Shown: piece by piece, positions 1 through 64,000 of the stretch | How positions within the stretch are numbered: the stretch's first letter is position 1 | Layout: each line of letters begins with the position of its first letter | NCBI RefSeq assembly: GCF_011047315.1 | Contig: NZ_CP049259.1 | Span: forward strand, 2,709,001-2,773,000 | Direction of reading: 5' to 3' | DNA: 64,000 nucleotides | DNA from: Altererythrobacter sp. BO-6 | GTDB lineage: Bacteria; Pseudomonadota; Alphaproteobacteria; Sphingomonadales; Sphingomonadaceae | The notes under the pieces: generated by a model | The model's input: the letters and a program-made list of their open reading frames with translations, nothing else | Database searches by the model: none | What the model was told of the DNA's origin: nothing | Program-made: the position numbers and the translations under genes

Positions 1-679
1 TCGCCGCAATCGATCCGCCGCCACTGCCGCCTTCACCGAACATCACCACCAGCGGCATCAGCACCAGCGCCACCACCATGATGCAGCCCTGCACGAAATC
101 GGTAAGGCTGACAGCCAGGAATCCGCCGACCATGGTATAGGCCAGCACCACGCCTGCTGTAATCCAGATGCCGAGCATGTAATCGCTCATCCCGGCATTG
201 GGCAGCAATCCGGCAAAGGCGGTTTCGAACAGCTTGCCCCCGCCAACAAGGCCGGCGGCGGTGTAAACGGTGAAGAAGGCAACGATGATGATGGCGGAGA
301 CCACCCGTAGCGCAACCGCCCGCCTGGGAAATCGGTTGGCGAGGAATTCGGGGATGGTCAGCGCATTGCCGAGCGCCTCGGTCTGGGCACGCAGGCGCGG
401 GGCCACGACGACCCAGTTGACGGCCGCACCCACGAATAGCCCGATCCCGATCCATGCCTCCACCAGTCCGCTGGCATAGAGCGCGCCGGGCAGGCCGAGC
501 AGCAGCCAGCCCGACATGTCCGAGGCGCCCGCGCTGAGCGCGGCAACCGCCGGCGGCAAGTTGCGCCCGGCAAGCAGGTAGCCTTCGGATGTGTCGGTCG
601 ATCGCTTCCAGGCAAACAGCCCGATGCCGAGCATGAGGATGAAATAGAGCGCGAGGGTGACGAGTGTGCCGCTGTGCAT
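1..679 (-). CDS. putP: Sodium/proline symporter PutP (3' end outside window)
   Basis: Inner-membrane Na+/proline symporter of the SSS family, which imports proline with sodium. Only the N-terminal ~226 residues are present; the gene runs off the left edge. The translation from the ATG at 679 has the typical order: TM1 (LVTLALYFILMLGIGLFAW), the hallmark SAGASDMSGWLLLGLPGA block at about residues 49-66, then EAWIGIGL and GGFLAVSLTDFVQG. These match the E. coli PutP pattern closely, including the Asp-Met-Ser region near the Na+ site. It is not obviously in an operon with typA, which lies just upstream on the same strand with its stop at 725. Substrate assignment rests on family resemblance; another SSS solute is possible but less likely. 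Confidence 0.9.
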   Translation of the reverse strand, partial: MHSGTLVTLALYFILMLGIGLFAWKRSTDTSEGYLLAGRNLPPAVAALSAGASDMSGWLLLGLPGALYASGLVEAWIGIGLFVGAAVNWVVVAPRLRAQTEALGNALTIPEFLANRFPRRAVALRVVSAIIIVAFFTVYTAAGLVGGGKLFETAFAGLLPNAGMSDYMLGIWITAGVVLAYTMVGGFLAVSLTDFVQGCIMVVALVLMPLVVMFGEGGSGGGSIAA

Positions 680-724
680 GTGCCAGCGGGTATCAGGCCG
701 CGCGCGCGATGGCTACCGCCTCGC

Positions 725-2560
725 TTACGCCGCGTCCTTCTGTCGCTTCGCCTTCTTGCGCTCGTGCGGGCACAGCAGGGTCTTGCGCAGGCGGATCGAC
801 TTCGGCGTCACTTCGACCATCTCGTCATCGTCGATATAGGCGATCGCCTGTTCCAGGCTCATCCGCCGCGGCGGGGTGAGGCGGATCGCATCATCCTTGC
901 CGCTTGAGCGGATGTTGGTGAGCTGCTTCGACTTGAGCGGGTTCACTTCAAGGTCGTCCGGCTTGGCGTTCTCGCCGATCACCATGCCTTCATACACGCG
1001 CGCCTGCGGAGCAATGAACAGCTCGCCGCGCTCTTCCAGCGAATTGAGGGCATAGGCCACCGCCTCGCCGTCCCCATTGGAAATAAGCACGCCGTTGATG
1101 CGGCCTTCGATCGGGCCCTTGTAGGGGCCGTATTTCTCGAACAGGCGGTTCATGATGCCGGTGCCGCGCGTATCGGACAGGAATTCGCCGTGATAGCCGA
1201 TCAGCCCGCGTGACGGGGCGGAGAAGGTGATGCGGGTCTTGCCCACGCCTGAGGGGCGCATTTCGGTGAGGTCCGCCTTGCGGCGCTGCATCTTCTCGAC
1301 GACTGTGCCCGAGTGCTCGTCATCGACGTCGATCACCACGGTTTCATAGGGCTCCATGCGCTGGCCGTTCTCTTCGCGGAACAGCACCTTGGGGCGCGAG
1401 ATGCCAAGCTCGAAGCCTTCGCGGCGCATGGTTTCGATCAGCACGCCCAGCTGCAGTTCGCCGCGGCCGGCAACTTCGAAGCTGTCCTTGTCGGCGCTTT
1501 CAGTGACGCGGATCGCGACATTGGTTTCCGCTTCGCGCAGCAAGCGGTCGCGGATCATGCGGCTCGTAACCTTGTCGCCCTCGCGCCCGGCGAGCGGGCT
1601 GTCGTTGACGGCAAAGCGCATCGCCAGCGTCGGCGGATCGATCGGCTGCGCGGCGATCGGCTCTTTCACCGAAGGATCGGCGATGGTGTTGGCAACGGTC
1701 GCCTTTTCGAGGCCGGCAAGGGCGATGATGTCACCCGCCTGCGCTTCGTCCACCGGAACCCGTTCCAGCCCGCGGAAGCTCAGCAGCTTGGTCGCCCGGC
1801 CAACTTCGACCACCTTGCCGTCCATGTCGATGGCATGGATCGGATCGTTGACCTTGAGCTTGCCCGACTGGACCCGGCCGGTCAGCACGCGGCCCATGAA
1901 GTTGTCACGATCAAGCAGCGTCGCCAGGAAGCTGAACGGGCCATTTTCGTCCAGCTGCGGCGCGGACACATGTTCCACGATCTTGTCGAACAGCGGGGCG
2001 AGGGACCCTGAGCGCGCCTCCTGGTCCTCGCTGGCATAGCCATCGCGGCCGGAAGCATAGAGCACGGGGAAGTCGAGCTGCTCGTCATTGGCGTCGAGGC
2101 TGACGAACAGGTCGAACACTTCGTCGAGCACTTCCTGCGGGCGGCCATCGGGACGGTCGATCTTGTTAACGATCACGATCGGGCGCAGGCCCAGCGCCAG
2201 CGCCTTGCCGGTGACGAACTTGGTCTGCGGCATCGCGCCTTCGGCCGCGTCGACCAGCAGGATAACCCCGTCGACCATGCTAAGGATGCGCTCCACTTCG
2301 GCGCCGAAGTCGGCGTGGCCCGGCGTGTCGACGATATTGATGCGGATATTCTGGCCCGCGTGTTCCCATTCCACGCTGGTGCATTTGGCCAGGATGGTGA
2401 TCCCGCGTTCCTTTTCCAGGTCGCCCGAATCCATCGCACGCTCTTCAATCCGCTGGTTTTCGCGGAATGTACCGGACTGGCGGAACAGCTGGTCGACCAG
2501 CGTGGTCTTGCCGTGGTCAACGTGGGCGATGATCGCGATATTGCGAAGCGGACGGGCCAT
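725..2560 (-). CDS. typA: Ribosome-associated translational GTPase TypA/BipA
   Basis: Translation-factor GTPase that binds the 70S ribosome and helps stress adaptation and 50S assembly. The 611 residues fit the family length. Residues 12-19 are AHVDHGKT (G1/P-loop), DTPGHADFG (G3) lies near residue 75, and NKIDRPDG (G4) near residue 131. EF-Tu/EF-G-like domains follow, then the TypA-specific C-terminal domain ending in a basic tail ([20 protein letters not shown]). The ATG at 2560 has a GGAAG element a few bases upstream. Its upstream neighbour is divergent (a TonB receptor); the 269 bases between the two starts hold no gene I can recognise. Confidence 0.97.
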
Positions 2561-2829
2561 AGGAAACTTCCGAGAATAAAGGGGGGCGGCATGTTGCGCC
2601 GCACAATTGGCCGCGCCCCTAGCCGAAGCGCGCCGACATCACAAGCGCGAGACGCAAGCGGACGTAACGGAAGGTGTGTCGCTGTGGCAACATGGGGATA
2701 ACGCGATGTCCTATTACCTCGATGATTCTTGTACTGATTCCACCTCTACCCTAGAGTGATTGCGGGAGCCGGGGTTGGGAGCCCGTGGGGGTCGTTTCTC
2801 CACTCCGGTTGTTTGTGAGAGGAGATTTC

Positions 2830-5448
2830 ATGCGTTCCATTTCGTCCGGCATTCGCGCCGGCTCGCCACGCGTCGCACTGTTTGCAGGTGCCGCGGCCAT
2901 TGCCCTGTCCGTTCCCTCGGTCGCTTCGGCACAAGATGCCGACCAGGCCGAAGAAGAGGACTTCAACAGCAATGTGATCGTCGTTACCGCAACGAAGCGT
3001 GAGCAGACGCTGCAGGAAACCCCGATTTCGGTTTCAGTTACAACTGGCGAAACGCTGGAGCAGGCGCAAATCCGCGACGTGCTTGACTTGCAGACCGTCA
3101 CCCCTTCGTTGCGCGTCAGCCAGCTGCAGAGCGCCTCTGCCTCCACTTTCATCATTCGCGGCTTTGGCAATGGTGACAACAACTTCGGGATCGAGCCTTC
3201 GGTGGGCGTGTTCATCGATGGCGTGTTCCGTTCGCGTTCTGCCGCAGCGCTGAGCGATCTGCCCAATGTTCAGCGCATCGAAGTGCTAAATGGCCCGCAG
3301 TCGACCCTGTTCGGCAAGAATGCCTCGGCCGGGGTTATCTCGGTCGTTACGCGGGAACCGCAATTCGAATTCGGCGGCAGTGCCGAACTCAGTTATGGCA
3401 ATTACAATGCGATCGTCGTCAAGGGAGACGTTACTGGCCCACTGAGCGAAAACATCGCCTTCTCGCTCGACGGTAGCTATAACAAGCGTGACGGCTACGC
3501 GCATATCGTCAACCTCGACAAGGAACTGTCGAACCGCAACCGTTGGGCAACCCGCGGCCAATTGCTGTTTGAACCGACACCAGACCTGAAAATCCGTGCG
3601 ATCGCCGATTATTCGAAGATCGATGAAGTGTGCTGCCAGGTCAGCACTCTGATTGCGGGACCGACTGCGGCGGCCATTGTTGGCGTCGGCGGCGCACTTA
3701 CGACCGACTTTTTCAGTTATGAAACCTTCCTCAACCAGCAACCGTTCAACAAGGTCGACAACTATGGCGGCTCGTTACAGATTGACTGGCAAACCGGCCC
3801 GCTTTCAGTAACTTCGATCACGGCATACCGCGAGCTGAAGAATTTCCTCAATCAGGACGTCGACTTCACCAGCGCAGACATCGTGACTGAAACGCGAGAC
3901 CAGAAGGTCGATACCTTCACGCAGGAATTGCGTATCAGTTCCGACTTTGACGGTCCGATCAACTTCCTGCTTGGTGGTTACTATTTCGACGAAAGCATTT
4001 CCCAGGACAGCTTCCTGACAACTGGAACTGCAGCGCGTAACTTCTTCACCCTGCTAGCCCGCGCTGCCACGCTTGACCCGACCTTCAGCTTCAACGCGGT
4101 CGAAGGCGGGCTGGGTTTGCCACAAAACAGCATTTTCTCTGCCGGGCCGCTCACTAGCGAAAACTATGCCATGGACAACCAGTCGTACTCGGTTTTCGGA
4201 ACGGTCGATTTCGAGCCGGTTGATGGGTTGGTCCTGACTGCCGGATTCAACTACACCGATGACAGCAAGGATTTCGCGCTTGAAGGGCAAGCGTTCGATG
4301 AACTGGCCAATATCAATGCGATCGATGCTTTCATAACCTTGGCAACCAGCGGAGCGGTGACCAATGCAGCGCAGTTCAATGCGTTGCCTGCGGTCAATCA
4401 GACTGTGCTCAGAACCTTGGCCTTTACGCAGTGTTCGGCAAGCGCTCCACCGCCCGCCTGCAACCCTTTGCTTCCATTGGTTGGGCTTTCGCCGTTCCAG
4501 TTCCAGCCGCCGTTCCTGACCATCCCGAACGCGGTCGAGGATGGCAAGACCTCGGATGACAAGTTCACCTACCTGCTGCGTGCATCGTACCAGATTTCGA
4601 ACGAAATCAATATCTACGCCAGCTACGCGACAGGTTTCAAGGCGAGCTCGGTCAATCTGTCGCGCGATTCGCGCCCCTCATTTGGTGACTATATTCCGGG
4701 GCCGAGCCGGTCCATTATTCTCGCCCCGCCGTCACCGATCACCAATGCCGGGATCGCAGTCACCAACCTTGGTACCGGGTCGCGCTTTGCCGGTCCGGAA
4801 GAAGCCGAAGTCTATGAATTCGGCATCAAGGGACAGTGGGACGGTTTGAGCGTCAACCTCGCGCTGTTCGATCAGACGATCAAGGGCTTCCAGAGCTTCC
4901 TGTTCACTGGCACGGGCTTCCAGCTCAACAATGCCGGTCAGCAGTCGGTCAAGGGTTTTGAAATCGATACGCGGATCCAGCCGACGGACGGCTTGGTACT
5001 GACCTTCGCGGCGACCCACCTTGATCCGATTTACGACAGCTTCACCGAAAGCCCGGTGGGTGACCTTTCAGGCAGGCGGCCGGGTGGCATTCCGGCGTGG
5101 TCCCTCGCTACTTCGGCGACTTACACGCATGAATTCGGCGCCAGCGGCACACGTCTGATCAGCCGTCTCGATTACAGCCACGAAAGCAACACCGATATCA
5201 ACAACGGTTTGCCGACGTTCAATGCATCGCTCGGTAACACCAAGATCTTCCGCCGCGAGGTGAACCTGGTGAATGCCTCGATCACATTGGCACTTGAGAA
5301 TGGCTTCGAAATCGGTGCCTGGGCCCGCAACCTGCTGGATGACCAGTATATCATCACGGTGTTTGACGGCGTTGCGCAGGCAGGCACAGTGTCCGGTTAT
5401 CCGAGCGCACCGCGCACCTATGGCGGCGTAGTGCGCTACAAGTTCTGA
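2830..5448 (+). CDS. TonB-dependent outer-membrane receptor
   Basis: Outer-membrane TonB-dependent transporter of 872 residues; substrate unknown. I place the start at the ATG at 2830, preceded by a strong GAGAGGAGA ribosome site at 2817-2825, rather than at an upstream in-frame codon at 2785. Residues 1-34 form a signal peptide ending SVASA before QD. A TonB-box-like NVIVVTATKR lies at about 48-57. The plug domain follows (QETPISVSV, FIIRGFGNGDNNFGIEPSVGVFIDGV, RIEVLNGPQSTLFGKNASAGVISVVT). The rest is a beta barrel with YASYATGFKA and AEVYEFGIKGQW motifs, ending in the aromatic YKF expected for outer-membrane insertion. It stands alone, with no hydrolase, regulator or TonB genes beside it, so context gives no substrate. 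The architecture is the sphingomonad type often annotated as a Fec/catecholate-like receptor. Confidence 0.92.
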   Translation: MRSISSGIRAGSPRVALFAGAAAIALSVPSVASAQDADQAEEEDFNSNVIVVTATKREQTLQETPISVSVTTGETLEQAQIRDVLDLQTVTPSLRVSQLQSASASTFIIRGFGNGDNNFGIEPSVGVFIDGVFRSRSAAALSDLPNVQRIEVLNGPQSTLFGKNASAGVISVVTREPQFEFGGSAELSYGNYNAIVVKGDVTGPLSENIAFSLDGSYNKRDGYAHIVNLDKELSNRNRWATRGQLLFEPTPDLKIRAIADYSKIDEVCCQVSTLIAGPTAAAIVGVGGALTTDFFSYETFLNQQPFNKVDNYGGSLQIDWQTGPLSVTSITAYRELKNFLNQDVDFTSADIVTETRDQKVDTFTQELRISSDFDGPINFLLGGYYFDESISQDSFLTTGTAARNFFTLLARAATLDPTFSFNAVEGGLGLPQNSIFSAGPLTSENYAMDNQSYSVFGTVDFEPVDGLVLTAGFNYTDDSKDFALEGQAFDELANINAIDAFITLATSGAVTNAAQFNALPAVNQTVLRTLAFTQCSASAPPPACNPLLPLVGLSPFQFQPPFLTIPNAVEDGKTSDDKFTYLLRASYQISNEINIYASYATGFKASSVNLSRDSRPSFGDYIPGPSRSIILAPPSPITNAGIAVTNLGTGSRFAGPEEAEVYEFGIKGQWDGLSVNLALFDQTIKGFQSFLFTGTGFQLNNAGQQSVKGFEIDTRIQPTDGLVLTFAATHLDPIYDSFTESPVGDLSGRRPGGIPAWSLATSATYTHEFGASGTRLISRLDYSHESNTDINNGLPTFNASLGNTKIFRREVNLVNASITLALENGFEIGAWARNLLDDQYIITVFDGVAQAGTVSGYPSAPRTYGGVVRYKF

Positions 5449-5473
5449 TCCTTACCAATCGGAATGAAATTCG

Positions 5474-5502
5474 AAGGGGTCGGTGAAAACCGGCCCCTTT
5501 TT
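5474..5502 (+). terminator. Rho-independent terminator of the TonB receptor gene
   Basis: A 9-bp stem (GGGGTCGGT at 5476-5484 with ACCGGCCCC at 5489-5497, one G-U pair) closes a GAAA tetraloop and is followed by five T residues at 5498-5502. It lies 26 bases after the receptor stop codon. Confidence 0.9.
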
Positions 5503-5562
5503 GTTGATCTTTTAAGAATTTACCTCAATCCTGACGCTGTAACGTCCAAAGGGGAGGGGTTT

Positions 5563-6013
5563 ATGGGTAATTACGCCGGTTTCTGGATCAGGGTTGCGGC
5601 CTATCTGATCGATTTCGTGATATTGATGGTAGTGGCGCTTGTCGTTTCATTTGGGACCGGGGTCTCGCTGTTCGATCAAGCTGCACAAACGGACTTCGGA
5701 ATTGCCGATCTGGTCAACTTCGTTGTCGGCATAGCCTATTTCGTCGCCTTCGAGATCGTCCACGATGCAGGGCACCCCTGGCAAGCGCGCCCTGGGCCTA
5801 ATTGTCACCGATCTTGACGGTGGCCGGATCAGTCCGATGCGCGCGGTTGGACGCTATTTCGCGAAGATCTTGTCCACGATCATCCTGTTCATCGGCTTTA
5901 TCATGATCGGCTTCACCGAGCGCAAGCAAGGCCTGCACGACATGATCGCCGGAACGCTGGTGCAGAAGGCCAATCCCGGCGAGGGCATGGTCGACGCGCG
6001 CGTATTCGACTGA
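5563..6013 (+). pseudogene. RDD family membrane protein, disrupted by a +1 frameshift
   Basis: Small inner-membrane protein of the RDD family, whose function is mostly unknown (some members act in ion transport). The ATG at 5563 follows a GGGGAGGGG ribosome site and gives GNYAGFWIRVAAYLIDFVILMVVALVV (first RDD motif and TM) up to AYFVAFEIV. The reading frame is then wrong, and the family's second half (MQGTPGKRALGLIVTDLDGGRISPMRAVGRYFAKILS ... FTERKQGLHDMIAGTLV) continues one base later. Removing one C from GTCCACGATG around 5759-5762 restores an uninterrupted ~150-residue RDD protein reading FEIVTMQGTPGKRALGL. Both halves are well conserved with no other damage, so this is either a very recent mutation or a sequence error. 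The same CCACGAT heptamer is the break point in three other genes of this window. Confidence 0.8.
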
Positions 6014-6017
6014 GCTT

Positions 6018-8537
6018 CTAAAGCTCCCTTAGCGCCTGGGCGGGCTTCGCTTTCAGCAGCGGAAGCGAGCCGCCCAGTGCGAAGGCCAGCACCAGCACCA
6101 GCCCGATACCAAGCACGCTCAGCACTTCGGTCCAGTCGGGCAGCCAGTCGAATTCGAACAGCTGGGTGATCACGAACCACGCGAGGGTAGAGCCGAGCGC
6201 GAGAGCGACCAGCGCCAGCAGCGCGGCGAGCACGCCATACTCGGCCAGTTGCAAGCCCAGCACTTGTCGCCGGCTGGCGCCCAGCACGCGCAGCACCACC
6301 GTGTCATAGGTACGCGAGGCGCGCGCAGCGGCAATCGCACCCATCAGCACCGCCAGGCCCGCCAGCACCGCCACGGACGCGGCGGCCAGCGTGGCCGCGC
6401 CGACCTGTTCCAGGATCGTGCGGGCCTCAACCAGCACCTGTCCGATCTCGATCACACTGCTTGACGGGAAGCGCGCGACCATCTGGCGCAGCAGTTCGCC
6501 CGAGCGGCTCTCGTCGGTCAGCTCGATCGTGGCAGCGAGGTTATGCGGCGCGTCGGCAATGGCGTTGCTGGAGAAGACCAGCGCATAGTTGAACCCCATG
6601 CTCTCCCAGTCGATCACACGCAAATTCGCCACGCGCACTTGCCGTTCGATCCCCAGCACGCCGATGGTCAGGTAATCGCCGATCTTGAGGTCGATCGCGC
6701 GCGCGAAATCGGCATCGACGGAGACCAGCGGCTCGCCATCATAACCTTCGCTCCACCATTCCCCTTCGACCAGCGAATTGCCGGGTGGCAGCGTGTCGGC
6801 ATAGGTCAGCCCGCGCTCGCCGCGCAGGGCCCAGGCGCCCTCGGGGATTTCCTCAAGGTCGGCGACACGGGTCATGCGGTCTTTCGGGCCATAGGCCAGC
6901 ACCGCGCCGCGCAGCGTGGGCACGGTGCGGATCTCGGCCTTCGGGTCGAGTTCGCTTACCAGCGCACGAAAATCCGTTTCACCATCGCGCGGAATGTCGA
7001 GCACGAAATAGTCCGGCGCCTGGCGCGGCACGCGCTGCTGGATATTGCCGTCGATCGCGCTCTGGATCGCGGCCAGCAAGACAAAGGCAGCAAGGCCAAA
7101 GCCGAGTGCGGTGACCAGCGCGCCGGTCGGCGCACCGGGGCGGTGGAGATTGGCGATCGCCGCGCGCAGCAGCGGGTTGGACGTGCGCGGCGCGCGCTTG
7201 GCGAGCAGGCGGATGCCTAAGCCGATCAACGCAAGCGCGATCAACGCGCCACCAGCACCGACCAGGAAGCCGCCCGAAAGCATCGGTTGCGCAGTCGTGA
7301 GCAGGGCAAGGGCGCAGATCGCGGCGATGCCCAGCGCGGTCCAGCCCAGCGCCCGCCAGTCGCGTGCCAGCGGCGACACCCGCGCACGCATCAGCGCCAT
7401 CGCCGGGAATGCGCGCGCCCGCAGCAGCGGCGTTGCTGCAAAGGCGAAAGCGACCAGCAAGCCATAGGCGGCGCCCAGCGCAAGCGGGGCAGGCTCTATC
7501 ACGAAGCCGCTTTCGACCGGCAAAAGGTCTTTCAGCGCCAGCCCCAACAGCGGGGTTACCAGCACGCCGGTGACGATCCCCGCGATACTGCCGATTAGCG
7601 CCGCAGAGCCGATCTGCAGGGCGTAAATCCGTACGATATCCATGCTCGATGCGCCCAGCACCTTGAGCGTGGCGATCGAATTGCGCCGCGCGTCGAGATA
7701 GCTTGCCACTCCGCCGCCGATACCAATCCCGGCGATTACCAGGGCGGCCAGGCCGACCAGCGTCAGGAAATCGCTCATATTGCCGACGAAGCGGTCTGCT
7801 CCCGGCGAGGCGCGGTCGCGCGTGCGGAAGTCGAACCCGGCATTGGGGAAACGCTGTTCCAGCGCCGCCTGCACGTCTTCGGGATCCTGCCCGCCATCGA
7901 AAGCGACCCGGTACTTGCTTTCGTAAAGCGTTCCGGGTGCGATCAGGCCGGCTTCAAAGGGCAATTCCTGCGCCACGATGACTGTGGGGCCGAGCTGGAA
8001 GCCTTCCGACAGGCGATCAGGCTCGTTGGCGATCACGCCTGCGGCTTTCAGGTCAACTGTACCGACGCGAAATGTGTCGCCGACCCCAATGCCCAGCCGG
8101 TCGAGCGCGCCCTGACCCAGCCAGGCCTCGCCCGCTACAGGGGCGCCCACGCTGCGTCCGTCCTTCAGCGTCAGTGTGCCGTAGAGCGGCCATTTCGCGT
8201 CGACCGCCTTCAGTTCCACCGGCGCGGCGGAATCGGGCGTGCTGGCCATCGCCTGCATCCGCGTGCCGCCGGAGATCGCACCATATGCGCTGAGCGCGTC
8301 CTTTTCCTGAGTGCTGAGGTCGCGTTGCCAGACTTCGATTTCCAGATCGCCACCAAGCAGTTCCTGCCCGCGGCCCGCCAGTTCGCGTTCGATCGCCGCA
8401 GTCAGCGTGCCGATGGCGGCGAGTGCGGCGGTGCCGAGGAAGATGCACACCAGCAGCAGGCGCAGCCCCTTGAAGCGCGCGTTGAGATCGCGCCGGGCGA
8501 TGCGCCAGGCGGTGCTCCAGTTAAGGTTCGCGCTCAT
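6018..8537 (-). CDS. ybbP: ABC transporter permease YbbP (FtsX/MacB-like)
   Basis: Inner-membrane permease of 839 residues, partner of the ATPase encoded just upstream with a 4-base overlap (8534-8537). It has an N-terminal TM ([23 protein letters not shown]), a large periplasmic MacB-like domain, an FtsX core ([41 protein letters not shown]), a second periplasmic domain, and a repeated C-terminal FtsX core ([41 protein letters not shown]). This duplicated-FtsX organisation of about 800-850 residues is the YbbP pattern. YbbAP forms a mechanotransmission-type exporter thought to extract hydrophobic molecules from the membrane. A TesA esterase is encoded divergently next door, as expected for the ybbAP-tesA cluster. 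Confidence 0.9.
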
Positions 8538-9238
8538 GCGGCGGCGCTGGCAGAGGCTGTGTCGGACACGATCACGCCATCGGCCATGGTCACGATCCGC
8601 TCGCAGCGTTCGGCCAGAGCCCGGTCATGCGTGATCATCAGCAGGGTGGCGCCGGTTTCCTTGCGCCGGGCGAACAGCAGTTCGATGATTTCCTGTCCGG
8701 TGGTCGCATCGAGATTGCCGGTCGGCTCATCGGCAAAGATCAGGTCGGGGCGGGGCGCAATCGCGCGGGCAATCGCCACGCGCTGCTGCTCGCCGCCCGA
8801 AAGCTGGGTGGGATAATGGTGCAGCCGGTGGCCCAGACCCACCGCCTTGAGTTCCGCCTCGGCCCGTTGCTGCGCGCCTTCCCGGCCCGCCAGCTCCATC
8901 GGTGTGGCGACGTTTTCCGCAGCGGTCATGGTCGGCAGCAGGTGGAAAGCCTGCAGGACGATGCCGATCCGCCCGCGCCGGGCCTGCGCCAGCGCATCCT
9001 CGTCCATCGCGGTAAAGTCTTCGCCGGCCACCATCAGCGCGCCGCTGCTGGCGCGTTCAAGGCCGGACAGCACCGCCATCAGCGAGCTCTTGCCCGAACC
9101 CGAAGCGCCGAGCAGGGCTACCACCTCGCCCTTGGTAACATCGAGGTCGATCCCGCGCAGAATCTCTACCGGGGCGGCGTCACTACCAAGCGTAAGGGTC
9201 AGGTTACGGGCGGAAATTGCAAGAGAGGGGCTTGTCAC
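8534..9238 (-). CDS. ybbA: ABC transporter ATP-binding protein YbbA
   Basis: MacB/LolD-type ATPase energising YbbP. Counting from the GTG at 9238 (234 residues), Walker A GASGSGKS is at 44-51. A Q-loop (VLQAFHLLPTMTAAENV), the signature LSGGEQQRVAIARA, Walker B LIFADEP with TGNLDATTG, and the switch His in LLMITHDRA follow in order. An in-frame TTG at 9292 would extend the protein into the tesA coding sequence by 18 unremarkable residues. I prefer GTG 9238, which leaves a 47-base divergent gap and starts the protein TSPSLAISARNLTLTLGS, but no convincing ribosome site decides it. Confidence 0.9.
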   Translation of the reverse strand: MTSPSLAISARNLTLTLGSDAAPVEILRGIDLDVTKGEVVALLGASGSGKSSLMAVLSGLERASSGALMVAGEDFTAMDEDALAQARRGRIGIVLQAFHLLPTMTAAENVATPMELAGREGAQQRAEAELKAVGLGHRLHHYPTQLSGGEQQRVAIARAIAPRPDLIFADEPTGNLDATTGQEIIELLFARRKETGATLLMITHDRALAERCERIVTMADGVIVSDTASASAAA

Positions 9239-9285
9239 TGGTTCGCATTCGCATAGGGCTGGGGGCCGCACAAGGAGACTTGCAG

Positions 9286-9990
9286 ATGGCAAAAGGCGTT
9301 TGGTCGATCATTCCCGCACTGTTGCTCGCGGCCTGTGGCGCTGAGGTGCCCGCCGATCAGGCGGCGGAAACCGGTTCGGATACCAATGCCGCAGACATGG
9401 CGACGGTTCCCGTGATGGGGCCAGAGCGCAATATTCTCGCCTTCGGCAACAGCCTGTTCGCGGGTTATGGCGTGGACAAGAGTGACAGCTATCCGGCCAA
9501 ATTGCAGGCCGCGCTGCGTGCGCGCGGCTTGAATGCACAGGTCGCAAACGCAGGGATTTCGGGCGATACCAGCGCAGCGGGTTTGCAGCGGCTCAAATTC
9601 ACGCTCGACGCGCAGGACGAGAAGCCTGACCTGTTCATCCTGGAGCTGGGCGGCAATGATCTGCTGCGCGGGATTTCGCCTGAGCAGACCAAGGCCAATC
9701 TTGCCGCCATGCTCGACGAATTGAAGGCCCGCGGCATACCGGCGCTTATCATGGGGATGCGTGCGCCGCCCAATTACGGGCCGGAATACCAGGCGCAGTT
9801 CGATGCGCTCTATGCCGATCTGGCGAAGCAATATGGCGCCGCACTGATCCCGTTCTGGCTGGAATCGATCTATCAGGACCCCACGCTGTTCCAGTCCGAC
9901 CGGATCCATCCGACCGAAGAGGGGATCGAAGAACTCGTCGCGGCAACGGTGGAGCAAGTGGCCGGAGCGCTGCCGGCAGAGGGCAATTAG
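9286..9990 (+). CDS. tesA: Arylesterase/lysophospholipase TesA-like, lipoprotein form
   Basis: GDSL/SGNH esterase that hydrolyses thioesters, aryl esters or lysophospholipids in the cell envelope. The ATG at 9286 follows an AAGGAG site (9272-9277). The 234-residue product begins with a lipoprotein signal, lipobox LLAAC with Cys17, then a linker. The SGNH blocks are FGNSLFAG (nucleophile Ser56), GDTSAAGLQRL, ELGGNDLLRG (Gly and Asn of the oxyanion hole) and DRIHPTEEG (catalytic Asp and His). E. coli TesA has a cleavable signal peptide and is soluble, so lipid anchoring is a notable difference. It is divergent from ybbA-ybbP, the usual partners, and overlaps recF tail to tail by 4 bases. Confidence 0.92.
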   Translation: MAKGVWSIIPALLLAACGAEVPADQAAETGSDTNAADMATVPVMGPERNILAFGNSLFAGYGVDKSDSYPAKLQAALRARGLNAQVANAGISGDTSAAGLQRLKFTLDAQDEKPDLFILELGGNDLLRGISPEQTKANLAAMLDELKARGIPALIMGMRAPPNYGPEYQAQFDALYADLAKQYGAALIPFWLESIYQDPTLFQSDRIHPTEEGIEELVAATVEQVAGALPAEGN

Positions 9991-11063
9991 AGCCGCTCGA
10001 CCGTCCCGGCGCTGACCCGCCAGACGGCCGCTTCGCCCAGGATGTCCTCGAAGGGCGCAGGTTCTGTGCCCGTCAGCCACACTTGTGCACGGCCAGTGCG
10101 CAGGCGCTCGAACAGCGCGGCGCGGCGCACGGGATCGAGATGCGCGGCGACCTCGTCAAGCAGCATCACGCCGGGGCGCCCCTCGGCAGCGAGCACCGCA
10201 TGGGCCAGCGTCAGGGCGATGAGCATCGCCTTCTGTTCGCCGGTGGAGCAGGATGCGGCGGATTGCCCGCTTCCCGCCATCACCACATCCAGCTCGTCGC
10301 GCTGCGGTCCGGTAAGCGAGCGACCGGCTGCACGGTCACGGCCGCGTTGGCGGGCCAGTTCTAAGCGCAGTTCCTCCCGTGTGGTTGGACCGCCCGGCAA
10401 ATAGGTCAGGATCGGCTTGGCAAAAGGCTGGTCGGGCAGGGCGGTCAGCTCGTCCGCCAGCGCCGTGACCAGTGCCATGCGGCCTTCGGCAACCGCCGCA
10501 CCGTGTTCGGCCACTTGCGCTTCGATCGCATCGAGCCATGTTGCGTCGCGGCTGTCCTCCAGCAATTTGTTGCGTTCGCGCAGCGCCGCTTCAAAGCGCG
10601 AGACATGGCGCGCATGGGCGGGATCGATCGCCAGCGCGAGCCGGTCCATGTAGCGCCGCCGTGCGCCTGCGCTGTCCATGAACAGCCCGTCCATCGCCGG
10701 AGTTAGCCAGCCGATCGCGAGCCATTCGCTCAAGGATTGTGCGCTCGCTTCTGCCCCATTGACCCGCACCAGTCGACGGCCCGGGCGCTCGGGTTCGACG
10801 AAAGTGCCGATCCGCGCGCTTTCATGCCCCTGCTCGATCAGGCTGGCGCCGATCTGGAACCCGCCCCCGCCATGCGGCCCGGGAAGTTCAGGCAGCGCGG
10901 CGCGGCGCAATCCGCGGCCTGGCGCAAGCAGCGACAGCGCTTCCAAGATATTGGTCTTGCCCGCGCCATTCTCGCCCACCAGCAGGTTGAGCTGGCGCGT
11001 CCCCGCCAGCTCGGTCTGGCGATGGTTGCGGAAATGCGAAAGGGCAATGCGATCAAGCGCCAT
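9987..11063 (-). CDS. recF: DNA replication and repair protein RecF
   Basis: SMC-like ATPase that binds gapped DNA and, with RecO and RecR, loads RecA at single-strand gaps. From the ATG at 11063 the protein has 358 residues, starting MALDRIALSHFRNH as in most alphaproteobacterial RecF. Walker A GENGAGKT is at 30-37, a FMDSAGARRRYMDRLAL block follows, the ABC signature region (SCSTGEQKAMLIALTLAHA) comes later, and Walker B with D-loop is MLLDEVAAHLD. Another ATG lies 9 bases upstream at 11072. It is not beside dnaA/dnaN here, which is common in alphaproteobacteria. Confidence 0.96.
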   Translation of the reverse strand: MALDRIALSHFRNHRQTELAGTRQLNLLVGENGAGKTNILEALSLLAPGRGLRRAALPELPGPHGGGGFQIGASLIEQGHESARIGTFVEPERPGRRLVRVNGAEASAQSLSEWLAIGWLTPAMDGLFMDSAGARRRYMDRLALAIDPAHARHVSRFEAALRERNKLLEDSRDATWLDAIEAQVAEHGAAVAEGRMALVTALADELTALPDQPFAKPILTYLPGGPTTREELRLELARQRGRDRAAGRSLTGPQRDELDVVMAGSGQSAASCSTGEQKAMLIALTLAHAVLAAEGRPGVMLLDEVAAHLDPVRRAALFERLRTGRAQVWLTGTEPAPFEDILGEAAVWRVSAGTVERL

Positions 11064-11133
11064 AGGTAGCATGAGCGCTTAGCATTTCGAGGCAGATTGG
11101 CCATCTCCGGACGGATCAAAATCACCGATCCTG

Positions 11134-11158
11134 AATGTTGGTGAAAAATCCCAACATT
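11134..11158. promoter_or_regulatory. Perfect 8-bp inverted repeat, candidate activator (UAS) site
   Basis: AATGTTGG (11134-11141) and CCAACATT (11151-11158) are exact reverse complements separated by a 9-base AT-rich spacer. The centre is about 109 bases upstream of the start expected for the -24/-12 promoter at 11228-11245. That is within the range where bacterial enhancer-binding proteins such as PspF bind. The symmetry is seen directly; the role is inferred. It also lies 71 bases upstream of recF and could serve that gene instead. Confidence 0.5.
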
Positions 11159-11227
11159 TCGGTTTGATGAACGGTGCATTCAGGAAGACGGATCCGAAAA
11201 ACCCCAGAATTCTGCCATTTTCCGAAA

Positions 11228-11245
11228 TTGGCACGCCCTATGCAA
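11228..11245 (+). promoter_or_regulatory. Sigma-54 type -24/-12 promoter of the microprotein-pspC operon
   Basis: The sequence TTGGCACG-CCCT-ATGCAA matches the RpoN consensus TGGCACG-N4-TTGC except for one base in the -12 element. The invariant GG (11230-11231) and GC (11242-11243) have the required 10-base spacing between them. Transcription would start near 11255, giving a leader of about 50 bases before the first microprotein at 11304. Psp operons in gamma-proteobacteria are RpoN/PspF-dependent, so finding this element ahead of pspC is coherent. Confidence 0.7.
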
Positions 11246-11303
11246 AGGGTGTTTTGTCCGGCGAAATGGTTCGCTGGGAAATGTTAAACAGGAGTATGAC
11301 CCC

Positions 11304-11420
11304 ATGTTCTTCAATTCTGATGCTTCGAACAAGCTCTTCGCCGCAGTTGCTTCGCTGGTCCTTTCGGCCGCTGTGATGGCCGCCACGATCGTGCCTGCCA
11401 GCCCCAACCTTTTTGCCTGA
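11304..11420 (+). CDS. 38-residue hydrophobic microprotein (first gene of pspC operon)
   Basis: Short gene not recognised as any named family. The ATG at 11304 has an AGGAG site at 11290-11294. The product has a polar start with the pattern MFFNSDASNKLFAAVAS, then a hydrophobic stretch of about 20 residues (VASLVLSAAVMAATIVPA), and ends PNLFA: a probable single-pass membrane peptide. Its start resembles that of the next gene (MF, N, SD, S, then LFAAV and S in the same order), so the two look like tandem paralogues. Expression should be from the -24/-12 element upstream. Codon use and the good ribosome site support translation; function is unknown. Confidence 0.7.
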   Translation: MFFNSDASNKLFAAVASLVLSAAVMAATIVPASPNLFA

Positions 11421-11458
11421 TCGCAGATCAGCCAAACCTTCAATCAAGGAGTAGTATA

Positions 11459-11581
11459 ATGTTCAACCGTTCGGATATCGGCAGCCGTCTGTTCGCCGCT
11501 GTCTTCTCGTTTGCGGTCACCGGCGTCATTCTCGCCACCGTGGTCGATTACGCCACCCCGGTTACAGGCCTCGTCGCATGA
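11459..11581 (+). CDS. 40-residue hydrophobic microprotein (second gene of pspC operon)
   Basis: Starts at the ATG at 11459 after AAGGAG at 11445-11450, 38 bases downstream of the first microprotein. It reads MFNRSDIGSRLFAAVFS, then a hydrophobic span (FAVTGVILATVVDYA) and a short tail. It is paralogous to the preceding gene over the LFAAV region and is probably a single-pass membrane protein. Its stop codon TGA (11579-11581) overlaps the pspC start ATG (11578-11580) as ATGA, so pspC translation is very likely coupled to it. No named family is recognised. Confidence 0.75.
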   Translation: MFNRSDIGSRLFAAVFSFAVTGVILATVVDYATPVTGLVA

Positions 11582-11793
11582 GCGAGTTTGACCACAAGCC
11601 CGTCGCCAACAGTTCCAGCGGCAACTTCCGCCTCGACAAGGCTGATGGCAAGATTTTCGGCGTCTGCGCCGGGATCGGCAATTACTTCGGGATCGATCCG
11701 CTGATCGTTCGCCTCGGCTTCGTGCTCGGCACGTTGATCGGCTTCGGCAGCTTCATCCTGATCTACCTCGCGATCGCGCTGATCGCGAAATGA
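11578..11793 (+). CDS. pspC: PspC domain stress-response membrane protein
   Basis: A 71-residue PspC-domain protein. After a polar N-terminus (MSEFDHKPVANSSSGNF) comes the PspC signature: RLDKADGKIFGVCAGIGNYFGIDPLIVRLGFVLGTLIGFGSFILIYLAIALIAK, two membrane segments and an FGVCAGIG motif. In enterobacteria PspC with PspB senses inner-membrane stress and relieves PspA inhibition of PspF. Here no pspA, pspB or pspF lies in the window, and the partners by position are two microproteins, so signalling may differ. Translation is coupled to the gene before it by a 4-base overlap. Confidence 0.9.
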   Translation: MSEFDHKPVANSSSGNFRLDKADGKIFGVCAGIGNYFGIDPLIVRLGFVLGTLIGFGSFILIYLAIALIAK

Positions 11794-11820
11794 GAGAGGG
11801 CGGGGGATCTCCGCCCTCTC
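11794..11820. terminator. Strong GC hairpin between convergent pspC and SDR genes
   Basis: A 10-bp perfect stem, GAGAGGGCGG (11794-11803) with CCGCCCTCTC (11811-11820), begins immediately after the pspC stop codon. There is no T-run on either side, so it may act as a 3' stabiliser or weak bidirectional terminator rather than a classical one. Confidence 0.55.
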
Positions 11821-11827
11821 AACCCCT

Positions 11828-12610
11828 TCACATCGCCGAGATGCCGCCGTCGAGCTTGATTTCCGCTCCGGTCATGAAACGGCTTTCGTCGCTGGCGAGG
11901 TAGACCACCGCATTGGCGATATCATTGGGCTCACCCACGAATTTGAGCGGGATCTGCCGTGCCAGCTTATCCAGCAGCACTTGCTTGTCGAGATTGTGGT
12001 GCCGCGCCGTCCCGTCGAGGATCGGCGTATCGACAAAGGTCGGATGCACCGAATTACAACGGATCTGCATATTGTTCTTAGCGCAGTGCAGCGCGATCGA
12101 CTTCGAGAGCATCCACACCGCCGCCTTGGAGGCGTTATAGGCCGGCATGGTGTCGCTAGCGATCAACCCTGCAATCGAACTGATGTTGATGATCGAACCC
12201 GGCGCATGTTCGCGCATCAGCGGCAAGGCCTTCTGGCAGCCGTGAAAAATCGAATCGACATTGACGGAGAAGCAGCGCTTCCAGTCATCGAAGGTGCAGG
12301 TCTCGATATTGCCACCAACACCGATTCCGGCATTGTTGACCAGCACGTTGAGCCCGCCCAGATGCTCGCGCGCGGCATCGACCGCGGCTTCCCATGCAGC
12401 AGGATCGGTCACATCGTGCTGCACCCCGAAAGCGGTGCCTGCGCCCAGATCGGCATTGATCGCCGCTGCGGTCGCTTCGGCGCCTGCACCGTTGATATCG
12501 GTACACAGCACCCGCGCGCCTTCTTCCGCCAGCCGCCGCGAATGCGCCGCGCCCAGGCCTTGCGCCGCGCCGGTAACCAGCGCCAGCTTGCCCGCACATC
12601 TTCCTGCCAT
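11828..12610 (-). CDS. SDR family oxidoreductase (hydroxysteroid dehydrogenase-like)
   Basis: Classical short-chain dehydrogenase/reductase of 260 residues using NAD(P)+. The N-terminal Rossmann motif TGAAQGLG lies at about 14-21, with an acidic residue after beta-2 (CTDINGAG) favouring NAD. NNAG follows near residue 90, then the catalytic Ser (NISSIAG), Tyr and Lys (AYNASK), and PTFVDTP in the C-terminal part. Many close relatives are annotated as 3-alpha/20-beta or 3-beta hydroxysteroid dehydrogenases or cyclopentanol dehydrogenases; the real substrate cannot be read from sequence. It follows the Nudix gene by 4 bases and ends the lemA operon string. Confidence 0.88.
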   Translation of the reverse strand: MAGRCAGKLALVTGAAQGLGAAHSRRLAEEGARVLCTDINGAGAEATAAAINADLGAGTAFGVQHDVTDPAAWEAAVDAAREHLGGLNVLVNNAGIGVGGNIETCTFDDWKRCFSVNVDSIFHGCQKALPLMREHAPGSIINISSIAGLIASDTMPAYNASKAAVWMLSKSIALHCAKNNMQIRCNSVHPTFVDTPILDGTARHHNLDKQVLLDKLARQIPLKFVGEPNDIANAVVYLASDESRFMTGAEIKLDGGISAM

Positions 12611-12614
12611 CAGT

Positions 12615-13184
12615 TCAATCCTCTCCGATAAATCCCGCTGCCATCAGCATGGCAATGCGCACATCCACTCCGTGGCCTTTCGCGCGCCAATCTGCAACGA
12701 ATTGCGGCAGGTCGCCCAGCTTCACCCGGTGCACCCTGATATCCTCGCTGCCGGTTCCGCCGCCTTCGCTGACCTTCGTCAGGCCGCGCGCGCGCATCAG
12801 GCTGAAACTCTCGCTGACCATGCCCGGGCTGGAATAGAATTCGCCCAGGTCTTCCATCCGCGCGGCGCGATAGCCGGTCTCTTCCTCAAGCTCGCGCATC
12901 GCGGCCTCTTCTGCCGCTTCGCCTGCCTTGCCTTCGTCATCGCCGATCAGGCCGGCCGGGATCTCCAGGCAAACCTTGCCCAGCGGAACGCGATACTGCT
13001 CGACGAGGATGACGTAACCTTCGTCGTCAATAGCGATGATCGCCGCAGCCTTGATGCCACGCGCGCGGCCGACATATTCCCACCGGCCGCGGGTCTTGGC
13101 GGCGATGAACTTGCCTTCCCACTCGATGGTTTCAGGCTGGTTTGCATCGGGGTCGCTCGGTGGAGCGGAATCGGAAGAACTCAT
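12615..13184 (-). CDS. Nudix hydrolase, ADP-ribose pyrophosphatase type
   Basis: 189-residue Nudix enzyme that cleaves nucleoside diphosphates linked to another moiety, probably ADP-ribose. The Nudix box is complete: a Gly, the spaced Glu, then RELEEETGY (within GLIGDDEGKAGEAAEEAAM-RELEEETGY at about residues 80-107). A preceding beta-hairpin (GYVILVEQYRVPLGKVCLEIPAGLI) has the QYR and PAG motifs typical of ADP-ribose pyrophosphatases. It sits 10 bases after the TPM gene and 4 bases before the SDR gene, implying co-transcription. Confidence 0.9.
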   Translation of the reverse strand: MSSSDSAPPSDPDANQPETIEWEGKFIAAKTRGRWEYVGRARGIKAAAIIAIDDEGYVILVEQYRVPLGKVCLEIPAGLIGDDEGKAGEAAEEAAMRELEEETGYRAARMEDLGEFYSSPGMVSESFSLMRARGLTKVSEGGGTGSEDIRVHRVKLGDLPQFVADWRAKGHGVDVRIAMLMAAGFIGED

Positions 13185-13194
13185 GCGTTGCCGC

Positions 13195-13872
13195 TTAGAC
13201 TTCGATCAAGCGGTCGGGCAACTCGTTCTGGTCATCGGCGTCGCGCGGGAAATGTTCGGCCAGCACTTCGCCCACGTCGCGCACCCCTGCTGCCAGGCCT
13301 TCGGCGATAGAGCCGCGCCGGATATGTTCAAGCATGTCGGCCATGGCCTCGCCCCACACTTCGGCAGGGACCTTTTCGGCGATCGGGAGGTCCGCGACGA
13401 TCTCGGCCCGGTGTTCCTTCATCGAGAGATAGAGCAGCACCCCGGTGCGTCCGTGGGTGCGCCGCTCGGCGCCGACCTTGAAATGCTTGATGGCGGCATC
13501 GTGTGCGCGGGCATGCTTGAGCGGAGCAGGGATAAGCGCGAATTTCAGCGGATCCCATAGCTGGATCAGCCACATCAGCGCGAAAGCCGCCAATCCCAGG
13601 CCGATCACCATGCTGGCAAGTTCACCGGTGGTCCATTCGTGCAACCACCCGCCTACCAAGCTGTCCCACAAACCCATGAAGGGCTGCGGAAACAGCGCGA
13701 ACAAGCTCATGGCAGTGAATGCCGCTATAGCCGCCCACAACAGCGCGACATCGCCATACCCGTCTGACCGGTCAGCCAGCACGGTTACGATCTCGCCGCT
13801 AGTATGCTGTTCCGCCGCAGCAACAGCATCGCTGACGATCTTGTGTTGGTCAGGCGTCAGATAGCGTCCCAT
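13195..13872 (-). CDS. TPM domain membrane protein
   Basis: 225-residue protein with an N-terminal piece (YLTPDQHKIVSDAVAAAEQHTSGEIVTVLADRSD) and, after two membrane segments near residues 40-62 and 85-108, the second half of a TPM domain (RRTHGRTGVLLYLSMKEHRAEIVADLPIAEKVP...WGEAMADMLEHIRRGSIAEGLAAGVRDVGEVLAEHFP). The TPM fold is interrupted by the membrane region. Its ATG directly follows the stop of the preceding TPM gene. The pair with LemA is a conserved envelope module of uncertain role; some TPM proteins act in photosystem II repair or as phosphatases. Confidence 0.85.
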   Translation of the reverse strand: MGRYLTPDQHKIVSDAVAAAEQHTSGEIVTVLADRSDGYGDVALLWAAIAAFTAMSLFALFPQPFMGLWDSLVGGWLHEWTTGELASMVIGLGLAAFALMWLIQLWDPLKFALIPAPLKHARAHDAAIKHFKVGAERRTHGRTGVLLYLSMKEHRAEIVADLPIAEKVPAEVWGEAMADMLEHIRRGSIAEGLAAGVRDVGEVLAEHFPRDADDQNELPDRLIEV

Positions 13873-14694
13873 TTACCACCCCCCGGAGGCGCCGCCGCCC
13901 CCGAAACTGCCGCCGCCACCGGAAAAGCCGCCGCCACCGAAGCCACCCCCTCCGCCGCCGCCCCAGTCGTCACCACCGGAGAGCGCGCCGCGCACGATCG
14001 CGCTGCCCACTTCCCACAGGATGATGTCAGTCACGGTGTCGCCGAATTCGCGGCCCTTGCCCCTGTAGCGCCGCTTGCGCCGCCGCCCGCGCAGCATTGG
14101 CAATATGAAAAAGAAGAAAATGATCGCGCCCCAGACGAAAAAACCGACCGGGAAGCCGCTGTCGCGCTCGCGCGCTTCGCTGGCCTGCGCGGCGACCTGC
14201 CGGGCTTCGTCTTCAGGCAGGACCAGCTGGGAAATGATTGCGTCAGTTCCCGCGACAATCCCGCCGGGCATGTCGCCATCGCGAAAGCGCGGCAGGATCG
14301 CGTTCTGGATGATCAGGGCTGACAGCGCATCGGTGAGATAGCCTTCAAGGCCATAGCCCACCTCGATCCGTACCTTGCGGTCATTGGGTGCGACAATTAG
14401 CAGTGCGCCGTCATTGCGCTCTGCATCACCGATGCCCCAATTGCGGCCGAGCTGATAACCGTAATCGGCGATGTCATAGCCCTGCAGGTCCGGCACCGTG
14501 GCCACGACCAGCTGGCGCTGCGATTGCGTTTCCAGCGCTTCAAGCTTCTGGGTCAGCTCGGCTTCGACATCGGCGGGGATGATATCCGCCGCATCGACCA
14601 CGCGCCCGGTCAGCTCCGGAAAGTCCGGCTGCGCCGCAACAGGCGCAGCCAGCAGCGCCGCGAATGCAGCGAAGATCAGCGCCAGTGCGCGCAC
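13873..14694 (-). CDS. YgcG-type TPM domain protein with Gly-rich tail
   Basis: 273 residues. Signal peptide (ALIFAAFAALLAAPVAA, cleaved near residue 21), then a periplasmic TPM domain (FPELTGRVVDAADIIPADVEAELTQKLEALETQSQRQLVVATVPDLQGYDIADYGYQLGRNWGIGDAERNDGALLIVAPNDRKVRIEVGYGLEGYLTDA). One TM follows (FFVWGAIIFFFFILPML), then a basic stretch (RGRRRKRRYRGKG), and finally a Gly/Ser/Phe-rich tail ending GGASGGW. This is the standard YgcG/YqcG architecture found beside LemA. The Gly-rich tail would be cytoplasmic and is likely disordered. It starts 8 bases after the lemA stop. Confidence 0.9.
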   Translation of the reverse strand: MRALALIFAAFAALLAAPVAAQPDFPELTGRVVDAADIIPADVEAELTQKLEALETQSQRQLVVATVPDLQGYDIADYGYQLGRNWGIGDAERNDGALLIVAPNDRKVRIEVGYGLEGYLTDALSALIIQNAILPRFRDGDMPGGIVAGTDAIISQLVLPEDEARQVAAQASEARERDSGFPVGFFVWGAIIFFFFILPMLRGRRRKRRYRGKGREFGDTVTDIILWEVGSAIVRGALSGGDDWGGGGGGGFGGGGFSGGGGSFGGGGASGGW

Positions 14695-14702
14695 TGGCTG
14701 GC

Positions 14703-15311
14703 TCAGTTGCCCGAAGTCATGTCGAGTTCGGGAGCGACTTCGGCACCGGCGCTGACCGCTTCATAGGGCACCATCGGTTCCGCACCATGAATGATGTTCG
14801 CGCCGATGGTGTCTGGGAAGGTGCGGATCGTGGTGTTATACTGACGCACCGCTTCGTTATAATCGCGGATGGCCACGGCAATGCGGTTTTCGGTCCCTTC
14901 CAGCTGGCTTTGCAGCGCCAGGAAATTCTGGTTCGACTGGATCTGCGGATAGGCCTCGAAGCTCGCGAGCAAGCGGCCAAGGCCCTGGCCAAGCTGGGCC
15001 TGCGCGGCCTGGAATTCAGCCATCTTCGCTGGATCGTTCAGGTCATCCGCGCTGATGTTGACGCTGGTTGCGCGGGCGCGCGCTTCGGTCACTTCGGTCA
15101 GGATCGCACGCTCGCTCTCGGCCGCACCCTGCGTCACTTCAGCGAGATTGGGGATCAGGTTTGCGCGGCGCTGGAACTGCGCCTCGACATCGGCCCATTT
15201 GGCCTTGGCGTTTTCTTCGGCCGCGGGGACCGAATTGATCCCGCAGGCGGACAAGCCGAAGGCAAGCCCGGCGACCAGTGCAAAGCGGCGAACAGCAGCA
15301 ACGAAATTCAT
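14703..15311 (-). CDS. lemA: LemA family lipoprotein
   Basis: LemA-family envelope protein of 202 residues. The ATG at 15311 follows GGAAGGGA. The N-terminus is a lipoprotein signal with lipobox LSAC and Cys23. The helical LemA domain follows (AKAKWADVEAQFQRRANLIPNLAEVTQGAAESERAILTEVTEARARA ... LGQGLGRLLASFEAYPQIQSNQNFLALQSQLEGTENRIAVAIRDYNEAVRQYNTTIRTFP). It is first gene of a same-strand string lemA-TPM-TPM-Nudix-SDR with gaps of 0-10 bases. Function in cells is unknown; LemA and TPM proteins nearly always occur together. Confidence 0.93.
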   Translation of the reverse strand: MNFVAAVRRFALVAGLAFGLSACGINSVPAAEENAKAKWADVEAQFQRRANLIPNLAEVTQGAAESERAILTEVTEARARATSVNISADDLNDPAKMAEFQAAQAQLGQGLGRLLASFEAYPQIQSNQNFLALQSQLEGTENRIAVAIRDYNEAVRQYNTTIRTFPDTIGANIIHGAEPMVPYEAVSAGAEVAPELDMTSGN

Positions 15312-15466
15312 CGAAATTCCCTTCCGGCAAGTCACCGCGCGCCTGCGCGGCCATCTGTATTACGAGTATAGGTCACCGCTGTGGAAATTCAAGTGAGCTG
15401 CGGGCTTGGCAAGTGCCTGTCATAATGCAAGATTACGGCTTCTTCCGGGGAGTTGAGGAGGTCTGC

Positions 15467-15898
15467 ATGCTTACGGAATTCAAGGAATTCATTGCCAAGG
15501 GCAATGTGATGGAACTGGCGGTGGCTGTGATCATCGCGGGCGCATTCGGCACGATCGTCACGTCTTTGACAGAGGACGTGATCATGCCGATCGTCGGTTT
15601 CGTGTTCGGCGGCGCCGATTTCTCGAGCTATTTCATCCTGCTCAGCACTCCAGAAGGCTATGAAGGCTCGACCACCGATTACGCTGCGCTCAAGGAAGCG
15701 GGCGCGGCCATGATCGGTTACGGCGCGCTGATCACCACGATCATCAATTTCGTGATCCTGGCGTTCATCATCTTCATGCTGGTGCGCTATGCCAACAAGG
15801 TGACCGCGCAATTCAAGAAGGAAGAAGAGGCAGCAGCAACCGCCGGCCCGAGCGAAATCGACCTGCTGACCGAGATTCGCGACGCGTTGAAAAAGTAG
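15467..15898 (+). CDS. mscL: Large-conductance mechanosensitive channel MscL
   Basis: Homopentameric inner-membrane channel that opens at near-lytic tension to release solutes on hypo-osmotic shock. The ATG at 15467 follows GAGGAGG. The 143-residue product starts MLTEFKEFIAKGNVMELAVAVIIAGAFGTIVTSLTEDVIMPIVGFVFGG (N-terminal amphipathic helix and pore-lining TM1), has a periplasmic loop of about 35 residues, TM2 (LITTIINFVILAFIIFMLVRYANK), and a cytoplasmic helix ending LLTEIRDALKK. All family hallmarks are present. Confidence 0.97.
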   Translation: MLTEFKEFIAKGNVMELAVAVIIAGAFGTIVTSLTEDVIMPIVGFVFGGADFSSYFILLSTPEGYEGSTTDYAALKEAGAAMIGYGALITTIINFVILAFIIFMLVRYANKVTAQFKKEEEAAATAGPSEIDLLTEIRDALKK

Positions 15899-15948
15899 GG
15901 CGCGCGCGGCGTCACACGGCGCCTGGCACGCATACACTTCACATTAAG

Positions 15949-15981
15949 CGGGCGGGGCCTATATAGGTCCTGCCCGTTTTT
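15949..15981 (+). terminator. Rho-independent terminator after mscL
   Basis: A 12-bp stem (15949-15960 with 15965-15976, two G-U pairs) closes an ATAT loop and is followed by TTTTT at 15977-15981. It lies 50 bases after the mscL stop and immediately ahead of the ssrA locus. The loop also forms the -10-like TATATA of a possible ssrA promoter (TTCACA at 15938-15943, 16-base spacing), so the element may have two roles. Confidence 0.8.
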
Positions 15982-15984
15982 GCG

Positions 15985-16315
15985 GGCTATGGCGATAAAC
16001 TGCGGCGTGCAATAGGCGCAACGGACCCGGGGGCAGTACCCGGCGGCTCCACCACAAAGCCCGGCGAAATCCGGGGTTTATGACGGGGCCGAACCAGGAT
16101 CGACGTGTGTTGAAAGACGTTGTTTTCGCCCGGGCTGAGTAACCCGTTCAAGGCTCAAAACCTACAAGTGCCAACGACAACGAAGCACTTGCTCTCGCTG
16201 CGTAATGTGACGGCCTAACGGCCTGAATTTACAAAGCCTAGAGCACGGTTCGGACCGAACCGGGTAACAGAATCGGAAACCGGGCGTCCGGGGGTACGTA
16301 GCAACAGAAACCCCC
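15985..16315 (+). ncRNA. ssrA: Circularly permuted two-piece tmRNA (ssrA)
   Basis: Transfer-messenger RNA rescuing stalled ribosomes. The 3' acceptor piece is encoded first and ends in an encoded CCA at 16052-16054, after the T-arm (CCGGG 16027-16031, loop 16032-16038, CCCGG 16039-16043). An intervening ~30 bases (16055-16084) would be excised, and the coding piece starts with GGGGCCG at 16085-16091. GGGGCCG pairs with CGGCTCC (16044-16050) as a 7-bp acceptor stem carrying the G3-U70 wobble that alanyl-tRNA synthetase recognises. The resume codon GCC is at 16170, and the frame reads ANDNEALALAA then TAA at 16203-16205. The outer ends are approximate. The permuted order is the known alphaproteobacterial arrangement. 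Confidence 0.95.
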
Positions 16316-16334
16316 ACCTCATATCCAGCGAAAT

Positions 16335-16589
16335 TCAGACCTTGGGCGCTTCTTCCGCCGCCGCGCGCGCTTTGGCTTCCTGCTCATAGCGGATCGCGTC
16401 GAGGATTTTCGCGCCGCCCAGGAACACTGCGCCAGCGGTGGCTGCCCACAGCAGATATCCGCCAACACCCGGGAATTGTTCGGTGTAATGGACGCCGCGG
16501 GTCATCGCGCCGAGCGCCAGGGCGTAGATGATCAGATAGGCTTCGAAGCGCGTCTTGATCACGAACAGCCGGCCGATCTTGCGCAACAT
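16335..16589 (-). CDS. Small two-TM membrane protein, function unknown
   Basis: 84-residue protein, not recognised as a named family but resembling small conserved proteins of sphingomonads. After a basic N-terminus (MLRKIGRLFVIKTR) there are two membrane spans (FEAYLIIYALALGAMTRGVHY and GVGGYLLWAATAGAVFLGGAKI), then a charged, Ala/Glu-rich cytoplasmic tail (DAIRYEQEAKARAAAEEAPKV). It lies downstream of astB on the same strand with an 85-base gap, and just past the 3' end of ssrA, transcribed towards it. Confidence 0.75.
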   Translation of the reverse strand: MLRKIGRLFVIKTRFEAYLIIYALALGAMTRGVHYTEQFPGVGGYLLWAATAGAVFLGGAKILDAIRYEQEAKARAAAEEAPKV

Positions 16590-16674
16590 GCGGAGCCTTC
16601 CCTTTTCCGCCGCGCGGCGCGCGGCTGGTTAATGAAAGGTTATCGTATGGATCGAGCGCGGGTTGTCCAGCGCG

Positions 16675-17925
16675 TTAACCTAGTTCGGTGAGGTCCAAGG
16701 CCTCGAGCAGGGCATAACGTGCCGTTGTGACACTGTTTTTGAGCGCTTCCTTGCCGAGATCGGCGGGATCGATCTGTTCGGGCCAGTTGGCGGCGATGAC
16801 CGACTCGATAAGGTCGGCTTTCGCATCGTCCAGCAGGAAGCGCGGGTCGACCGTCGCTGGATCGGCCACGACGCGAAGCCGCAGGCAGGCCGGGCCGCCG
16901 CCATTGGCCATCGACTGGCGCACATCGACCGGGATCACCTGCCGGATCGGGCCGTTTGACGCCATCATTTGCTCGCACCAGTTCCACACCGCTTTGCTCT
17001 CGCGGCATTCCTCAGGCACGATCAGCGCCATCCCGCCTTCGGGCAGGGTCAGCAGCTGCGCATTGAACAGGTAGGTCTTGATCGCTTCGGCCAGGCTCAC
17101 CGCGCTATCGGGCACTTCAACCACCTGCAGCGCGGGGAAGGCCTTGCGCATCGCGTCGTACGCGCCTTGCCGGTCGGCAAAGGCGAGCTCGTGCGCGAAC
17201 ACCACATCTTCATTGGCGACCGCGACGACATCGTTGTGGAACGCGCCTGCTTCGATCGCGACCGGGTTTTGCTCGATGAAAACGGTGCGTTCGGGAGCAA
17301 GCCCGTGCAGACGGGCGACAGCGCGGCACGCTTCGACATGTTGGCGCGCGGGAAATTTGCCACCTGGGCGGCCATAGACAAACACCTCGACTCCTGCTTC
17401 GCCGTGCCCGGCACACAGTCGCATGTGGTTGGCCGCGCCTTCGTCGCCGAAGCTGGGTGGGACGGCGTCATGCACGGTGAAGTGCTCGCTATTTCCGAAG
17501 GCGATCTTCAGCTGGGCTTGCGTATCGGGCCATTCCTGCCCGCGATGCAGCATGGTCACAAGGTTGGCGGGGGTCAGGTGGCACTTGCCGTCGGCGGTGT
17601 CGGGAGCGGGGCTGACGGTCGCGGCGTTGGCGGTCCACATACTGCTGGCCGACCATGCTGCCGCGAGCAGCGCGGGGTTGTGCTCTGCGCCAGGGCCGAG
17701 CCGCTCCAGCAGGCCTATGTTGGGGCGGGGGAGTGGAAGGAAAAAGCCCTGCACCCCAAGCCGCGCGAGATTGCCGCGCATCTTGGTAACCCCCTGCAGC
17801 GCCGCTGCGCGCGGATAGGAAGGGTCACCCTGGTGCATGGCGCTGGCGATATTGCCGAGGCTGAGGCCGGCATAATTGTGCGAAGGGCCGACGATCCCGT
17901 CGAAATTGATTTCCCTCAGGCTCAT
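16675..17925 (-). CDS. astB: N-succinylarginine dihydrolase AstB
   Basis: Second enzyme of the arginine succinyltransferase (AST) pathway: hydrolyses N2-succinylarginine to succinylornithine, CO2 and two ammonia. 416 residues, near the E. coli enzyme's ~447. It starts EINFDGIVGPSHNYAGLSLGNIASA, the hallmark guanidine-modifying fold start. FHNDVVAVANEDVVFAHE (catalytic His region) and MANGGGPACLRLRV (catalytic Cys region, close to the C-terminus) are present. The start overlaps the astA stop by 4 bases (ATGA), so the two are translationally coupled. Confidence 0.96.
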   Translation of the reverse strand: MSLREINFDGIVGPSHNYAGLSLGNIASAMHQGDPSYPRAAALQGVTKMRGNLARLGVQGFFLPLPRPNIGLLERLGPGAEHNPALLAAAWSASSMWTANAATVSPAPDTADGKCHLTPANLVTMLHRGQEWPDTQAQLKIAFGNSEHFTVHDAVPPSFGDEGAANHMRLCAGHGEAGVEVFVYGRPGGKFPARQHVEACRAVARLHGLAPERTVFIEQNPVAIEAGAFHNDVVAVANEDVVFAHELAFADRQGAYDAMRKAFPALQVVEVPDSAVSLAEAIKTYLFNAQLLTLPEGGMALIVPEECRESKAVWNWCEQMMASNGPIRQVIPVDVRQSMANGGGPACLRLRVVADPATVDPRFLLDDAKADLIESVIAANWPEQIDPADLGKEALKNSVTTARYALLEALDLTELG

Positions 17926-18938
17926 CGCGCCACGCTCCAGACCGTGTCACCAGGCTTCACATCCAGCACATCGGCAGCGACGGAATCGATCGCAATGGTG
18001 CCATCCTCATTCACCATGCGCGCGCCGAAGCAGGCGCGGAAGCTGGCGAGCCTGCCCGCCGTGATGATCGCGCGTTCGCCTTCCTTCAAATCGATCGCGG
18101 AGATCTTCCGCGCTTCTGCCTCAGCCACGCTTTTCACCTCGTCGGTGCGTGCCGTCATCGTCGGCCCGCCATCGAAGATGTCTACATAGCCTTCGTAATG
18201 GAAGCCCTCGTTCTCCAGCATCCGCATCGCCGCGCGACCGGTTGGGTGGGGCACGCCGATCACGCTGCGGGCTTCATCGTCCAGCATCGCGACATAGACC
18301 GGGTGCTTGGGCATCAAATCGGCGATAAACTGGTTGCCGTTGATCGCGTTGAAATAGTCCGCTTCCTGGAAGTTCATCCCGAAAAAGCGGCCCGCCACGC
18401 CGTTCCAGAAGGGCGATCCGCCGCGCTCGTCGATGATTCCGCGCAACTCGGCCAAAACGCGGTCGGCAAAGCGGCTGCGATGCATCTTGATGAAGAGATA
18501 GCGGCTGCGCGCCAGCAACAAGCCAAGGCCTCCGGCACGTTCATTGGGGTGGAGGAACAACCCGCCGACTTCGCTCGATCCTTCGAGGTCGGTGACCAGG
18601 CTGAGCAGTTCGGCGCGCACCGTGCGGTCAAGCTCCTGCGAATATTGCGTCAGCGTATTCAAGCGATACGAATAGAACGGCCAACGCTGTCCCACTTTGC
18701 TCATCAGCTGGCAGGTGCCGCGGATCGCGCCAGTTTCGGCGTTCTCAAGCACCAGCACGAATTGCTCATCGGCCAGCTCGTCGCCGTCATTGGCGAATGC
18801 GGTGCTGGCCCGCTCGAGCTTGGCTCCCAGCGCCTTGCGATCAGGCGGCAGATTGGTGAAGCCGCCGCCGGTAAGCTTGGCCATTTCGTACAGCGGCTCA
18901 AGGTCGTCGGCGCGCGCGGCGCGCAGGCGGAAGGTCAA
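17922..18938 (-). CDS. astA: Arginine N-succinyltransferase AstA
   Basis: First enzyme of the AST pathway: transfers succinyl from succinyl-CoA to the alpha-amino group of arginine. 338 residues, matching the family length. Conserved blocks include RAARADDLEPLYEMAKLTGGGFTNLPPDR, GSSEVGGLFLHPNERAGGLGLLLARSRYLFI, FWNGVAGRFFGMNFQEADYF, FIADLMPKHPVYVAML and YVDIFDGGPTM. Overlaps of 4 bases on both sides link it to the M20 hydrolase gene upstream and astB downstream. Confidence 0.96.
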   Translation of the reverse strand: MTFRLRAARADDLEPLYEMAKLTGGGFTNLPPDRKALGAKLERASTAFANDGDELADEQFVLVLENAETGAIRGTCQLMSKVGQRWPFYSYRLNTLTQYSQELDRTVRAELLSLVTDLEGSSEVGGLFLHPNERAGGLGLLLARSRYLFIKMHRSRFADRVLAELRGIIDERGGSPFWNGVAGRFFGMNFQEADYFNAINGNQFIADLMPKHPVYVAMLDDEARSVIGVPHPTGRAAMRMLENEGFHYEGYVDIFDGGPTMTARTDEVKSVAEAEARKISAIDLKEGERAIITAGRLASFRACFGARMVNEDGTIAIDSVAADVLDVKPGDTVWSVAR

Positions 18939-20146
18939 TGGAATTCTCCGTTGGCAATGCGGGTTATGACAAGCGCTGACAGCGCGGCGCGTTCGGCCAG
19001 GCTGGGCACGATCAGGAATTCTTGCGGGCTGTGGATCGCGCCGCCGCGCACGCCCATGGTGTCCACCACCGGGACGCCGCAGGCGGCGATATTGTTGCCA
19101 TCACACACGCCGCCGCTCGATTGCCAGCGGATTGGCTGGCCGAGCTCTTCGCCGCAAGCCTTGACGAGGTCGAACAGCGCCTGCGCGCGGGCATCCACCG
19201 GCTTGGGTGGGCGGGTGACGCCGCCATGGCGATGCACGCCGACTTCGTGCTCGCGCTCGATCGCGGCGAGCACATCAGCGAGGTCGTTATCGAATCCTTC
19301 CATCGCTTCGGTCGACTTGGGCCGGATGTTGAAGCGCAACACTGCGTGGTCGGGCACGACATTGTTCGCGGCGCCGCCTTCCAGCTTGGCCGGATTGATG
19401 GTCAGGTCCTCGCGCTCCATGCTTTTGAGGCGCAGGATCAAATCGGCTGCTGCGACGATCGCGTTGCGCCCTTCGTGCGGATTTCGCCCGGCGTGCGCGC
19501 TCTTGCCGGTGAAGGTGATCGAGTAATTGCCGGTGCCGCCGCGTGCATGCGCCAGCGTGCCATCGGGCAGGGCGGCAGGTTCATAGGTCAGCGCGGCAAG
19601 CTTGCCCTGCGCCAGCTCGGCGATCAGCGTCGCGGACGCAAGCGACCCGGTTTCCTCGTCCGAATTGATCATCACGTCATAGCCGAGCGTGCCCAGTGCG
19701 CCGCTTTCCTCCGCCGCCACGAGCGCATGGAGCATCACTGCGATGCCGCCCTTCATGTCGGCGACACCCGGCCCGTTGAGCGTCTCCTCATCGAGCCACT
19801 GCTGGTTCTGGAAGGTATGATCGGCCGGGAACACCGTGTCCATGTGCCCGGTCAGCAGGATCCGGCGGTTCGCTTGCGGGCGCACCCGCAGCACAAGATG
19901 CCGGCCGTGCGGCTTCTCGTACTCGCGGCCATTCGCGTCGATCGCTGTCACGGGCGCCGGATCGACCAGTTCGATCTCGCCCGGCAGCGCGGCAAAGGCC
20001 TCGGCCAGCGCATCCGCCTGCGTCGCCAGCCCGGAAAGATTCGCTGTACCTGTGTTGATCGCGCTCCACACCTGCACCTGTTCGAGCATGGCGGGCGCAT
20101 CAATCCGCTCGATCAGCGCTGTATGAAGGGCTTGCGATTGTTGCAT
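18935..20146 (-). CDS. M20 family metallohydrolase in the ast operon
   Basis: Zinc-dependent amidohydrolase/peptidase of the M20 (ArgE/DapE/carboxypeptidase G2) family, 403 residues from the ATG at 20146. Metal ligands are visible in order: LLTGHMDTVF (His, Asp), GPGVADMKGG (bridging Asp), NSDEETGS (general-base Glu-Glu), and a C-terminal AIHSPQEF His. Between them lies the dimerisation domain (GTGNYSITFTGKSAHAGRNPHEGRNAIVAAADLILRL). It is the first gene of hydrolase-astA-astB, overlapping astA by 4 bases. M20 enzymes cleave N-acyl amino acids, so it may perform the final deacylation of N-succinylglutamate in place of AstE; that is inference from context. Confidence 0.88.
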   Translation of the reverse strand: MQQSQALHTALIERIDAPAMLEQVQVWSAINTGTANLSGLATQADALAEAFAALPGEIELVDPAPVTAIDANGREYEKPHGRHLVLRVRPQANRRILLTGHMDTVFPADHTFQNQQWLDEETLNGPGVADMKGGIAVMLHALVAAEESGALGTLGYDVMINSDEETGSLASATLIAELAQGKLAALTYEPAALPDGTLAHARGGTGNYSITFTGKSAHAGRNPHEGRNAIVAAADLILRLKSMEREDLTINPAKLEGGAANNVVPDHAVLRFNIRPKSTEAMEGFDNDLADVLAAIEREHEVGVHRHGGVTRPPKPVDARAQALFDLVKACGEELGQPIRWQSSGGVCDGNNIAACGVPVVDTMGVRGGAIHSPQEFLIVPSLAERAALSALVITRIANGEFH

Positions 20147-20318
20147 GTGCAACCGCTCTAGCCGCGCCGTAGCGTCAGGCCAAGCCGTCTGCGCAACTCA
20201 TCCCAAAGTGCGGTTGCAATTGGCTTTTGCATTGGCCATAGCCCGCTCCTCTCCTCCCCAGGAACACATCGACGAACCGCTTGCCAGGTGTCGGCAGGCC
20301 TAGCTGTGCGAGGAATCT

Positions 20319-22415
20319 GTGAGCGAATTTGCAAATCGTGCCGGGATCGGGATCGATCCGCGTCTGGCGACCTTCCTGGAAAGCGAAGTGCTGGGGCCAC
20401 TGGGCCGTGATGTCGATGCTTTCTGGCGCGGATTTGCGGAGCTGCTGGCTGATTTTGCGCCGCGTAATCGCGCGCTGCTGGCCAAGCGTGACGAACTGCA
20501 GGCACAGATCGACGCGTGGCATGTCGAGCGCGCTGGGAGACCACACGATGCGGCGGCCTACAAGGCGTTCCTGACCGAAATCGGCTATCTCGTGCCAGAG
20601 CCCGGCGACTTCACCATCGGCACGCAGAACGTCGATCCTGAAATCGCCACCATGGCCGGCCCGCAGCTGGTGGTGCCGGTGCTGAATGCGCGTTTCCTGC
20701 TCAACGCCGCCAATGCGCGCTGGGGCAGCCTGTACGATGCATTCTACGGTACCGACGCGCTCGATGCGCCGCCTGCACGGCCCGGCGGCTATGACGAGGA
20801 TCGCGGCGCAGCGGTGATCGCGCGCGGGCGCGAATTCCTGGATCAGGCGCTTCCTCTGGTGGATCAGAGCTGGGCTGACCTGAAGGACGAGCACGACGGC
20901 AAACTGCAGGATGAGAGCCAGTATGTCGGCAAGACCGACAAGGGTTTGCTGTTCGTAAACAACGGCTTGCACATCGAAGTTGTGTTCGACCGCGCGCATC
21001 CGGTGGGCAAGACCGACAAGGCCGGGATCGCTGACATCATCTGCAGATCCGCGCTGACGACCATCTGCGACTGCGAGGATTCGGTCGCGGCGGTCGATGC
21101 CGAAGACAAGCTGCTCGCCTATTCCAACTGGCTGGGCGTGATCCGCGGCGACCTGCAGGAAAGCTTCGAGAAGGGCGGTCGCACGCTCACCCGCGCGCTG
21201 GCAGGTGACAAGGCCTACACCGATCGCGATGGCAGCGAGCACAGTCTGCCTGGGCGTAGCCTGCTGTTCGTGCGCAATGTCGGACACCTGATGACCAACC
21301 CGGCGATCCGGCTGGCGGACGGGGGTGAAGTGCCCGAAGGCATCATGGACGCTGTGTTCACCAGCGCGATCGGCGCGCTCGATGTCGAAGGCCATGGCCG
21401 TTACCGTAATTCGAAGACCGGCAGCATCTACATTGTGAAGCCCAAGATGCACGGGCCGGAAGAATGCGCTTTCACCAATGATCTGTTCGATGCCGTGGAA
21501 GACCTGCTCGGCCTGCCGCGCCAGACGATCAAGGTCGGCGTGATGGACGAAGAGCGTCGCACCTCGGCGAACCTTGCCGCCTGCATCCACGCGGTGAAGG
21601 ACCGCGTCGTGTTCATCAACACCGGCTTCCTTGATCGCACCGGGGACGAGATCCACACCTCGATGCAGGCGGGGCCGATGCTCCGCAAGGGGGCGATGAA
21701 GACCAGCACATGGCTCACCGCCTATGAGAAGCGCAATGTCGCGATCGGCCTCAAGCATGGCCTTTCTGGCCGGGCGCAGATCGGCAAGGGCATGTGGGCC
21801 GCGCCCGATCTGATGAAGCAGATGATGGTCGAGAAGATCGGCCATCTGAAGGCCGGGGCGAACACCGCCTGGGTCCCGTCACCCACCGCCGCGACGCTGC
21901 ACGCGCTGCATTATCACCAGTGCGACGTCTTTGCCGAGCAGAAGGGGCTGGGCGAGATCCCGCCGCTCGACGATTTGCTGAGCATCCCGCTGGCTGAAGG
22001 CGTCAACTGGTCGGAAGACGAACTGCGCGAAGAGCTCGACAACAATGCGCAGGGGTTGCTCGGCTATGTCGTGCGCTGGATCGACCAGGGCGTCGGCTGC
22101 TCCAAGGTGCCCGACATCAACGACGTGGGCCTGATGGAAGACCGCGCGACGCTGCGCATCTCCAGCCAGCACATGGCCAACTGGCTGCTCCACGGCGTGG
22201 TGAACAGGGAACAGGTGATGGACAGCCTGCGCCGCATGGCCGCCAAGGTCGACGCGCAGAACGCGGGCGATCCGCTTTACACTCCGCTGGTGGGTAATGA
22301 GGATGGCGAAGCTTTCCGCGCGGCTTGCGACCTGGTGTTCAAGGGCGTCGAGCAACCGAGCGGCTACACCGAGCCACTGCTGCATCATTGGCGGCGGGTG
22401 AAAAAGGGCAGCTAG
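20319..22415 (+). CDS. glcB: Malate synthase G
   Basis: Glyoxylate-cycle enzyme condensing glyoxylate with acetyl-CoA to give malate; Mg2+-dependent, cytoplasmic. 698 residues is close to the ~720 of isoform G. The GTG start at 20319 follows GAGGA (20310-20314). Conserved blocks include [71 protein letters not shown] and the C-terminal [34 protein letters not shown] with its catalytic Asp. It is divergent from the ast operon and overlaps rsmA tail to tail by 4 bases. Confidence 0.97.
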
Positions 22416-23233
22416 GACAAAACCCGCGCCACAGCGACGAAATCGTCAACGCCCAAAGTTTCGGCGCGGCGCGTTTCGTCGATCCCGAGCTTTCCTAGTG
22501 CTTCCAGCGCTCCGGGAACGCCCTTCAGGCTTTGGCGCAGCATCTTGCGGCGCTGGCCGAAAGCGGCCTCCGTCAGTCGCTCCAGAACCCGCGCGGAAAC
22601 CCCTTCGGGCATCGCCGCAGGCGTCACATGGACGATGGCGCTCATGACCTTGGGCGGCGGAGTAAAGGCACTGCGGTGCACCTTCATTGCCAGCTTCGCT
22701 GCGCTGCGCCACTGCGCCAGCACCGCCAGCCTGCCATATGCACCGCTGCCCGGCTCGGCGACGATGCGCTGCGCCACCTCCAGCTGGAACATCAGTGTCA
22801 GCGAGGTCCATTGCGGCGGCCATTGCTCGCCGCCCAGCCAGCGGGTGAACAGCGCGGTGCCGACATTGTAGGGCAGGTTCGCGACAATGGCGAAGGGTTC
22901 GCCCCCCATCAGCTCGCCGTGGTCCAGTTTCAAAGCGTCGCCTTCGATCACACGCAGCTGGCCGGGGTAGGCTTCGGCGAGCTCGGCCAGCGCGGGCAGG
23001 CAGCGCTTGTCCATTTCTATCGCGGTCACACGGGCACCGGCCTTGAGCAGCGCGCGCGTCAGCCCGCCGGGGCCAGGGCCGATTTCCAGCACTGCTTGGC
23101 CTGACAGATTGCCCGGGATCGCAGCAATCCGGTCAAGCAATTGCGCATCGAACAGGAAGTTCTGGCCCAGCGCCTTGGATGCGCTGAGCCCGTGTTTCGC
23201 GATAACCTCTCGCAGGGGAGGCAGGTCAGGCAT
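22412..23233 (-). CDS. rsmA: 16S rRNA dimethyladenosine transferase RsmA/KsgA
   Basis: SAM-dependent enzyme that dimethylates A1518 and A1519 of 16S rRNA late in 30S assembly. From ATG 23233 (273 residues) it begins [27 protein letters not shown], the family signature. Motif I ([30 protein letters not shown]) and the NLPY motif ([16 protein letters not shown]) follow, with a C-terminal helical domain ([11 protein letters not shown]). An in-frame upstream extension to 23281 lies in pdxA and is unlikely. It overlaps pdxA by 8 bases at the end of the lptD-surA-pdxA-rsmA operon. Confidence 0.96.
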
Positions 23234-24243
23234 GGCTCGCCCGCCGAAGCGCCATTTCCCCTGCCATGCGGATCGCCGCAATCATCGCGCCGGGATCGGC
23301 AATGCCTTTGCCCGCGATGTCGAAGGCGGTGCCGTGATCGGGCGAGGTCCGCACGATCGGCAGGCCCAATGTCACATTGACCCCTTCGTCGAATTCGAGC
23401 GCCTTGAGCGGCACCAGCGCCTGGTCATGGTACATGCACAGAGCGGCATGATACTGGCTGCGGGCACGCGGGGTGAACAGGGCATCGGCCGGATGCGGAC
23501 CGGTCGCGTCGATCCCTTCCGCCTGCAATGCTGCGATGGCCGGGGCGATGATGCGCGCTTCCTCATCGCCGAACTTGCCGCCTTCGCCTGCATGCGGGTT
23601 GAGCCCCGCGACGGCCAGCCGCGGATGGGCAATGCCGAAGTCGCGCTCCAGCGCATGCGCGGTGATGCGTGCCTTGTGGCAGATCAGGTCATGGCTCAGC
23701 AGGGCGGGAACATCGGCCAGGGCGCAATGGACCGTCAGCGGCACTGTGCGCAAAGTCGGCCCGGCCAGCATCATTACCGCATCACGCTCTGGCAAGCCGC
23801 AGGCATGAGCTAGGAATTCGGTTTGTCCGGGATAGCCGAAGCCGACCTTTGCCAGTTCCGACTTGGCAATGGGCGCGGTCCACGATCGCGCTGGCATTCC
23901 CGCCCGTCACGAGCCGTGCGGCCTGCTCGAGCGAATGCAGCGCAAGCCGCGCACCGGCTTCATCGGGCTTGCCGGGGCTGAAGGCAGCGTCCTTGCCGCC
24001 CAGCACCGGCAGAGCGGTAGCGAAAGCCGAAGCCGCCTCAGCCGGCGTGGTTATCGCGATCAGCGGAACCGTCAGGCCACGGCCTTGCGCTGCAGCTTGC
24101 AGTATTGCCGCGCCGCCGACTGCGAAGAACGGAGGCACCTGCGCGCTATCGCGCCTAGCCCAGGCCTCAGCGATGATTTCCGGCCCGATTCCCGCCGGAT
24201 CGCCCAGCGAAACGGCTATCGGCGCAGGCAGGGCAACGCTCAA
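23226..24243 (-). pseudogene. pdxA: 4-hydroxythreonine-4-phosphate dehydrogenase PdxA, frameshifted
   Basis: NAD-dependent enzyme of de novo pyridoxal phosphate synthesis. The N-terminal part starts at a TTG (24243) whose TTGA overlaps the surA stop: APIAVSLGDPAGIGPEIIAEAW through [21 protein letters not shown]. The frame then breaks, and the rest continues one base on: [28 protein letters not shown], ... [18 protein letters not shown] (metal-binding His), [32 protein letters not shown]. Removing one base from the coding-strand ATCGTGGACC (top strand GGTCCACGAT, about 23878-23886) restores SAIVTAPIAKS, the exact family sequence. A lost pdxA would mean B6 auxotrophy, so a sequence error is more likely than true decay. 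Confidence 0.88.
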
Positions 24244-25589
24244 TTGTACTCGATGTATGCGTCGTTACGCAGGTCGCGCAGATAGCGCTGTGCGCGCTTG
24301 TTGATGCGCTCGTCTTCCAGCTGGTTCAGCAGCTGATCGAAGCTCGGCCCGCCTTCGACCTTGGGATCGTCGCGGCCGCACAGCATGAGTACCCGCACCC
24401 CTTCCGCAATCGAGCCGAACGGAGGCGTCGATTGCCCAAGCTGGAGGTTCAGCACGATATTCTGGAGCTGTTCCGGCAGCGAGCGCGCGCGGATCTGGTC
24501 GTTTGTAACGACATTGGCACCCAGCGACGCCGCTACCGTATCGGCGTCCCCGCATCCGCGCATGGAACGAACGCCGGCAGCGAAAGCTTCAACGCGTGCC
24601 GTTGCCGCTTCCTGTGTGGTGTCCGGTGCGAAATCGATCGAAATCTGCTTGAGGCTCAGCAAGGCGTCGCGCGGATCGGCCATCAGCACCTGGCGCTTGT
24701 CGATCAGGTAGAGGATCGAGAAACCGCCGGGAATTTCGATCGGGCCAACCAGCTGGCCGGGCTGCATTTCAGTAGCTACCGTCGCTAGTTCGGCCGGAAG
24801 CTGGGCCAGCCTGACAAAGCCGAGGTCACCCCCGACTGCGGCTGTCGACGCTTCGGAAAACTGCCGGGCATAGGCAACGAAGCTGCCGCCCTGTTGCAGC
24901 TGTTCCATGATCTGCTGGCCGGTCTGGAGCACGGTTGCACGATTTTCCGGTGTTGCCGACAGGAAGATTTCGCCAAGCCGGTACTCGTCGGTCCCGCGCG
25001 AGGCCTCAAGCCGCTTGAGCAGTTCGTTGACCTCTTCCTCGGACACATTGACGAAGGGCGAGACATTGCGGCTGAGCAGTCGCTGCCACGCCAGTTCGCC
25101 CTGGATCTGCCGCTTCAAAGAGGCGGGGGAGGATCCGATCGAACGCAGGTACTCGTCCATGGCCTTGGTGTCCTGGCCGAAGTTTTCCGCAGCGACATTG
25201 TTATAGGTCGAATCGATCGACGACTGCTCGACCGTTATTTCCTGGGCTTCTGCCGCCTGAATCTGGAGCGTTTCGTCGATCAAATTGCGCAGCACCTGCA
25301 TCCTCAGTCGCTGCAGCTCTTCCGGCCCCAGCTGGTTGCGCGATGCGGAGGTCACCAGCGCCACGCGCTGGTCAACGTCGGTGCCGGTGATCACATGGCC
25401 GTTGACGATCGCGGTGGCGGTGCGAACGTTCGGGTTGGGTTCACCCAGCAACGAGAAATCGGATGGAATCCGCAGCGGATCGTCCGCCGCCGGCGCGGTT
25501 TGCGCGCTCAGGATCGCGGCAGGCGCAGCGATCATCCCGGCTGCTGCGGCCAGGGGAAGAAGCATTTTGTTCAGGCTTTTGCGTGTCAC
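24240..25589 (-). CDS. surA: Periplasmic chaperone/peptidyl-prolyl isomerase SurA
   Basis: Outer-membrane protein chaperone with parvulin domains, acting in the periplasm. A GTG at 25589 gives TRKSLNKMLLPLAAAAGMIAAPAAILSAQ, a signal peptide cleaved near residue 34; the true start is uncertain (an ATG at 25565 is also possible). The SurA N-domain follows (TATAIVNGHVITGTDVDQRVALV ... LRMQVLRNLIDETLQIQAAEAQEITV), then the first parvulin domain (EYRLGEIFLSATPENRATVLQTGQQIMEQLQQGGSFVAYARQFSEASTAAVGGDLGFVRLAQLP). A degenerate second part with paired Cys follows (GCGDAD, LMLCGRDD). It lies between lptD and pdxA, the classical operon, overlapping pdxA. Confidence 0.9.
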   Translation of the reverse strand: MTRKSLNKMLLPLAAAAGMIAAPAAILSAQTAPAADDPLRIPSDFSLLGEPNPNVRTATAIVNGHVITGTDVDQRVALVTSASRNQLGPEELQRLRMQVLRNLIDETLQIQAAEAQEITVEQSSIDSTYNNVAAENFGQDTKAMDEYLRSIGSSPASLKRQIQGELAWQRLLSRNVSPFVNVSEEEVNELLKRLEASRGTDEYRLGEIFLSATPENRATVLQTGQQIMEQLQQGGSFVAYARQFSEASTAAVGGDLGFVRLAQLPAELATVATEMQPGQLVGPIEIPGGFSILYLIDKRQVLMADPRDALLSLKQISIDFAPDTTQEAATARVEAFAAGVRSMRGCGDADTVAASLGANVVTNDQIRARSLPEQLQNIVLNLQLGQSTPPFGSIAEGVRVLMLCGRDDPKVEGGPSFDQLLNQLEDERINKRAQRYLRDLRNDAYIEYN

Positions 25590-25772
25590 GCGATCAATCC
25601 AATTGCAGCGCGCAAAGGCGCCCGTTTCCCGTAAATCCTGGCAAGACCCGGCTGAACGATAGCTGAGCCGGTCCCGCACCGGTTAGTCGCCGCCCAGATA
25701 ACCGGTTTGCGCGTGCCTGCCAACGCTTGAACTTGGGGCAATCCCCGCAAGTCATTTTCGCGCATTAACCCG

Positions 25773-28073
25773 TCAGCGCAGGCCGAGATTGCGCAGCGCA
25801 AAGGTCAGCTGGAACGTGTTTCCCCGGGCGGCGTCGCCCGCGTTCACATAGTCGCGCCGCCAGGTCAGCCCGAATTCCAGGCACTCGTCGCGATAGGCGA
25901 CGCCCAACCGCGTGCGGATCGGCTCGAAACCGTCGCTGGAAAAGGTCGGGTCCTCGTTACGGTCGGTCAAATTGACCACGCCCGAACCGAACACCGACCA
26001 ATAGCGCGCGAAAGCGACGCGCAGCGACGCGCGCAATTCCTCGCGGTCCTGCAAATCCTCGATATTGGCGATGTCGCGATTGAGCCGAAGATATCCAACT
26101 TCGACATAGGTGCGTTCATTGCCCACCGTCGCATCGAATTCATTGCGGCGGATCTGGAAATTGTCCTTGTCCAGGCGAAAGCGGTGGGTCAGCTTCACCG
26201 TGTCGCGGAAGCGCATTTCGGTGCGGCCGACAAAGTCCGACACCCGTTCGGAAAGGCCCGTGCCATCGGGCAGGATCGTGCGCGCCGTGTCAAAGCGATA
26301 GGATTGACCGATTGTGCTCTTCACCCGCCAGCCGGGGCGCTGCAGCTCCCAATCGAGGCCATAGGTCAGGCGAACGCCGTCTTCGATCCGGTCATAACCC
26401 GGGAAACGGTTGAGCGCGAACAGGTTCGAATCCTCAAGGTCGATCGCTCGGGCGTCCTCGTTGGGGACCTGCAGATTACGGATCGAAGGGCTGGCGACCA
26501 GCTGGACGCGCGGCTTGAAAACCTGCGTGCCGCCAAATGCCTCACCCACGAAAGGCCATTCCACGTCGATCGCACCAACGGCAATCGCGCGGCTCTGCCA
26601 GCCCGAATTGCCGCGGTAGATCTCTGTCGCGGTAAAGCCGTTCTCGTCGCTGTGGTAGACATCGCCGCGCGCCAGGCCAGTCAGCGTGACCACTTGCCCA
26701 AGCCCGGTCAGCCGGCGCAGGTCCCAGCGCGCGGATGCGAAGGCACGCTGCGTGTCCTGGCCGTCCTGCCGTGTCAGGCTGAGCGTATTGGCTTGCAGCT
26801 CCACCGTGCCGCCAATCAGCGGATCGGCCAGCCGGTGCCGGTAATCGATGACCGGCAAGGCCATCGGTACTTGCCCCTGCGGCGCCTCGAGCCGCAGCGT
26901 CTGCGTGGCCCATCCCGCAAGGCTGAAATAGGACTGGTCGTCGATCCGCTCGAGGTTGAAGGTAGAGCGCAAACGGTCATCGCGGCTGATGTCATAGCGG
27001 CGCAGGAAGGTCCGGTCGCTCGCCAGCCTGACCGATCCCGTGATGCTCCATTCAGGGCTTAGCTGGAACCGGCCATTGGCAAAGAGATAGCCGCGCAGGT
27101 CGCGCTCGGTCGTCGGTGCGTCGGTAAAGGTGGCGATGCGGCGGCTGTGGGTCCCGTAGCCGGTGATCTGGTAGGCGCCTTTGTCGGTCAGGTGGCGCCA
27201 TTCGGCCGAGAACATCGGTGCGGCCTTGGTGTAGAGATATGTGCCTGCTGTCAGGTCCTTGTTGTCGGCCAGACGCCAGTAATAACTGCCGCTGACTTCG
27301 ACGCCGTTGGATTCAGACACGCGCAAATCGGGCACCAGGAAGCCGGAGATCGCCCGCCCGTCGGTGCGAAAGGCGAGTCCCGGCATCGGCAGGATGCGGG
27401 CGCCGAACAATTCCAGCATCGCCCCATCGAAGCTGACCCGGTTTTCGGCTGGATCGAATACGATCCGTCTTGCCGTGATGCGCCAGCTGGGCGTCTTGTC
27501 GCAGCCGTCGGCGGTGGTGACCGGGCAGGCGGTGTAGGCCGCATCGCGCAGCACAACATCGCCGCCATCGCCGCGCTCTCCGGCTTGCGCGGCAAGACGT
27601 CCACCAGCACGCAGGGCCACCAGCAATTCGGCCATCGCCCCGGTTTCGAACGTTTCGGTCAGTTCGACCGATTCGGTGTAAAGCTGGTTGCCGCTTTCAT
27701 CGACCAGCCGCACATGGCCATTGGCGTAGATCGTGCCGCTGCGACGGTCCCACCGCACATTATCGGCGCGGACGGACTGATCCTCACTGGAAAGCAACAC
27801 ATCGCCGCTGGCAGTGATGACGTCAGCTTCGTCATCGTAATCGAGATTGCGCGCTTCGAAGCGGATTGCCCGATCACTCCGGGGTGCTTGCTCCTCCTGC
27901 TGCAACAGGTGGACCACCTCTTCGGCTGGCTTGACCGCATCGGGTGTCATCGCCGCCGACTCTTGTGCCAGTGCCGGCTGTGCGCCAGCCAAAGTGAGCG
28001 CCGCACAGGCGGTCGCGATCACAGGCAAGCGATAGGGTGAAGCTTGCAGGCACAGCTGCGGCGGCGGGGACAT
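25773..28073 (-). CDS. lptD: LPS-assembly protein LptD
   Basis: Outer-membrane beta-barrel that inserts lipopolysaccharide into the outer leaflet with LptE. From ATG 28073 (766 residues) there is a signal peptide (ending QPALAQ), then the OstA/LptA-like jellyroll (FEARNLDYDDEADVITASGDVLLSSEDQSVRADNVRWDRRSGTIYANGHVRLVDESGNQLYTESVEL). The large barrel has the LptD signature (VSFDGAMLELFGARILPMPGLAF, GFLVPDLRVSESNGVEVSGSYYWRLADNKDLTAGTYLYT) and ends LTFALRNLGLR. It is the first gene of lptD-surA-pdxA-rsmA and divergent from pepA. A gap of ~180 bases separates it from the surA start. Confidence 0.95.
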   Translation of the reverse strand: MSPPPQLCLQASPYRLPVIATACAALTLAGAQPALAQESAAMTPDAVKPAEEVVHLLQQEEQAPRSDRAIRFEARNLDYDDEADVITASGDVLLSSEDQSVRADNVRWDRRSGTIYANGHVRLVDESGNQLYTESVELTETFETGAMAELLVALRAGGRLAAQAGERGDGGDVVLRDAAYTACPVTTADGCDKTPSWRITARRIVFDPAENRVSFDGAMLELFGARILPMPGLAFRTDGRAISGFLVPDLRVSESNGVEVSGSYYWRLADNKDLTAGTYLYTKAAPMFSAEWRHLTDKGAYQITGYGTHSRRIATFTDAPTTERDLRGYLFANGRFQLSPEWSITGSVRLASDRTFLRRYDISRDDRLRSTFNLERIDDQSYFSLAGWATQTLRLEAPQGQVPMALPVIDYRHRLADPLIGGTVELQANTLSLTRQDGQDTQRAFASARWDLRRLTGLGQVVTLTGLARGDVYHSDENGFTATEIYRGNSGWQSRAIAVGAIDVEWPFVGEAFGGTQVFKPRVQLVASPSIRNLQVPNEDARAIDLEDSNLFALNRFPGYDRIEDGVRLTYGLDWELQRPGWRVKSTIGQSYRFDTARTILPDGTGLSERVSDFVGRTEMRFRDTVKLTHRFRLDKDNFQIRRNEFDATVGNERTYVEVGYLRLNRDIANIEDLQDREELRASLRVAFARYWSVFGSGVVNLTDRNEDPTFSSDGFEPIRTRLGVAYRDECLEFGLTWRRDYVNAGDAARGNTFQLTFALRNLGLR

Positions 28074-28186
28074 GGCCTTGCCTATCGCACCGCTCGCGCC
28101 TAATCGCAATCGCCATTAGCCAGAGCTTGCCGCGCGCGGATCAGCTCGTCCTGAAACTGCGCGCATTGATCCCTTTCGGAGTTACC

Positions 28187-29653
28187 ATGCAGATCACTTT
28201 CACTGACCCCGCACCCGCCTACGCCCGCCTTATCGCCCATTTGGCGAACAAGGATGACTTGCCGCCGCGGCTTGAGCGCTCGCTTGTCGACGGTGCAGCA
28301 GCGGCGCGCTTCAAGGGCAATCCCGGGCAGCTGTTCGAAGGTTTCGTGGAGCGTGACGGGCAGGTGGTGCGGATCGCGCTGGCAGGGGCTGGCGATGGCG
28401 ATGCGACGGGGGACAATCGCGCCGAAGGCCTTGAGAAGGCCGGCGCGGCGCTGGCGGCGAAATATCTCACCTCGGGCGAGACCGACCTGGTGCTCGATCT
28501 TTCAGGCAGCGGGGTGGATGCAAAGGGAGCCGCCGCAGTCCTGCTGGGCCTGCGCCTGCGTGCCTGGCGGCATGACGCCTATCGCACGCGGATGAAAGAC
28601 GAGCAGAAGAAGACGCTCGGCAACGTCACGGTCATCAACTCACCTTCGGGCGCCGAAGCGGCCTGGGCCGATGCTGCCGCCGTGGCAGAAGGGGTTGAAT
28701 TCACCCGTGAACTCGTCGCCGAGCCGGCCAACAAGATCTATCCGGTCAGCTTCGTCGAGCGTTGCCAGCAGCGCTTCGAGGGTACCGGCGCGGAACTGGT
28801 CGTGCTTGACGAGCCGGCGATGGAAATGCTCGGCATGGGCGCGCTGCTGGGCGTGGGGCAGGGCAGCGAGCAGCCCTCGCGCCTGCTGGCGATCAAGTGG
28901 ATGGGCGGCAATGCCGGTGATGCGCCGGTGGCCTTCGTCGGCAAAGGCGTGACTTTCGACACGGGCGGTATCTCATTGAAGCCAGGACCCGGCATGTGGG
29001 ACATGAAATGGGACATGGGAGGCGCGGGCGCAGTGGCCGGAGCGATGCTGGCGTTGGTCAAGCGCAAGGCCAAGGCCAACATTATCGGTGTCGTCGGGCT
29101 GGTCGAAAACATGCCCGATGGCAAGGCACAGCGCCCGGGCGATATCGTGACCTCGATGAGCGGGCAGACGATCGAAGTGCTCAACACCGACGCCGAAGGG
29201 CGGCTGGTGCTCTGTGACGCGCTGACCTGGACCCAGCGCGAGTTCTCGCCCTCGCTGATCGTCGATCTGGCGACGCTGACGGGCGCGATGATCATCTCGC
29301 TCGGCCATGAGCACGGCGGCATGTTCGCCAATGACGACGATCTCGCCAACGATCTGGCCGAAGCGGGCGCAAGCGTGGGCGACAAGCTGTGGCGGATGCC
29401 GCTGGGCGCAGCCTATGACAAGCTGATCGATTCGCCGATTTCGGACATGAAGAATATCGGTCCGCGCGAAGCCGGATCGATCACCGCGGCGCAATTCCTC
29501 AAACGCTTCATTGAGAATGACACGCCCTGGGCGCACCTCGACATTGCCGGGATGGTCTGGGCCGACAAGCCCGGTCGCACGTGGGACAAAGGCGCGACCG
29601 GCTATGGCGTGCGCCTGCTCGACCGTTTCATTCGCAACACTCTGGGCGGCTAG
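28187..29653 (+). CDS. pepA: Leucyl aminopeptidase family protein (M17, PepA)
   Basis: Cytoplasmic hexameric dizinc/dimanganese aminopeptidase removing N-terminal residues. The ATG at 28187 gives a 488-residue protein starting [20 protein letters not shown]. The M17 catalytic domain contains [19 protein letters not shown] (metal-binding Lys and Asp), [25 protein letters not shown] and the signature [14 protein letters not shown] at about 337-350. RPGD and NTDAEGRL together are diagnostic. The N-terminal domain is short and divergent. Divergent from lptD; followed closely by a DUF2256 gene and holC. Confidence 0.93.
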
Positions 29654-29663
29654 GGGCCGGTTC

Positions 29664-29828
29664 ATGCCACGCATGCGCCGCAAGTCTGATCTTCCGACCA
29701 AGACTTGCGCGCATTGCGGCCTGCCGTTCACCTGGCGCAAGAAGTGGGAACGCGACTGGGATAATGTCCGCTATTGTTCGGAACGATGCCGCCGGTCGAA
29801 GGGGGAGCGCCGAGATGGCCTCATGTAG
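29664..29828 (+). CDS. DUF2256 small Cys-rich protein
   Basis: 54-residue basic protein starting at the ATG at 29664, 10 bases after pepA. It has the DUF2256 pattern: [38 protein letters not shown], where two CxxC/CxxxC pairs probably bind zinc. The ending is rich in Arg and Lys. The family's function is unknown; members often lie beside photolyase or peptidase genes. Probably co-transcribed with pepA and holC. Confidence 0.88.
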
Positions 29829-29849
29829 CGAAGCGGTAGGCCAGAAGAG

Positions 29850-30299
29850 ATGACCACCCGCGTCGACTTCTACCAGCTCAGCCGTGATCCGGTTGAGCGC
29901 GTTGCAGTGATGCTCGCGCGCAAGGTGTTGCAGGCAGGCCAGCGGCTGCTGGTGGTTAGCGAGGACCCGGGGCAGCGCGCGGTGATCGGGCGCGAGCTGT
30001 GGCGCGGCGGCAGCCCGGAGGATTTCCTGGCCAATGGCGAGGCGGATGGCGCCCATTCAGCAAGCCAGCCGATCCTGCTCTCGGACAAGGCCGAGGCTCC
30101 CAATGGAGCGGGCATGGTGTTGCTGGCGGATGGGAAGTGGCGGCCTGAGGCCATGCAGTTCGAACGCGCACTGCTGCTGTTCGGTGCAGCCGAAACCGAT
30201 GCGGCACGGGCCCTGTGGCGCGAGCTTGACGGGGCGGAGGGGGTAACCCGCGAGATCCACAAGCAGGACGAAAGCGGCCGCTGGCGCGCAGGGGCCTGA
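29850..30299 (+). CDS. holC: DNA polymerase III chi subunit HolC
   Basis: Accessory clamp-loader subunit linking the replicase to SSB. 149 residues: [59 protein letters not shown], then [25 protein letters not shown] and [24 protein letters not shown]. These are the conserved chi segments. The chi gene directly downstream of pepA is the usual arrangement in proteobacteria. The ATG at 29850 is 22 bases after the DUF2256 stop. Confidence 0.92.
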
Positions 30300-30384
30300 C
30301 GCCGCAAAGGCTTGCAGTTGCTGCCACTCGGCGCTAGGGGCGCGCGCAACTCCAAAACACCCCCATTTCGCAAGGAACAGAACA

Positions 30385-30807
30385 ATGGCGGTTACCCGCA
30401 CCTTTTCGATCATCAAGCCCGATGCCACCAAGCGCAACCTCACCGGCGCGGTTACCAAGATGCTGGAAGAAGCCGGCCTGCGCGTCGTCGCTTCGAAGCG
30501 CATCCGCATGACCCGCGAACAGGCCGAAGGCTTCTATGCGGTCCACAAGGAACGCCCTTTCTTCGGCGAACTCGTCGACTTCATGATGAGCGAGCCGGTA
30601 GTGGTGCAGGTGCTCGAAGGCGAAGATGCCGTCGCCCGCAACCGCGAGATCATGGGCGCGACCAACCCGGCCGATGCCGCTCCTGGCACGATCCGCAAGG
30701 AGCTGGCGCTGTCGATCGGTGAAAACACCGTGCACGGCTCGGACAGCGACGAGAATGCGAAGATCGAGATCGACTTCTTCTTCAAGCCCGAAGAAATCGT
30801 CGGCTAA
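30385..30807 (+). CDS. ndk: Nucleoside diphosphate kinase
   Basis: Transfers the gamma-phosphate of ATP to NDPs through a phosphohistidine; cytoplasmic. 140 residues, a standard length. It begins [22 protein letters not shown] and has the ATP-binding GPVV-like [15 protein letters not shown], then [39 protein letters not shown] containing the catalytic His in NTVHGSDS. Followed by a clear terminator. Confidence 0.98.
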
Positions 30808-30831
30808 CTCCGCATCAAGCGGCTTGTCTGA

Positions 30832-30863
30832 AGGCCTCGCTGCAGAGATGCAGCGGGGCCTTT
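30832..30863 (+). terminator. Terminator after ndk
   Basis: A 13-bp stem, AGGCCTCGCTGCA (30832-30844) with TGCAGCGGGGCCT (30849-30861), one G-U pair and a GAGA tetraloop, followed by a short TT. It lies 24 bases after the ndk stop. The T-tract is weak but the stem is very stable. Confidence 0.75.
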
Positions 30864-30955
30864 CCGATTCAAGGGCTTGCCCCGTGGATTCGCTATCGGG
30901 GCAACAATCAGCTATTGTGCTTGCGGGTCGCCTGATGGTTCTGGGGGAGGGAATC

Positions 30956-31693
30956 ATGGGCAGATTGCTGCTGATGCTGGTTTCAGCGACCTTTTACTCC
31001 GCTGCTGTCGCGGCTCTTCTTTTCTTTATCGGCTGGGTCGGTGCCTTCGATTTCATGCCGCTAACCGTAGACCAGGGACGCGACGGCCCCTTGATAACCG
31101 CCTTGCTGGTCAATTCCGGCCTGATTGCCTTGTTTGGCATCCAGCATTCCATGATGGCCCGGCCTGGTTTCAAGGAAGGTTGGACGAAGATCGTCCCGGC
31201 ACCGGTGGAACGCAGCTTCTACTTGCTCGCGACTGTCGTGGTTCTTGGTGCGCTGTTCCACTTCTGGCACCCGATCGAAGGGACGATCTGGTCGGTCCAG
31301 AACGAAGCGGCGCGCCTGGCTATCTGGACGGTATTCTGGGCCGGTTGGGGCATTCTTTTGCTGTCGACCTTCCTGCTCAACCATTTCGAGCTGTTCGGCT
31401 TGCAGCAGGCATGGTTCAATCTGACGGGCAAGGAAGCTGCGCCGCCGAAGATGCGCACGCCGCTGTTTTACAAGCTGGTGCGCCACCCGCTCTATACCGG
31501 GTTCTTCCTCGGCCTGTGGGCGACGCCCGACATGACCTACAGCCATGCCTTCATGGCAGCCGGATTCACGATCTATATCATTATCGGGATTGCCTATGAG
31601 GAGCGCGACCTGCTCGACGTCTTCGGCGAACAATATGCCGATTATCGTAAGAGAGTAGGGGCCTTTATCCCGGGTATCGGCAAGAAGGCCTGA
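30956..31693 (+). CDS. NnrU/MddA-type membrane methyltransferase
   Basis: Integral membrane protein of 245 residues in the isoprenylcysteine carboxyl methyltransferase-like superfamily. The ATG at 30956 follows GGGGGAGGG. It has about five membrane spans: an N-terminal pair, then LIALFGIQHSMMARPGFKEGWTKIVPAPVERSFYLLATVVVLGALFHFWHPI, FLLNHFELFGLQQAWFNLTGK, and the SAM-binding C-terminus KLVRHPLYTGFFLGLWATPDMTYSHAFMAAGFTIYIIIGIAYEERDLLDVFGEQYADYRKRVGAFIP. The RHPLYTGF and EERDL...YADYRKRV blocks are those of MddA (methanethiol to dimethyl sulfide) and NnrU-like proteins. The substrate is not proven by sequence. Confidence 0.82.
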   Translation: MGRLLLMLVSATFYSAAVAALLFFIGWVGAFDFMPLTVDQGRDGPLITALLVNSGLIALFGIQHSMMARPGFKEGWTKIVPAPVERSFYLLATVVVLGALFHFWHPIEGTIWSVQNEAARLAIWTVFWAGWGILLLSTFLLNHFELFGLQQAWFNLTGKEAAPPKMRTPLFYKLVRHPLYTGFFLGLWATPDMTYSHAFMAAGFTIYIIIGIAYEERDLLDVFGEQYADYRKRVGAFIPGIGKKA

Positions 31694-31699
31694 GCCCTC

Positions 31700-32899
31700 T
31701 CAGCCGGTCGCAGCGGCGCGGAAAGCCTTGAGCTGGGCAGAGTGCGCAGAATGCGCGCCATCCGCGCTGCCGCGCATCTGCGCCGTCATGGCGGCGCGGG
31801 CGGCGGAGGTCAGCTCAATGCCCAGCGCGGCATAGGCGGCCTCAACCGCGCCCTCCCAATCAGCATTGAGTACATCGAAATCGAGTTCTGCAACCGGACC
31901 GGAAAATCCGGCCAGCGCCTGGTCCAGCCGCTCATCGCGCAAGGCCAGCTTGCGGCGCCATTCCTGCTCGATCCATTCAAGGTCGGCCGCGTCTGACTGG
32001 ATCGCCATCTGGTTCGCCACCAGCGACACCGCGCTGCGCCACACTTCTTCGTTGCAGCGGCGGGCGACCACCAGCCGCGCATCCGGGAACTGGGCAAGCA
32101 AGGCGGGCAGGTCTTCGGAAAACTGTGGCACTTTCATCACCCGCACCCGGTCAGCGTTGCCGGCATGTGCGGCATCGGTGCGCAGGATGCGCGCGTACTC
32201 ATGATAAACCGGTGCTGGATCTCGCGCTTCGCTCCACATGCTGTAACCGCGCACCCGCCATTGCGCTTCATAGGCGGCATGGTTGAGCGCGGCAGCAAGC
32301 CAGCCGAGTTCTTCATCCGGATGTGCGGCGCTAAAAGGGTGGATCGTGTCGAGCCAGGGGTTGATCGTGCGGCCCATGGCGAGTGCAATGCCGCTCCAGA
32401 TCGGCCGCATGTCGAGCTTTTCGGGCACCGGATGCCAGCTGTCGCAAAAGCGCGTGGCGGCATGGCGCGGATCGGCTGCCAGCAAGCGATGGATCCGGGT
32501 TGTGCCCGCGCGCATCTGGCCCACGACGATGATCGGCGGTGCGAGCTCGGTTTCGAGCAGTTCGGGCCGTCGCGCCCACAGTGCGCCAAGGCCATGGCGC
32601 TGGCGGATTACCCGGGCCAGCTGACCGTGGGCGATCGTGCGGCCCAGCGGGTTGAGATCGGCTTCGTTGACCAGCGCCGCGCACAGCCGCTCAAGCCGCA
32701 GCACGAAATCTGCTGCGTCTTCCTCCCTGCGGCCACTGGCGAGGTCATTCGGCTTGTAGTCGCTCGAGCCCTTCGCGAGCAGCTCTTGCGGATCGAGCGA
32801 GGGATAGGACGACAGCCCCTTGTCCCACGCTGTTGTGAGCCAGTCATTCAGGCGGTCGACACGGGGAGACCGTTCGAGCGGGTGTGTGCGCGGCGGCAT
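31700..32899 (-). CDS. Sulfotransferase family protein
   Basis: 399-residue P-loop sulfotransferase-like protein, probably using PAPS as donor. The 5'-phosphosulfate loop is PPIIVVGQMRAGTTRIHRLLAADPR at about residues 121-145. A 3'-phosphate binding segment lies in LLAQFPDARLVVARRCNEEVWRSAVSLVANQM. The N-terminal ~110 residues (LNDWLTTAWDKGLSSYPSL, RLERLCAALVNEADLNPLGR) match a subfamily common in Sphingomonadales and mycobacteria. Acceptor unknown. It is convergent with the methyltransferase gene (6-base gap) and 6 bases after purN on the same strand. Confidence 0.87.
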   Translation of the reverse strand: MPPRTHPLERSPRVDRLNDWLTTAWDKGLSSYPSLDPQELLAKGSSDYKPNDLASGRREEDAADFVLRLERLCAALVNEADLNPLGRTIAHGQLARVIRQRHGLGALWARRPELLETELAPPIIVVGQMRAGTTRIHRLLAADPRHAATRFCDSWHPVPEKLDMRPIWSGIALAMGRTINPWLDTIHPFSAAHPDEELGWLAAALNHAAYEAQWRVRGYSMWSEARDPAPVYHEYARILRTDAAHAGNADRVRVMKVPQFSEDLPALLAQFPDARLVVARRCNEEVWRSAVSLVANQMAIQSDAADLEWIEQEWRRKLALRDERLDQALAGFSGPVAELDFDVLNADWEGAVEAAYAALGIELTSAARAAMTAQMRGSADGAHSAHSAQLKAFRAAATG

Positions 32900-32905
32900 G
32901 TCTAG

Positions 32906-33880
32906 CTAAAATTCCTTCGCCACGTCGATCAGTCGGGTCAATCGCTTGGGCGCCACCGCGCGCCAACTGCGTTCCAACCAATAATCCACTTGCGCCCAGT
33001 CAAGTTCCCGCCGGTTGAGCACTAGCCCGACCCAGCCGCTCGCGCCGTAGAAGGCCGGGCGATAGAAACTGGCCGGATCGCTTTCTACCAGCGAGGTCAT
33101 TTCGTCGACGCCGCTGGTCTTCACCAGCAGGGCGATTGCTTCCTCGCCATGGTGGCGGTCGCTGAAATAGGCGAAATATTTGCCGCTTTTCCCGCCGACC
33201 CGCCAGCCGGGTGCCCCGTGACTGGGGCGCTCCTCCACTTCGGGCAGGGCCATGGCGCGGCGGCGCACCTGTTCGAGCAGCCATTCCGGATCGCTGCCAC
33301 GCGACAGATAGGAGGCCAAGGCACGGGGGTAGAGCTGGTGTTCGGCCAGTTTGACCCGCTCGGCCAGTGCGTGAGCAGTGTCGCCCGGCAGGATCGCGAC
33401 CTTCAATTGCTGCAGGATCGCTCCTGAATCGAGTTCGGGCGTGACGAGGTGAACCGTTGCCCCGCCGTGGCTATCCCCTGCCGCGATCGCGCGCGCATGG
33501 GTATCGAGGCCCTTGTACTTGGGCAGCAGCGAGGGATGAATATTGACTATCCGGCCGGCCCAGCGGGTGACGAATTCCTCTGACAGGATCCGCATATAGC
33601 CGGCGAGCACGATATACTCCGCCCCGGCATCGCGCGCGGCGTGCTCCATCACGGCATCATGGTCGGCACGCTCCATGCCCAGATGCGGATGTGAAAAGGT
33701 CGCGATCCCCTCAGCTTCGGCCAGCGTCAGCCCAGCGGCATCGGGCCTGTTGCTGGCGACGAGTGCGATCTCATAGGGGCAGTCTGACAAGCGGCTGGCA
33801 TAGAGCAGCGCGGCCATATTGGTCCCGCCGCCAGAAATGAAAATGGCAATTCTTGCCTTTGCCGCGGCTGCATCAGGCAA
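32906..33880 (-). CDS. purN: GAR formyltransferase PurN fused to an MmcQ/YjbR domain
   Basis: Residues 1-~195 are phosphoribosylglycinamide formyltransferase, which adds a formyl group from 10-formyl-THF to GAR in purine synthesis. [17 protein letters not shown] binds phosphate, [22 protein letters not shown] holds the catalytic Asn and His, and [14 protein letters not shown] the catalytic Asp. A second domain follows from ~205: [51 protein letters not shown]...[43 protein letters not shown], an MmcQ/YjbR double-wing DNA-binding-like fold. Total 324 residues versus ~210 for PurN alone. The TTG start at 33880 overlaps purM by 8 bases. Confidence 0.92.
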
Positions 33881-34979
33881 GATGCGTTGCCTCCCAGTCG
33901 GCCTTGGCGCTCCAGGTGCCCTGGCTGCCGCGCACGGTGCAGCCGCGCTCGCCCGCCACGATCTCGCCGATGCGGAAGGCGGTTTCGCCTGCCGCCGCCA
34001 GCCCTTCGAGCACCGCCTCGACCTTGTCCGGCGCCACCGCCAGCACCATGCCGGTGCCGCAATTGAAGGTACGCGCCATTTCAGCTGGCTCGATGTTGCC
34101 TTGCGCCTGCAGGAAAGCCATTAGCCGCGGCTGCTCCCAGCTGTTGGCATCGACCATGGCATGCGCACCAGCGGGCAGGACGCGTGGAATGTTTTCCAGC
34201 AGTCCGCCACCGGTGATATGCGCCAACCCGTCGATCAAACCGCTGCGGATCAGCGGCAGCAGCGAGGCGACATAGATCCGCGTCGGCTCGATCAGCGCGT
34301 CGATCAGCAACTGCTCGGCATCGAACAGGGCGGGGCGATCGAGCTTCCAGCCCTTGTCAGCGGCAAGGCGGCGGACCAGCGAATAGCCGTTCGAATGCAC
34401 GCCCGAGGATGCCAGGCCGATCAGCACGTGACCCGGTGCAACCTTCTCGCCGGTCAGCTGCTCGCCGCGCTCGACCGCGCCTACGCAAAAGCCAGCCAGG
34501 TCATAGTCGCCGGGCGCATACATGCCGGGCATTTCCGCCGTTTCGCCGCCAATCAGCGCGCAGCCCGCCAGTTTGCAGCCGTCTGCGATCCCCGCGATCA
34601 CCCGCTCGGCCACGCCGTTTTCGAGTTTTCCGGTGGCGAAATAGTCAAGGAAGAACAGCGGTTCCGCGCCCTGTACGATCAAATCGTTGACGCACATCGC
34701 CACCAGGTCGATCCCGACGGTGTCATGCCGGTCATGGTCGATCGCCAGCTTGAGCTTGGTGCCCACCCCGTCATTGCCAGCAACCAGCAGCGGATCCTTG
34801 TATCCGGCAGCCCGCGGATCGAAGAAACCGCCAAAACCACCGATCTCGCCATCGGCGCCCGGGCGGCGCGTGGCCCTCACCAAAGGGCCGATCGCGCGGA
34901 CCAGTGCATTGCCGGCGTCGATCGAGACCCCGGCATCTTCATAGGTGTAACTTTCGGGCGGCGGATTGTTGCTGGCCAT
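33873..34979 (-). CDS. purM: Phosphoribosylformylglycinamidine cyclo-ligase PurM
   Basis: AIR synthetase: ATP-dependent ring closure of FGAM in purine synthesis. From ATG 34979 (368 residues): [138 protein letters not shown] and [16 protein letters not shown]. All are standard AIRS motifs. An ATG 21 bases upstream (35000) is an alternative start. Next gene purN overlaps by 8 bases, the usual purM-purN pair. Confidence 0.96.
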
Positions 34980-35052
34980 AATGTTCACGGCTTTAGCCAT
35001 TCGCGCTTGGAATTCCACTCGCCTTTGGGCAAAAGGCGTCAGCTTTTCCCCG

Positions 35053-36330
35053 ATGACCGCATCCTTTCCCACCTTGCGCCCGTTGCCCACGCTGCCCAGC
35101 CGCCCGATCGCGCGGTTCGCGCTGGGGATTGCCATGTTCGTCGCACTGGCGTTCGGGTTCGCAATGCTGGCTGCGCAAATCGCCGGAGACCGCGGCATCG
35201 CCCCGGTGGCTTCGACCAGCGATATCGACGTTGGCGGGGTTGAAGTCGATGTGCGCGGTGACGATGCCGAAGACGCGCGCGAAAAGGGCTGGAGCGAAGC
35301 GCAGACGCTGGCGTGGAAAAAGATCAACGGGCCGGACCTGCCGCAATCGACGATTGAATCCATGGTTTCGGCGGTTGTGATCGAGCGCGAGCTGATCGGG
35401 CCCAAACGCTACCGCGCGACGCTGGGCGTGGTGTTCGATCGCAGCCGGGCTGCGCAGTACCTGGGCAGCGGCGAGCGCGGCCCGCCATCGGCGCCGATGC
35501 TGCTGCTGCCGGTCACCGCCAGCGCCGGCACCTTCACCATGTATGAGGTGCGCAACCCGTGGCAGCGCGCCTGGGCCGAATTCAATCCCGGGACCAGCCG
35601 GGTGAATTATGTGCGGCCGTCCGGCGCTGGTGGCGAATCGGTGCTGCTCAACCACGGGCAGACGATGCGCCGCAGCCGCGCCTGGTGGCGCGTGATCCTT
35701 GACCAGTTTGGTGCGGCCGATGTGCTCGTGCCGGTCGCCAGGCTCGAATATTCCTATCCCGGCGGGCCGGTGAAGGGTGTTTTTACGGCGCGTTACGGCC
35801 CCGACAATCGCTACCTCGACAGTTTCACCATGACCGCAGACAGCCCCGATGCTCTGCCCGAAATGCTCGATCAGGCGGTGCGGCGGGTGGATACGATTTT
35901 CCAGACGGCGCTGGCCGATGGCAAGTTGCGCCCTGATCCGACCTTGAGCGAAGACGGCGCGTCGTTGATGGACCCGGCGATCGCGCGCCTGATCCAGATT
36001 GGCCGAGCGATCGAAGCGCGCGAGGCGGCTATTGCGGCTGGCGCAGCCGAGCAGGGGCCGGACGCCGGACCGATCGAGGCGCCGACCGCTGTCGTCAGTT
36101 CCTATGTCGTGCAATTCGCCAGCCCCGATGCCGCCTCGATTGATGCCACGCTCGCCATGGTGCGCAGCGTCCCGGGCGTGCGCGGCGCCGCCACCACCAG
36201 CCTCGCCTTTGGCGGGACATCGGTGATGACGGTGAGTTATGCTGGCACGCTGAGCCAGCTGGCCGGTGCCTTGCGCGCGCGCGGTTTGAACGTGCAGCAG
36301 GGCTCTGACGCGCTCCTCATCAGCCGCTGA
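35053..36330 (+). CDS. DUF2066-like protein upstream of hdaA
   Basis: 425-residue protein from ATG 35053, with an N-terminal signal or anchor ([32 protein letters not shown]). An envelope domain resembling DUF2066 follows ([38 protein letters not shown] ... [19 protein letters not shown]), then [26 protein letters not shown]. The C-terminal ~75 residues ([66 protein letters not shown]) form a second small alpha/beta domain. Function unknown. It is divergent from purM and 13 bases ahead of hdaA, a pairing known in sphingomonads. Confidence 0.78.
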
Positions 36331-36343
36331 CGAGGGGGCAGGC

Positions 36344-36955
36344 ATGCCTTCGCAAATCGCGCTTCCGCTTGCTCCGCCCGGTAGCGGCCAGCCGACCCGC
36401 ATTGTGATCGGCAATGCCAACCAGGCCGCCTATGACGCCTTGGCCAATCCGCAAGGGTGGCCATTCAATACAGCCGTCCTTACCGGCCCGCCGCGCTCCG
36501 GCAAGTCGCTGCTGGGCTTGTGGGCGGCAGCGCAAGGCATCGATGTGGTCGATGATGCGGACCGGCACGACGATGCCGAATTGTTCCATCGCTGGAACCG
36601 TGCGCAGGAAAGCGGCAGGCCATTGTTGCTGATATCTGGCAGCCAGCCGTGGGAGATCGCCCTGCCGGACCTGCGGTCGCGGCTGGGGGGATCGCTCCAG
36701 CTCGAAATCGGCGCCCCTGACGATGCGATGATCGCGCAGATGATCGAAGCGATCGCCCAGCAACGCGGCCTCGTGCTGGCCGATGGTGCGCTCGAATATC
36801 TTGTGCCGCGCGCGGAGCGCAGCTTTGCCGATATCGAGCGGCTGGTGATCGCGATTGACCGCTTGAGCCTTGAACGCAAGGTGCCAGCCACCATGTCGCT
36901 ATGGCGAGATGCATTGGAATCCATCCGCGGTCCGGAGCAGGCGCGCTTGCTTTGA
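36344..36955 (+). CDS. hdaA: DnaA regulatory inactivator HdaA
   Basis: AAA+ protein that, bound to the sliding clamp, stimulates hydrolysis of DnaA-ATP and limits re-initiation. 203 residues. The extreme N-terminus QIALPL is a beta-clamp binding motif. A DnaA-like AAA+ core follows: NTAVLTGPPRSGKSLLGLWAA (Walker A), VVDDADRHDDAELFH (Walker B region), LLLISGSQPWEIALPDLRSRLGGSLQLEIGAPDDAMIAQMI, then a lid helix region with RAERSFADIERLVIAIDRLSLE. It lacks the DnaA DNA-binding domain, as expected for HdaA. Confidence 0.92.
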   Translation: MPSQIALPLAPPGSGQPTRIVIGNANQAAYDALANPQGWPFNTAVLTGPPRSGKSLLGLWAAAQGIDVVDDADRHDDAELFHRWNRAQESGRPLLLISGSQPWEIALPDLRSRLGGSLQLEIGAPDDAMIAQMIEAIAQQRGLVLADGALEYLVPRAERSFADIERLVIAIDRLSLERKVPATMSLWRDALESIRGPEQARLL

Positions 36956-36981
36956 TCGGCGTTTGGTGGGAGTAATTGGCT

Positions 36982-37692
36982 ATGTTCGACCGGCTCAAAG
37001 CCTATCTGGACTCTGTCCGGGCGCGTGATCCGGCGCCGCGGTCGCGCTGGGAAATCCTATTATATCCAGGTGTTTGGGCGCTGTTCTTTCACCGGATTGC
37101 GCACTGGCTGTTCGAAGCCAAGCTGTTCTTCCTCGCGCGTCTGGTGAACCATTTTTCGCGCTTCCTGACCGCGATTGACATCCACCCGGGCGCCACGATC
37201 GGGCGGAATTTCTTCATCGACCACGGCTTTACCGTGATTGGTGAAACCGCCGAGATCGGGGACAATGTGACTATTTATCAATGCGTCACGCTGGGGGGCA
37301 CCAATCCGACCAATGGGAAGGGCGGCAAGCGCCATCCGACCATACGCGACAATGTGATCATCGGCTCCGGCGCGCAGATCATTGGACCGATTACAGTTGG
37401 TGAACGGGCCCGTGTCGGCGCCAACGCGGTGGTGACCGACGATGTGCCCGAAGGCGCAACGATGATCGGGCTGAAGGCACGTTCCACGCTGGTCCCGGCC
37501 GAGGAATGGGTGCGCGAATTCATCCCCTATGGTACTCCGTGCGATGATCCCTGCGGGGAAAATGGCGCACTTGGGCGTGACTGCGTCGAAAAGCTGGAGA
37601 GCGAGATCGCCGGGCTGAAGGCGGAGATCGAAGCGCTCAAACGCGCAACCATGCCAGCCGAGCTGGCAAAGCGCAGCGGGACTGACGATTGA
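36982..37692 (+). CDS. cysE: Serine O-acetyltransferase (EpsC-type CysE)
   Basis: Acetylates serine with acetyl-CoA, the first committed step of cysteine synthesis. 236 residues from ATG 36982 (an in-frame TTG lies 6 bases upstream; GGGAG is at 36966-36970). An N-terminal helical region ([84 protein letters not shown]) leads into hexapeptide repeats forming the left-handed beta helix. The catalytic His of IDHG and the [16 protein letters not shown] loop are present. A C-terminal coiled extension ([18 protein letters not shown]) is typical of alphaproteobacteria. Confidence 0.93.
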
Positions 37693-38057
37693 TGAATTCG
37701 GGCATGCGCCCCGGCCAGCCCGGATCGGTCGTAGCATTTCCCGCGCGCGTGGCGGGGCAGGTCGGCTTCGACCGCGAGGAATTGCAGCGCATTCTCGATC
37801 TTTACGGACGGATGGTCGCGGCCGGCGAATGGCGCGACTACGCGATGGATTTCACGCGCGATGCTGCGGTTTTCGCCGCATTCCGGCGCACCGCCGAAAA
37901 TCCCCAGGCCCGCATCGAGAAGCGTCCTGCGCTGCGCAACCGGCAAGGCATGTGGACGCTCTATGGCGAGCATGGCCAGGTGCTGAAGCGCGGGCACGAG
38001 CTGGCAGGTGTGCTGGCGCCGATGGAGCGGCGGCTGGTCAAGGCGGTGGAGGATTAG
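37692..38057 (+). CDS. DUF2794 domain protein
   Basis: 121-residue protein starting at an ATG that overlaps the cysE stop (TGATG at 37690-37694). Conserved DUF2794 core: VAGQVGFDREELQRILDLYGRMVAAGEWRDYAMDFTRDAAVFAAFRRTAENPQARIEKRPALRNRQGMWTLYGEHGQVLKRGHELAGVLAPMERRL. The family is restricted to alphaproteobacteria and has no established function. Coupling to cysE suggests co-regulation. Convergent with the membrane protein gene ending at 38073. Confidence 0.88.
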   Translation: MNSGMRPGQPGSVVAFPARVAGQVGFDREELQRILDLYGRMVAAGEWRDYAMDFTRDAAVFAAFRRTAENPQARIEKRPALRNRQGMWTLYGEHGQVLKRGHELAGVLAPMERRLVKAVED

Positions 38058-38072
38058 ACTGCAAAAACCGAT

Positions 38073-38465
38073 TCAGCGCCGACGATACAAGAATGCCATG
38101 GTGACGATCGAGGGCATAATCAGGCCCTTGAGGTAAGATAAAGGGTGGCGACCGATTATGAAGTCTGCCTCCACCATGCCGAAATGAGCCCAGTAATGGG
38201 TCGCTATCAAGCTGCCGATGCTCAGCCACATAGTCCAGAGCGCAAAGCGTTTACCGAGGACAACAAGGATGAGGCTGGCAATGATCGCCCCACGAAGGAC
38301 AGACTGCAAGCCGTCATAGAAGACGCTGTTGGACAGCATCTGCCCGTGCGCGAAATCGGTCAACATCGTGACGTGGTAAAAAATGAACAGGCCTGCCAGC
38401 GCGAGTATGATCAAGCGCTGGATCAGATGCGGCGCAGGTTCGGGCCGGGTGGTAAGCGTCGTCAT
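38073..38465 (-). CDS. Small four-TM membrane protein, function unknown
   Basis: 130-residue hydrophobic protein, not recognised with confidence. Membrane spans are visible at LIQRLIILALAGLFIFYHVTM, GLQSVLRGAIIASLILVVL, ALWTMWLSIGSLIATHYWAHFG and LKGLIMPSIVTMAFLYRRR. The polar segments are short. It is expressed from its own promoter region, which contains a 14-bp palindrome and related half-sites 40-80 bases upstream of the ATG. Control by a TetR- or MarR-like repressor is therefore plausible, although no regulator gene is adjacent. Base composition is slightly lower in GC than its neighbours. Confidence 0.72.
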   Translation of the reverse strand: MTTLTTRPEPAPHLIQRLIILALAGLFIFYHVTMLTDFAHGQMLSNSVFYDGLQSVLRGAIIASLILVVLGKRFALWTMWLSIGSLIATHYWAHFGMVEADFIIGRHPLSYLKGLIMPSIVTMAFLYRRR

Positions 38466-38505
38466 TGGCAGTGCCTCTCACTCCATCGCCCGATGATCTG
38501 AGAAG

Positions 38506-38546
38506 CACTAAATTTAGTGTGTTACAGTGTCAATACACTAAATGAC
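38506..38546. promoter_or_regulatory. Palindromic operator array upstream of the small membrane protein gene
   Basis: CACTAAATTTAGTG at 38506-38519 is a perfect 14-bp palindrome. AGTGT-CAAT-ACACT at 38526-38539 is a second inverted repeat, and CACTAAAT recurs at 38536-38543, exactly 30 bases (three helical turns) after its first copy. On the minus strand TTGACA overlaps the array. The AT-rich symmetric sites stand out from the GC-rich surroundings and look like operators for a dimeric repressor. Confidence 0.6.
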
Positions 38547-38564
38547 ATGGCCAGGCAGTCGGCC

Positions 38565-38602
38565 AAAAGAATGGGCCCCCTCGCATCGCTGCGCGGGAGC
38601 CC
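38565..38602 (-). terminator. Terminator of the SDR gene (minus strand)
   Basis: On the minus strand GGGCTCCC (38602-38595) pairs with GGGGGCCC (38580-38573), one G-U pair, across a loop of about 14 bases. It is followed by the T-rich ATTCTTTT. It lies 24 bases after the SDR stop codon at 38627. Confidence 0.7.
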
Positions 38603-38626
38603 ACTCTCTTAAATCGCTTTGATATA

Positions 38627-39562
38627 TCAGCCGCGTGCGCTGGAAGGTGCGGCGTCGGCGCCAAGCACCTTCTGCATGGCCTTCAGGATATTGCCGCTCT
38701 GCTCGCTGCCGCTCTGCGGTGCGGTAAGGTTGGTGAAGGACGAGATCTTGTCCCAGTTGGCGGCAAAGCCTTCGACCGTGCGGTCTTCCTCACGCAGCCA
38801 GACAGCGTCGTTCATGACCGTCCAGGCGCTGTGATAGCCACCGGCACCCGCGCCCACGATGGCGTTGGTCGGCGCATCTTCGCTGACGAGGAAAAGCGCG
38901 GCCGGAACTACGTTTACCGGATCGAACAGCTTGAAGGCTTCTTCGGGAAACAGGTCTTCGGTCATGCGCGTGCCCGCTACGGGGCTGAGCGTGTTGACCT
39001 TGATGTTGTACTTCGCGCCTTCGAGCGCCAGCGTCTTCGTCAGGCCCGCAAGGCCCAGTTTGGCCGCGCCATAATTGGCCTGGCCGAAATTGCCGAACAG
39101 GCCGGTGCTGCTGGCGGTCATCATGATGCGGCCATAGGCCTGCTCGCGCATGGTTTCCCAGCATGCCTTGGTAACAAAGGCCGAACCGGTCAGGTGCACT
39201 TTCAGCACGAATTCGAAATCGGCCGGTTCCATCTTGGCGAAGGTCTTGTCGCGCAGCACGCCGGCATTGTTGATCAGCACGTGCACGCCGCCCCACTTCT
39301 GCTTGGCGTCAGCGACCATCTTTTCCATCTGCTCGTACTCGGTGACCGAGCCGCCATTGGACATGGCTTCACCGCCCATGGCCTCGATTTCCTCGACCAC
39401 CTTCAGCGCCATGTCCGAATGGCCGGTGCCGTCGCGCGATCCACCAAGGTCGTTGACGACGACCTTCGCACCGCGACGAGCGAGTTCGAGCGCGTATTCG
39501 CGGCCCAGGCCACCGCCTGCGCCCGTAACGATGGCTACCTTGTCCTTGAAGTCGATGCTCAT
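38627..39562 (-). CDS. SDR dehydrogenase resembling the MFE-2 dehydrogenase domain
   Basis: 311-residue SDR. The ATG at 39562 follows GGAGAGAAC. Rossmann motif TGAGGGLG at about 14-21, the insertion [33 protein letters not shown] characteristic of peroxisomal multifunctional enzyme type 2 dehydrogenases, NNAG near 95, catalytic Ser in MMTASSTG, and Tyr/Lys in [10 protein letters not shown]. The C-terminal extension ([40 protein letters not shown]) matches the same class. Likely a 3-hydroxyacyl-CoA dehydrogenase acting in fatty acid or steroid breakdown; the hydratase partner is not in the window. Confidence 0.87.
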
Positions 39563-39699
39563 GGGGGTTCTCTCCTGCTTCAATTCAACGGGCTTTACGT
39601 GCCCGTAAACGTCAAATGCGCGCGCTGGGTGGCACTTTCCTTGCTGCGTTGCAACAGTCGCTTTTGACACCCGCCATGCCGTAGGGGCAGGCGGGCGGG

Positions 39700-40383
39700 C
39701 TAGAGCCGCTCCAGCGCCGGAATCAGCTCTGCCAGCGAATCGATTACGGCATCCGCGCCCAGCTCGTGCGGTGCGCGGTCGCAATAGCCATAGGCGGCGC
39801 CGATCACCGGGACGCCCGCAGCCTTTGCCGCTCTTACATCATAGGTCGAGTCGCCGACAAATGCGAAGCGCCGCGCCTTGCAGCGCTTTTGCGCTTCGAT
39901 GACGGGCTCGGGTGCGGGCTTGGCGAGGAACGAGCCATCGGGGCCGCGCCCCATCGAATCCCCGCCGATGATCGCCACGAAATGCCGCGCCAGGCCGATT
40001 TCGGTGAGGATTTTCGTGGCAAATCCTTCGAACTTGTTGGTGACGACCGCCAGCTTCACCCCGCGCGCGCCCAGCTCTTCCAGTAACTCCAATGTATGCG
40101 GATATGGGCGGGTGTAGACGGCGTTATGCTCGGCGTAATATGCCAGCATCGCCTTGTAGAGCGCACGGAACTCTTCATCGGGCAGGCCGCCCTGTGCCTC
40201 GACCGCGCGGGCCAGCATGATTTTTGCGCCGCCGCCGATCAAGTCTTTCGAGCTTTCCACCGAGACCGGTTTCATGCCCCCCAGCTCCAGCGCATGGTTC
40301 ACCGCCGTGCCGAGATCGCGGAACGTGTCGAGCAACGTACCGTCGAGATCGAAGCCAATGCCGTCAAAGCGAAAATCCGTCAT
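39700..40383 (-). CDS. gph: HAD hydrolase, phosphoglycolate phosphatase type
   Basis: HAD-superfamily phosphatase of 227 residues from ATG 40383. Motif I is [11 protein letters not shown] (nucleophile Asp), motif [13 protein letters not shown], motif [13 protein letters not shown], motif [28 protein letters not shown]. The alpha-helical cap lies between motifs I and II. Gph removes phosphate from 2-phosphoglycolate produced in DNA repair. Its start is 59 bases from that of glmU on the other strand. Confidence 0.9.
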
Positions 40384-40442
40384 GACGCTTGCGGTGGCGG
40401 ATGGTGCTTCAAACCGCAAGCGTTTGGTGCCATGTGGCGCAT

Positions 40443-41795
40443 ATGAGTGATTTCGCCGCCATCATCCTTGCCGCGGGCAAGGGCACCCGCATGAAAAGCG
40501 ACCTGCACAAGGTGCTCCACCCGATCGCGGGCAAGCCCATGCTGTTCCACCTGCTCGACAGTTTCGAGGAACTGTCACCGGCGCATACCGTCGTGGTGGC
40601 GGGGGATCGTCATGAGCAGCTGCGCGATGCGCTGGGCGGGCGCAATGTCTCGGTTGCGCTGCAGGAACCTCAGCTGGGTACGGCCCATGCCGCGCTGCAG
40701 GCGAAAGACGCGCTGAAGGGCTTCTCAGGCCTTGTCCTGGTGTGCTTCGGCGATTGCCCGATGGTGCAGGCAGCCACCGTGCGCCGCTTGCTGGGCGCGC
40801 TGGAAGGCGGCGCGAAAGTGGCAGTGCTGGGGTTCAGGCCCGAAGATCCGCTCGCTTACGGCCGGATCATCGCCGATGCAGACGGCACCGTCCGCAAGAT
40901 GGTCGAATTCAAGGACGCGAGCGAGCAAGAGCGCGCGGTAAACCTGTGCAATCCCGGGCTGATCGCCGCGCATTCGGATGACATGTGGCCGCTGCTCGAG
41001 GCGGTCGGCAATAACAATGCACAGGGCGAATACTACCTGCCCGATGTCGCCACCGGGGCGATTGCCCGGGGTGACCGCGTAGTTGTGATCGAAACCGCTG
41101 CGGACGAGGTAGCGGGGATCAACAGCCGCGCAGAGCTGGCGACAGTTGAAGCCCGCTGGCAGGCTGCACGGCGCGAAGCCGCGATGGCCGATGGCGCCAC
41201 GCTGATCGCGCCGGAAACGGTGTTCTTTTCGCACGACACGCAGCTGGGCCGCGATGTGACGGTCGAGCCCAATGTCGTGTTCGGCCCCGGGGTGCGCGTG
41301 GCCGATGGCGCGACGATCCACGCTTTCTGCCACCTTGAGGGCGCCAGCGTGGGCGAGGGCTGTTCGGTCGGCCCGTTTGCGCGCCTGCGCCCTGGCGCGG
41401 TGCTGGAGAAGGGCAGCAAGATCGGCAATTTCGTCGAGATGAAGAACGCGGTGCTGGGCGAAGGGGCCAAGGCCAATCACCTGACCTACCTCGGCGATGC
41501 CACGATCGGCGAGCATGCCAATATCGGCGCGGGTACGATTACCTGCAATTACGACGGCTATTTCAAATACCGCACCGAAATCGGGCCGCGGGCCTTCATC
41601 GGATCGAACAGCGCGCTGATCGCCCCGGTTCGGATCGGCGCGGATGCGATCGTCGCCGCCGGCAGCGCGGTCAGCCGTGATGTCGGCGATGGCGACCTGC
41701 GCATGGTACGCGGCGAGCAGATCGTGAAGCCCGGCTGGGCCGATCGTTTCCATGACGCGATGAAGAAGAAAAAGGCCGCAGCGAAGAAGGGATGA
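40443..41795 (+). CDS. glmU: Bifunctional GlmU (GlcNAc-1-P uridyltransferase / acetyltransferase)
   Basis: Makes UDP-GlcNAc for peptidoglycan and LPS. 450 residues. The N-terminal pyrophosphorylase has LAAGKGTRMKSDLHKVLHPIAGKPM, EPQLGTAHAA, CFGDCPM and NNAQGEYYLPD; the linker helix follows near 230. The C-terminal left-handed beta helix has hexapeptide repeats and FARLRPGAVLEKGSKIGNFVEMKNAVLGEGAKANHLTYLGDATIGEHANIGAGTITCNYDGYFKYRTEIG (acetyl-CoA and Lys/His active site). Ends in a Lys-rich tail. The next gene overlaps by 4 bases. Confidence 0.97.
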   Translation: MSDFAAIILAAGKGTRMKSDLHKVLHPIAGKPMLFHLLDSFEELSPAHTVVVAGDRHEQLRDALGGRNVSVALQEPQLGTAHAALQAKDALKGFSGLVLVCFGDCPMVQAATVRRLLGALEGGAKVAVLGFRPEDPLAYGRIIADADGTVRKMVEFKDASEQERAVNLCNPGLIAAHSDDMWPLLEAVGNNNAQGEYYLPDVATGAIARGDRVVVIETAADEVAGINSRAELATVEARWQAARREAAMADGATLIAPETVFFSHDTQLGRDVTVEPNVVFGPGVRVADGATIHAFCHLEGASVGEGCSVGPFARLRPGAVLEKGSKIGNFVEMKNAVLGEGAKANHLTYLGDATIGEHANIGAGTITCNYDGYFKYRTEIGPRAFIGSNSALIAPVRIGADAIVAAGSAVSRDVGDGDLRMVRGEQIVKPGWADRFHDAMKKKKAAAKKG

Positions 41796-42433
41796 GGCGT
41801 TTCGCAACCCTTGGCGCACTCGCCGCACTGACTGCATGCGGTGAACCGCAACCTGAGAGGCAACAAGCCGCCGAGCCTGCTGCTGTAGCAAGCGTCGGGG
41901 CAAGTTCGACCACGGGGCCTGCTGCAGATGCGGTCGATCGCGCCGTCGGTGCCGAGCCGGTTGATCGCGCAGCCCGGGCCAATCCGGTCGCGTGCACCTC
42001 GCAGGAGGAGACGATCTTCTCTTGCGAGATGCCTGGTGGCAAGCGCCTGGCGGTCTGTGCGCCGCAAATGGGCGAGGCTGAATACCGCTTCGGCGGTGCC
42101 GAGCCGGAAATTGTCCTGACCGGCGGTGTATTGGCCAATGTTCCCTATTCTGGCGGCGGCGAGGCGCAGATCCGGTTTGCCAACGCGGGCACCCAGTACA
42201 TAGTCTACAGCCGCATGGTGCGAACGAATTTCACCGAAGGCGAGCCCAACAACCCTGCAATCAGCGATGGCGTGGTGATCCTGCGCGACGGGAAATTTGT
42301 CGCAATCCGGCCATGCGAAGGCGGCCAGGCCGAGATGCCGGTGAAGATCAATGCGGCCAAGCGAGTGTTCGCCGGTAACTATCGGCTCTTCACCGAAGAA
42401 ACGATCAGGGGCGATCCCGAATGGGCGAGGTAA
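41792..42433 (+). CDS. Hypothetical lipoprotein coupled to glmU
   Basis: 213 residues, no family recognised. Signal MRRFATLGALAALTAC with lipobox LTAC and lipidated Cys16, then a Pro/Ala/Gln-rich linker to about residue 65. The compact domain (ACTSQEETIFSCEMPGGKRLAVCAPQMGEAEYRFGGAEPEIVLTGGVLANVPYSGGGEAQIRFANAGTQYIVYSRMVRTNF ... FVAIRPCEGG) has four Cys residues that may form disulfides. The ATG overlaps the glmU stop by 4 bases, so translation is coupled. It also overlaps the HNH gene downstream by 13 bases. Confidence 0.82.
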   Translation: MRRFATLGALAALTACGEPQPERQQAAEPAAVASVGASSTTGPAADAVDRAVGAEPVDRAARANPVACTSQEETIFSCEMPGGKRLAVCAPQMGEAEYRFGGAEPEIVLTGGVLANVPYSGGGEAQIRFANAGTQYIVYSRMVRTNFTEGEPNNPAISDGVVILRDGKFVAIRPCEGGQAEMPVKINAAKRVFAGNYRLFTEETIRGDPEWAR

Positions 42434-42699
42434 TCGCCGAAGCCTGCTGGCTGTGTGAACGGCCCTTCGAGACTTTGCTCCAGTGGCATCACCCTGTGCC
42501 CAAGGCGAAGAAGGGGCGTGAGACCGTTCCGGTCCATCCAATCTGCCACAAGGCGATCCACGCCAATTTCACCAATGCCCAGCTGGCACGGATGGGCGCG
42601 GACATTGGGGCGATCCGGGCGCATCCCGATGTTGCGAAATTCGTGCAATGGGTCAGCACGAAGCCGCCCGATTTTCACGCACCAACCAGGAAAAGGTGA
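42421..42699 (+). CDS. HNH-type zinc-finger nuclease-like protein
   Basis: 92-residue protein with an HNH-like zinc-finger core: EACWLCERPFETLLQWHHPVPKAKKGRETVPVHPICHKAIHANFTNAQL. The Cys9/Cys12 pair, His23-His24, and the C42-H43...H47 segment are in the expected order. It is a stand-alone HNH without extra DNA-binding domain, of a type common in alphaproteobacterial chromosomes rather than phage. Whether it cuts DNA is unknown. Its start lies inside the preceding lipoprotein gene (13-base overlap), so glmU, lipoprotein and HNH form one transcription unit. Confidence 0.82.
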   Translation: MGEVIAEACWLCERPFETLLQWHHPVPKAKKGRETVPVHPICHKAIHANFTNAQLARMGADIGAIRAHPDVAKFVQWVSTKPPDFHAPTRKR

Positions 42700-42732
42700 G
42701 CGAAACCGGGCGGCTTGCATTCAGTCAGGCCA

Positions 42733-43017
42733 TTAGGCCTCTTCGTAGGCGACGGGTACCTTGTGCCTGCGCAGTTCGAGCGGCTGTTTCGGTTCGACCT
42801 TGCGCGCATGGCGCTGGTCCACCTTTTCTTCCCATTGGCGGAACTCGCTACGGCTGAGCAGGTAACGCCAGCGGGCCTCGTCAAAGCTGATCAGCTTGTC
42901 GCGGACCGCGCGGACCACTTCTTCCTTGCGGGCTTCGGTCCAGTTGATGTCATGCGATTCAGGCAATCCGGCACGCTTGATCGCGTCGGCTACCGTTTCG
43001 TTCGGGGCATAGGGCAT
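42733..43017 (-). CDS. sciP: SciP-like DUF1153 protein (CtrA inhibitor homologue)
   Basis: 94 residues with a DUF1153 helix-turn-helix: ETVADAIKRAGLPESHDINWTEARKEEVVRAVRDKLISFDEARWRYLLSRSEFRQWEEKVDQRHARKVEPKQPLELRRHK. In Caulobacter the DUF1153 protein SciP binds CtrA and blocks transcription of CtrA targets in G1. The N-terminus differs from the Caulobacter protein, so orthology is probable rather than certain. It has its own promoter region, with a CtrA-like box about 80 bases upstream. Convergent with the HNH gene. Confidence 0.78.
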   Translation of the reverse strand: MPYAPNETVADAIKRAGLPESHDINWTEARKEEVVRAVRDKLISFDEARWRYLLSRSEFRQWEEKVDQRHARKVEPKQPLELRRHKVPVAYEEA

Positions 43018-43096
43018 AGTTCATCTCCAAGCATTTTGGCCCCCCTTGATTGAAAATTCTGGGTTTCGAGAGTTAATTTGGCCTTTCGAGCCATGC

Positions 43097-43111
43097 TTTC
43101 GATTGGGTTAA
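43097..43111. promoter_or_regulatory. CtrA-like box upstream of sciP
   Basis: TTTC-GATTGGG-TTAA at 43097-43111 matches the CtrA consensus TTAA-N7-TTAA with correct spacing and mismatches confined to one half-site. A related element with shorter spacing, TTTC-GAGAG-TTAA, lies at 43064-43076. In Caulobacter sciP is CtrA-activated, which makes the location sensible, but such boxes occur by chance. Confidence 0.35.
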
Positions 43112-43193
43112 GCACCCGATCCGTTGGATTTGCAGGACGAGTTGATCCATTTTTGGCGCCAGGCCGGCTTCAATCGACGCGGAAGTATCATCT

Positions 43194-43229
43194 CAAAACA
43201 AACAAGGGCGACCCCAAGAAGAGTCGCCC
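43194..43229 (-). terminator. Terminator of the prolyl oligopeptidase gene (minus strand)
   Basis: On the minus strand GGGCGAC (43229-43223) pairs with GTCGCCC (43212-43206), and the stem is followed by a T-rich TTGTTTGTTTT. It lies 27 bases after the stop codon at 43256. Confidence 0.8.
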
Positions 43230-43255
43230 CTGCTATTCTTCCGATCGGTGCCGGA

Positions 43256-45397
43256 TTATTTATCGGCAACTGGGTCCATCAGTTGCTGCATCAGATAGAC
43301 ATATTGCAACGCCTGCAGCTTGGCGCGCTGTTCATTGTCGACGCCGCCGGAATGGCCGCCGGTCATGTCCTCGAAATAGTAATAGGGCTGGCCCAGTTCC
43401 TTGAGCTTCGCAGCGCCTTTGCGGGCGTGGGTGGGATGGGTGCGGTCATCCGCAGTCGAAGCCCACAGGAACGGCGTGGGATAATCCACGCCCGCCACGA
43501 TCTTCTGATAGGGCGAATAGCCTTCGATCCAGGCGCGCTGCTCTGGGATGCGCGGATCGCCATATTCGCCGATCCAGGAAGCGCCGCGTCCGATCACGTG
43601 GAAGCGCAGCATGTCGAACAGCGGGATCTGCACGATTGCCGCGTTGAACAGGTCGGGCCGCTGGGTAAATGCGGTGCCGACCAGCAAGCCGCCTTGCGAG
43701 CCGCCCATGATCCCGAGGTGTTCGGGCGAGGTGAAACCGCGATCGACCAGGTCCTGGCCCACGGCGATGAAATCGTCCCACGTCCGCTGCTTGTTCTCGC
43801 GGATGGCGGTCTGGTGCCACATCGGCCCGAATTCGCCGCCGCCGCGCAGGTTTGCGAGCACGAATGCGCCGCCCTTTTCCAACCACAGCTTGCCGGTTAC
43901 GCCCATGTAGCTGGGCAGGCGCGGCACCTGGAACCCGCCGTAACCGGTCATCAGCGTGGCCATGCTGCCGTCCATCGCCGCGCCGGCGCGGCGGACGATG
44001 AAATAGGGAATCTTCGTGCCGTCGGCGCTCGTCGCTTCCAGCTGCCGGACTTCAAGCCCGGCCTTGTCGAAACGGCTGGTTTCCCGCTTGATCACCTCTG
44101 GTGTGCCACCATCGGCGTAGTAGAGCGTAGTGGGATTGAGGAAATCGGTGACCGTGAACATGATCTGGTCGGTTTCGTCAGACGAGGTCGTGATGCCGAT
44201 CGTGGCATTGCCGGGCAGTTCCACCGGGCTTTGCTGCCATGCGCCGCCGTTTTCATTGGCGACGAAATCGAACTTCACGACCTTGCCGACGACGTTGTCG
44301 AGCATGCTGACGAACAGCGAGCTGCCGGTGGTGGCGGAGCCCTGCTTGGTCTGGCGTTCGCCGGGGGCCCATACCAGTGTCTTCTTTGCACCGTTGGGAT
44401 CCGCTTTCCACGCCTCAAGATCGACCGCGATCAGGCTGTCTGCCGGGAATGTCTGCCCGTCCACGGTCCAGTCGACATCGGTTGAGTAGAGCAAATGGCC
44501 GTCCACGATCGCATAGGGCGAGGCCTTGAGCGGGATGTCGAGCCGCAGCCATTCGCCGTCCTTCTCGACATAATATTCGGTCTCGTGAAAGCTGACAGCG
44601 CGGAACGCCATGCGGGCATGGATCACCGCCTTGTTGTCGCGCAGCAATGTGGCGCCGGCCCAGACATCGCTTTTCTCGCCGCGGAAAATTTCGGGCGCAT
44701 CGTCGATCGACGTGCCGCGCTTCCACACGCGCGAGCTCAAGGGATATTCGCTTTCCGTCAGCGTGCCTTCGCCAAAGTCGCGGCCGACCAGCAGCGTGTC
44801 TTCGTCGATCCACTGGATGCCGCCCTGGCTCTTCCGGTCGAGTACGAAGCCGCCTTCGACAAAGCTCTTGGTCGCCGTATCGAATTCGCGCAGGACAGTT
44901 GCGTCCTCGCCGCCGTCGGATAGCGCGATCATGCATTTGTTCAGCGCCGGGGGCAGGCAGGTCGAGCCTTGATAGACCCATTCCTTGCCCTCGGCTGCAG
45001 CCAGCGCATCGACATCAAGAATGGTTTCCCACTCCGGGCTGTCGCTGCGATAGCTTTCGAGCGTGGTGCGGCGCAGCAGCCCCTTGGGGTTCGCCTTGTC
45101 CTGCCAGAAATTGTAGAGCCCGTCGGGCCGGAAGCTGACATAGGGGACGCGGTCTTCGCTATCGAGGATGGCGAGCGCTTCGTTCTTGAGCTGCTCGAAC
45201 CGCGGATCGGCTTCCAGATGGGCCAAGGTGCGCTGGTTTTCCTGGGTTACCCAAGCCAGCGCTTCGTCGCTGCGCGCTTCCTCAAGCCAGATATAGGGAT
45301 CCTGTTCAGGGCCGGGCTCGCCGTCCTGGGCAATTGCTTGTGTTGTCATGGAAAGTGCCAATGCTGCGCCGAGAGCGGCGGTGGATACAAGTTTCAT
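43256..45397 (-). CDS. Prolyl oligopeptidase family serine peptidase (S9), secreted
   Basis: 713 residues from ATG 45397, preceded by GAAGGGTC. Signal peptide KLVSTAALGAALALSMTTQAIAQ, so probably periplasmic. The N-terminal beta-propeller (DPYIWLEEARSDEALAWVTQENQRTLAHLEADPRFEQLKNEALAIL ...) resembles S9A. The C-terminal alpha/beta hydrolase has YGGFQVPRLPSY, LANLRGGGEFG, the nucleophile in GIMGGSQGGLLVG, catalytic Asp in STADDRTHP and His in GGHSGGVDNE. It cleaves short proline-containing peptides. Monocistronic, with its own terminator. Confidence 0.93.
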   Translation of the reverse strand: MKLVSTAALGAALALSMTTQAIAQDGEPGPEQDPYIWLEEARSDEALAWVTQENQRTLAHLEADPRFEQLKNEALAILDSEDRVPYVSFRPDGLYNFWQDKANPKGLLRRTTLESYRSDSPEWETILDVDALAAAEGKEWVYQGSTCLPPALNKCMIALSDGGEDATVLREFDTATKSFVEGGFVLDRKSQGGIQWIDEDTLLVGRDFGEGTLTESEYPLSSRVWKRGTSIDDAPEIFRGEKSDVWAGATLLRDNKAVIHARMAFRAVSFHETEYYVEKDGEWLRLDIPLKASPYAIVDGHLLYSTDVDWTVDGQTFPADSLIAVDLEAWKADPNGAKKTLVWAPGERQTKQGSATTGSSLFVSMLDNVVGKVVKFDFVANENGGAWQQSPVELPGNATIGITTSSDETDQIMFTVTDFLNPTTLYYADGGTPEVIKRETSRFDKAGLEVRQLEATSADGTKIPYFIVRRAGAAMDGSMATLMTGYGGFQVPRLPSYMGVTGKLWLEKGGAFVLANLRGGGEFGPMWHQTAIRENKQRTWDDFIAVGQDLVDRGFTSPEHLGIMGGSQGGLLVGTAFTQRPDLFNAAIVQIPLFDMLRFHVIGRGASWIGEYGDPRIPEQRAWIEGYSPYQKIVAGVDYPTPFLWASTADDRTHPTHARKGAAKLKELGQPYYYFEDMTGGHSGGVDNEQRAKLQALQYVYLMQQLMDPVADK

Positions 45398-45495
45398 GGA
45401 TTGAGCGACCCTTCTCAATAGAATTCCCAACCATTGCCAATCAGGGCGCCCCGCGCAAGGCTGTTTGCCCGATCAGAGATGCGGTTTGTCGAACG

Positions 45496-45522
45496 AAAAA
45501 GGGCGGCCCCTGCGGACCGCCC
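45496..45522 (-). terminator. Terminator of the ATP synthase operon (minus strand)
   Basis: On the minus strand GGGCGG (45522-45517) pairs with CCGCCC (45506-45501) across a 10-base loop and is followed by TTTTT (45500-45496). It lies about 30 bases after the atpC stop codon. Confidence 0.85.
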
Positions 45523-45550
45523 CATTCGTGTTCGCAAAGGTCGAAGCAAA

Positions 45551-45808
45551 TCAGCCCTCGACGTGCTCCGCCAGTACGGTCAGGCCGTTTTCGCCGACTT
45601 CGGCAAAGCCGCCGCGCACTTCGATCAGTTCGGGCTGCGCCCCGTCGGTCTTGTAGACCTGCACCGCGCCGTCACGGATCGTCGACATGAAGGGCGCGTG
45701 CCCTTCAAGCACGCCGAATTCGCCCTCGGTGCCGGGGACGACCACCATGTGGACGTCCTCGGACCTGACCAGCTTTTCCGGCGTGACGAGTTCGAAGTGA
45801 AGGGGCAT
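45551..45808 (-). CDS. atpC: ATP synthase epsilon subunit
   Basis: Central-stalk subunit of F1 that couples rotation and restrains hydrolysis. The 85 residues cover the N-terminal beta-sandwich: [83 protein letters not shown]. The usual C-terminal helical hairpin (about 45 residues) is missing, a short form seen in some alphaproteobacteria, where inhibition of hydrolysis relies more on the zeta subunit. It is 5 bases downstream of atpD. Confidence 0.95.
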
Positions 45809-45813
45809 GATGC

Positions 45814-47654
<1,841 letters not shown>

Positions 47655-47666
47655 GGTCACCTTCGC

Positions 47667-48566
47667 TTACAACGCTTCCGCGCCGGCAATGATTTCGATC
47701 AGTTCGGTGGTGATCGCGGCCTGGCGGCTGCGGTTGTACTGGATCGTCAGCTTGTTGATCAGGTCGCCTGCGTTGCGCGTGGCGTTGTCCATCGCAGTCA
47801 TCGATGCGCCCTGTTCGCTCGCTTCGCGTTCGAGCAGCGCGCCGAAGATCTGCGTCTTGACGTAGCGCGGCAGCAGTTCTTCGAGGATTTCCTCTTCGCC
47901 CGGCTCGTATTCGACCACGGCATCGCCGCCCGCGGCATCGCCGCCCGCGGCATCCTCGGGCCCAGAGTTATTGGACGGGACCGGGATCAGCTGGATCGTG
48001 GTCGGGTCTTGCGCCAGCGCGCTCTTGAAGGTCGGGTAGACCAGGTGCGCGACGTCGAATTCGCCCGCTTCGAACATGCCGATCAGTTCGGCTGCGATCG
48101 CATCGGCTTCTTCGAACCCCGGGGTCTTTACATTGGCCGTGTCGAACAGCTTGGCGATGCGGCTTTCAAAGTCGCGCTTGATCGGGGCGCGGCCTTTCTT
48201 GCCAACCAGGTAGAACTTCACGTCCTTACCTTCCGCGATCAGCTGCCTCGCCTGTTTCTTGGCCTCTTTCACGATATTCGCGTTGAGACCGCCGCACAGG
48301 CCCTTGTCGGTGTTGACCACCACCAGCAGGTGGCGCTGGTTGCTGCCGGTGCCGGCAAGCAGCTTGGGCGCGGAATCGCTCTTGCCCACTTTGGCCGCGA
48401 GCGACGCCATCACCGCCGCCAGCCGTTCGGCATAGGGGCGTGCGGATTCAGCCGCAGCCTGCGCACGGCGCAGCTTGGCCGCCGCGACCATTTGCTTGGC
48501 CTTGGTGATCTTCTGGGTCGATTTGACCGAGTTGATCCGGCCTTTGAGTTCCTTCAGCGAGGCCAT
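47667..48566 (-). CDS. atpG: ATP synthase gamma subunit
   Basis: Rotary shaft of F1. 299 residues: the N-terminal helix [35 protein letters not shown] and the C-terminal helix [44 protein letters not shown] are both canonical. Between residues ~200 and 220 is an acidic, Gly/Ala-rich insertion ([26 protein letters not shown]) encoded in part by a 15-bp tandem repeat. Slightly longer than the usual ~290 residues because of it. Confidence 0.97.
47920..47949. repeat. 15-bp tandem repeat inside atpG
   Basis: GCATCGCCGCCCGCG occurs twice in perfect tandem (47920-47934, 47935-47949), followed by a partial third copy. It encodes the DAAGG units of the gamma-subunit insertion. Fifteen-base units keep frame, so copy number could vary between strains without breaking the gene. 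Confidence 0.85.
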
Positions 48567-48594
48567 GTCGGCTCCCTAATCGTGTCTCTCAGGC

Positions 48595-50136
<1,542 letters not shown>

Positions 50137-50691
50137 TTAGGCCTTCATTGCCTGCGCAAGTGAATTCAAACGGGTGCGGATCGAGCCATCAATGCGCTGC
50201 GATCCGATGGTGACGACGAGGCCGCCCAGCAAGTCCGGGTCGACGCTCGGCTTGAGCTTGACGGTGCGCCCCTGGCGGGCGGTGAGCTTGTCCTTCAGCT
50301 GCGCCAGCTGCTCATCGCTGAGCGCGTGCGCGCTGGTGACTTCGGCGGTGACCTCGCCGCGCTGTGCCGCGGCGATGGTCTGGAAAGCGCGGATCATGTC
50401 GCCGAGCGACGAGAGGCGGCGGTTGCCGGCCAGCACACCGAGGAAATTCCTGGTAAGGTCCGACAGCCCCAGATGCGCGGCGACAGCGGCGATCGCTTCA
50501 GCCTGCGCCTTGCGGCTCAATTCGGGGTTGGTGGTGACGCTGCGCAGCTCGGCCGATTCGGCAAGTGCGGCGCCCAGCGTTTCGAGATCCGATTCGACAG
50601 CGGTCACGATGCCGCCCTCGGATGCGAGCTCGAACAAGGCCACGGCGTAACGCCCAGCTAGGCTAGCCTGAATACCGGCGGAAATATCCAC
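50137..50691 (-). CDS. atpH: ATP synthase delta subunit
   Basis: Peripheral-stalk subunit linking F1 to the b subunits. 184 residues: [116 protein letters not shown], and the C-terminal [35 protein letters not shown]. First gene of atpHAG-lipoprotein-atpDC. The F0 genes are elsewhere, as usual in alphaproteobacteria. Confidence 0.97.
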
Positions 50692-51078
50692 GCGTTTGAG
50701 GTCCTTTAGGATCTGCGAAAATAACGATGCATCGCTTCAACCGTTCCGGGCACACAGGGGGAGCCCCGGCAAAGCTGGCGCGCGCCTAGCATCGCCTCTT
50801 CGCAAGTGCAACCCGGAGTCTGTTTGATTTGCCCTCAAACGCCGGGCGCGGCCCGTCCGGGCCGCTTGGCTACCTCCGTCGCTTCGCTCCTCCGGGCGCG
50901 CGGTCGCGCTTGCGGGCTGCTTGCACAGCCCGTAACATCGCCAGCCAGCCAAGCGGACCGCAAGGCCGACCGGCCGCCCGCAGCGATGCGACCGTCAGGT
51001 CGCGTGAGCGAGGATAGCCAAGTGAGCGGACGCGAACGCCGGCGATTGAGGCCAAATAGCAAGGCTGGGAGAGGAACG
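50692..51078. repeat. 387-base gene-free region with a compound inverted-repeat element
   Basis: Lies upstream of both atpH and the dioxygenase gene. From about 50840 to 51050 it is packed with nested symmetry: GCCCG-TC-CGGGC (50851-50862), CGGGCTG/CAGCCCG (50913-50919, 50926-50932), GCGACC-GTCA-GGTCGC (50988-51003), CCGCTTGGCT (50862-50871) matched by AGCCAAGCGG (50947-50956), and CTTGGCTA (50865-50872) matched again by TAGCCAAG (51015-51022). One top-strand frame is open through it, but the peptide is low-complexity and the dioxygenase has a clear later start. It looks like a structured intergenic repeat. I see no gene in it; the atp promoter should lie at 50692-50840. Confidence 0.6.
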
Positions 51079-51906
51079 ATGGAACTGACGCCGATGGCCC
51101 CCAAATGCGGGGTGGAGATATCGGGCGTGTCGCTGGCGAATTGCAGCGATGCCGAAATGGATTCGATCAAACAGGCGATCTACAATCACGGAGTGGCGGT
51201 GTTCCGCGACCAGGAGTTCTCGCCCGAGGAGCACATTCGCTTCGGCAAGCGCTGGGGCGGGATCGACATCAACAACTATTTCCCGCTGCAGAAGGACTTT
51301 CACGAGATCGCGGTGGTCAAGAAAGAAGCCGACCAGCAGACCAATATCGGCGGGGACTGGCACACTGACCATTCGTATGACCAGATTCCGGCGATGGGAT
51401 CGGTCCTGGTGGCGCGCGAATTGCCGCCCAGCGGGGGCGATACCATGTGGGCGCATATGGGGGCTGCCTATGATGCGCTGCCCGCCGAGGTGAAAGCCGA
51501 GATCGAGGGGCTGGAGGCGTTCCACACCGCCGACCATATCTACAAGGCCGATGGCCTGTACGCGCAGACCGATATGGGCAAGAACCTGCGCGGACAGGAT
51601 CTCAAGACCGGCGCGGTGCATCCGGTGGTGATCCGCCACCCGCATACGGGGCGCAAGCTGCTCTATGTCAACAAGGCCTTCACGATCCATTTCGTTGGCC
51701 AGACCCGCGAGCAAAGCCTGCCGCTACTCCAGCGTCTCTATGATGCCGCGCTGACCGGTGACAACCAGTGCCGCCTGCAGTGGCAGCCGGGCACGATTGC
51801 GATCTGGGACAACCGGACCACCTGGCACAATGCGCTGAATGATTATCAGGGGCATCGCCGCGAGATGCATCGCATCACGCTAAGCGGGGAAGCCTTGGCG
51901 GCCTAG
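51079..51906 (+). CDS. TauD/TfdA family Fe(II)/2-oxoglutarate dioxygenase
   Basis: 275 residues from the ATG at 51079, which follows GGGAGAGG. The family uses Fe(II) and 2-oxoglutarate to oxidise substrates such as taurine or aryloxyacetates. The metal site is visible as WHTDHSYDQIPAMGSVLVARELPPSGGDTMW (first His and Asp of HxD) and TIAIWDNRTTWHNALNDYQGHRREMHRI (distal His and 2-oxoglutarate-binding Arg). VNKAFTIHFVG is also typical. No sulfonate transport genes are nearby, so the substrate is open. Confidence 0.9.
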   Translation: MELTPMAPKCGVEISGVSLANCSDAEMDSIKQAIYNHGVAVFRDQEFSPEEHIRFGKRWGGIDINNYFPLQKDFHEIAVVKKEADQQTNIGGDWHTDHSYDQIPAMGSVLVARELPPSGGDTMWAHMGAAYDALPAEVKAEIEGLEAFHTADHIYKADGLYAQTDMGKNLRGQDLKTGAVHPVVIRHPHTGRKLLYVNKAFTIHFVGQTREQSLPLLQRLYDAALTGDNQCRLQWQPGTIAIWDNRTTWHNALNDYQGHRREMHRITLSGEALAA

Positions 51907-51919
51907 TTTATCGGCCTGG

Positions 51920-53497
51920 CTAATCTCCGCCGGTCGCCGCTAGCGGTGCAGTGCGAGCCGCGCGCGGCTCGCAGCTATAGACCAGCCGTTCATTGGGGCG
52001 CGGCGGCAACAGCGCAATCACGCTTTGCTGCTGTTCGCCCAGCGTTTGCGCGGCATCGGTGGTGCGGCATTGCGGCGTCTCGTAGGCGGCGCGCGCCTCG
52101 CGTGCCTGCGCCATCGCGTCACTGCCCAGCAGGTAGCGTTCGGTCAGGAAGGTGCGCGTTTCCGGATCATAGCGGTTGATCGATACCGCCTGCTCGTCAT
52201 CGGGCACCATCACCCGGGTCCATTCGCCGCCGTTGAGGCCGTATTGCGTGCGGGTGTTGACGCAACCATCCGCCGCCCAGTCGAACTCGACATCGTCGGT
52301 TCGCGCGCCAGTGATGCGGCTGCGTTCGGGAACCAGTGTACACAGCATGGTGCCTTCGCGCGCCGCAGACACCGCCTCGTCCGGGCGATTGCCTTCTTGC
52401 TCGCGAAGCGCGGCTTCGACCCGGCGGTCGATCTCGTCGATCCCGGGGCGCGAAACCCACAGGATGCCCGCACCTGCCAGCGCAACCAGCGCTACCCCGG
52501 CTGCCACCATGACGCGCCGTTCGCCGCCCTCCTGCTTGCGCGCCTGCTCCGCGACATAGCCTGCACCTACTGCTACCAGCAGCAGCAACAGCGCCAGCGC
52601 CATGGCATTTTCGCGCTCGTTCTGGACCGCCAGCTGCGCTTCGAGCTGAGCCCGCGCGCGGCGCTCGCGCAATTCGTTGGCCCGCGCCTCCAGTCGCTGC
52701 CGGGCCTCGGCCCGTTGCTGCTCAAGCCGCGTGCGTTCCGACGCCTCCAGCTCGTCGATGCTGCGGCAAGGCAGGTTGTTGACGCTCGGCTCAACCTCGT
52801 TGCTGCGCAGGAAAGGCAACAATTCGCGGATCGAAACCGCGAAATAGAACTCGGCGTCCGATCCGCCGGAATCCGCGCCAAAGCTGTTGACGCCCAGCAC
52901 CCGCCCGCAACCGTCGAGCAGCGGCCCGCCCGAATTGCCGCGCGCGATCGGCGCTGTGTGCAGGATCGTGTCGAACTGGCGGCTGGGGCGCGCGCCTGAC
53001 AGGAAACCGCGGCTCTTCACCGGCGGCTGGGCGCGGAAGATGTCGCTGATTTCCAGCCCTTGCGCCTGGTCGACGTTCATCGGGTAACCGACTGCCGATA
53101 CCTCGCCCATGTCCCCGGCAAGGCTGCCGGCCAGTGTCAGCGGGGGCAGGCGCAGATTGCCCTCGGTTATCTCCAGCAGTGCCAGATCGTTGCGCGGGCT
53201 GACGGAAACCGGCCGGGCATAGGCTGCGGCGCTGCCTTCTGACGGGACGATGCCGATCCGCAATGTGTCGTCCTGCAAGGCTTCGCGGATGACATGCGCA
53301 TTGGTGACGATCTGTGTCGGCGAAATGGCAAAGCCCGAACCATGGCTGACCGGGAAGATTTCGCGCCCGTCCGTCCCCACGATCACCACGCGCACCACGC
53401 CGCGGGCTGCAGCGTCGATGTCCGCCGGATCGGCGTTGGCCGGACGGGGCAGCACAAGCGCAAGCAGCAATGCGAAAAGCGTGAGGAAGCGACCCAT
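51920..53497 (-). CDS. Trypsin-like serine protease with coiled coil and two TM segments
   Basis: 525 residues from ATG 53497. Signal peptide (RFLTLFALLLALVLPRPANA, ~22 residues), then a trypsin-2 domain with all three catalytic residues: His68 (TNAHV), Asp104 (PRNDLALLEI) and Ser188 (RGNSGGPLL). After ~residue 240 comes a charged coiled coil (EASERTRLEQQRAEARQRLEARANELRERRARAQLEAQLAVQNEREN). Two closely spaced membrane segments follow (ALALLLLLVAVGAGYVA and VMVAAGVALVALAGAGILWVS), and then a ~180-residue C-terminal domain ending near CEPRAAR. No PDZ domain, so it is not DegP-like. Convergent with the dioxygenase gene. Confidence 0.85.
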   Translation of the reverse strand: MGRFLTLFALLLALVLPRPANADPADIDAAARGVVRVVIVGTDGREIFPVSHGSGFAISPTQIVTNAHVIREALQDDTLRIGIVPSEGSAAAYARPVSVSPRNDLALLEITEGNLRLPPLTLAGSLAGDMGEVSAVGYPMNVDQAQGLEISDIFRAQPPVKSRGFLSGARPSRQFDTILHTAPIARGNSGGPLLDGCGRVLGVNSFGADSGGSDAEFYFAVSIRELLPFLRSNEVEPSVNNLPCRSIDELEASERTRLEQQRAEARQRLEARANELRERRARAQLEAQLAVQNERENAMALALLLLLVAVGAGYVAEQARKQEGGERRVMVAAGVALVALAGAGILWVSRPGIDEIDRRVEAALREQEGNRPDEAVSAAREGTMLCTLVPERSRITGARTDDVEFDWAADGCVNTRTQYGLNGGEWTRVMVPDDEQAVSINRYDPETRTFLTERYLLGSDAMAQAREARAAYETPQCRTTDAAQTLGEQQQSVIALLPPRPNERLVYSCEPRAARTAPLAATGGD

Positions 53498-53577
53498 AGT
53501 GCTTCTGTTTGACCCGCATTTGCTTTGATCGCAAGCTTCGGGATGCAGTGACCGGAGCATTAACCTAGAAAGGCGGC

Positions 53578-54614
53578 ATGACTGAGGAAACCATCCCCGC
53601 AGACACCGCCTGGGCCGCCGTGAAGCGGCGCGACCGTGCGTACGACGGGCGCTTCGTCACCGGCGTGCTCACCACCGGCATCTATTGCCGCCCAAGCTGT
53701 GCTGCACGACATCCCGATCGCAAGAACGTGCGCTTCTTCGCCACCAGTGCAGAAGCGCGCGCGGCGGGCCTGCGTGCCTGCAAGCGCTGCCGCCCGGACG
53801 AGGTGGGGCGTGACGAAGCGGCGGTGCTCGCCGCGATCGAAGCGATCAAATCGGGCGAAGGCAGCAAGCTTGACGAACTCGCCTCAATCACCGGCTATTC
53901 ACCGGCGCATTTCCAGCGGGTGTTCACCCGCGCCACCGGGCTCTCGCCTGCGGCCTATGCCCGCGCCTTGAAGGAGGAACGCGCGCGCAAGGCGCTGCGC
54001 GGCGCCGGGCGGGTCACCGATGCGATTTATGATGCAGGCTATGAAGCGCCGAGCCGCTTCTACGAAGGAGTGAAGGGCAGGATGGGCATGCAGCCGAGCG
54101 ACTGGAAGAATGGCGGGGCCGGGCGCGTGATCCATTGGGCCGTAGTCGAGACCCACGATCGCGCCGATGCTGGTCGCGGCGACCGACAAGGGCGTGTGCT
54201 GCCTCAGCTTCAACGAAGGCGAAGCGGGAATTGCGGGCGCGCTTCCCCAAGGCCGAACTGGTCGCGGGCAGCGGCGAATTTCGCGCGCTGTTTGACCGTG
54301 TTGTGCAAGCGGTCGAGCATCCGGCGCTCGACAATTCGCACATCCCGCTCGACGTCAAAGGCACGGCGTTCCAGCAACGCTGCTGGCAGGCGCTGTGCGA
54401 GATCCCGGCGGGCGAAACGCGCAGCTATGGCGAACAGGCGGCGATGCTCGGCAACGCCAAGGCCAGCCGTGCGGTCGGCAGCGCGAATGGCGCGAACAAT
54501 ATTGCTGTGCTTATCCCCTGCCACCGTGTGATCGCGGCGGACGGTACGCTGGGTGGCTATGCCTATGGGCTTGAGATCAAGGCCGAACTGCTGAAGCGCG
54601 AGCGGAAGAGCTGA
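53578..54614 (+). pseudogene. ada: Ada methyl-phosphotriester/O6-methylguanine methyltransferase, doubly frameshifted
   Basis: Adaptive-response regulator and suicide DNA repair protein. The N-terminal zinc domain has all four Cys (37, 41, 68, 71: YCRPSC...CKRC). An AraC-type HTH follows (LDELASITGYSPAHFQRVFTRATGLSPAAYARAL...DAGYEAPSRFYEGV), to HWAVVET. Extra bases then break the frame twice: one C in GAGACCCACGATC (54148-54160), after which TIAPMLVAATDKGVCCLSFNEGEA reads normally, and one G in GCGGGAATT (54226-54228), after which ELRARFPKAELV continues. The methyltransferase domain is intact to the end, with AFQQRCWQALCEIPAGETRSYGEQA and the acceptor IPCHRVIAADGTLGGYAYG. Conservation on all sides suggests sequence errors rather than decay. 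Confidence 0.87.
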
Positions 54615-54691
54615 TAGGGATTGAAACCATTTGCTGCATTCGTCCGTTTCCTCGCTAGATATGGGCAGCGACAGGCGAAGGGAGCAGATGG

Positions 54692-55588
54692 ATGTGCGAT
54701 GAAGACAAGATCACCCGTTGGGCCCGCGAAGGGCTGACCCGCCGCCAGTTCGGCGTGCTGGGCGCGGCGGCGGCGGTCACCGCTTGCGCACCGACCAGCG
54801 GTGCCATGAGCGGCGAGCCTGAAACCGTCACCTCACCCGGCTTCCCCAGTTTCACTGAACAGGCGGTGAGCTTTGCGACCGCAGACGGCACGATGGATGG
54901 CTGGCTGGCTGCCACCACTTCAGGCCCGGCGCCCGCTGTGATCATCTGGCCCGATATCGCGGGCCTGCGCGACAGCAAGAAGGCGATGGCGCGGCGGCTG
55001 GCCGATCGCGGCTTCACCGCTTTGGTGGTAAACCAGTACTATCGCGATACGCCCGCACCGATCTGGCAGGACTTCGCCGATTTCGCCGGGAATGGCGGCT
55101 GGCCGCGTGCGCGTGAGATGCGTGCCAAGCTCGATGCCGCGGCGATCATGCGCGATGCCGAGGCAGCTGTCGCGTTTCTCGATAGCCGGCCGGAGGTCGA
55201 CCGCAAGCGTGGCATCGGCACGCAGGGCTATTGCATGGGCGGGCCATTCACAATGTGGACTGCCGCTGCGGTGCCTTCACGGGTCAAGGCAGCAGCCAGC
55301 TTCCATGGCGGCGGGCTGGTGCGCGAAGATTATGCCATGAGCCCGCACAAGCTGTTCGGCAAGATGGACGCCGCGCTGCTGATCGCGATCGCACAGGATG
55401 ACGATGCCGAGGCTCCGGGCGAAAAGACTGTGCTGCGCGAGGCTGCAGCAGCGGCGGGTCGTACGGCAATGGTTGAGGTGTTCGCAGGCGACCATGGCTG
55501 GTGCGTTCCTGACAGCCCCGCCTATGCCGAAGCCGAAGCGGAGCGCGCCTGGGCCGAACTCCTCAGGCTGTACGGACGGGCGCTGTAA
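54692..55588 (+). CDS. Dienelactone hydrolase family protein, exported lipoprotein
   Basis: 298 residues; alpha/beta hydrolase of the dienelactone hydrolase (carboxymethylenebutenolidase) family. The N-terminus has a twin-arginine-like LTRRQFGVLGAAAAVTAC with a lipobox and Cys32, so it is probably exported folded and lipidated. Core motifs: PAVIIWPDIAGLRDSKKAMARRLADRGFTALVVNQYYRD, the nucleophile in GTQGYCMGGPF (Cys, as in dienelactone hydrolases), and the catalytic His in FAGDHGWCVPDSPAY. The substrate is unknown. It stands 78 bases after ada. Confidence 0.88.
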   Translation: MCDEDKITRWAREGLTRRQFGVLGAAAAVTACAPTSGAMSGEPETVTSPGFPSFTEQAVSFATADGTMDGWLAATTSGPAPAVIIWPDIAGLRDSKKAMARRLADRGFTALVVNQYYRDTPAPIWQDFADFAGNGGWPRAREMRAKLDAAAIMRDAEAAVAFLDSRPEVDRKRGIGTQGYCMGGPFTMWTAAAVPSRVKAAASFHGGGLVREDYAMSPHKLFGKMDAALLIAIAQDDDAEAPGEKTVLREAAAAAGRTAMVEVFAGDHGWCVPDSPAYAEAEAERAWAELLRLYGRAL

Positions 55589-55610
55589 CGATTGGCGATC
55601 AGCCGCTTGC

Positions 55611-56246
55611 TCAATCCAGCTTGGGCGGCATTCCCGGTTCGCATTTCGCCATCGCGCGCTGGTACGCCTCGCGGGTGCCGATGCGTTTCAGGTAAGCCTG
55701 CAGGTTAGGCATTCCTTCGATGCTCATCCCGCTCATCGCGCGACTAGTGGTGAGCTGGAAGCCCATCATGATGTCTGCCGTGGTCAGCTGCCCTCCGCCG
55801 AAATAGTCGGCCTCGCCCAGCCGCTTCTCGACGATCGCCCAGCTCTTGGCCATGCGGTCCGCGACGAAGGGCGGCATTTGGTCCGCGCCCATCATGCGGG
55901 TGGCGACCAGCGCCATCATCCCGTTGGTCATGAAAGTGGCGTTGGCCCAGTGGTAGAAGAACAGGTGATCGGCAAAATCGGGATGGTTCTTGTCCGGCAC
56001 CAGCCCGCGGTCGCCATATTTGGCGACGATCCAGTCGATGATCGCACCGCTTTCGCCCAGCACGAAACCGTCATCGGTGATGACCGGGGCGATGCCCATC
56101 GGGTGCAGCGCCTTGTATTCGTCAGGCGCCAGGTTGTTGTCCGTGCGCCGGTTGTAGAGCTTCAAGTCGTAATCGATGCCCAGCTCCTCGCACAGCCAGA
56201 CTATGCGTTCGGATTGCGACAGGCGCAGGTGGTGGACGGTCAGCAT
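55611..56246 (-). CDS. Glutathione S-transferase family protein
   Basis: 211 residues from ATG 56246. Thioredoxin-like N-terminal domain: LTVHHLRLSQSERIVWLCEELGIDYDLKLYNR, with the cis-Pro of GIAPVITDDGFVLGESGAIIDWIVAKYG (ES binds the glutathione gamma-glutamyl part). All-helical C-terminal domain with LGEADYFGGGQLTTADIMMGF (N-capping box). Cytosolic; probably conjugates or reduces hydrophobic electrophiles. It is 14 bases after the photolyase gene on the same strand. Confidence 0.92.
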   Translation of the reverse strand: MLTVHHLRLSQSERIVWLCEELGIDYDLKLYNRRTDNNLAPDEYKALHPMGIAPVITDDGFVLGESGAIIDWIVAKYGDRGLVPDKNHPDFADHLFFYHWANATFMTNGMMALVATRMMGADQMPPFVADRMAKSWAIVEKRLGEADYFGGGQLTTADIMMGFQLTTSRAMSGMSIEGMPNLQAYLKRIGTREAYQRAMAKCEPGMPPKLD

Positions 56247-56260
56247 GGCGGCGGCTCTCC

Positions 56261-57823
56261 CTATTGGTATCGCGCCCAGTCTTCGCGCGCTGGCACAAGC
56301 GTGTCGAGGAAATTCTCTGCGCTTGTCAGATATTCGCGCTGTTTCGTCTCGCCCATCCGGTCCCACGTCGCATAGATCCGCCCGATCCGGTGGTTAGATT
56401 CCAGCCGGTCGCGGTGCCGGTTCATGAAGTGCCAGTAGAGCGGGTTGAACGGGCAGGCGCCGTCACCAGTCTTCTGGCTGACCTTGTAGCGGCACCCTTT
56501 GCAGTAGTCTGACATCTTGTTGATGTAATTGCCGCTCGCGGCATAGGGTTTGGTCGCAAGTTTCCCGCCGTCGGCATAGAGGATCATGCCCACCACATTG
56601 GGCATCTCCACCCAGTCATAGGCATCGGCATAGACCGCCAGGTACCAGTCCTGCACCGCGCGCGGCTCGATCCCTGCGAGCAGCGCGAAATTGCCCAGCA
56701 CCATCAGCCGCTGGATGTGGTGCGCATGGGCATTGTCGCGGGTTGAACGAATGCAATCCGCCATGCAGCGCATATCGGTTTCGCCCGTCCAGTAGAATTC
56801 GGGCAGCGGGCGGTCCGCGCCAAGCTCGTTCGCGCGCTCAAGCTGCGGCATGAAGTGCCAGTAAAACCCGCGCACATATTCGCGCCAGCCGATGATCTGG
56901 CGGATGAAGCCCTCGACCGAATTGAGCGGGGCGCGGTCCTCCTCATAGGCTTGCTGGGCGTGGCGACACAGGTCAAGCGGGTCGAGCAGGCCGAGGTTGA
57001 TGCTGGTCGACAGCATCGAATGATAAAGGTCGTCCTGCCCGTGCACCATTGCGTCCTGGTAGGGACCAAAGTTCTCCAGCCGCTCGGCGAAGAAGGCGTC
57101 GGCGGCTTGCTCGGCTTCGTTGCGAGTGACGGGCCATTCGAACCGATCGAGCGAGCCGAAATGATCGGCGAATTTCTCTTCGACGAGATCGATCACCTCG
57201 CAAGTGATCTCGTCAGGCGCGAATTTCGGGCGTGGCGGGGCTTTCAGCTCTTCCTTCGGCGGCTCGCGGTTTTCGCTGTCATAATTCCATTCGCCGCCAA
57301 CCGGTTTGCCGTCGCCGCGCATCAGCAATCCCGTCTTCTTGCGCATCTCGCGATAGAAATACTCCATCGTCAGGTGCTTGCGACCCTCCGCCCACTCCTC
57401 GAATTCGGCGTGGCTGCAAAGGAAGCGGTCATCGGGCAGGATTTCGACCTCGCAGGCAAACTTGCCGGGCCATTCCTCGATCGCCTGCTGCACGCGCCAT
57501 TCGCTGGCTTCGACGACATGTACGGCGCGCGGATCGTGCCGCTCAATGGCGCGGGCGACTTCGCCGGTGAAACTGCCTGAATTGTCCCGATCGGTCAGCT
57601 TCACATAATCGACCGTCCACCCCGCATCGCGCAGTTCCGCGGCAAAGTGACGCATCGCAGAGAAGATCAGCACGATCTTCTGCTTGTGATGCTTCACATA
57701 GGTCGCCTCGTCCCACACCTCCATCATCAGGATTACGGTGTCGTCCTTCGCGCGTCCGCGTAGCGATGCGAGATTGCGGCTCAGCTGGTCGCCGAGGATG
57801 GGGACGAGGATGGGGCTTTGCAT
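56261..57823 (-). CDS. FeS-containing photolyase/cryptochrome (PhrB-like, FeS-BCP)
   Basis: 520 residues from the ATG at 57823 (MQSPILVPILGDQLSRNLASL). Flavin- and [4Fe-4S]-containing photolyase of the FeS-BCP/CryPro class, which repairs (6-4) photoproducts in Agrobacterium PhrB. Four Cys in the positions expected for the cluster are present: MADCIRST, then YCKGCRYK and GACPFN near the C-terminus. FAD-binding and catalytic regions include MLSTSINLGLLDPLDLCRHAQQAY, IRQIIGWREYVRGFYW, HAHHIQRLMVLGNFALLAGIEPRAVQDWYLAVYADAYDWVEMPNVVGM. It differs from class I CPD photolyase, which lacks the cysteines. Confidence 0.92.
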   Translation of the reverse strand: MQSPILVPILGDQLSRNLASLRGRAKDDTVILMMEVWDEATYVKHHKQKIVLIFSAMRHFAAELRDAGWTVDYVKLTDRDNSGSFTGEVARAIERHDPRAVHVVEASEWRVQQAIEEWPGKFACEVEILPDDRFLCSHAEFEEWAEGRKHLTMEYFYREMRKKTGLLMRGDGKPVGGEWNYDSENREPPKEELKAPPRPKFAPDEITCEVIDLVEEKFADHFGSLDRFEWPVTRNEAEQAADAFFAERLENFGPYQDAMVHGQDDLYHSMLSTSINLGLLDPLDLCRHAQQAYEEDRAPLNSVEGFIRQIIGWREYVRGFYWHFMPQLERANELGADRPLPEFYWTGETDMRCMADCIRSTRDNAHAHHIQRLMVLGNFALLAGIEPRAVQDWYLAVYADAYDWVEMPNVVGMILYADGGKLATKPYAASGNYINKMSDYCKGCRYKVSQKTGDGACPFNPLYWHFMNRHRDRLESNHRIGRIYATWDRMGETKQREYLTSAENFLDTLVPAREDWARYQ

Positions 57824-57856
57824 GCAGTCCAAATGACTGAGCCCGTGAATGGTGCC

Positions 57857-60022
57857 TCACACGAAGCTGTAGGGGTCGATATCCACGCTCACCCGCACGC
57901 CCGGCGCAAAGTCCTGTGTCGCCAGCCAGTCGGTCAGGATCGCCTGCAAATTCGCGGTGCGCCGCGCGTTGACCAGGAAGCGATGGCGATAACGCCCGCG
58001 CAGCAGCGACAGTGGGGCAGGGGCGGGGCCGAGCACCATCAGCCCGTCAAGCTGCGGGCGGGTGGCACCCAGCCGGTTGGCGGCCTCGCGCGCTTCGGCA
58101 TCGTCCTCCGACGAGATGATGATCGCGGCCCAGCGGCCGAACGGCGGGGCGCCCGCGTGACGGCGCGCCTCGGTCTCGGCTTCGTAGAAGGCGTCGCGAT
58201 TGCCCTCGGCCAGAGCGGCAATCACTGGCGCGGTCGGGTGGCGCGTCTGGATCAGCACTTCGCCCGGCTTGGCCCCGCGCCCCGCGCGCCCGGCGACCTG
58301 CGCCACCTGCTGGTAAGTGCGCTCGGCCGCGCGCAAATCCCCGCCTTCGAGGCCAAGGTCGGCATCGATCACTCCTACCAGCGTTAGCTCGGGGAAGTGG
58401 AAGCCCTTGGTCACCAGCTGCGTGCCGATTATGATGTCGATCGCGCCGCTTTCCGCCTCGTGGATGAACTGCGCCGCGCGCTCGGGTGAGTTGAGCGTGT
58501 CTGACGTTGCCACCGCCACCCGCGCCTCGGGGAACAGCTCGGCCACTTCGTCAGCGATCCGTTCGACCCCCGGGCCGCAGGCGACCAGGCAATCGGGCTC
58601 GCCGCATTCCGGGCAGGTCGCAGGCGGCTGCTCTTCATGCCCGCAGTGGTGGCAAGCGAGGCGCGCCGACAGCCGGTGCTCGACCAGCCAGGCGCTGCAA
58701 TTGGGGCATTGGAAGCGGAAGCCGCAATTGCGGCACAGGGTGAGCGGGGCATAGCCGCGCCGGTTGAGGAACAGCAGCGATTGCTCATGCTTCGCCAGCC
58801 GGTCTTCCAGCGCGGCGACGAGGCGCGGGGCGAGCCAGCGCTGCCGCTCGGGCGGTTCCTCGGTCAGGTCGATGGTGTCGATATGCGGCAGTTCGGCCCC
58901 GCCGAAGCGGCTCGGCAGGTCGAGCCGTGTGTAAGTGCCGGTTTCGGCCATATGAAGGCTTTCGAGCGCGGGAGTGGCGCTCGCCAGCACCACGGGGAAG
59001 CCTTCGAAATGGGCGCGCATCACCGCCACGTCACGGGCGTTGTAGCGCACCCCGTCATCCTGCTTGAAGCTCACCTCATGCGCTTCATCGACCACCACCA
59101 GCCCAAGATTGCGATAGGGCAGGAACAGGGCGGAGCGTGCGCCGACGACCACCTGCGCCGTGCCTTCCGATATTGCGCGCCAGGCCCGCCGGCGCTCGGT
59201 CGACTTGAGCGAGGAATGCCACAGCACCGGCTCCGCGCCGAAGCGCTGCTCGAATCGCTTGAGGAAATTCTCCGTCAGCGCGATTTCGGGCAGCAGCACC
59301 AGCACTTGCCGCCCCATCCGGATCGCTTCAGCAATGGGTTCGAAATAGGTTTCGGTCTTGCCCGATCCGGTCACGCCGTCGAGCAGGAAGGGGGCGAAGC
59401 TCTTTGCACGCACGGCGTTCACCAAAACGTCTGCGACTTCGCGCTGGTCGGCCGACAAGTCCGGCACGTCGAAATCGGGATCGGCGGAGGGGAAGGGCCG
59501 GTCTATCGCCACCGTCACCGGCTCGATCACGCCCTGGTCCACCAGCCCGCGCAGCACGCCTTCGGAAACTCCGGCGATGCCCGCCAGTTCGCGGATCGTC
59601 GCCTGTTCGCCTTCCAAAGCCTCGATCGCGGCTTCGCGCTGCGGCGTCATCCGCTCTGGCATCCCGCCCGACAGGCGATATTCGGTCATCGTCGCCGGGC
59701 CGTTGAGCGCACCGCCCGAGGAAATCACCATCCGCGCCACTGCACTCATCGGCGCGCAATAATATTCCGCGGTCCATTCGATCAGCCGGCGCAGCGGCGC
59801 GCTGAGCGGCGGCACTGGCAGTACCTCCAGGATCGGGCGGAGCTTTTCCGCGGGCACTTCCTTGGCTGGCAGCCGCTCTGCCTCCCACACGATGCCGGTG
59901 ATCTGGCGCGGCCCCAGCGGTGCGAGCACAACCGAGCCCGGCTCCACGTGCACGCCATCGGGCACGCGATAATCGAGCGCGCCCAGTGCGGCGTTGAAGA
60001 CAAGGAGTCGGATACGGTTCAT
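57857..60022 (-). CDS. priA: Primosomal protein N' (replication restart helicase PriA)
   Basis: Superfamily 2 helicase that recognises stalled forks and loads the replisome. 721 residues from ATG 60022. N-terminal 3'-end binding domain (RIRLLVFNAALGALDYRVPDGVHVEPGSVVLAPLGPRQITGIVW). Walker A FLLDGVTGSGKTETYF; Walker B VVVDEAHEVSFKQDDGVRYNARDVAVMRA (DEAH). Zinc-binding cysteines CRNCGFRFQCPNC and CHHCGHEEQPPATCPECGEPDC; helicase motifs IIIGTQLVTKGFHFPELTLVGVIDAD and QVAGRAGRG. Divergent from the DUF4197 gene. Confidence 0.97.
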   Translation of the reverse strand: MNRIRLLVFNAALGALDYRVPDGVHVEPGSVVLAPLGPRQITGIVWEAERLPAKEVPAEKLRPILEVLPVPPLSAPLRRLIEWTAEYYCAPMSAVARMVISSGGALNGPATMTEYRLSGGMPERMTPQREAAIEALEGEQATIRELAGIAGVSEGVLRGLVDQGVIEPVTVAIDRPFPSADPDFDVPDLSADQREVADVLVNAVRAKSFAPFLLDGVTGSGKTETYFEPIAEAIRMGRQVLVLLPEIALTENFLKRFEQRFGAEPVLWHSSLKSTERRRAWRAISEGTAQVVVGARSALFLPYRNLGLVVVDEAHEVSFKQDDGVRYNARDVAVMRAHFEGFPVVLASATPALESLHMAETGTYTRLDLPSRFGGAELPHIDTIDLTEEPPERQRWLAPRLVAALEDRLAKHEQSLLFLNRRGYAPLTLCRNCGFRFQCPNCSAWLVEHRLSARLACHHCGHEEQPPATCPECGEPDCLVACGPGVERIADEVAELFPEARVAVATSDTLNSPERAAQFIHEAESGAIDIIIGTQLVTKGFHFPELTLVGVIDADLGLEGGDLRAAERTYQQVAQVAGRAGRGAKPGEVLIQTRHPTAPVIAALAEGNRDAFYEAETEARRHAGAPPFGRWAAIIISSEDDAEAREAANRLGATRPQLDGLMVLGPAPAPLSLLRGRYRHRFLVNARRTANLQAILTDWLATQDFAPGVRVSVDIDPYSFV

Positions 60023-60081
60023 CTTGGCCGCGGCAATATGGGCGCTCAACCATGCCTGCCACAAGCACGAGGGATAGGGAT

Positions 60082-60777
60082 ATGAACGTTTCGCTGGAAA
60101 ACACGCTGGGCCGCCGCGCCTTTCTGGGCGGGGCCGCCGCCGGTGCGACCCTGCTCGTGCTGCCGGGCTGCAACAGCATGCCGCGCTTCAGCGTGACCGA
60201 GGCGGTGCGGCGCCTGCTGCTGCTGTCGAGCGAGCGCGCCTTCGCGCGGCTGGTCGAGCCGGGCGGGTTCTGGGATGCGCAAGTGGCCCGCGTGGGGCTG
60301 GGCGAGCTGCTGGGCACGCGCGGTGACGTGCTGAGCCGGATCCTCACTTCCGCATTGTTCAAGGACCGGCTGCAGGATGCCTTTGCCGATATCGCGATCG
60401 AGGGCAGCGAACGCGCCGCCCCGCTGGTGGTCGATGCCGTGCGGGTGATCGGCTGGAGCAACGCCAATGACTTGGTGCGCGGCGGCCCGCGCGCGGCGAC
60501 CGATTTCCTGCGCGGCGAAATGGGTGGGCAGTTGATTGAGGCGATGGTGCCAGAGCTGGGTCGGGCGATCGAGATTTCCTCCGACCCGCTGGTCGGTCAG
60601 CTGATCGACGCGATGACCGGCGTGAATGTCAGCGGCGTGGCACGGCGGCTGGCGGGCAAGGTCGACGATGCGATCTGGAGCGAGATCGGCAATGAGGAAT
60701 CTGCGATCCGGGCCGATCCGCTTGCGACCCGCGATCCAGTGCTGATCGGCGTGTTCGGTGCGGGCGCGCGATACTAG
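60082..60777 (+). CDS. DUF4197 lipoprotein
   Basis: 231 residues from ATG 60082, after GAGGGATAGGGA. Export signal with twin Arg and lipobox-like end: LGRRAFLGGAAAGATLLVLPGCN. The DUF4197 helical domain follows: VTEAVRRLLLLSSERAFARLVEPGGFWDAQVARVGLGELLGTRGDVLSRILTSALFKDRLQDAFADIAIEGSERAAPLVVDAVRVIGWSNANDLVRGG and ATDFLRGEMGGQLIEAMVPELGRAI. The family has no known biochemical function. Convergent with the DUF2490 gene. Confidence 0.87.
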   Translation: MNVSLENTLGRRAFLGGAAAGATLLVLPGCNSMPRFSVTEAVRRLLLLSSERAFARLVEPGGFWDAQVARVGLGELLGTRGDVLSRILTSALFKDRLQDAFADIAIEGSERAAPLVVDAVRVIGWSNANDLVRGGPRAATDFLRGEMGGQLIEAMVPELGRAIEISSDPLVGQLIDAMTGVNVSGVARRLAGKVDDAIWSEIGNEESAIRADPLATRDPVLIGVFGAGARY

Positions 60778-60784
60778 GCCGAAG

Positions 60785-61453
60785 TCAGAAGCTGTAGGCG
60801 ATCCCGATCAAAGGGGCATGGCCGACCCGGTCAGGCGCATTGTCGCGAATATCCTGCTGGCGCAAATAGGTCAGGCTCAGTTCGAGCTTGTCCGATGCGG
60901 CATAGGACAGGCCCAATTGCGAACGCACACCGGTCAAGCCGCTGTCATCTGCCGGGCCGACGCGTGAACTGCGCAGAGTAATGAACAGTTCGGTGTCGGC
61001 CTTGAACGCCAATTTCCCGGCTCCGTCGAACGGCACTTTCACGCCCAGCCGCGGGCGCAGGCGCAGGCCCATACGGCTCTGGTCTTCCACCCAGCGCTGT
61101 TCCAGCCGCAATCGCGTGCGCAAATATCCGTGGCTGGTCGAGATCTGCTGCATGGTGCGCACTTCGTCGAGCCCGCCATCGTTTTCGCGCTGCTCGAACG
61201 CTCCGGACAAGGTCGCGTTATCGGCGATCTTGTGGTGCAGCCAAAGGCGCGCGAAATAGGTGTCTGACCGGCCGTCGCCAGCACTGCGGAATCGCTGCGC
61301 GGTTTCCAGTTCGATCGTGTTGTCGCGATCGAGCGCGAAATCGACCGAGGGGTTGAGCCACAGCTCGAACGCATCGTCGCTGGCATAAGCAGCGCCGGGG
61401 GTGCCCAGCAGCAGGACGGCAAGCAGCGCGGGCCGATATCCGGTGCGGTTCAT
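60785..61453 (-). CDS. DUF2490 outer-membrane beta-barrel-like protein
   Basis: 222 residues from ATG 61453. Signal peptide RPALLAVLLLGTPGAAYA, then alternating beta strands: FELWLNPSVDFALDRDNTIELETAQRFRSAGDGRSDTYFARLWLHHKIADNATLSGAFEQRENDGG, YLRTRLRLEQRWVEDQSRMGLRLRPRLGVKVPFD and LELSLTYLRQQDIRDN, ending with aromatic IAYSF as in outer-membrane barrels. DUF2490 proteins are of unknown function. Monocistronic; 171 bases upstream hold no recognised feature before the transaldolase gene. Confidence 0.85.
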   Translation of the reverse strand: MNRTGYRPALLAVLLLGTPGAAYASDDAFELWLNPSVDFALDRDNTIELETAQRFRSAGDGRSDTYFARLWLHHKIADNATLSGAFEQRENDGGLDEVRTMQQISTSHGYLRTRLRLEQRWVEDQSRMGLRLRPRLGVKVPFDGAGKLAFKADTELFITLRSSRVGPADDSGLTGVRSQLGLSYAASDKLELSLTYLRQQDIRDNAPDRVGHAPLIGIAYSF

Positions 61454-61639
61454 AATGCATTTCCTCAACGTGCTATTCTGGCTTTATCGGGGAAACTACC
61501 TAGCCAATGCTAAGATTGCGTTAACCATAAACGGCCCGCCGATGCAGATGCGGAAAGCCGCGCGCATGGCCTCGCCCGAAAACACTGCTATGCGGTAGGG
61601 AACCTGCACGATCTCGAACAGCCGACACCGGAGCGATCC

Positions 61640-62296
61640 ATGAAATTCTTTGCCGACACTGCCGAGATTGACGACATCAGGGAACTGGCCGCGACCGGCC
61701 TGCTCGATGGCGTCACCACCAATCCCTCGCTGATCGCCAAGTCAGGCCGCGATTTCATGGAAGTGACCAAGGAAATCTGCGCCATCGTCGATGGGCCGGT
61801 GTCCGCCGAAGTGGTCGCGCTCGACCACGAGACGATGATGAAAGAGGCGGAAGTGCTGCGCAAGCTGGCGGACAATGTCTGCATCAAGGTGCCGCTGACC
61901 ATTGACGGCCTCAAGACCTGCAAGGCGCTGACCGGTGACGGCACCATGGTCAATGTCACGCTGTGCTTCTCGGCCAACCAGGCGCTGCTGGCGGCCAAGG
62001 CCGGGGCGACTTTCATTTCGCCCTTCGTCGGGCGGCATGATGACAACGGCTTCGACGGTATGGAACTGATCGAAGATATCCGCCTGATCTATGACAATTA
62101 CGCCTTCGAAACTGAAATCCTCGTCGCCAGCGTGCGCCACGTCACCCACGTGCTCGAGGCCGCGAAGATCGGCGCCGACGTGATGACCGCGCCGCCCGCC
62201 GTGATCAAGGCGCTGTTCAAGCATGTCCTGACAGATAAGGGGATTGAAGGTTTCCTTGCCGATTGGGCAAAGACGGGCCAGTCGATTATCCGCTAA
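61640..62296 (+). CDS. fsa: Short transaldolase / fructose-6-phosphate aldolase
   Basis: 218-residue class I aldolase of the MipB/TalC subfamily, shorter than classical transaldolases (~315). [35 protein letters not shown] is the N-terminal signature. The Schiff-base Lys lies in NVCIKVPLT near residue 86. [28 protein letters not shown] and [49 protein letters not shown] complete the barrel. Proteins of this type are usually transaldolases, linking the pentose-phosphate pathway and glycolysis; a few are F6P aldolases. Followed directly by cobT. Confidence 0.93.
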
Positions 62297-62316
62297 ACAT
62301 TCGCGAAGACCACGCC

Positions 62317-64000
62317 TTGGCCGAAGAAACCCCTCTCGATCGCTTCAAGCACGCGCTGACCGGTGCCAGCCGCGCGATCGCGCGCGAGGCCGAGGTGGAA
62401 GTGGCGTGGAGCGCGGACGCACCTTCATCATCGGGCAAGAACTTCCGTGTGCCGCTGCCTGGCCGCAATCTTCCGCCCGAGCAGGTTGCCGAGGCGCGCG
62501 GCTTTGCCGACAGTTTCGCGCTGAAGCTGCGCCATCACAATGCGGACCTGCACACCCGCAACGCGCCGCCCGAGCCGACCGCGCGCGCCTGCTATGACGC
62601 CATCGAGCGTACCCGCTATGAGGCATTGGGCGCCAACCGCTTCGGCGGGGTCCGCTCCAACCTCGACAGCGCAACGGAAATGCGCGTCGCCTCCGATCCG
62701 ATTGCGCGCGCGCAAAGCCGCGACGATGTGCCGTTGCAGACCGCGCTGTCGTTGCTCCTGCGCGAGAAGCTGACCGGCGAGCCCGTGCCCGAGCGCGCCC
62801 GCGCCGGGGTGGAACTGGTGCGCAGCTATATCGAGGAACGCGTCGGCGGCGATCTCGATGCGCTGGCCGCTTCGCTCGATGACCAGAAGGCGTTCCAGGC
62901 GCTGAGCCTGGACCTGCTCGAACATCTCGACCTGACCCATCCCACCGATGCGCCCGATGAAGGCGACAATGAGGACGGGGAAGACGAAGACGGCCAGGAC
63001 GAACAGGACGAGGGCGAGCAGGACGAGGGCCAGGGCGACCAGCAGAGTGCTGAAATGGCCGGTGACACCAGCGAAGGCGAGTCTGACGGCGAAAGCCAGA
63101 GCGAGATGTCCGCGGACCAGGAAATGTCCGAGGGCGAACCGGGCGACGAGGGCGAGGAAGGCAAGATGCCGGTGCGCCCCAACCGGCCGATGGGGGACAT
63201 CCCCGATTCCTTCGACTACCGCGCCTATACCACGCAGTTTGACGAGGAAGTGCCCGCGTCGGAACTGTGCGACGCGGAAGAGCTTGACCGGCTGCGCGCC
63301 TATCTCGACAGCCAGCTGACCGGCCTGCAGGGGATCGTCACGCGGCTCGCCAACCGGCTGCAGCGCCGGCTGATGGCGCAGCAGAACCGCAGCTGGGATT
63401 TCGACCAGGAGGAAGGGCTGCTCGATCCCGCGCGGCTGGCCCGCGTGATCATCACCCCGGGCACGCTGCTGACCTACAAGACCGAGCGCGACATCGAGTT
63501 CAAGGACCACGATCGTCACGCTGCTGATCGACAATTCGGGTTCGATGCGCGGACGCCCGATCAGCATCGCCGCGATCAGCGCCGATATCCTCGCGCGCAC
63601 GCTGGAGCGGTGCGGGGTCAAGACCGAGATTCTCGGCTTCACCACCCGCGCGTGGAAGGGCGGGCAAAGCCGCGAGCAATGGCTGGCAGACGGCAAACCG
63701 GCGGGTCCGGGCCGCCTCAACGATCTCAGGCACATCGTCTACAAGCAGGCCGATGAGCCATGGCGCCGTGCGCGCCGCAACCTTGGCCTGATGATGCGCG
63801 AAGGCTTGCTGAAAGAGAATATCGACGGCGAGGCGCTGCTCTGGGCGCATAACCGGTTGATCTCGCGGCGCGAGGATCGCCGCATATTGATGGTGATTTC
63901 GGACGGCGCGCCGGTCGATGACTCAACGCTCAGCGTCAACAGCGCGGGATACCTGGAGAGCCACTTGCGCAAGGTGATCGAATGGATCGAAACGCGCTCG
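62317..64000 (+). pseudogene. cobT: Cobaltochelatase subunit CobT, frameshifted and cut by window edge
   Basis: AAA+/VWA-type chelatase subunit; with CobS and CobN it inserts cobalt into the corrin ring. The likely start is the TTG at 62317 ([31 protein letters not shown]); 62263 (TTG) is an alternative. A middle region of about 75 residues (62955-63170) is extremely acidic (repeats of [21 protein letters not shown]), as in known CobT. After TERDIEFKD at 63507 the frame shifts because of an extra C in GGACCACGATCG. One base on it continues [52 protein letters not shown], a VWA domain with the MIDAS DNSGS, to the right edge. One base removed restores the gene. Confidence 0.88.

Follow-up and report, generated by a model that had tools for sequence, protein, structure and literature searches.

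The operon described here is probably a second, unlinked operon of the PspF/sigma-54 phage-shock (Psp) regulon, in which two paralogous microproteins would serve as small membrane-stress effectors, and its most likely nature is that of an unlinked microprotein operon of a new type, belonging to the PspF regulon and widespread in one bacterial family. It lies in the window, i.e., the whole stretch of 64,000 nucleotides that was analysed (C1:2709001-2773000, in a genome of 3.04 Mb on a single contig). The Psp response to membrane stress has long been studied, and debate continues on its effector step. Conserved and largely unnamed microproteins encoded behind the same kind of promoter provide new candidate Psp effectors, small enough for direct testing in genera available in culture, Erythrobacter and Qipengyuania among them, and the analysis also supplies a predicted PspF binding element for this family.

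Organization of the operon and its promoter

The features of the locus are the following:

9987-11072, divergent, upstream of the operon: recF-like gene (RecF/RecN/SMC Pfam match)
11131-11162, plus strand: upstream activating element, a predicted PspF binding site, CTGAATGTTGGTGAAAAATCCCAACATTTCGG, spanning -98 to -67 relative to the T of TGGCAC
11198-11222, plus strand: second conserved element, in relatives an A-run, a GGCGGAATTCCGCC-like dyad and a T-run, degenerate here (AAAACCCCAGAATTCTGCCATTTTC)
11229-11243, plus strand: sigma-54 -24/-12 promoter TGGCACGCCCTATGC, from its sequence and its conservation in relatives
11257-11278, plus strand: hairpin with a 9-bp stem and a 4-nt loop, at the expected 5' end of the mRNA (-12.4 kcal/mol, z -2.5 in a 40-nt leader piece)
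11304-11420, plus strand: microprotein gene 1, 38 aa, MFFNSDASNKLFAAVASLVLSAAVMAATIVPASPNLFA, predicted single-pass and N-in, an ORF after AGGAG
11459-11581, plus strand: microprotein gene 2, 40 aa, MFNRSDIGSRLFAAVFSFAVTGVILATVVDYATPVTGLVA, paralogue of gene 1, an ORF after AAGGAG
11578-11793, plus strand: short PspC-domain gene, 71 aa, its start codon sharing an ATGA with the stop codon of microgene 2
11828-12610, convergent, downstream of the operon: short-chain dehydrogenase gene

Genes for a TPM-domain protein, LemA and MscL lie further downstream in the window (13873-15898).

The sigma-54 site reads TGGCACG-CCCT-ATGC and is near-consensus, with the GG at 11230-11231 and the GC at 11242-11243, a distance of 12 bases that fits the -24/-12 consensus. 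The motif alone is weak evidence, because its looser form (TGGCACRN5TGC) occurs 20 times in the genome and the reversed control 13 times; the stricter TGGCACGN4WTGC is found 8 times in the 3.04 Mb, with 2 occurrences of the reversed pattern. The window promoter is nevertheless secure, given that only 2 of the 20 sites, that of the window and that of pspA, carry the upstream element, and that promoter and microproteins are conserved together in 64 of 67 related loci, so that the near-consensus promoter with exact spacing proposed in a first-pass annotation of this DNA is upheld. No sigma-70 promoters or T-run terminators were found in 11060-11860, and no known RNA family matched 10900-12000 at E values of up to 1.

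The microproteins are conserved and probably span the membrane once

The microgenes encode real proteins under purifying selection, with a pooled dN/dS of 0.21 over 46 non-overlapping pairs of related microgenes (1.63 out of frame), and the comparison of the window with locus L206 gave dS values of 1.44 and 1.62 and dN values of 0.10 and 0.12. The earlier description of two tandem paralogous genes of 38 and 40 residues with ribosome sites is borne out by the ORFs and by this ratio, and that of a PspC gene coupled by ATGA by the overlap read at 11578 and by a PF04024 score of 61.7 bits (cut-off 25), which identifies a PspC domain.

The microproteins are predicted to be single-pass, with the N-terminus inside and the C-terminus outside, on the basis of hydropathy and charge. 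All of the 43 microproteins tested have a 17-residue stretch with a mean hydropathy of at least 1.89, which is followed by K or R in none of them (0/43), nor in any of 30 proteins encoded by the leader frames of pspA (0/30), and the microproteins average 1.2 K/R before it. The AlphaFold2 model, a small one, has a single helix at residues 4-29 (mean pLDDT 77.8). The microprotein collection comprised 42 sequences, 37 of which were taken into one further analysis.

Most microproteins end in a hydrophobic residue followed by alanine, with Ala as the last residue in 110 of 120 sequences and Val in the other 10, and the C-terminal Ala is also found in 53 of the 54 microgenes lying apart from pspC, whose last codon is free of any overlap constraint. 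A database search with the microproteins returned 241 proteins; among the 120 listed, most are nameless, and those that carry a name are mostly a hypothetical protein or recombination protein F, with one enoyl-CoA hydratase. The label of recombination protein F was given to several of them apparently because of the adjacent recF gene.

Some of the microprotein sequences can be read as signal peptides, which raises the unlikely alternative that they are exported precursors, cut by signal peptidase near the AxA of ATAIVPASP, with the release into the periplasm of a 10-20-residue peptide that would act as a stress signal. The N-terminal K/R, the short hydrophobic core without positive charge past it, the A-x-A at a conserved place, the conserved C-terminus, and the PAxAA carried by many pspA leaders would all suit an exported precursor, but the predicted helix spans residues 4-29, and the region of the would-be cut is conserved as AI.PA rather than varied.

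Conservation of the arrangement and its independence from PspC

The search of Sphingomonadales for the order of promoter, microprotein and PspC, suggested in the first-pass annotation, revealed a conserved arrangement. The 30 best PspC loci, which include the window, all have a sigma-54 site and one to three microgenes. Among the 110 loci examined, 95 hold a PspC gene, of which 90 have a sigma-54 site and 80 a microprotein detected by the profile; in 11 of the remaining 15, a sigma-54 site is followed 66-74 nt on by an ATG frame of 35-58 codons, and four (L116, L118, L138 and L140) have neither the promoter nor a microprotein.

In a titled set of 80 loci, which overlaps in part with the 199 genomes of the family analysed below, so that the two sets are not independent, microproteins are present in 66 of the 67 sphingomonad loci, the promoter in 65, and the two together in 64, as detected with a profile built from L021-L050. 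Two microgenes are present in 50 of these loci, one in 14, three in 2, and none in one. The genera represented are Erythrobacter, Qipengyuania, Aurantiacibacter, Croceibacterium, Porphyrobacter and Tsuneonella, among others. The other 13 PspC loci of the set, i.e., 11 non-sphingomonad loci and two from unclassified records (L265 and L269), have no microprotein (0/13), and the promoter motif is present in one of them (L265).

PspC matches were found in 186 of the 199 genomes of the family, and the microprotein profile (E up to 0.01) matched 85 of the 199. In the order, 89 of 296 genomes were positive, all of them members of the same family, in a set for which the share of genomes outside the family is unstated. 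The search of 385 genomes of the class for microproteins outside the family yielded only 4 family genomes and two chance-level matches, one with an internal stop and the other within a 415-codon frame.

Microproteins also occur in 15 loci with no PspC in the stretch examined, 10 of which have a sigma-54 site, some of these loci being duplicate contig ends (L063/L064 and L065/L073 are each duplicate ends of one genome). In two of the 15, L068 and L076, the upstream element is not clearly present at its usual position. In two genomes of one genus (L066 and L067), the orthologous locus, flanked by recF and the dehydrogenase gene, keeps both microgenes and is devoid of the short PspC, and the microproteins are therefore not simply subunits of PspC.

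The leader hairpin and the question of translational control

The hairpin of the window has counterparts in the 85 microprotein leaders compared, which have a mean z of -1.93 and lie below -1 in 69 cases (L038 reaches +1.7). Its sequence is variable and its place nearly fixed, and the four larger register groups contain compensatory base pairs. Given that these groups were chosen by predicted structure, the pairing counts lean towards the hairpin, a bias of which the z-scores are free. The 5' end expected near 11255 would fit a conserved hairpin that starts at 11257, and this structure may protect the 5' end of the mRNA.

A leader hairpin, a microgene placed first in each operon, and an ATGA overlap between the microgene and pspC in 48 of 66 loci would also be expected of small ORFs that act as regulatory leader peptides, setting the translation of pspC (and pspA) through a product that is itself immaterial. 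This is improbable, however, given the dN/dS of 0.21, the presence of one to three microgenes in tandem, preceded by motifs like ribosome sites, and the existence of stand-alone microgene operons without PspC.

The upstream element and probable control by PspF

The element upstream of the promoter belongs to a family with the pattern CCAA-N6-G..GAA..TTCCCAA. The bases common to 85 microprotein promoters and 30 pspA promoters are CCAA at -98 to -95, G at -88, AA at -85/-84 and TTCCCAA at -81 to -75, as obtained by counting the columns back from the T of TGGCAC in a fixed register, with no alignment step. A redundancy filter had reduced the microprotein promoters from 88 to 85, and the 30 pspA promoters were left unfiltered (26 after the same filter). 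An EM motif run on the pspA promoters found the start of the pspF gene instead, and was replaced by the fixed-register comparison.

The log-odds of the two groups of promoters are correlated at 0.685 at offset 0, and the other offsets have a mean of 0.00, a standard deviation of 0.18 and a maximum of 0.51. At the fixed register, 29 of the 30 pspA promoters and 76 of the 85 microprotein promoters score above the 99.9th percentile of shuffles. When the window was left out of the training, the element scored 33.7 bits in the window and 23.2 bits at the pspA promoter of the same genome; none of the other 18 sigma-54-like sites exceeds -8.4 at this register, or 1.2 when shifts of up to 15 nt are permitted.

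When shifts are allowed, 82 of the 85 microprotein promoters, 29 of which trained the matrix, carry the element above the 99th percentile of shuffles. It is located at -97 to -99 in 78 of these 82, displaced upstream by exactly one helical turn (11 nt) in three, and at -77 in one. Among the 47 PspC-linked promoters outside the training set, 13 do not exceed 0 when the register is kept exact; 11 of these pass after a shift of 1 or 11 nt and two (L082 and L135) fail. The second element, just upstream of -24, is formed by columns conserved at -31 to -7 in the 85 promoters and is partly common to the pspA promoters.

The PspF-like activator that the first-pass annotation had recommended seeking is encoded in this genome. 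It lies in a classical locus at about C1:865.6-868.6 kb, with pspF on the minus strand and pspA, pspB and pspC on the plus strand, and scores 480.5 bits with TIGR02974 (cut-off 443.55), a second model, NF008622, giving 387.3 against a cut-off of 529. The element is assigned to PspF because it is identical to that of the pspA promoter. Given this, the window operon is most likely a target of PspF, and such control is well supported by the promoter comparisons.

In the family, 188 of the 199 genomes have a PspF match, of which those of G017 (E 6e-62) and G022 (E 8e-62) barely pass. A PspC match is present in G022 (67% complete), and G082 (66% complete) has PspF with no PspC match. The 11 PspF-negative genomes are also, without exception, negative for matches to PspC and to the microproteins and for sites of the DNA pattern described below.

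There is little likelihood that a sigma-54 activator other than PspF, such as the proteins at C1:191596, 399997 or 792423, drives the operon. The genome has nine Sigma54_activat matches, and the upstream elements of a few relatives are divergent, but the element of the window is identical in sequence and register to that of the promoter that pspF faces, is found at only these two of the 20 sites, and both the microproteins and the pattern sites are absent from every PspF-negative genome.

The classical psp locus and the short PspC

The proteins of the classical locus all pass the cut-offs of the TIGR equivalog models, with 274.7 bits for PspA (cut-off 242.95), 90.2 for PspB (51.7) and 132 for PspC (104), together with PspF as given above; the parallel PRK models for the four proteins score below their cut-offs. 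The microproteins matched no Pfam or NCBIfam family at E values of up to 1, including those of PspB (PF06667/TIGR02976).

The order of two microproteins and PspC recalls pspA-pspB-pspC, and had led to the proposal of an undescribed Psp variant in which the microproteins take the places of PspA and PspB, but with the classical pspF-pspABC locus in the same genome, no PspB match, and microproteins found without PspC, they replace neither protein and the proposal, now extremely improbable, was abandoned.

The short PspC of the window has 71 aa, against 125 aa for the classical PspC of this genome, whose C-terminal part it lacks, and it scores 53.1 bits with the equivalog model TIGR02978, below the cut-off of 104. 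Its AlphaFold2 model is uncertain (mean pLDDT 67.8), with helices at 28-37 and 41-69, and no solved structural relatives were found at E values of up to 0.01; the collection of short PspC proteins (A4) comprised 39 sequences.

In L118:1008-1626, a 62-aa PspC is encoded between pspB and a 126-aa PspC, inside the classical pspA-pspB operon, and L116 has the same two PspC frames. It is plausible that the short PspC arose by duplication, as the arrangement of L118 suggests. Downstream of pspC in L003:6644-8142 are several frames of about 80-108 aa with EIERLR-like ends, the first of which is a sub-threshold PspB match.

Microprotein-sized leaders at other PspF-type promoters

In all 30 of the pspF-pspA loci, the sigma-54 site is followed by a frame of 50-61 aa, mostly of the form MYDRxFFQTKLGQAA...VELA, which ends in Ala in 29 of the 30, and all of these genomes are within the microprotein-positive set. 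The database holds 406 relatives of these pspA leaders, and the names among the 120 listed are, with one exception, hypothetical or uncharacterized protein. The search for pspA leaders outside the family, in 385 genomes of the class, returned 4 positives, each a family genome.

A comparison by hhalign of the window microproteins (type A1) with the pspA leaders (type A2) gave no clear sign of common ancestry, with a probability of 2% and an E value of 0.023. The A1 profile also matched beside pspF in G076 and G186, with E values of 5e-4 and 2e-3.

In all 30 psp operons (L003:4993-5937 and L141-L170), the reading frame of pspA extends upstream without a stop, beyond the point where the leader microprotein ends. 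An ATGA or GTGA is found at the leader stop in 28 of the 30, and most of the 30 have a segment like LGPER...SRLDEEVERLRRSPTPTQ. An internal start preceded by GGAG is also retained in pspA, so that both a long and a short PspA may be produced.

The pattern TTCCCAA-N73-75-TGGCACRN5TGC, which was derived from these same promoters, has 88 sites in 71 of the 199 genomes of the family and none in the reversed control. In the genome of the window it hits only pspA, because the window reads ATCCCAA. From the 88 sites, 30 were taken in listing order and 29 were parsed (L303 was left out); 11 of these precede pspA, 14 pspC and three neither, and these 28 all start with an ATG frame of 28-56 codons, under a rule of 28-90 codons with a ribosome-site-like motif and in counts that stand without a chance control. 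No such frame was seen at the remaining site (L312), which lies next to pspF.

Most of the frames resemble known microproteins. Stand-alone PspF-type promoters occur in G001, G095 and G157 (L305-L307), ahead of genes of 35 codons that differ slightly in type (MTLFSNAQSQ...), and neither pspC nor pspA was found in their vicinity.

As 28 of the 29 promoters found by the pattern, including those of pspA, head a microprotein-sized gene, sphingomonad PspF appears to have microproteins as a general output. It is possible, albeit on balance somewhat doubtful, that its main output is an overlooked class of single-pass microproteins. Most of these would have a hydrophobic-alanine tail in the periplasm, and they would be the first product of nearly every PspF promoter (the pspA operon, the short-pspC operon and the stand-alone genes). 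They would play a membrane-protective or signal-sensing part in the response independently of PspC, and PspA would have an additional form, extended at the N-terminus and coupled to the leader microprotein.

Proposed mechanism

For the window operon as an unlinked part of the PspF regulon, the sequence supports a model in which PspF, encoded beside the classical pspABC genes, would bind at 11131-11162 and drive the sigma-54 polymerase at 11229-11243. The message would start near 11255 with a protective hairpin, and the operon would yield the two paralogous small membrane proteins and, by means of the overlapping start and stop, the short PspC.

The membrane function of the microproteins and their partnership with PspC are inferred from sequence: once inserted with the N-terminus in and the C-terminus out, they may act in the membrane as small stress effectors, which might stabilise the membrane, limit proton leak, or assemble with PspC or PspA. 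The hydrophobic-alanine C-terminus, exposed to the periplasm, could provide a docking or turnover signal.

Comparison with known systems

No description of these microproteins was found in the literature searched, which excluded most subscription papers and bioRxiv preprints, and a term search of the available parts of two Psp surveys (PMC9239133 and PMC11237479) gave no mention of sphingomonad, small protein or microprotein. According to the part of PMC9241875 that was available, all of the Qipengyuania strains studied there have phage shock genes, and PspC appears in a table of PMC5443232, also available in part. In the accessible portion of PMC12719787, the YohP protein of E. coli lowers the membrane potential and thereby induces the Psp response. 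The microproteins resemble YohP, by description, as small membrane proteins tied to the phage-shock response, YohP itself being stress-induced.

Like PspB (PF06667), the microproteins are small membrane proteins encoded beside PspC; unlike it, they have no family match, and a PspB above the cut-off is found in the classical operon. The PspC of the window shares with the classical PspC (TIGR02978) the PF04024 domain and the nature of a small membrane protein, and differs from it in its 71 aa, its missing C-terminal part, and its score of 53.1 bits against a cut-off of 104.

In E. coli, pspG is unlinked to pspABCDE. As far as the available part of PMC2763126 goes, the PspF regulon of this species is made up of pspABCDE and pspG, and PspA keeps PspF inactive until membrane stress releases it. 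The window microproteins gave no Pfam or NCBIfam match that would place them with PspG at E values of up to 1, and have 38-40 aa and one predicted helix.

The organization in sphingomonads is like that of the E. coli regulon, as the same partial source presents it, in having one enhancer-binding activator, sigma-54 promoters, and a separate operon for a small inner-membrane effector. On the other hand, PspG is predicted in that text (PMC2763126) to have two membrane helices, unlike the single-pass microproteins described here, which have 35-48 aa, are often in tandem, and are accompanied by a short PspC.
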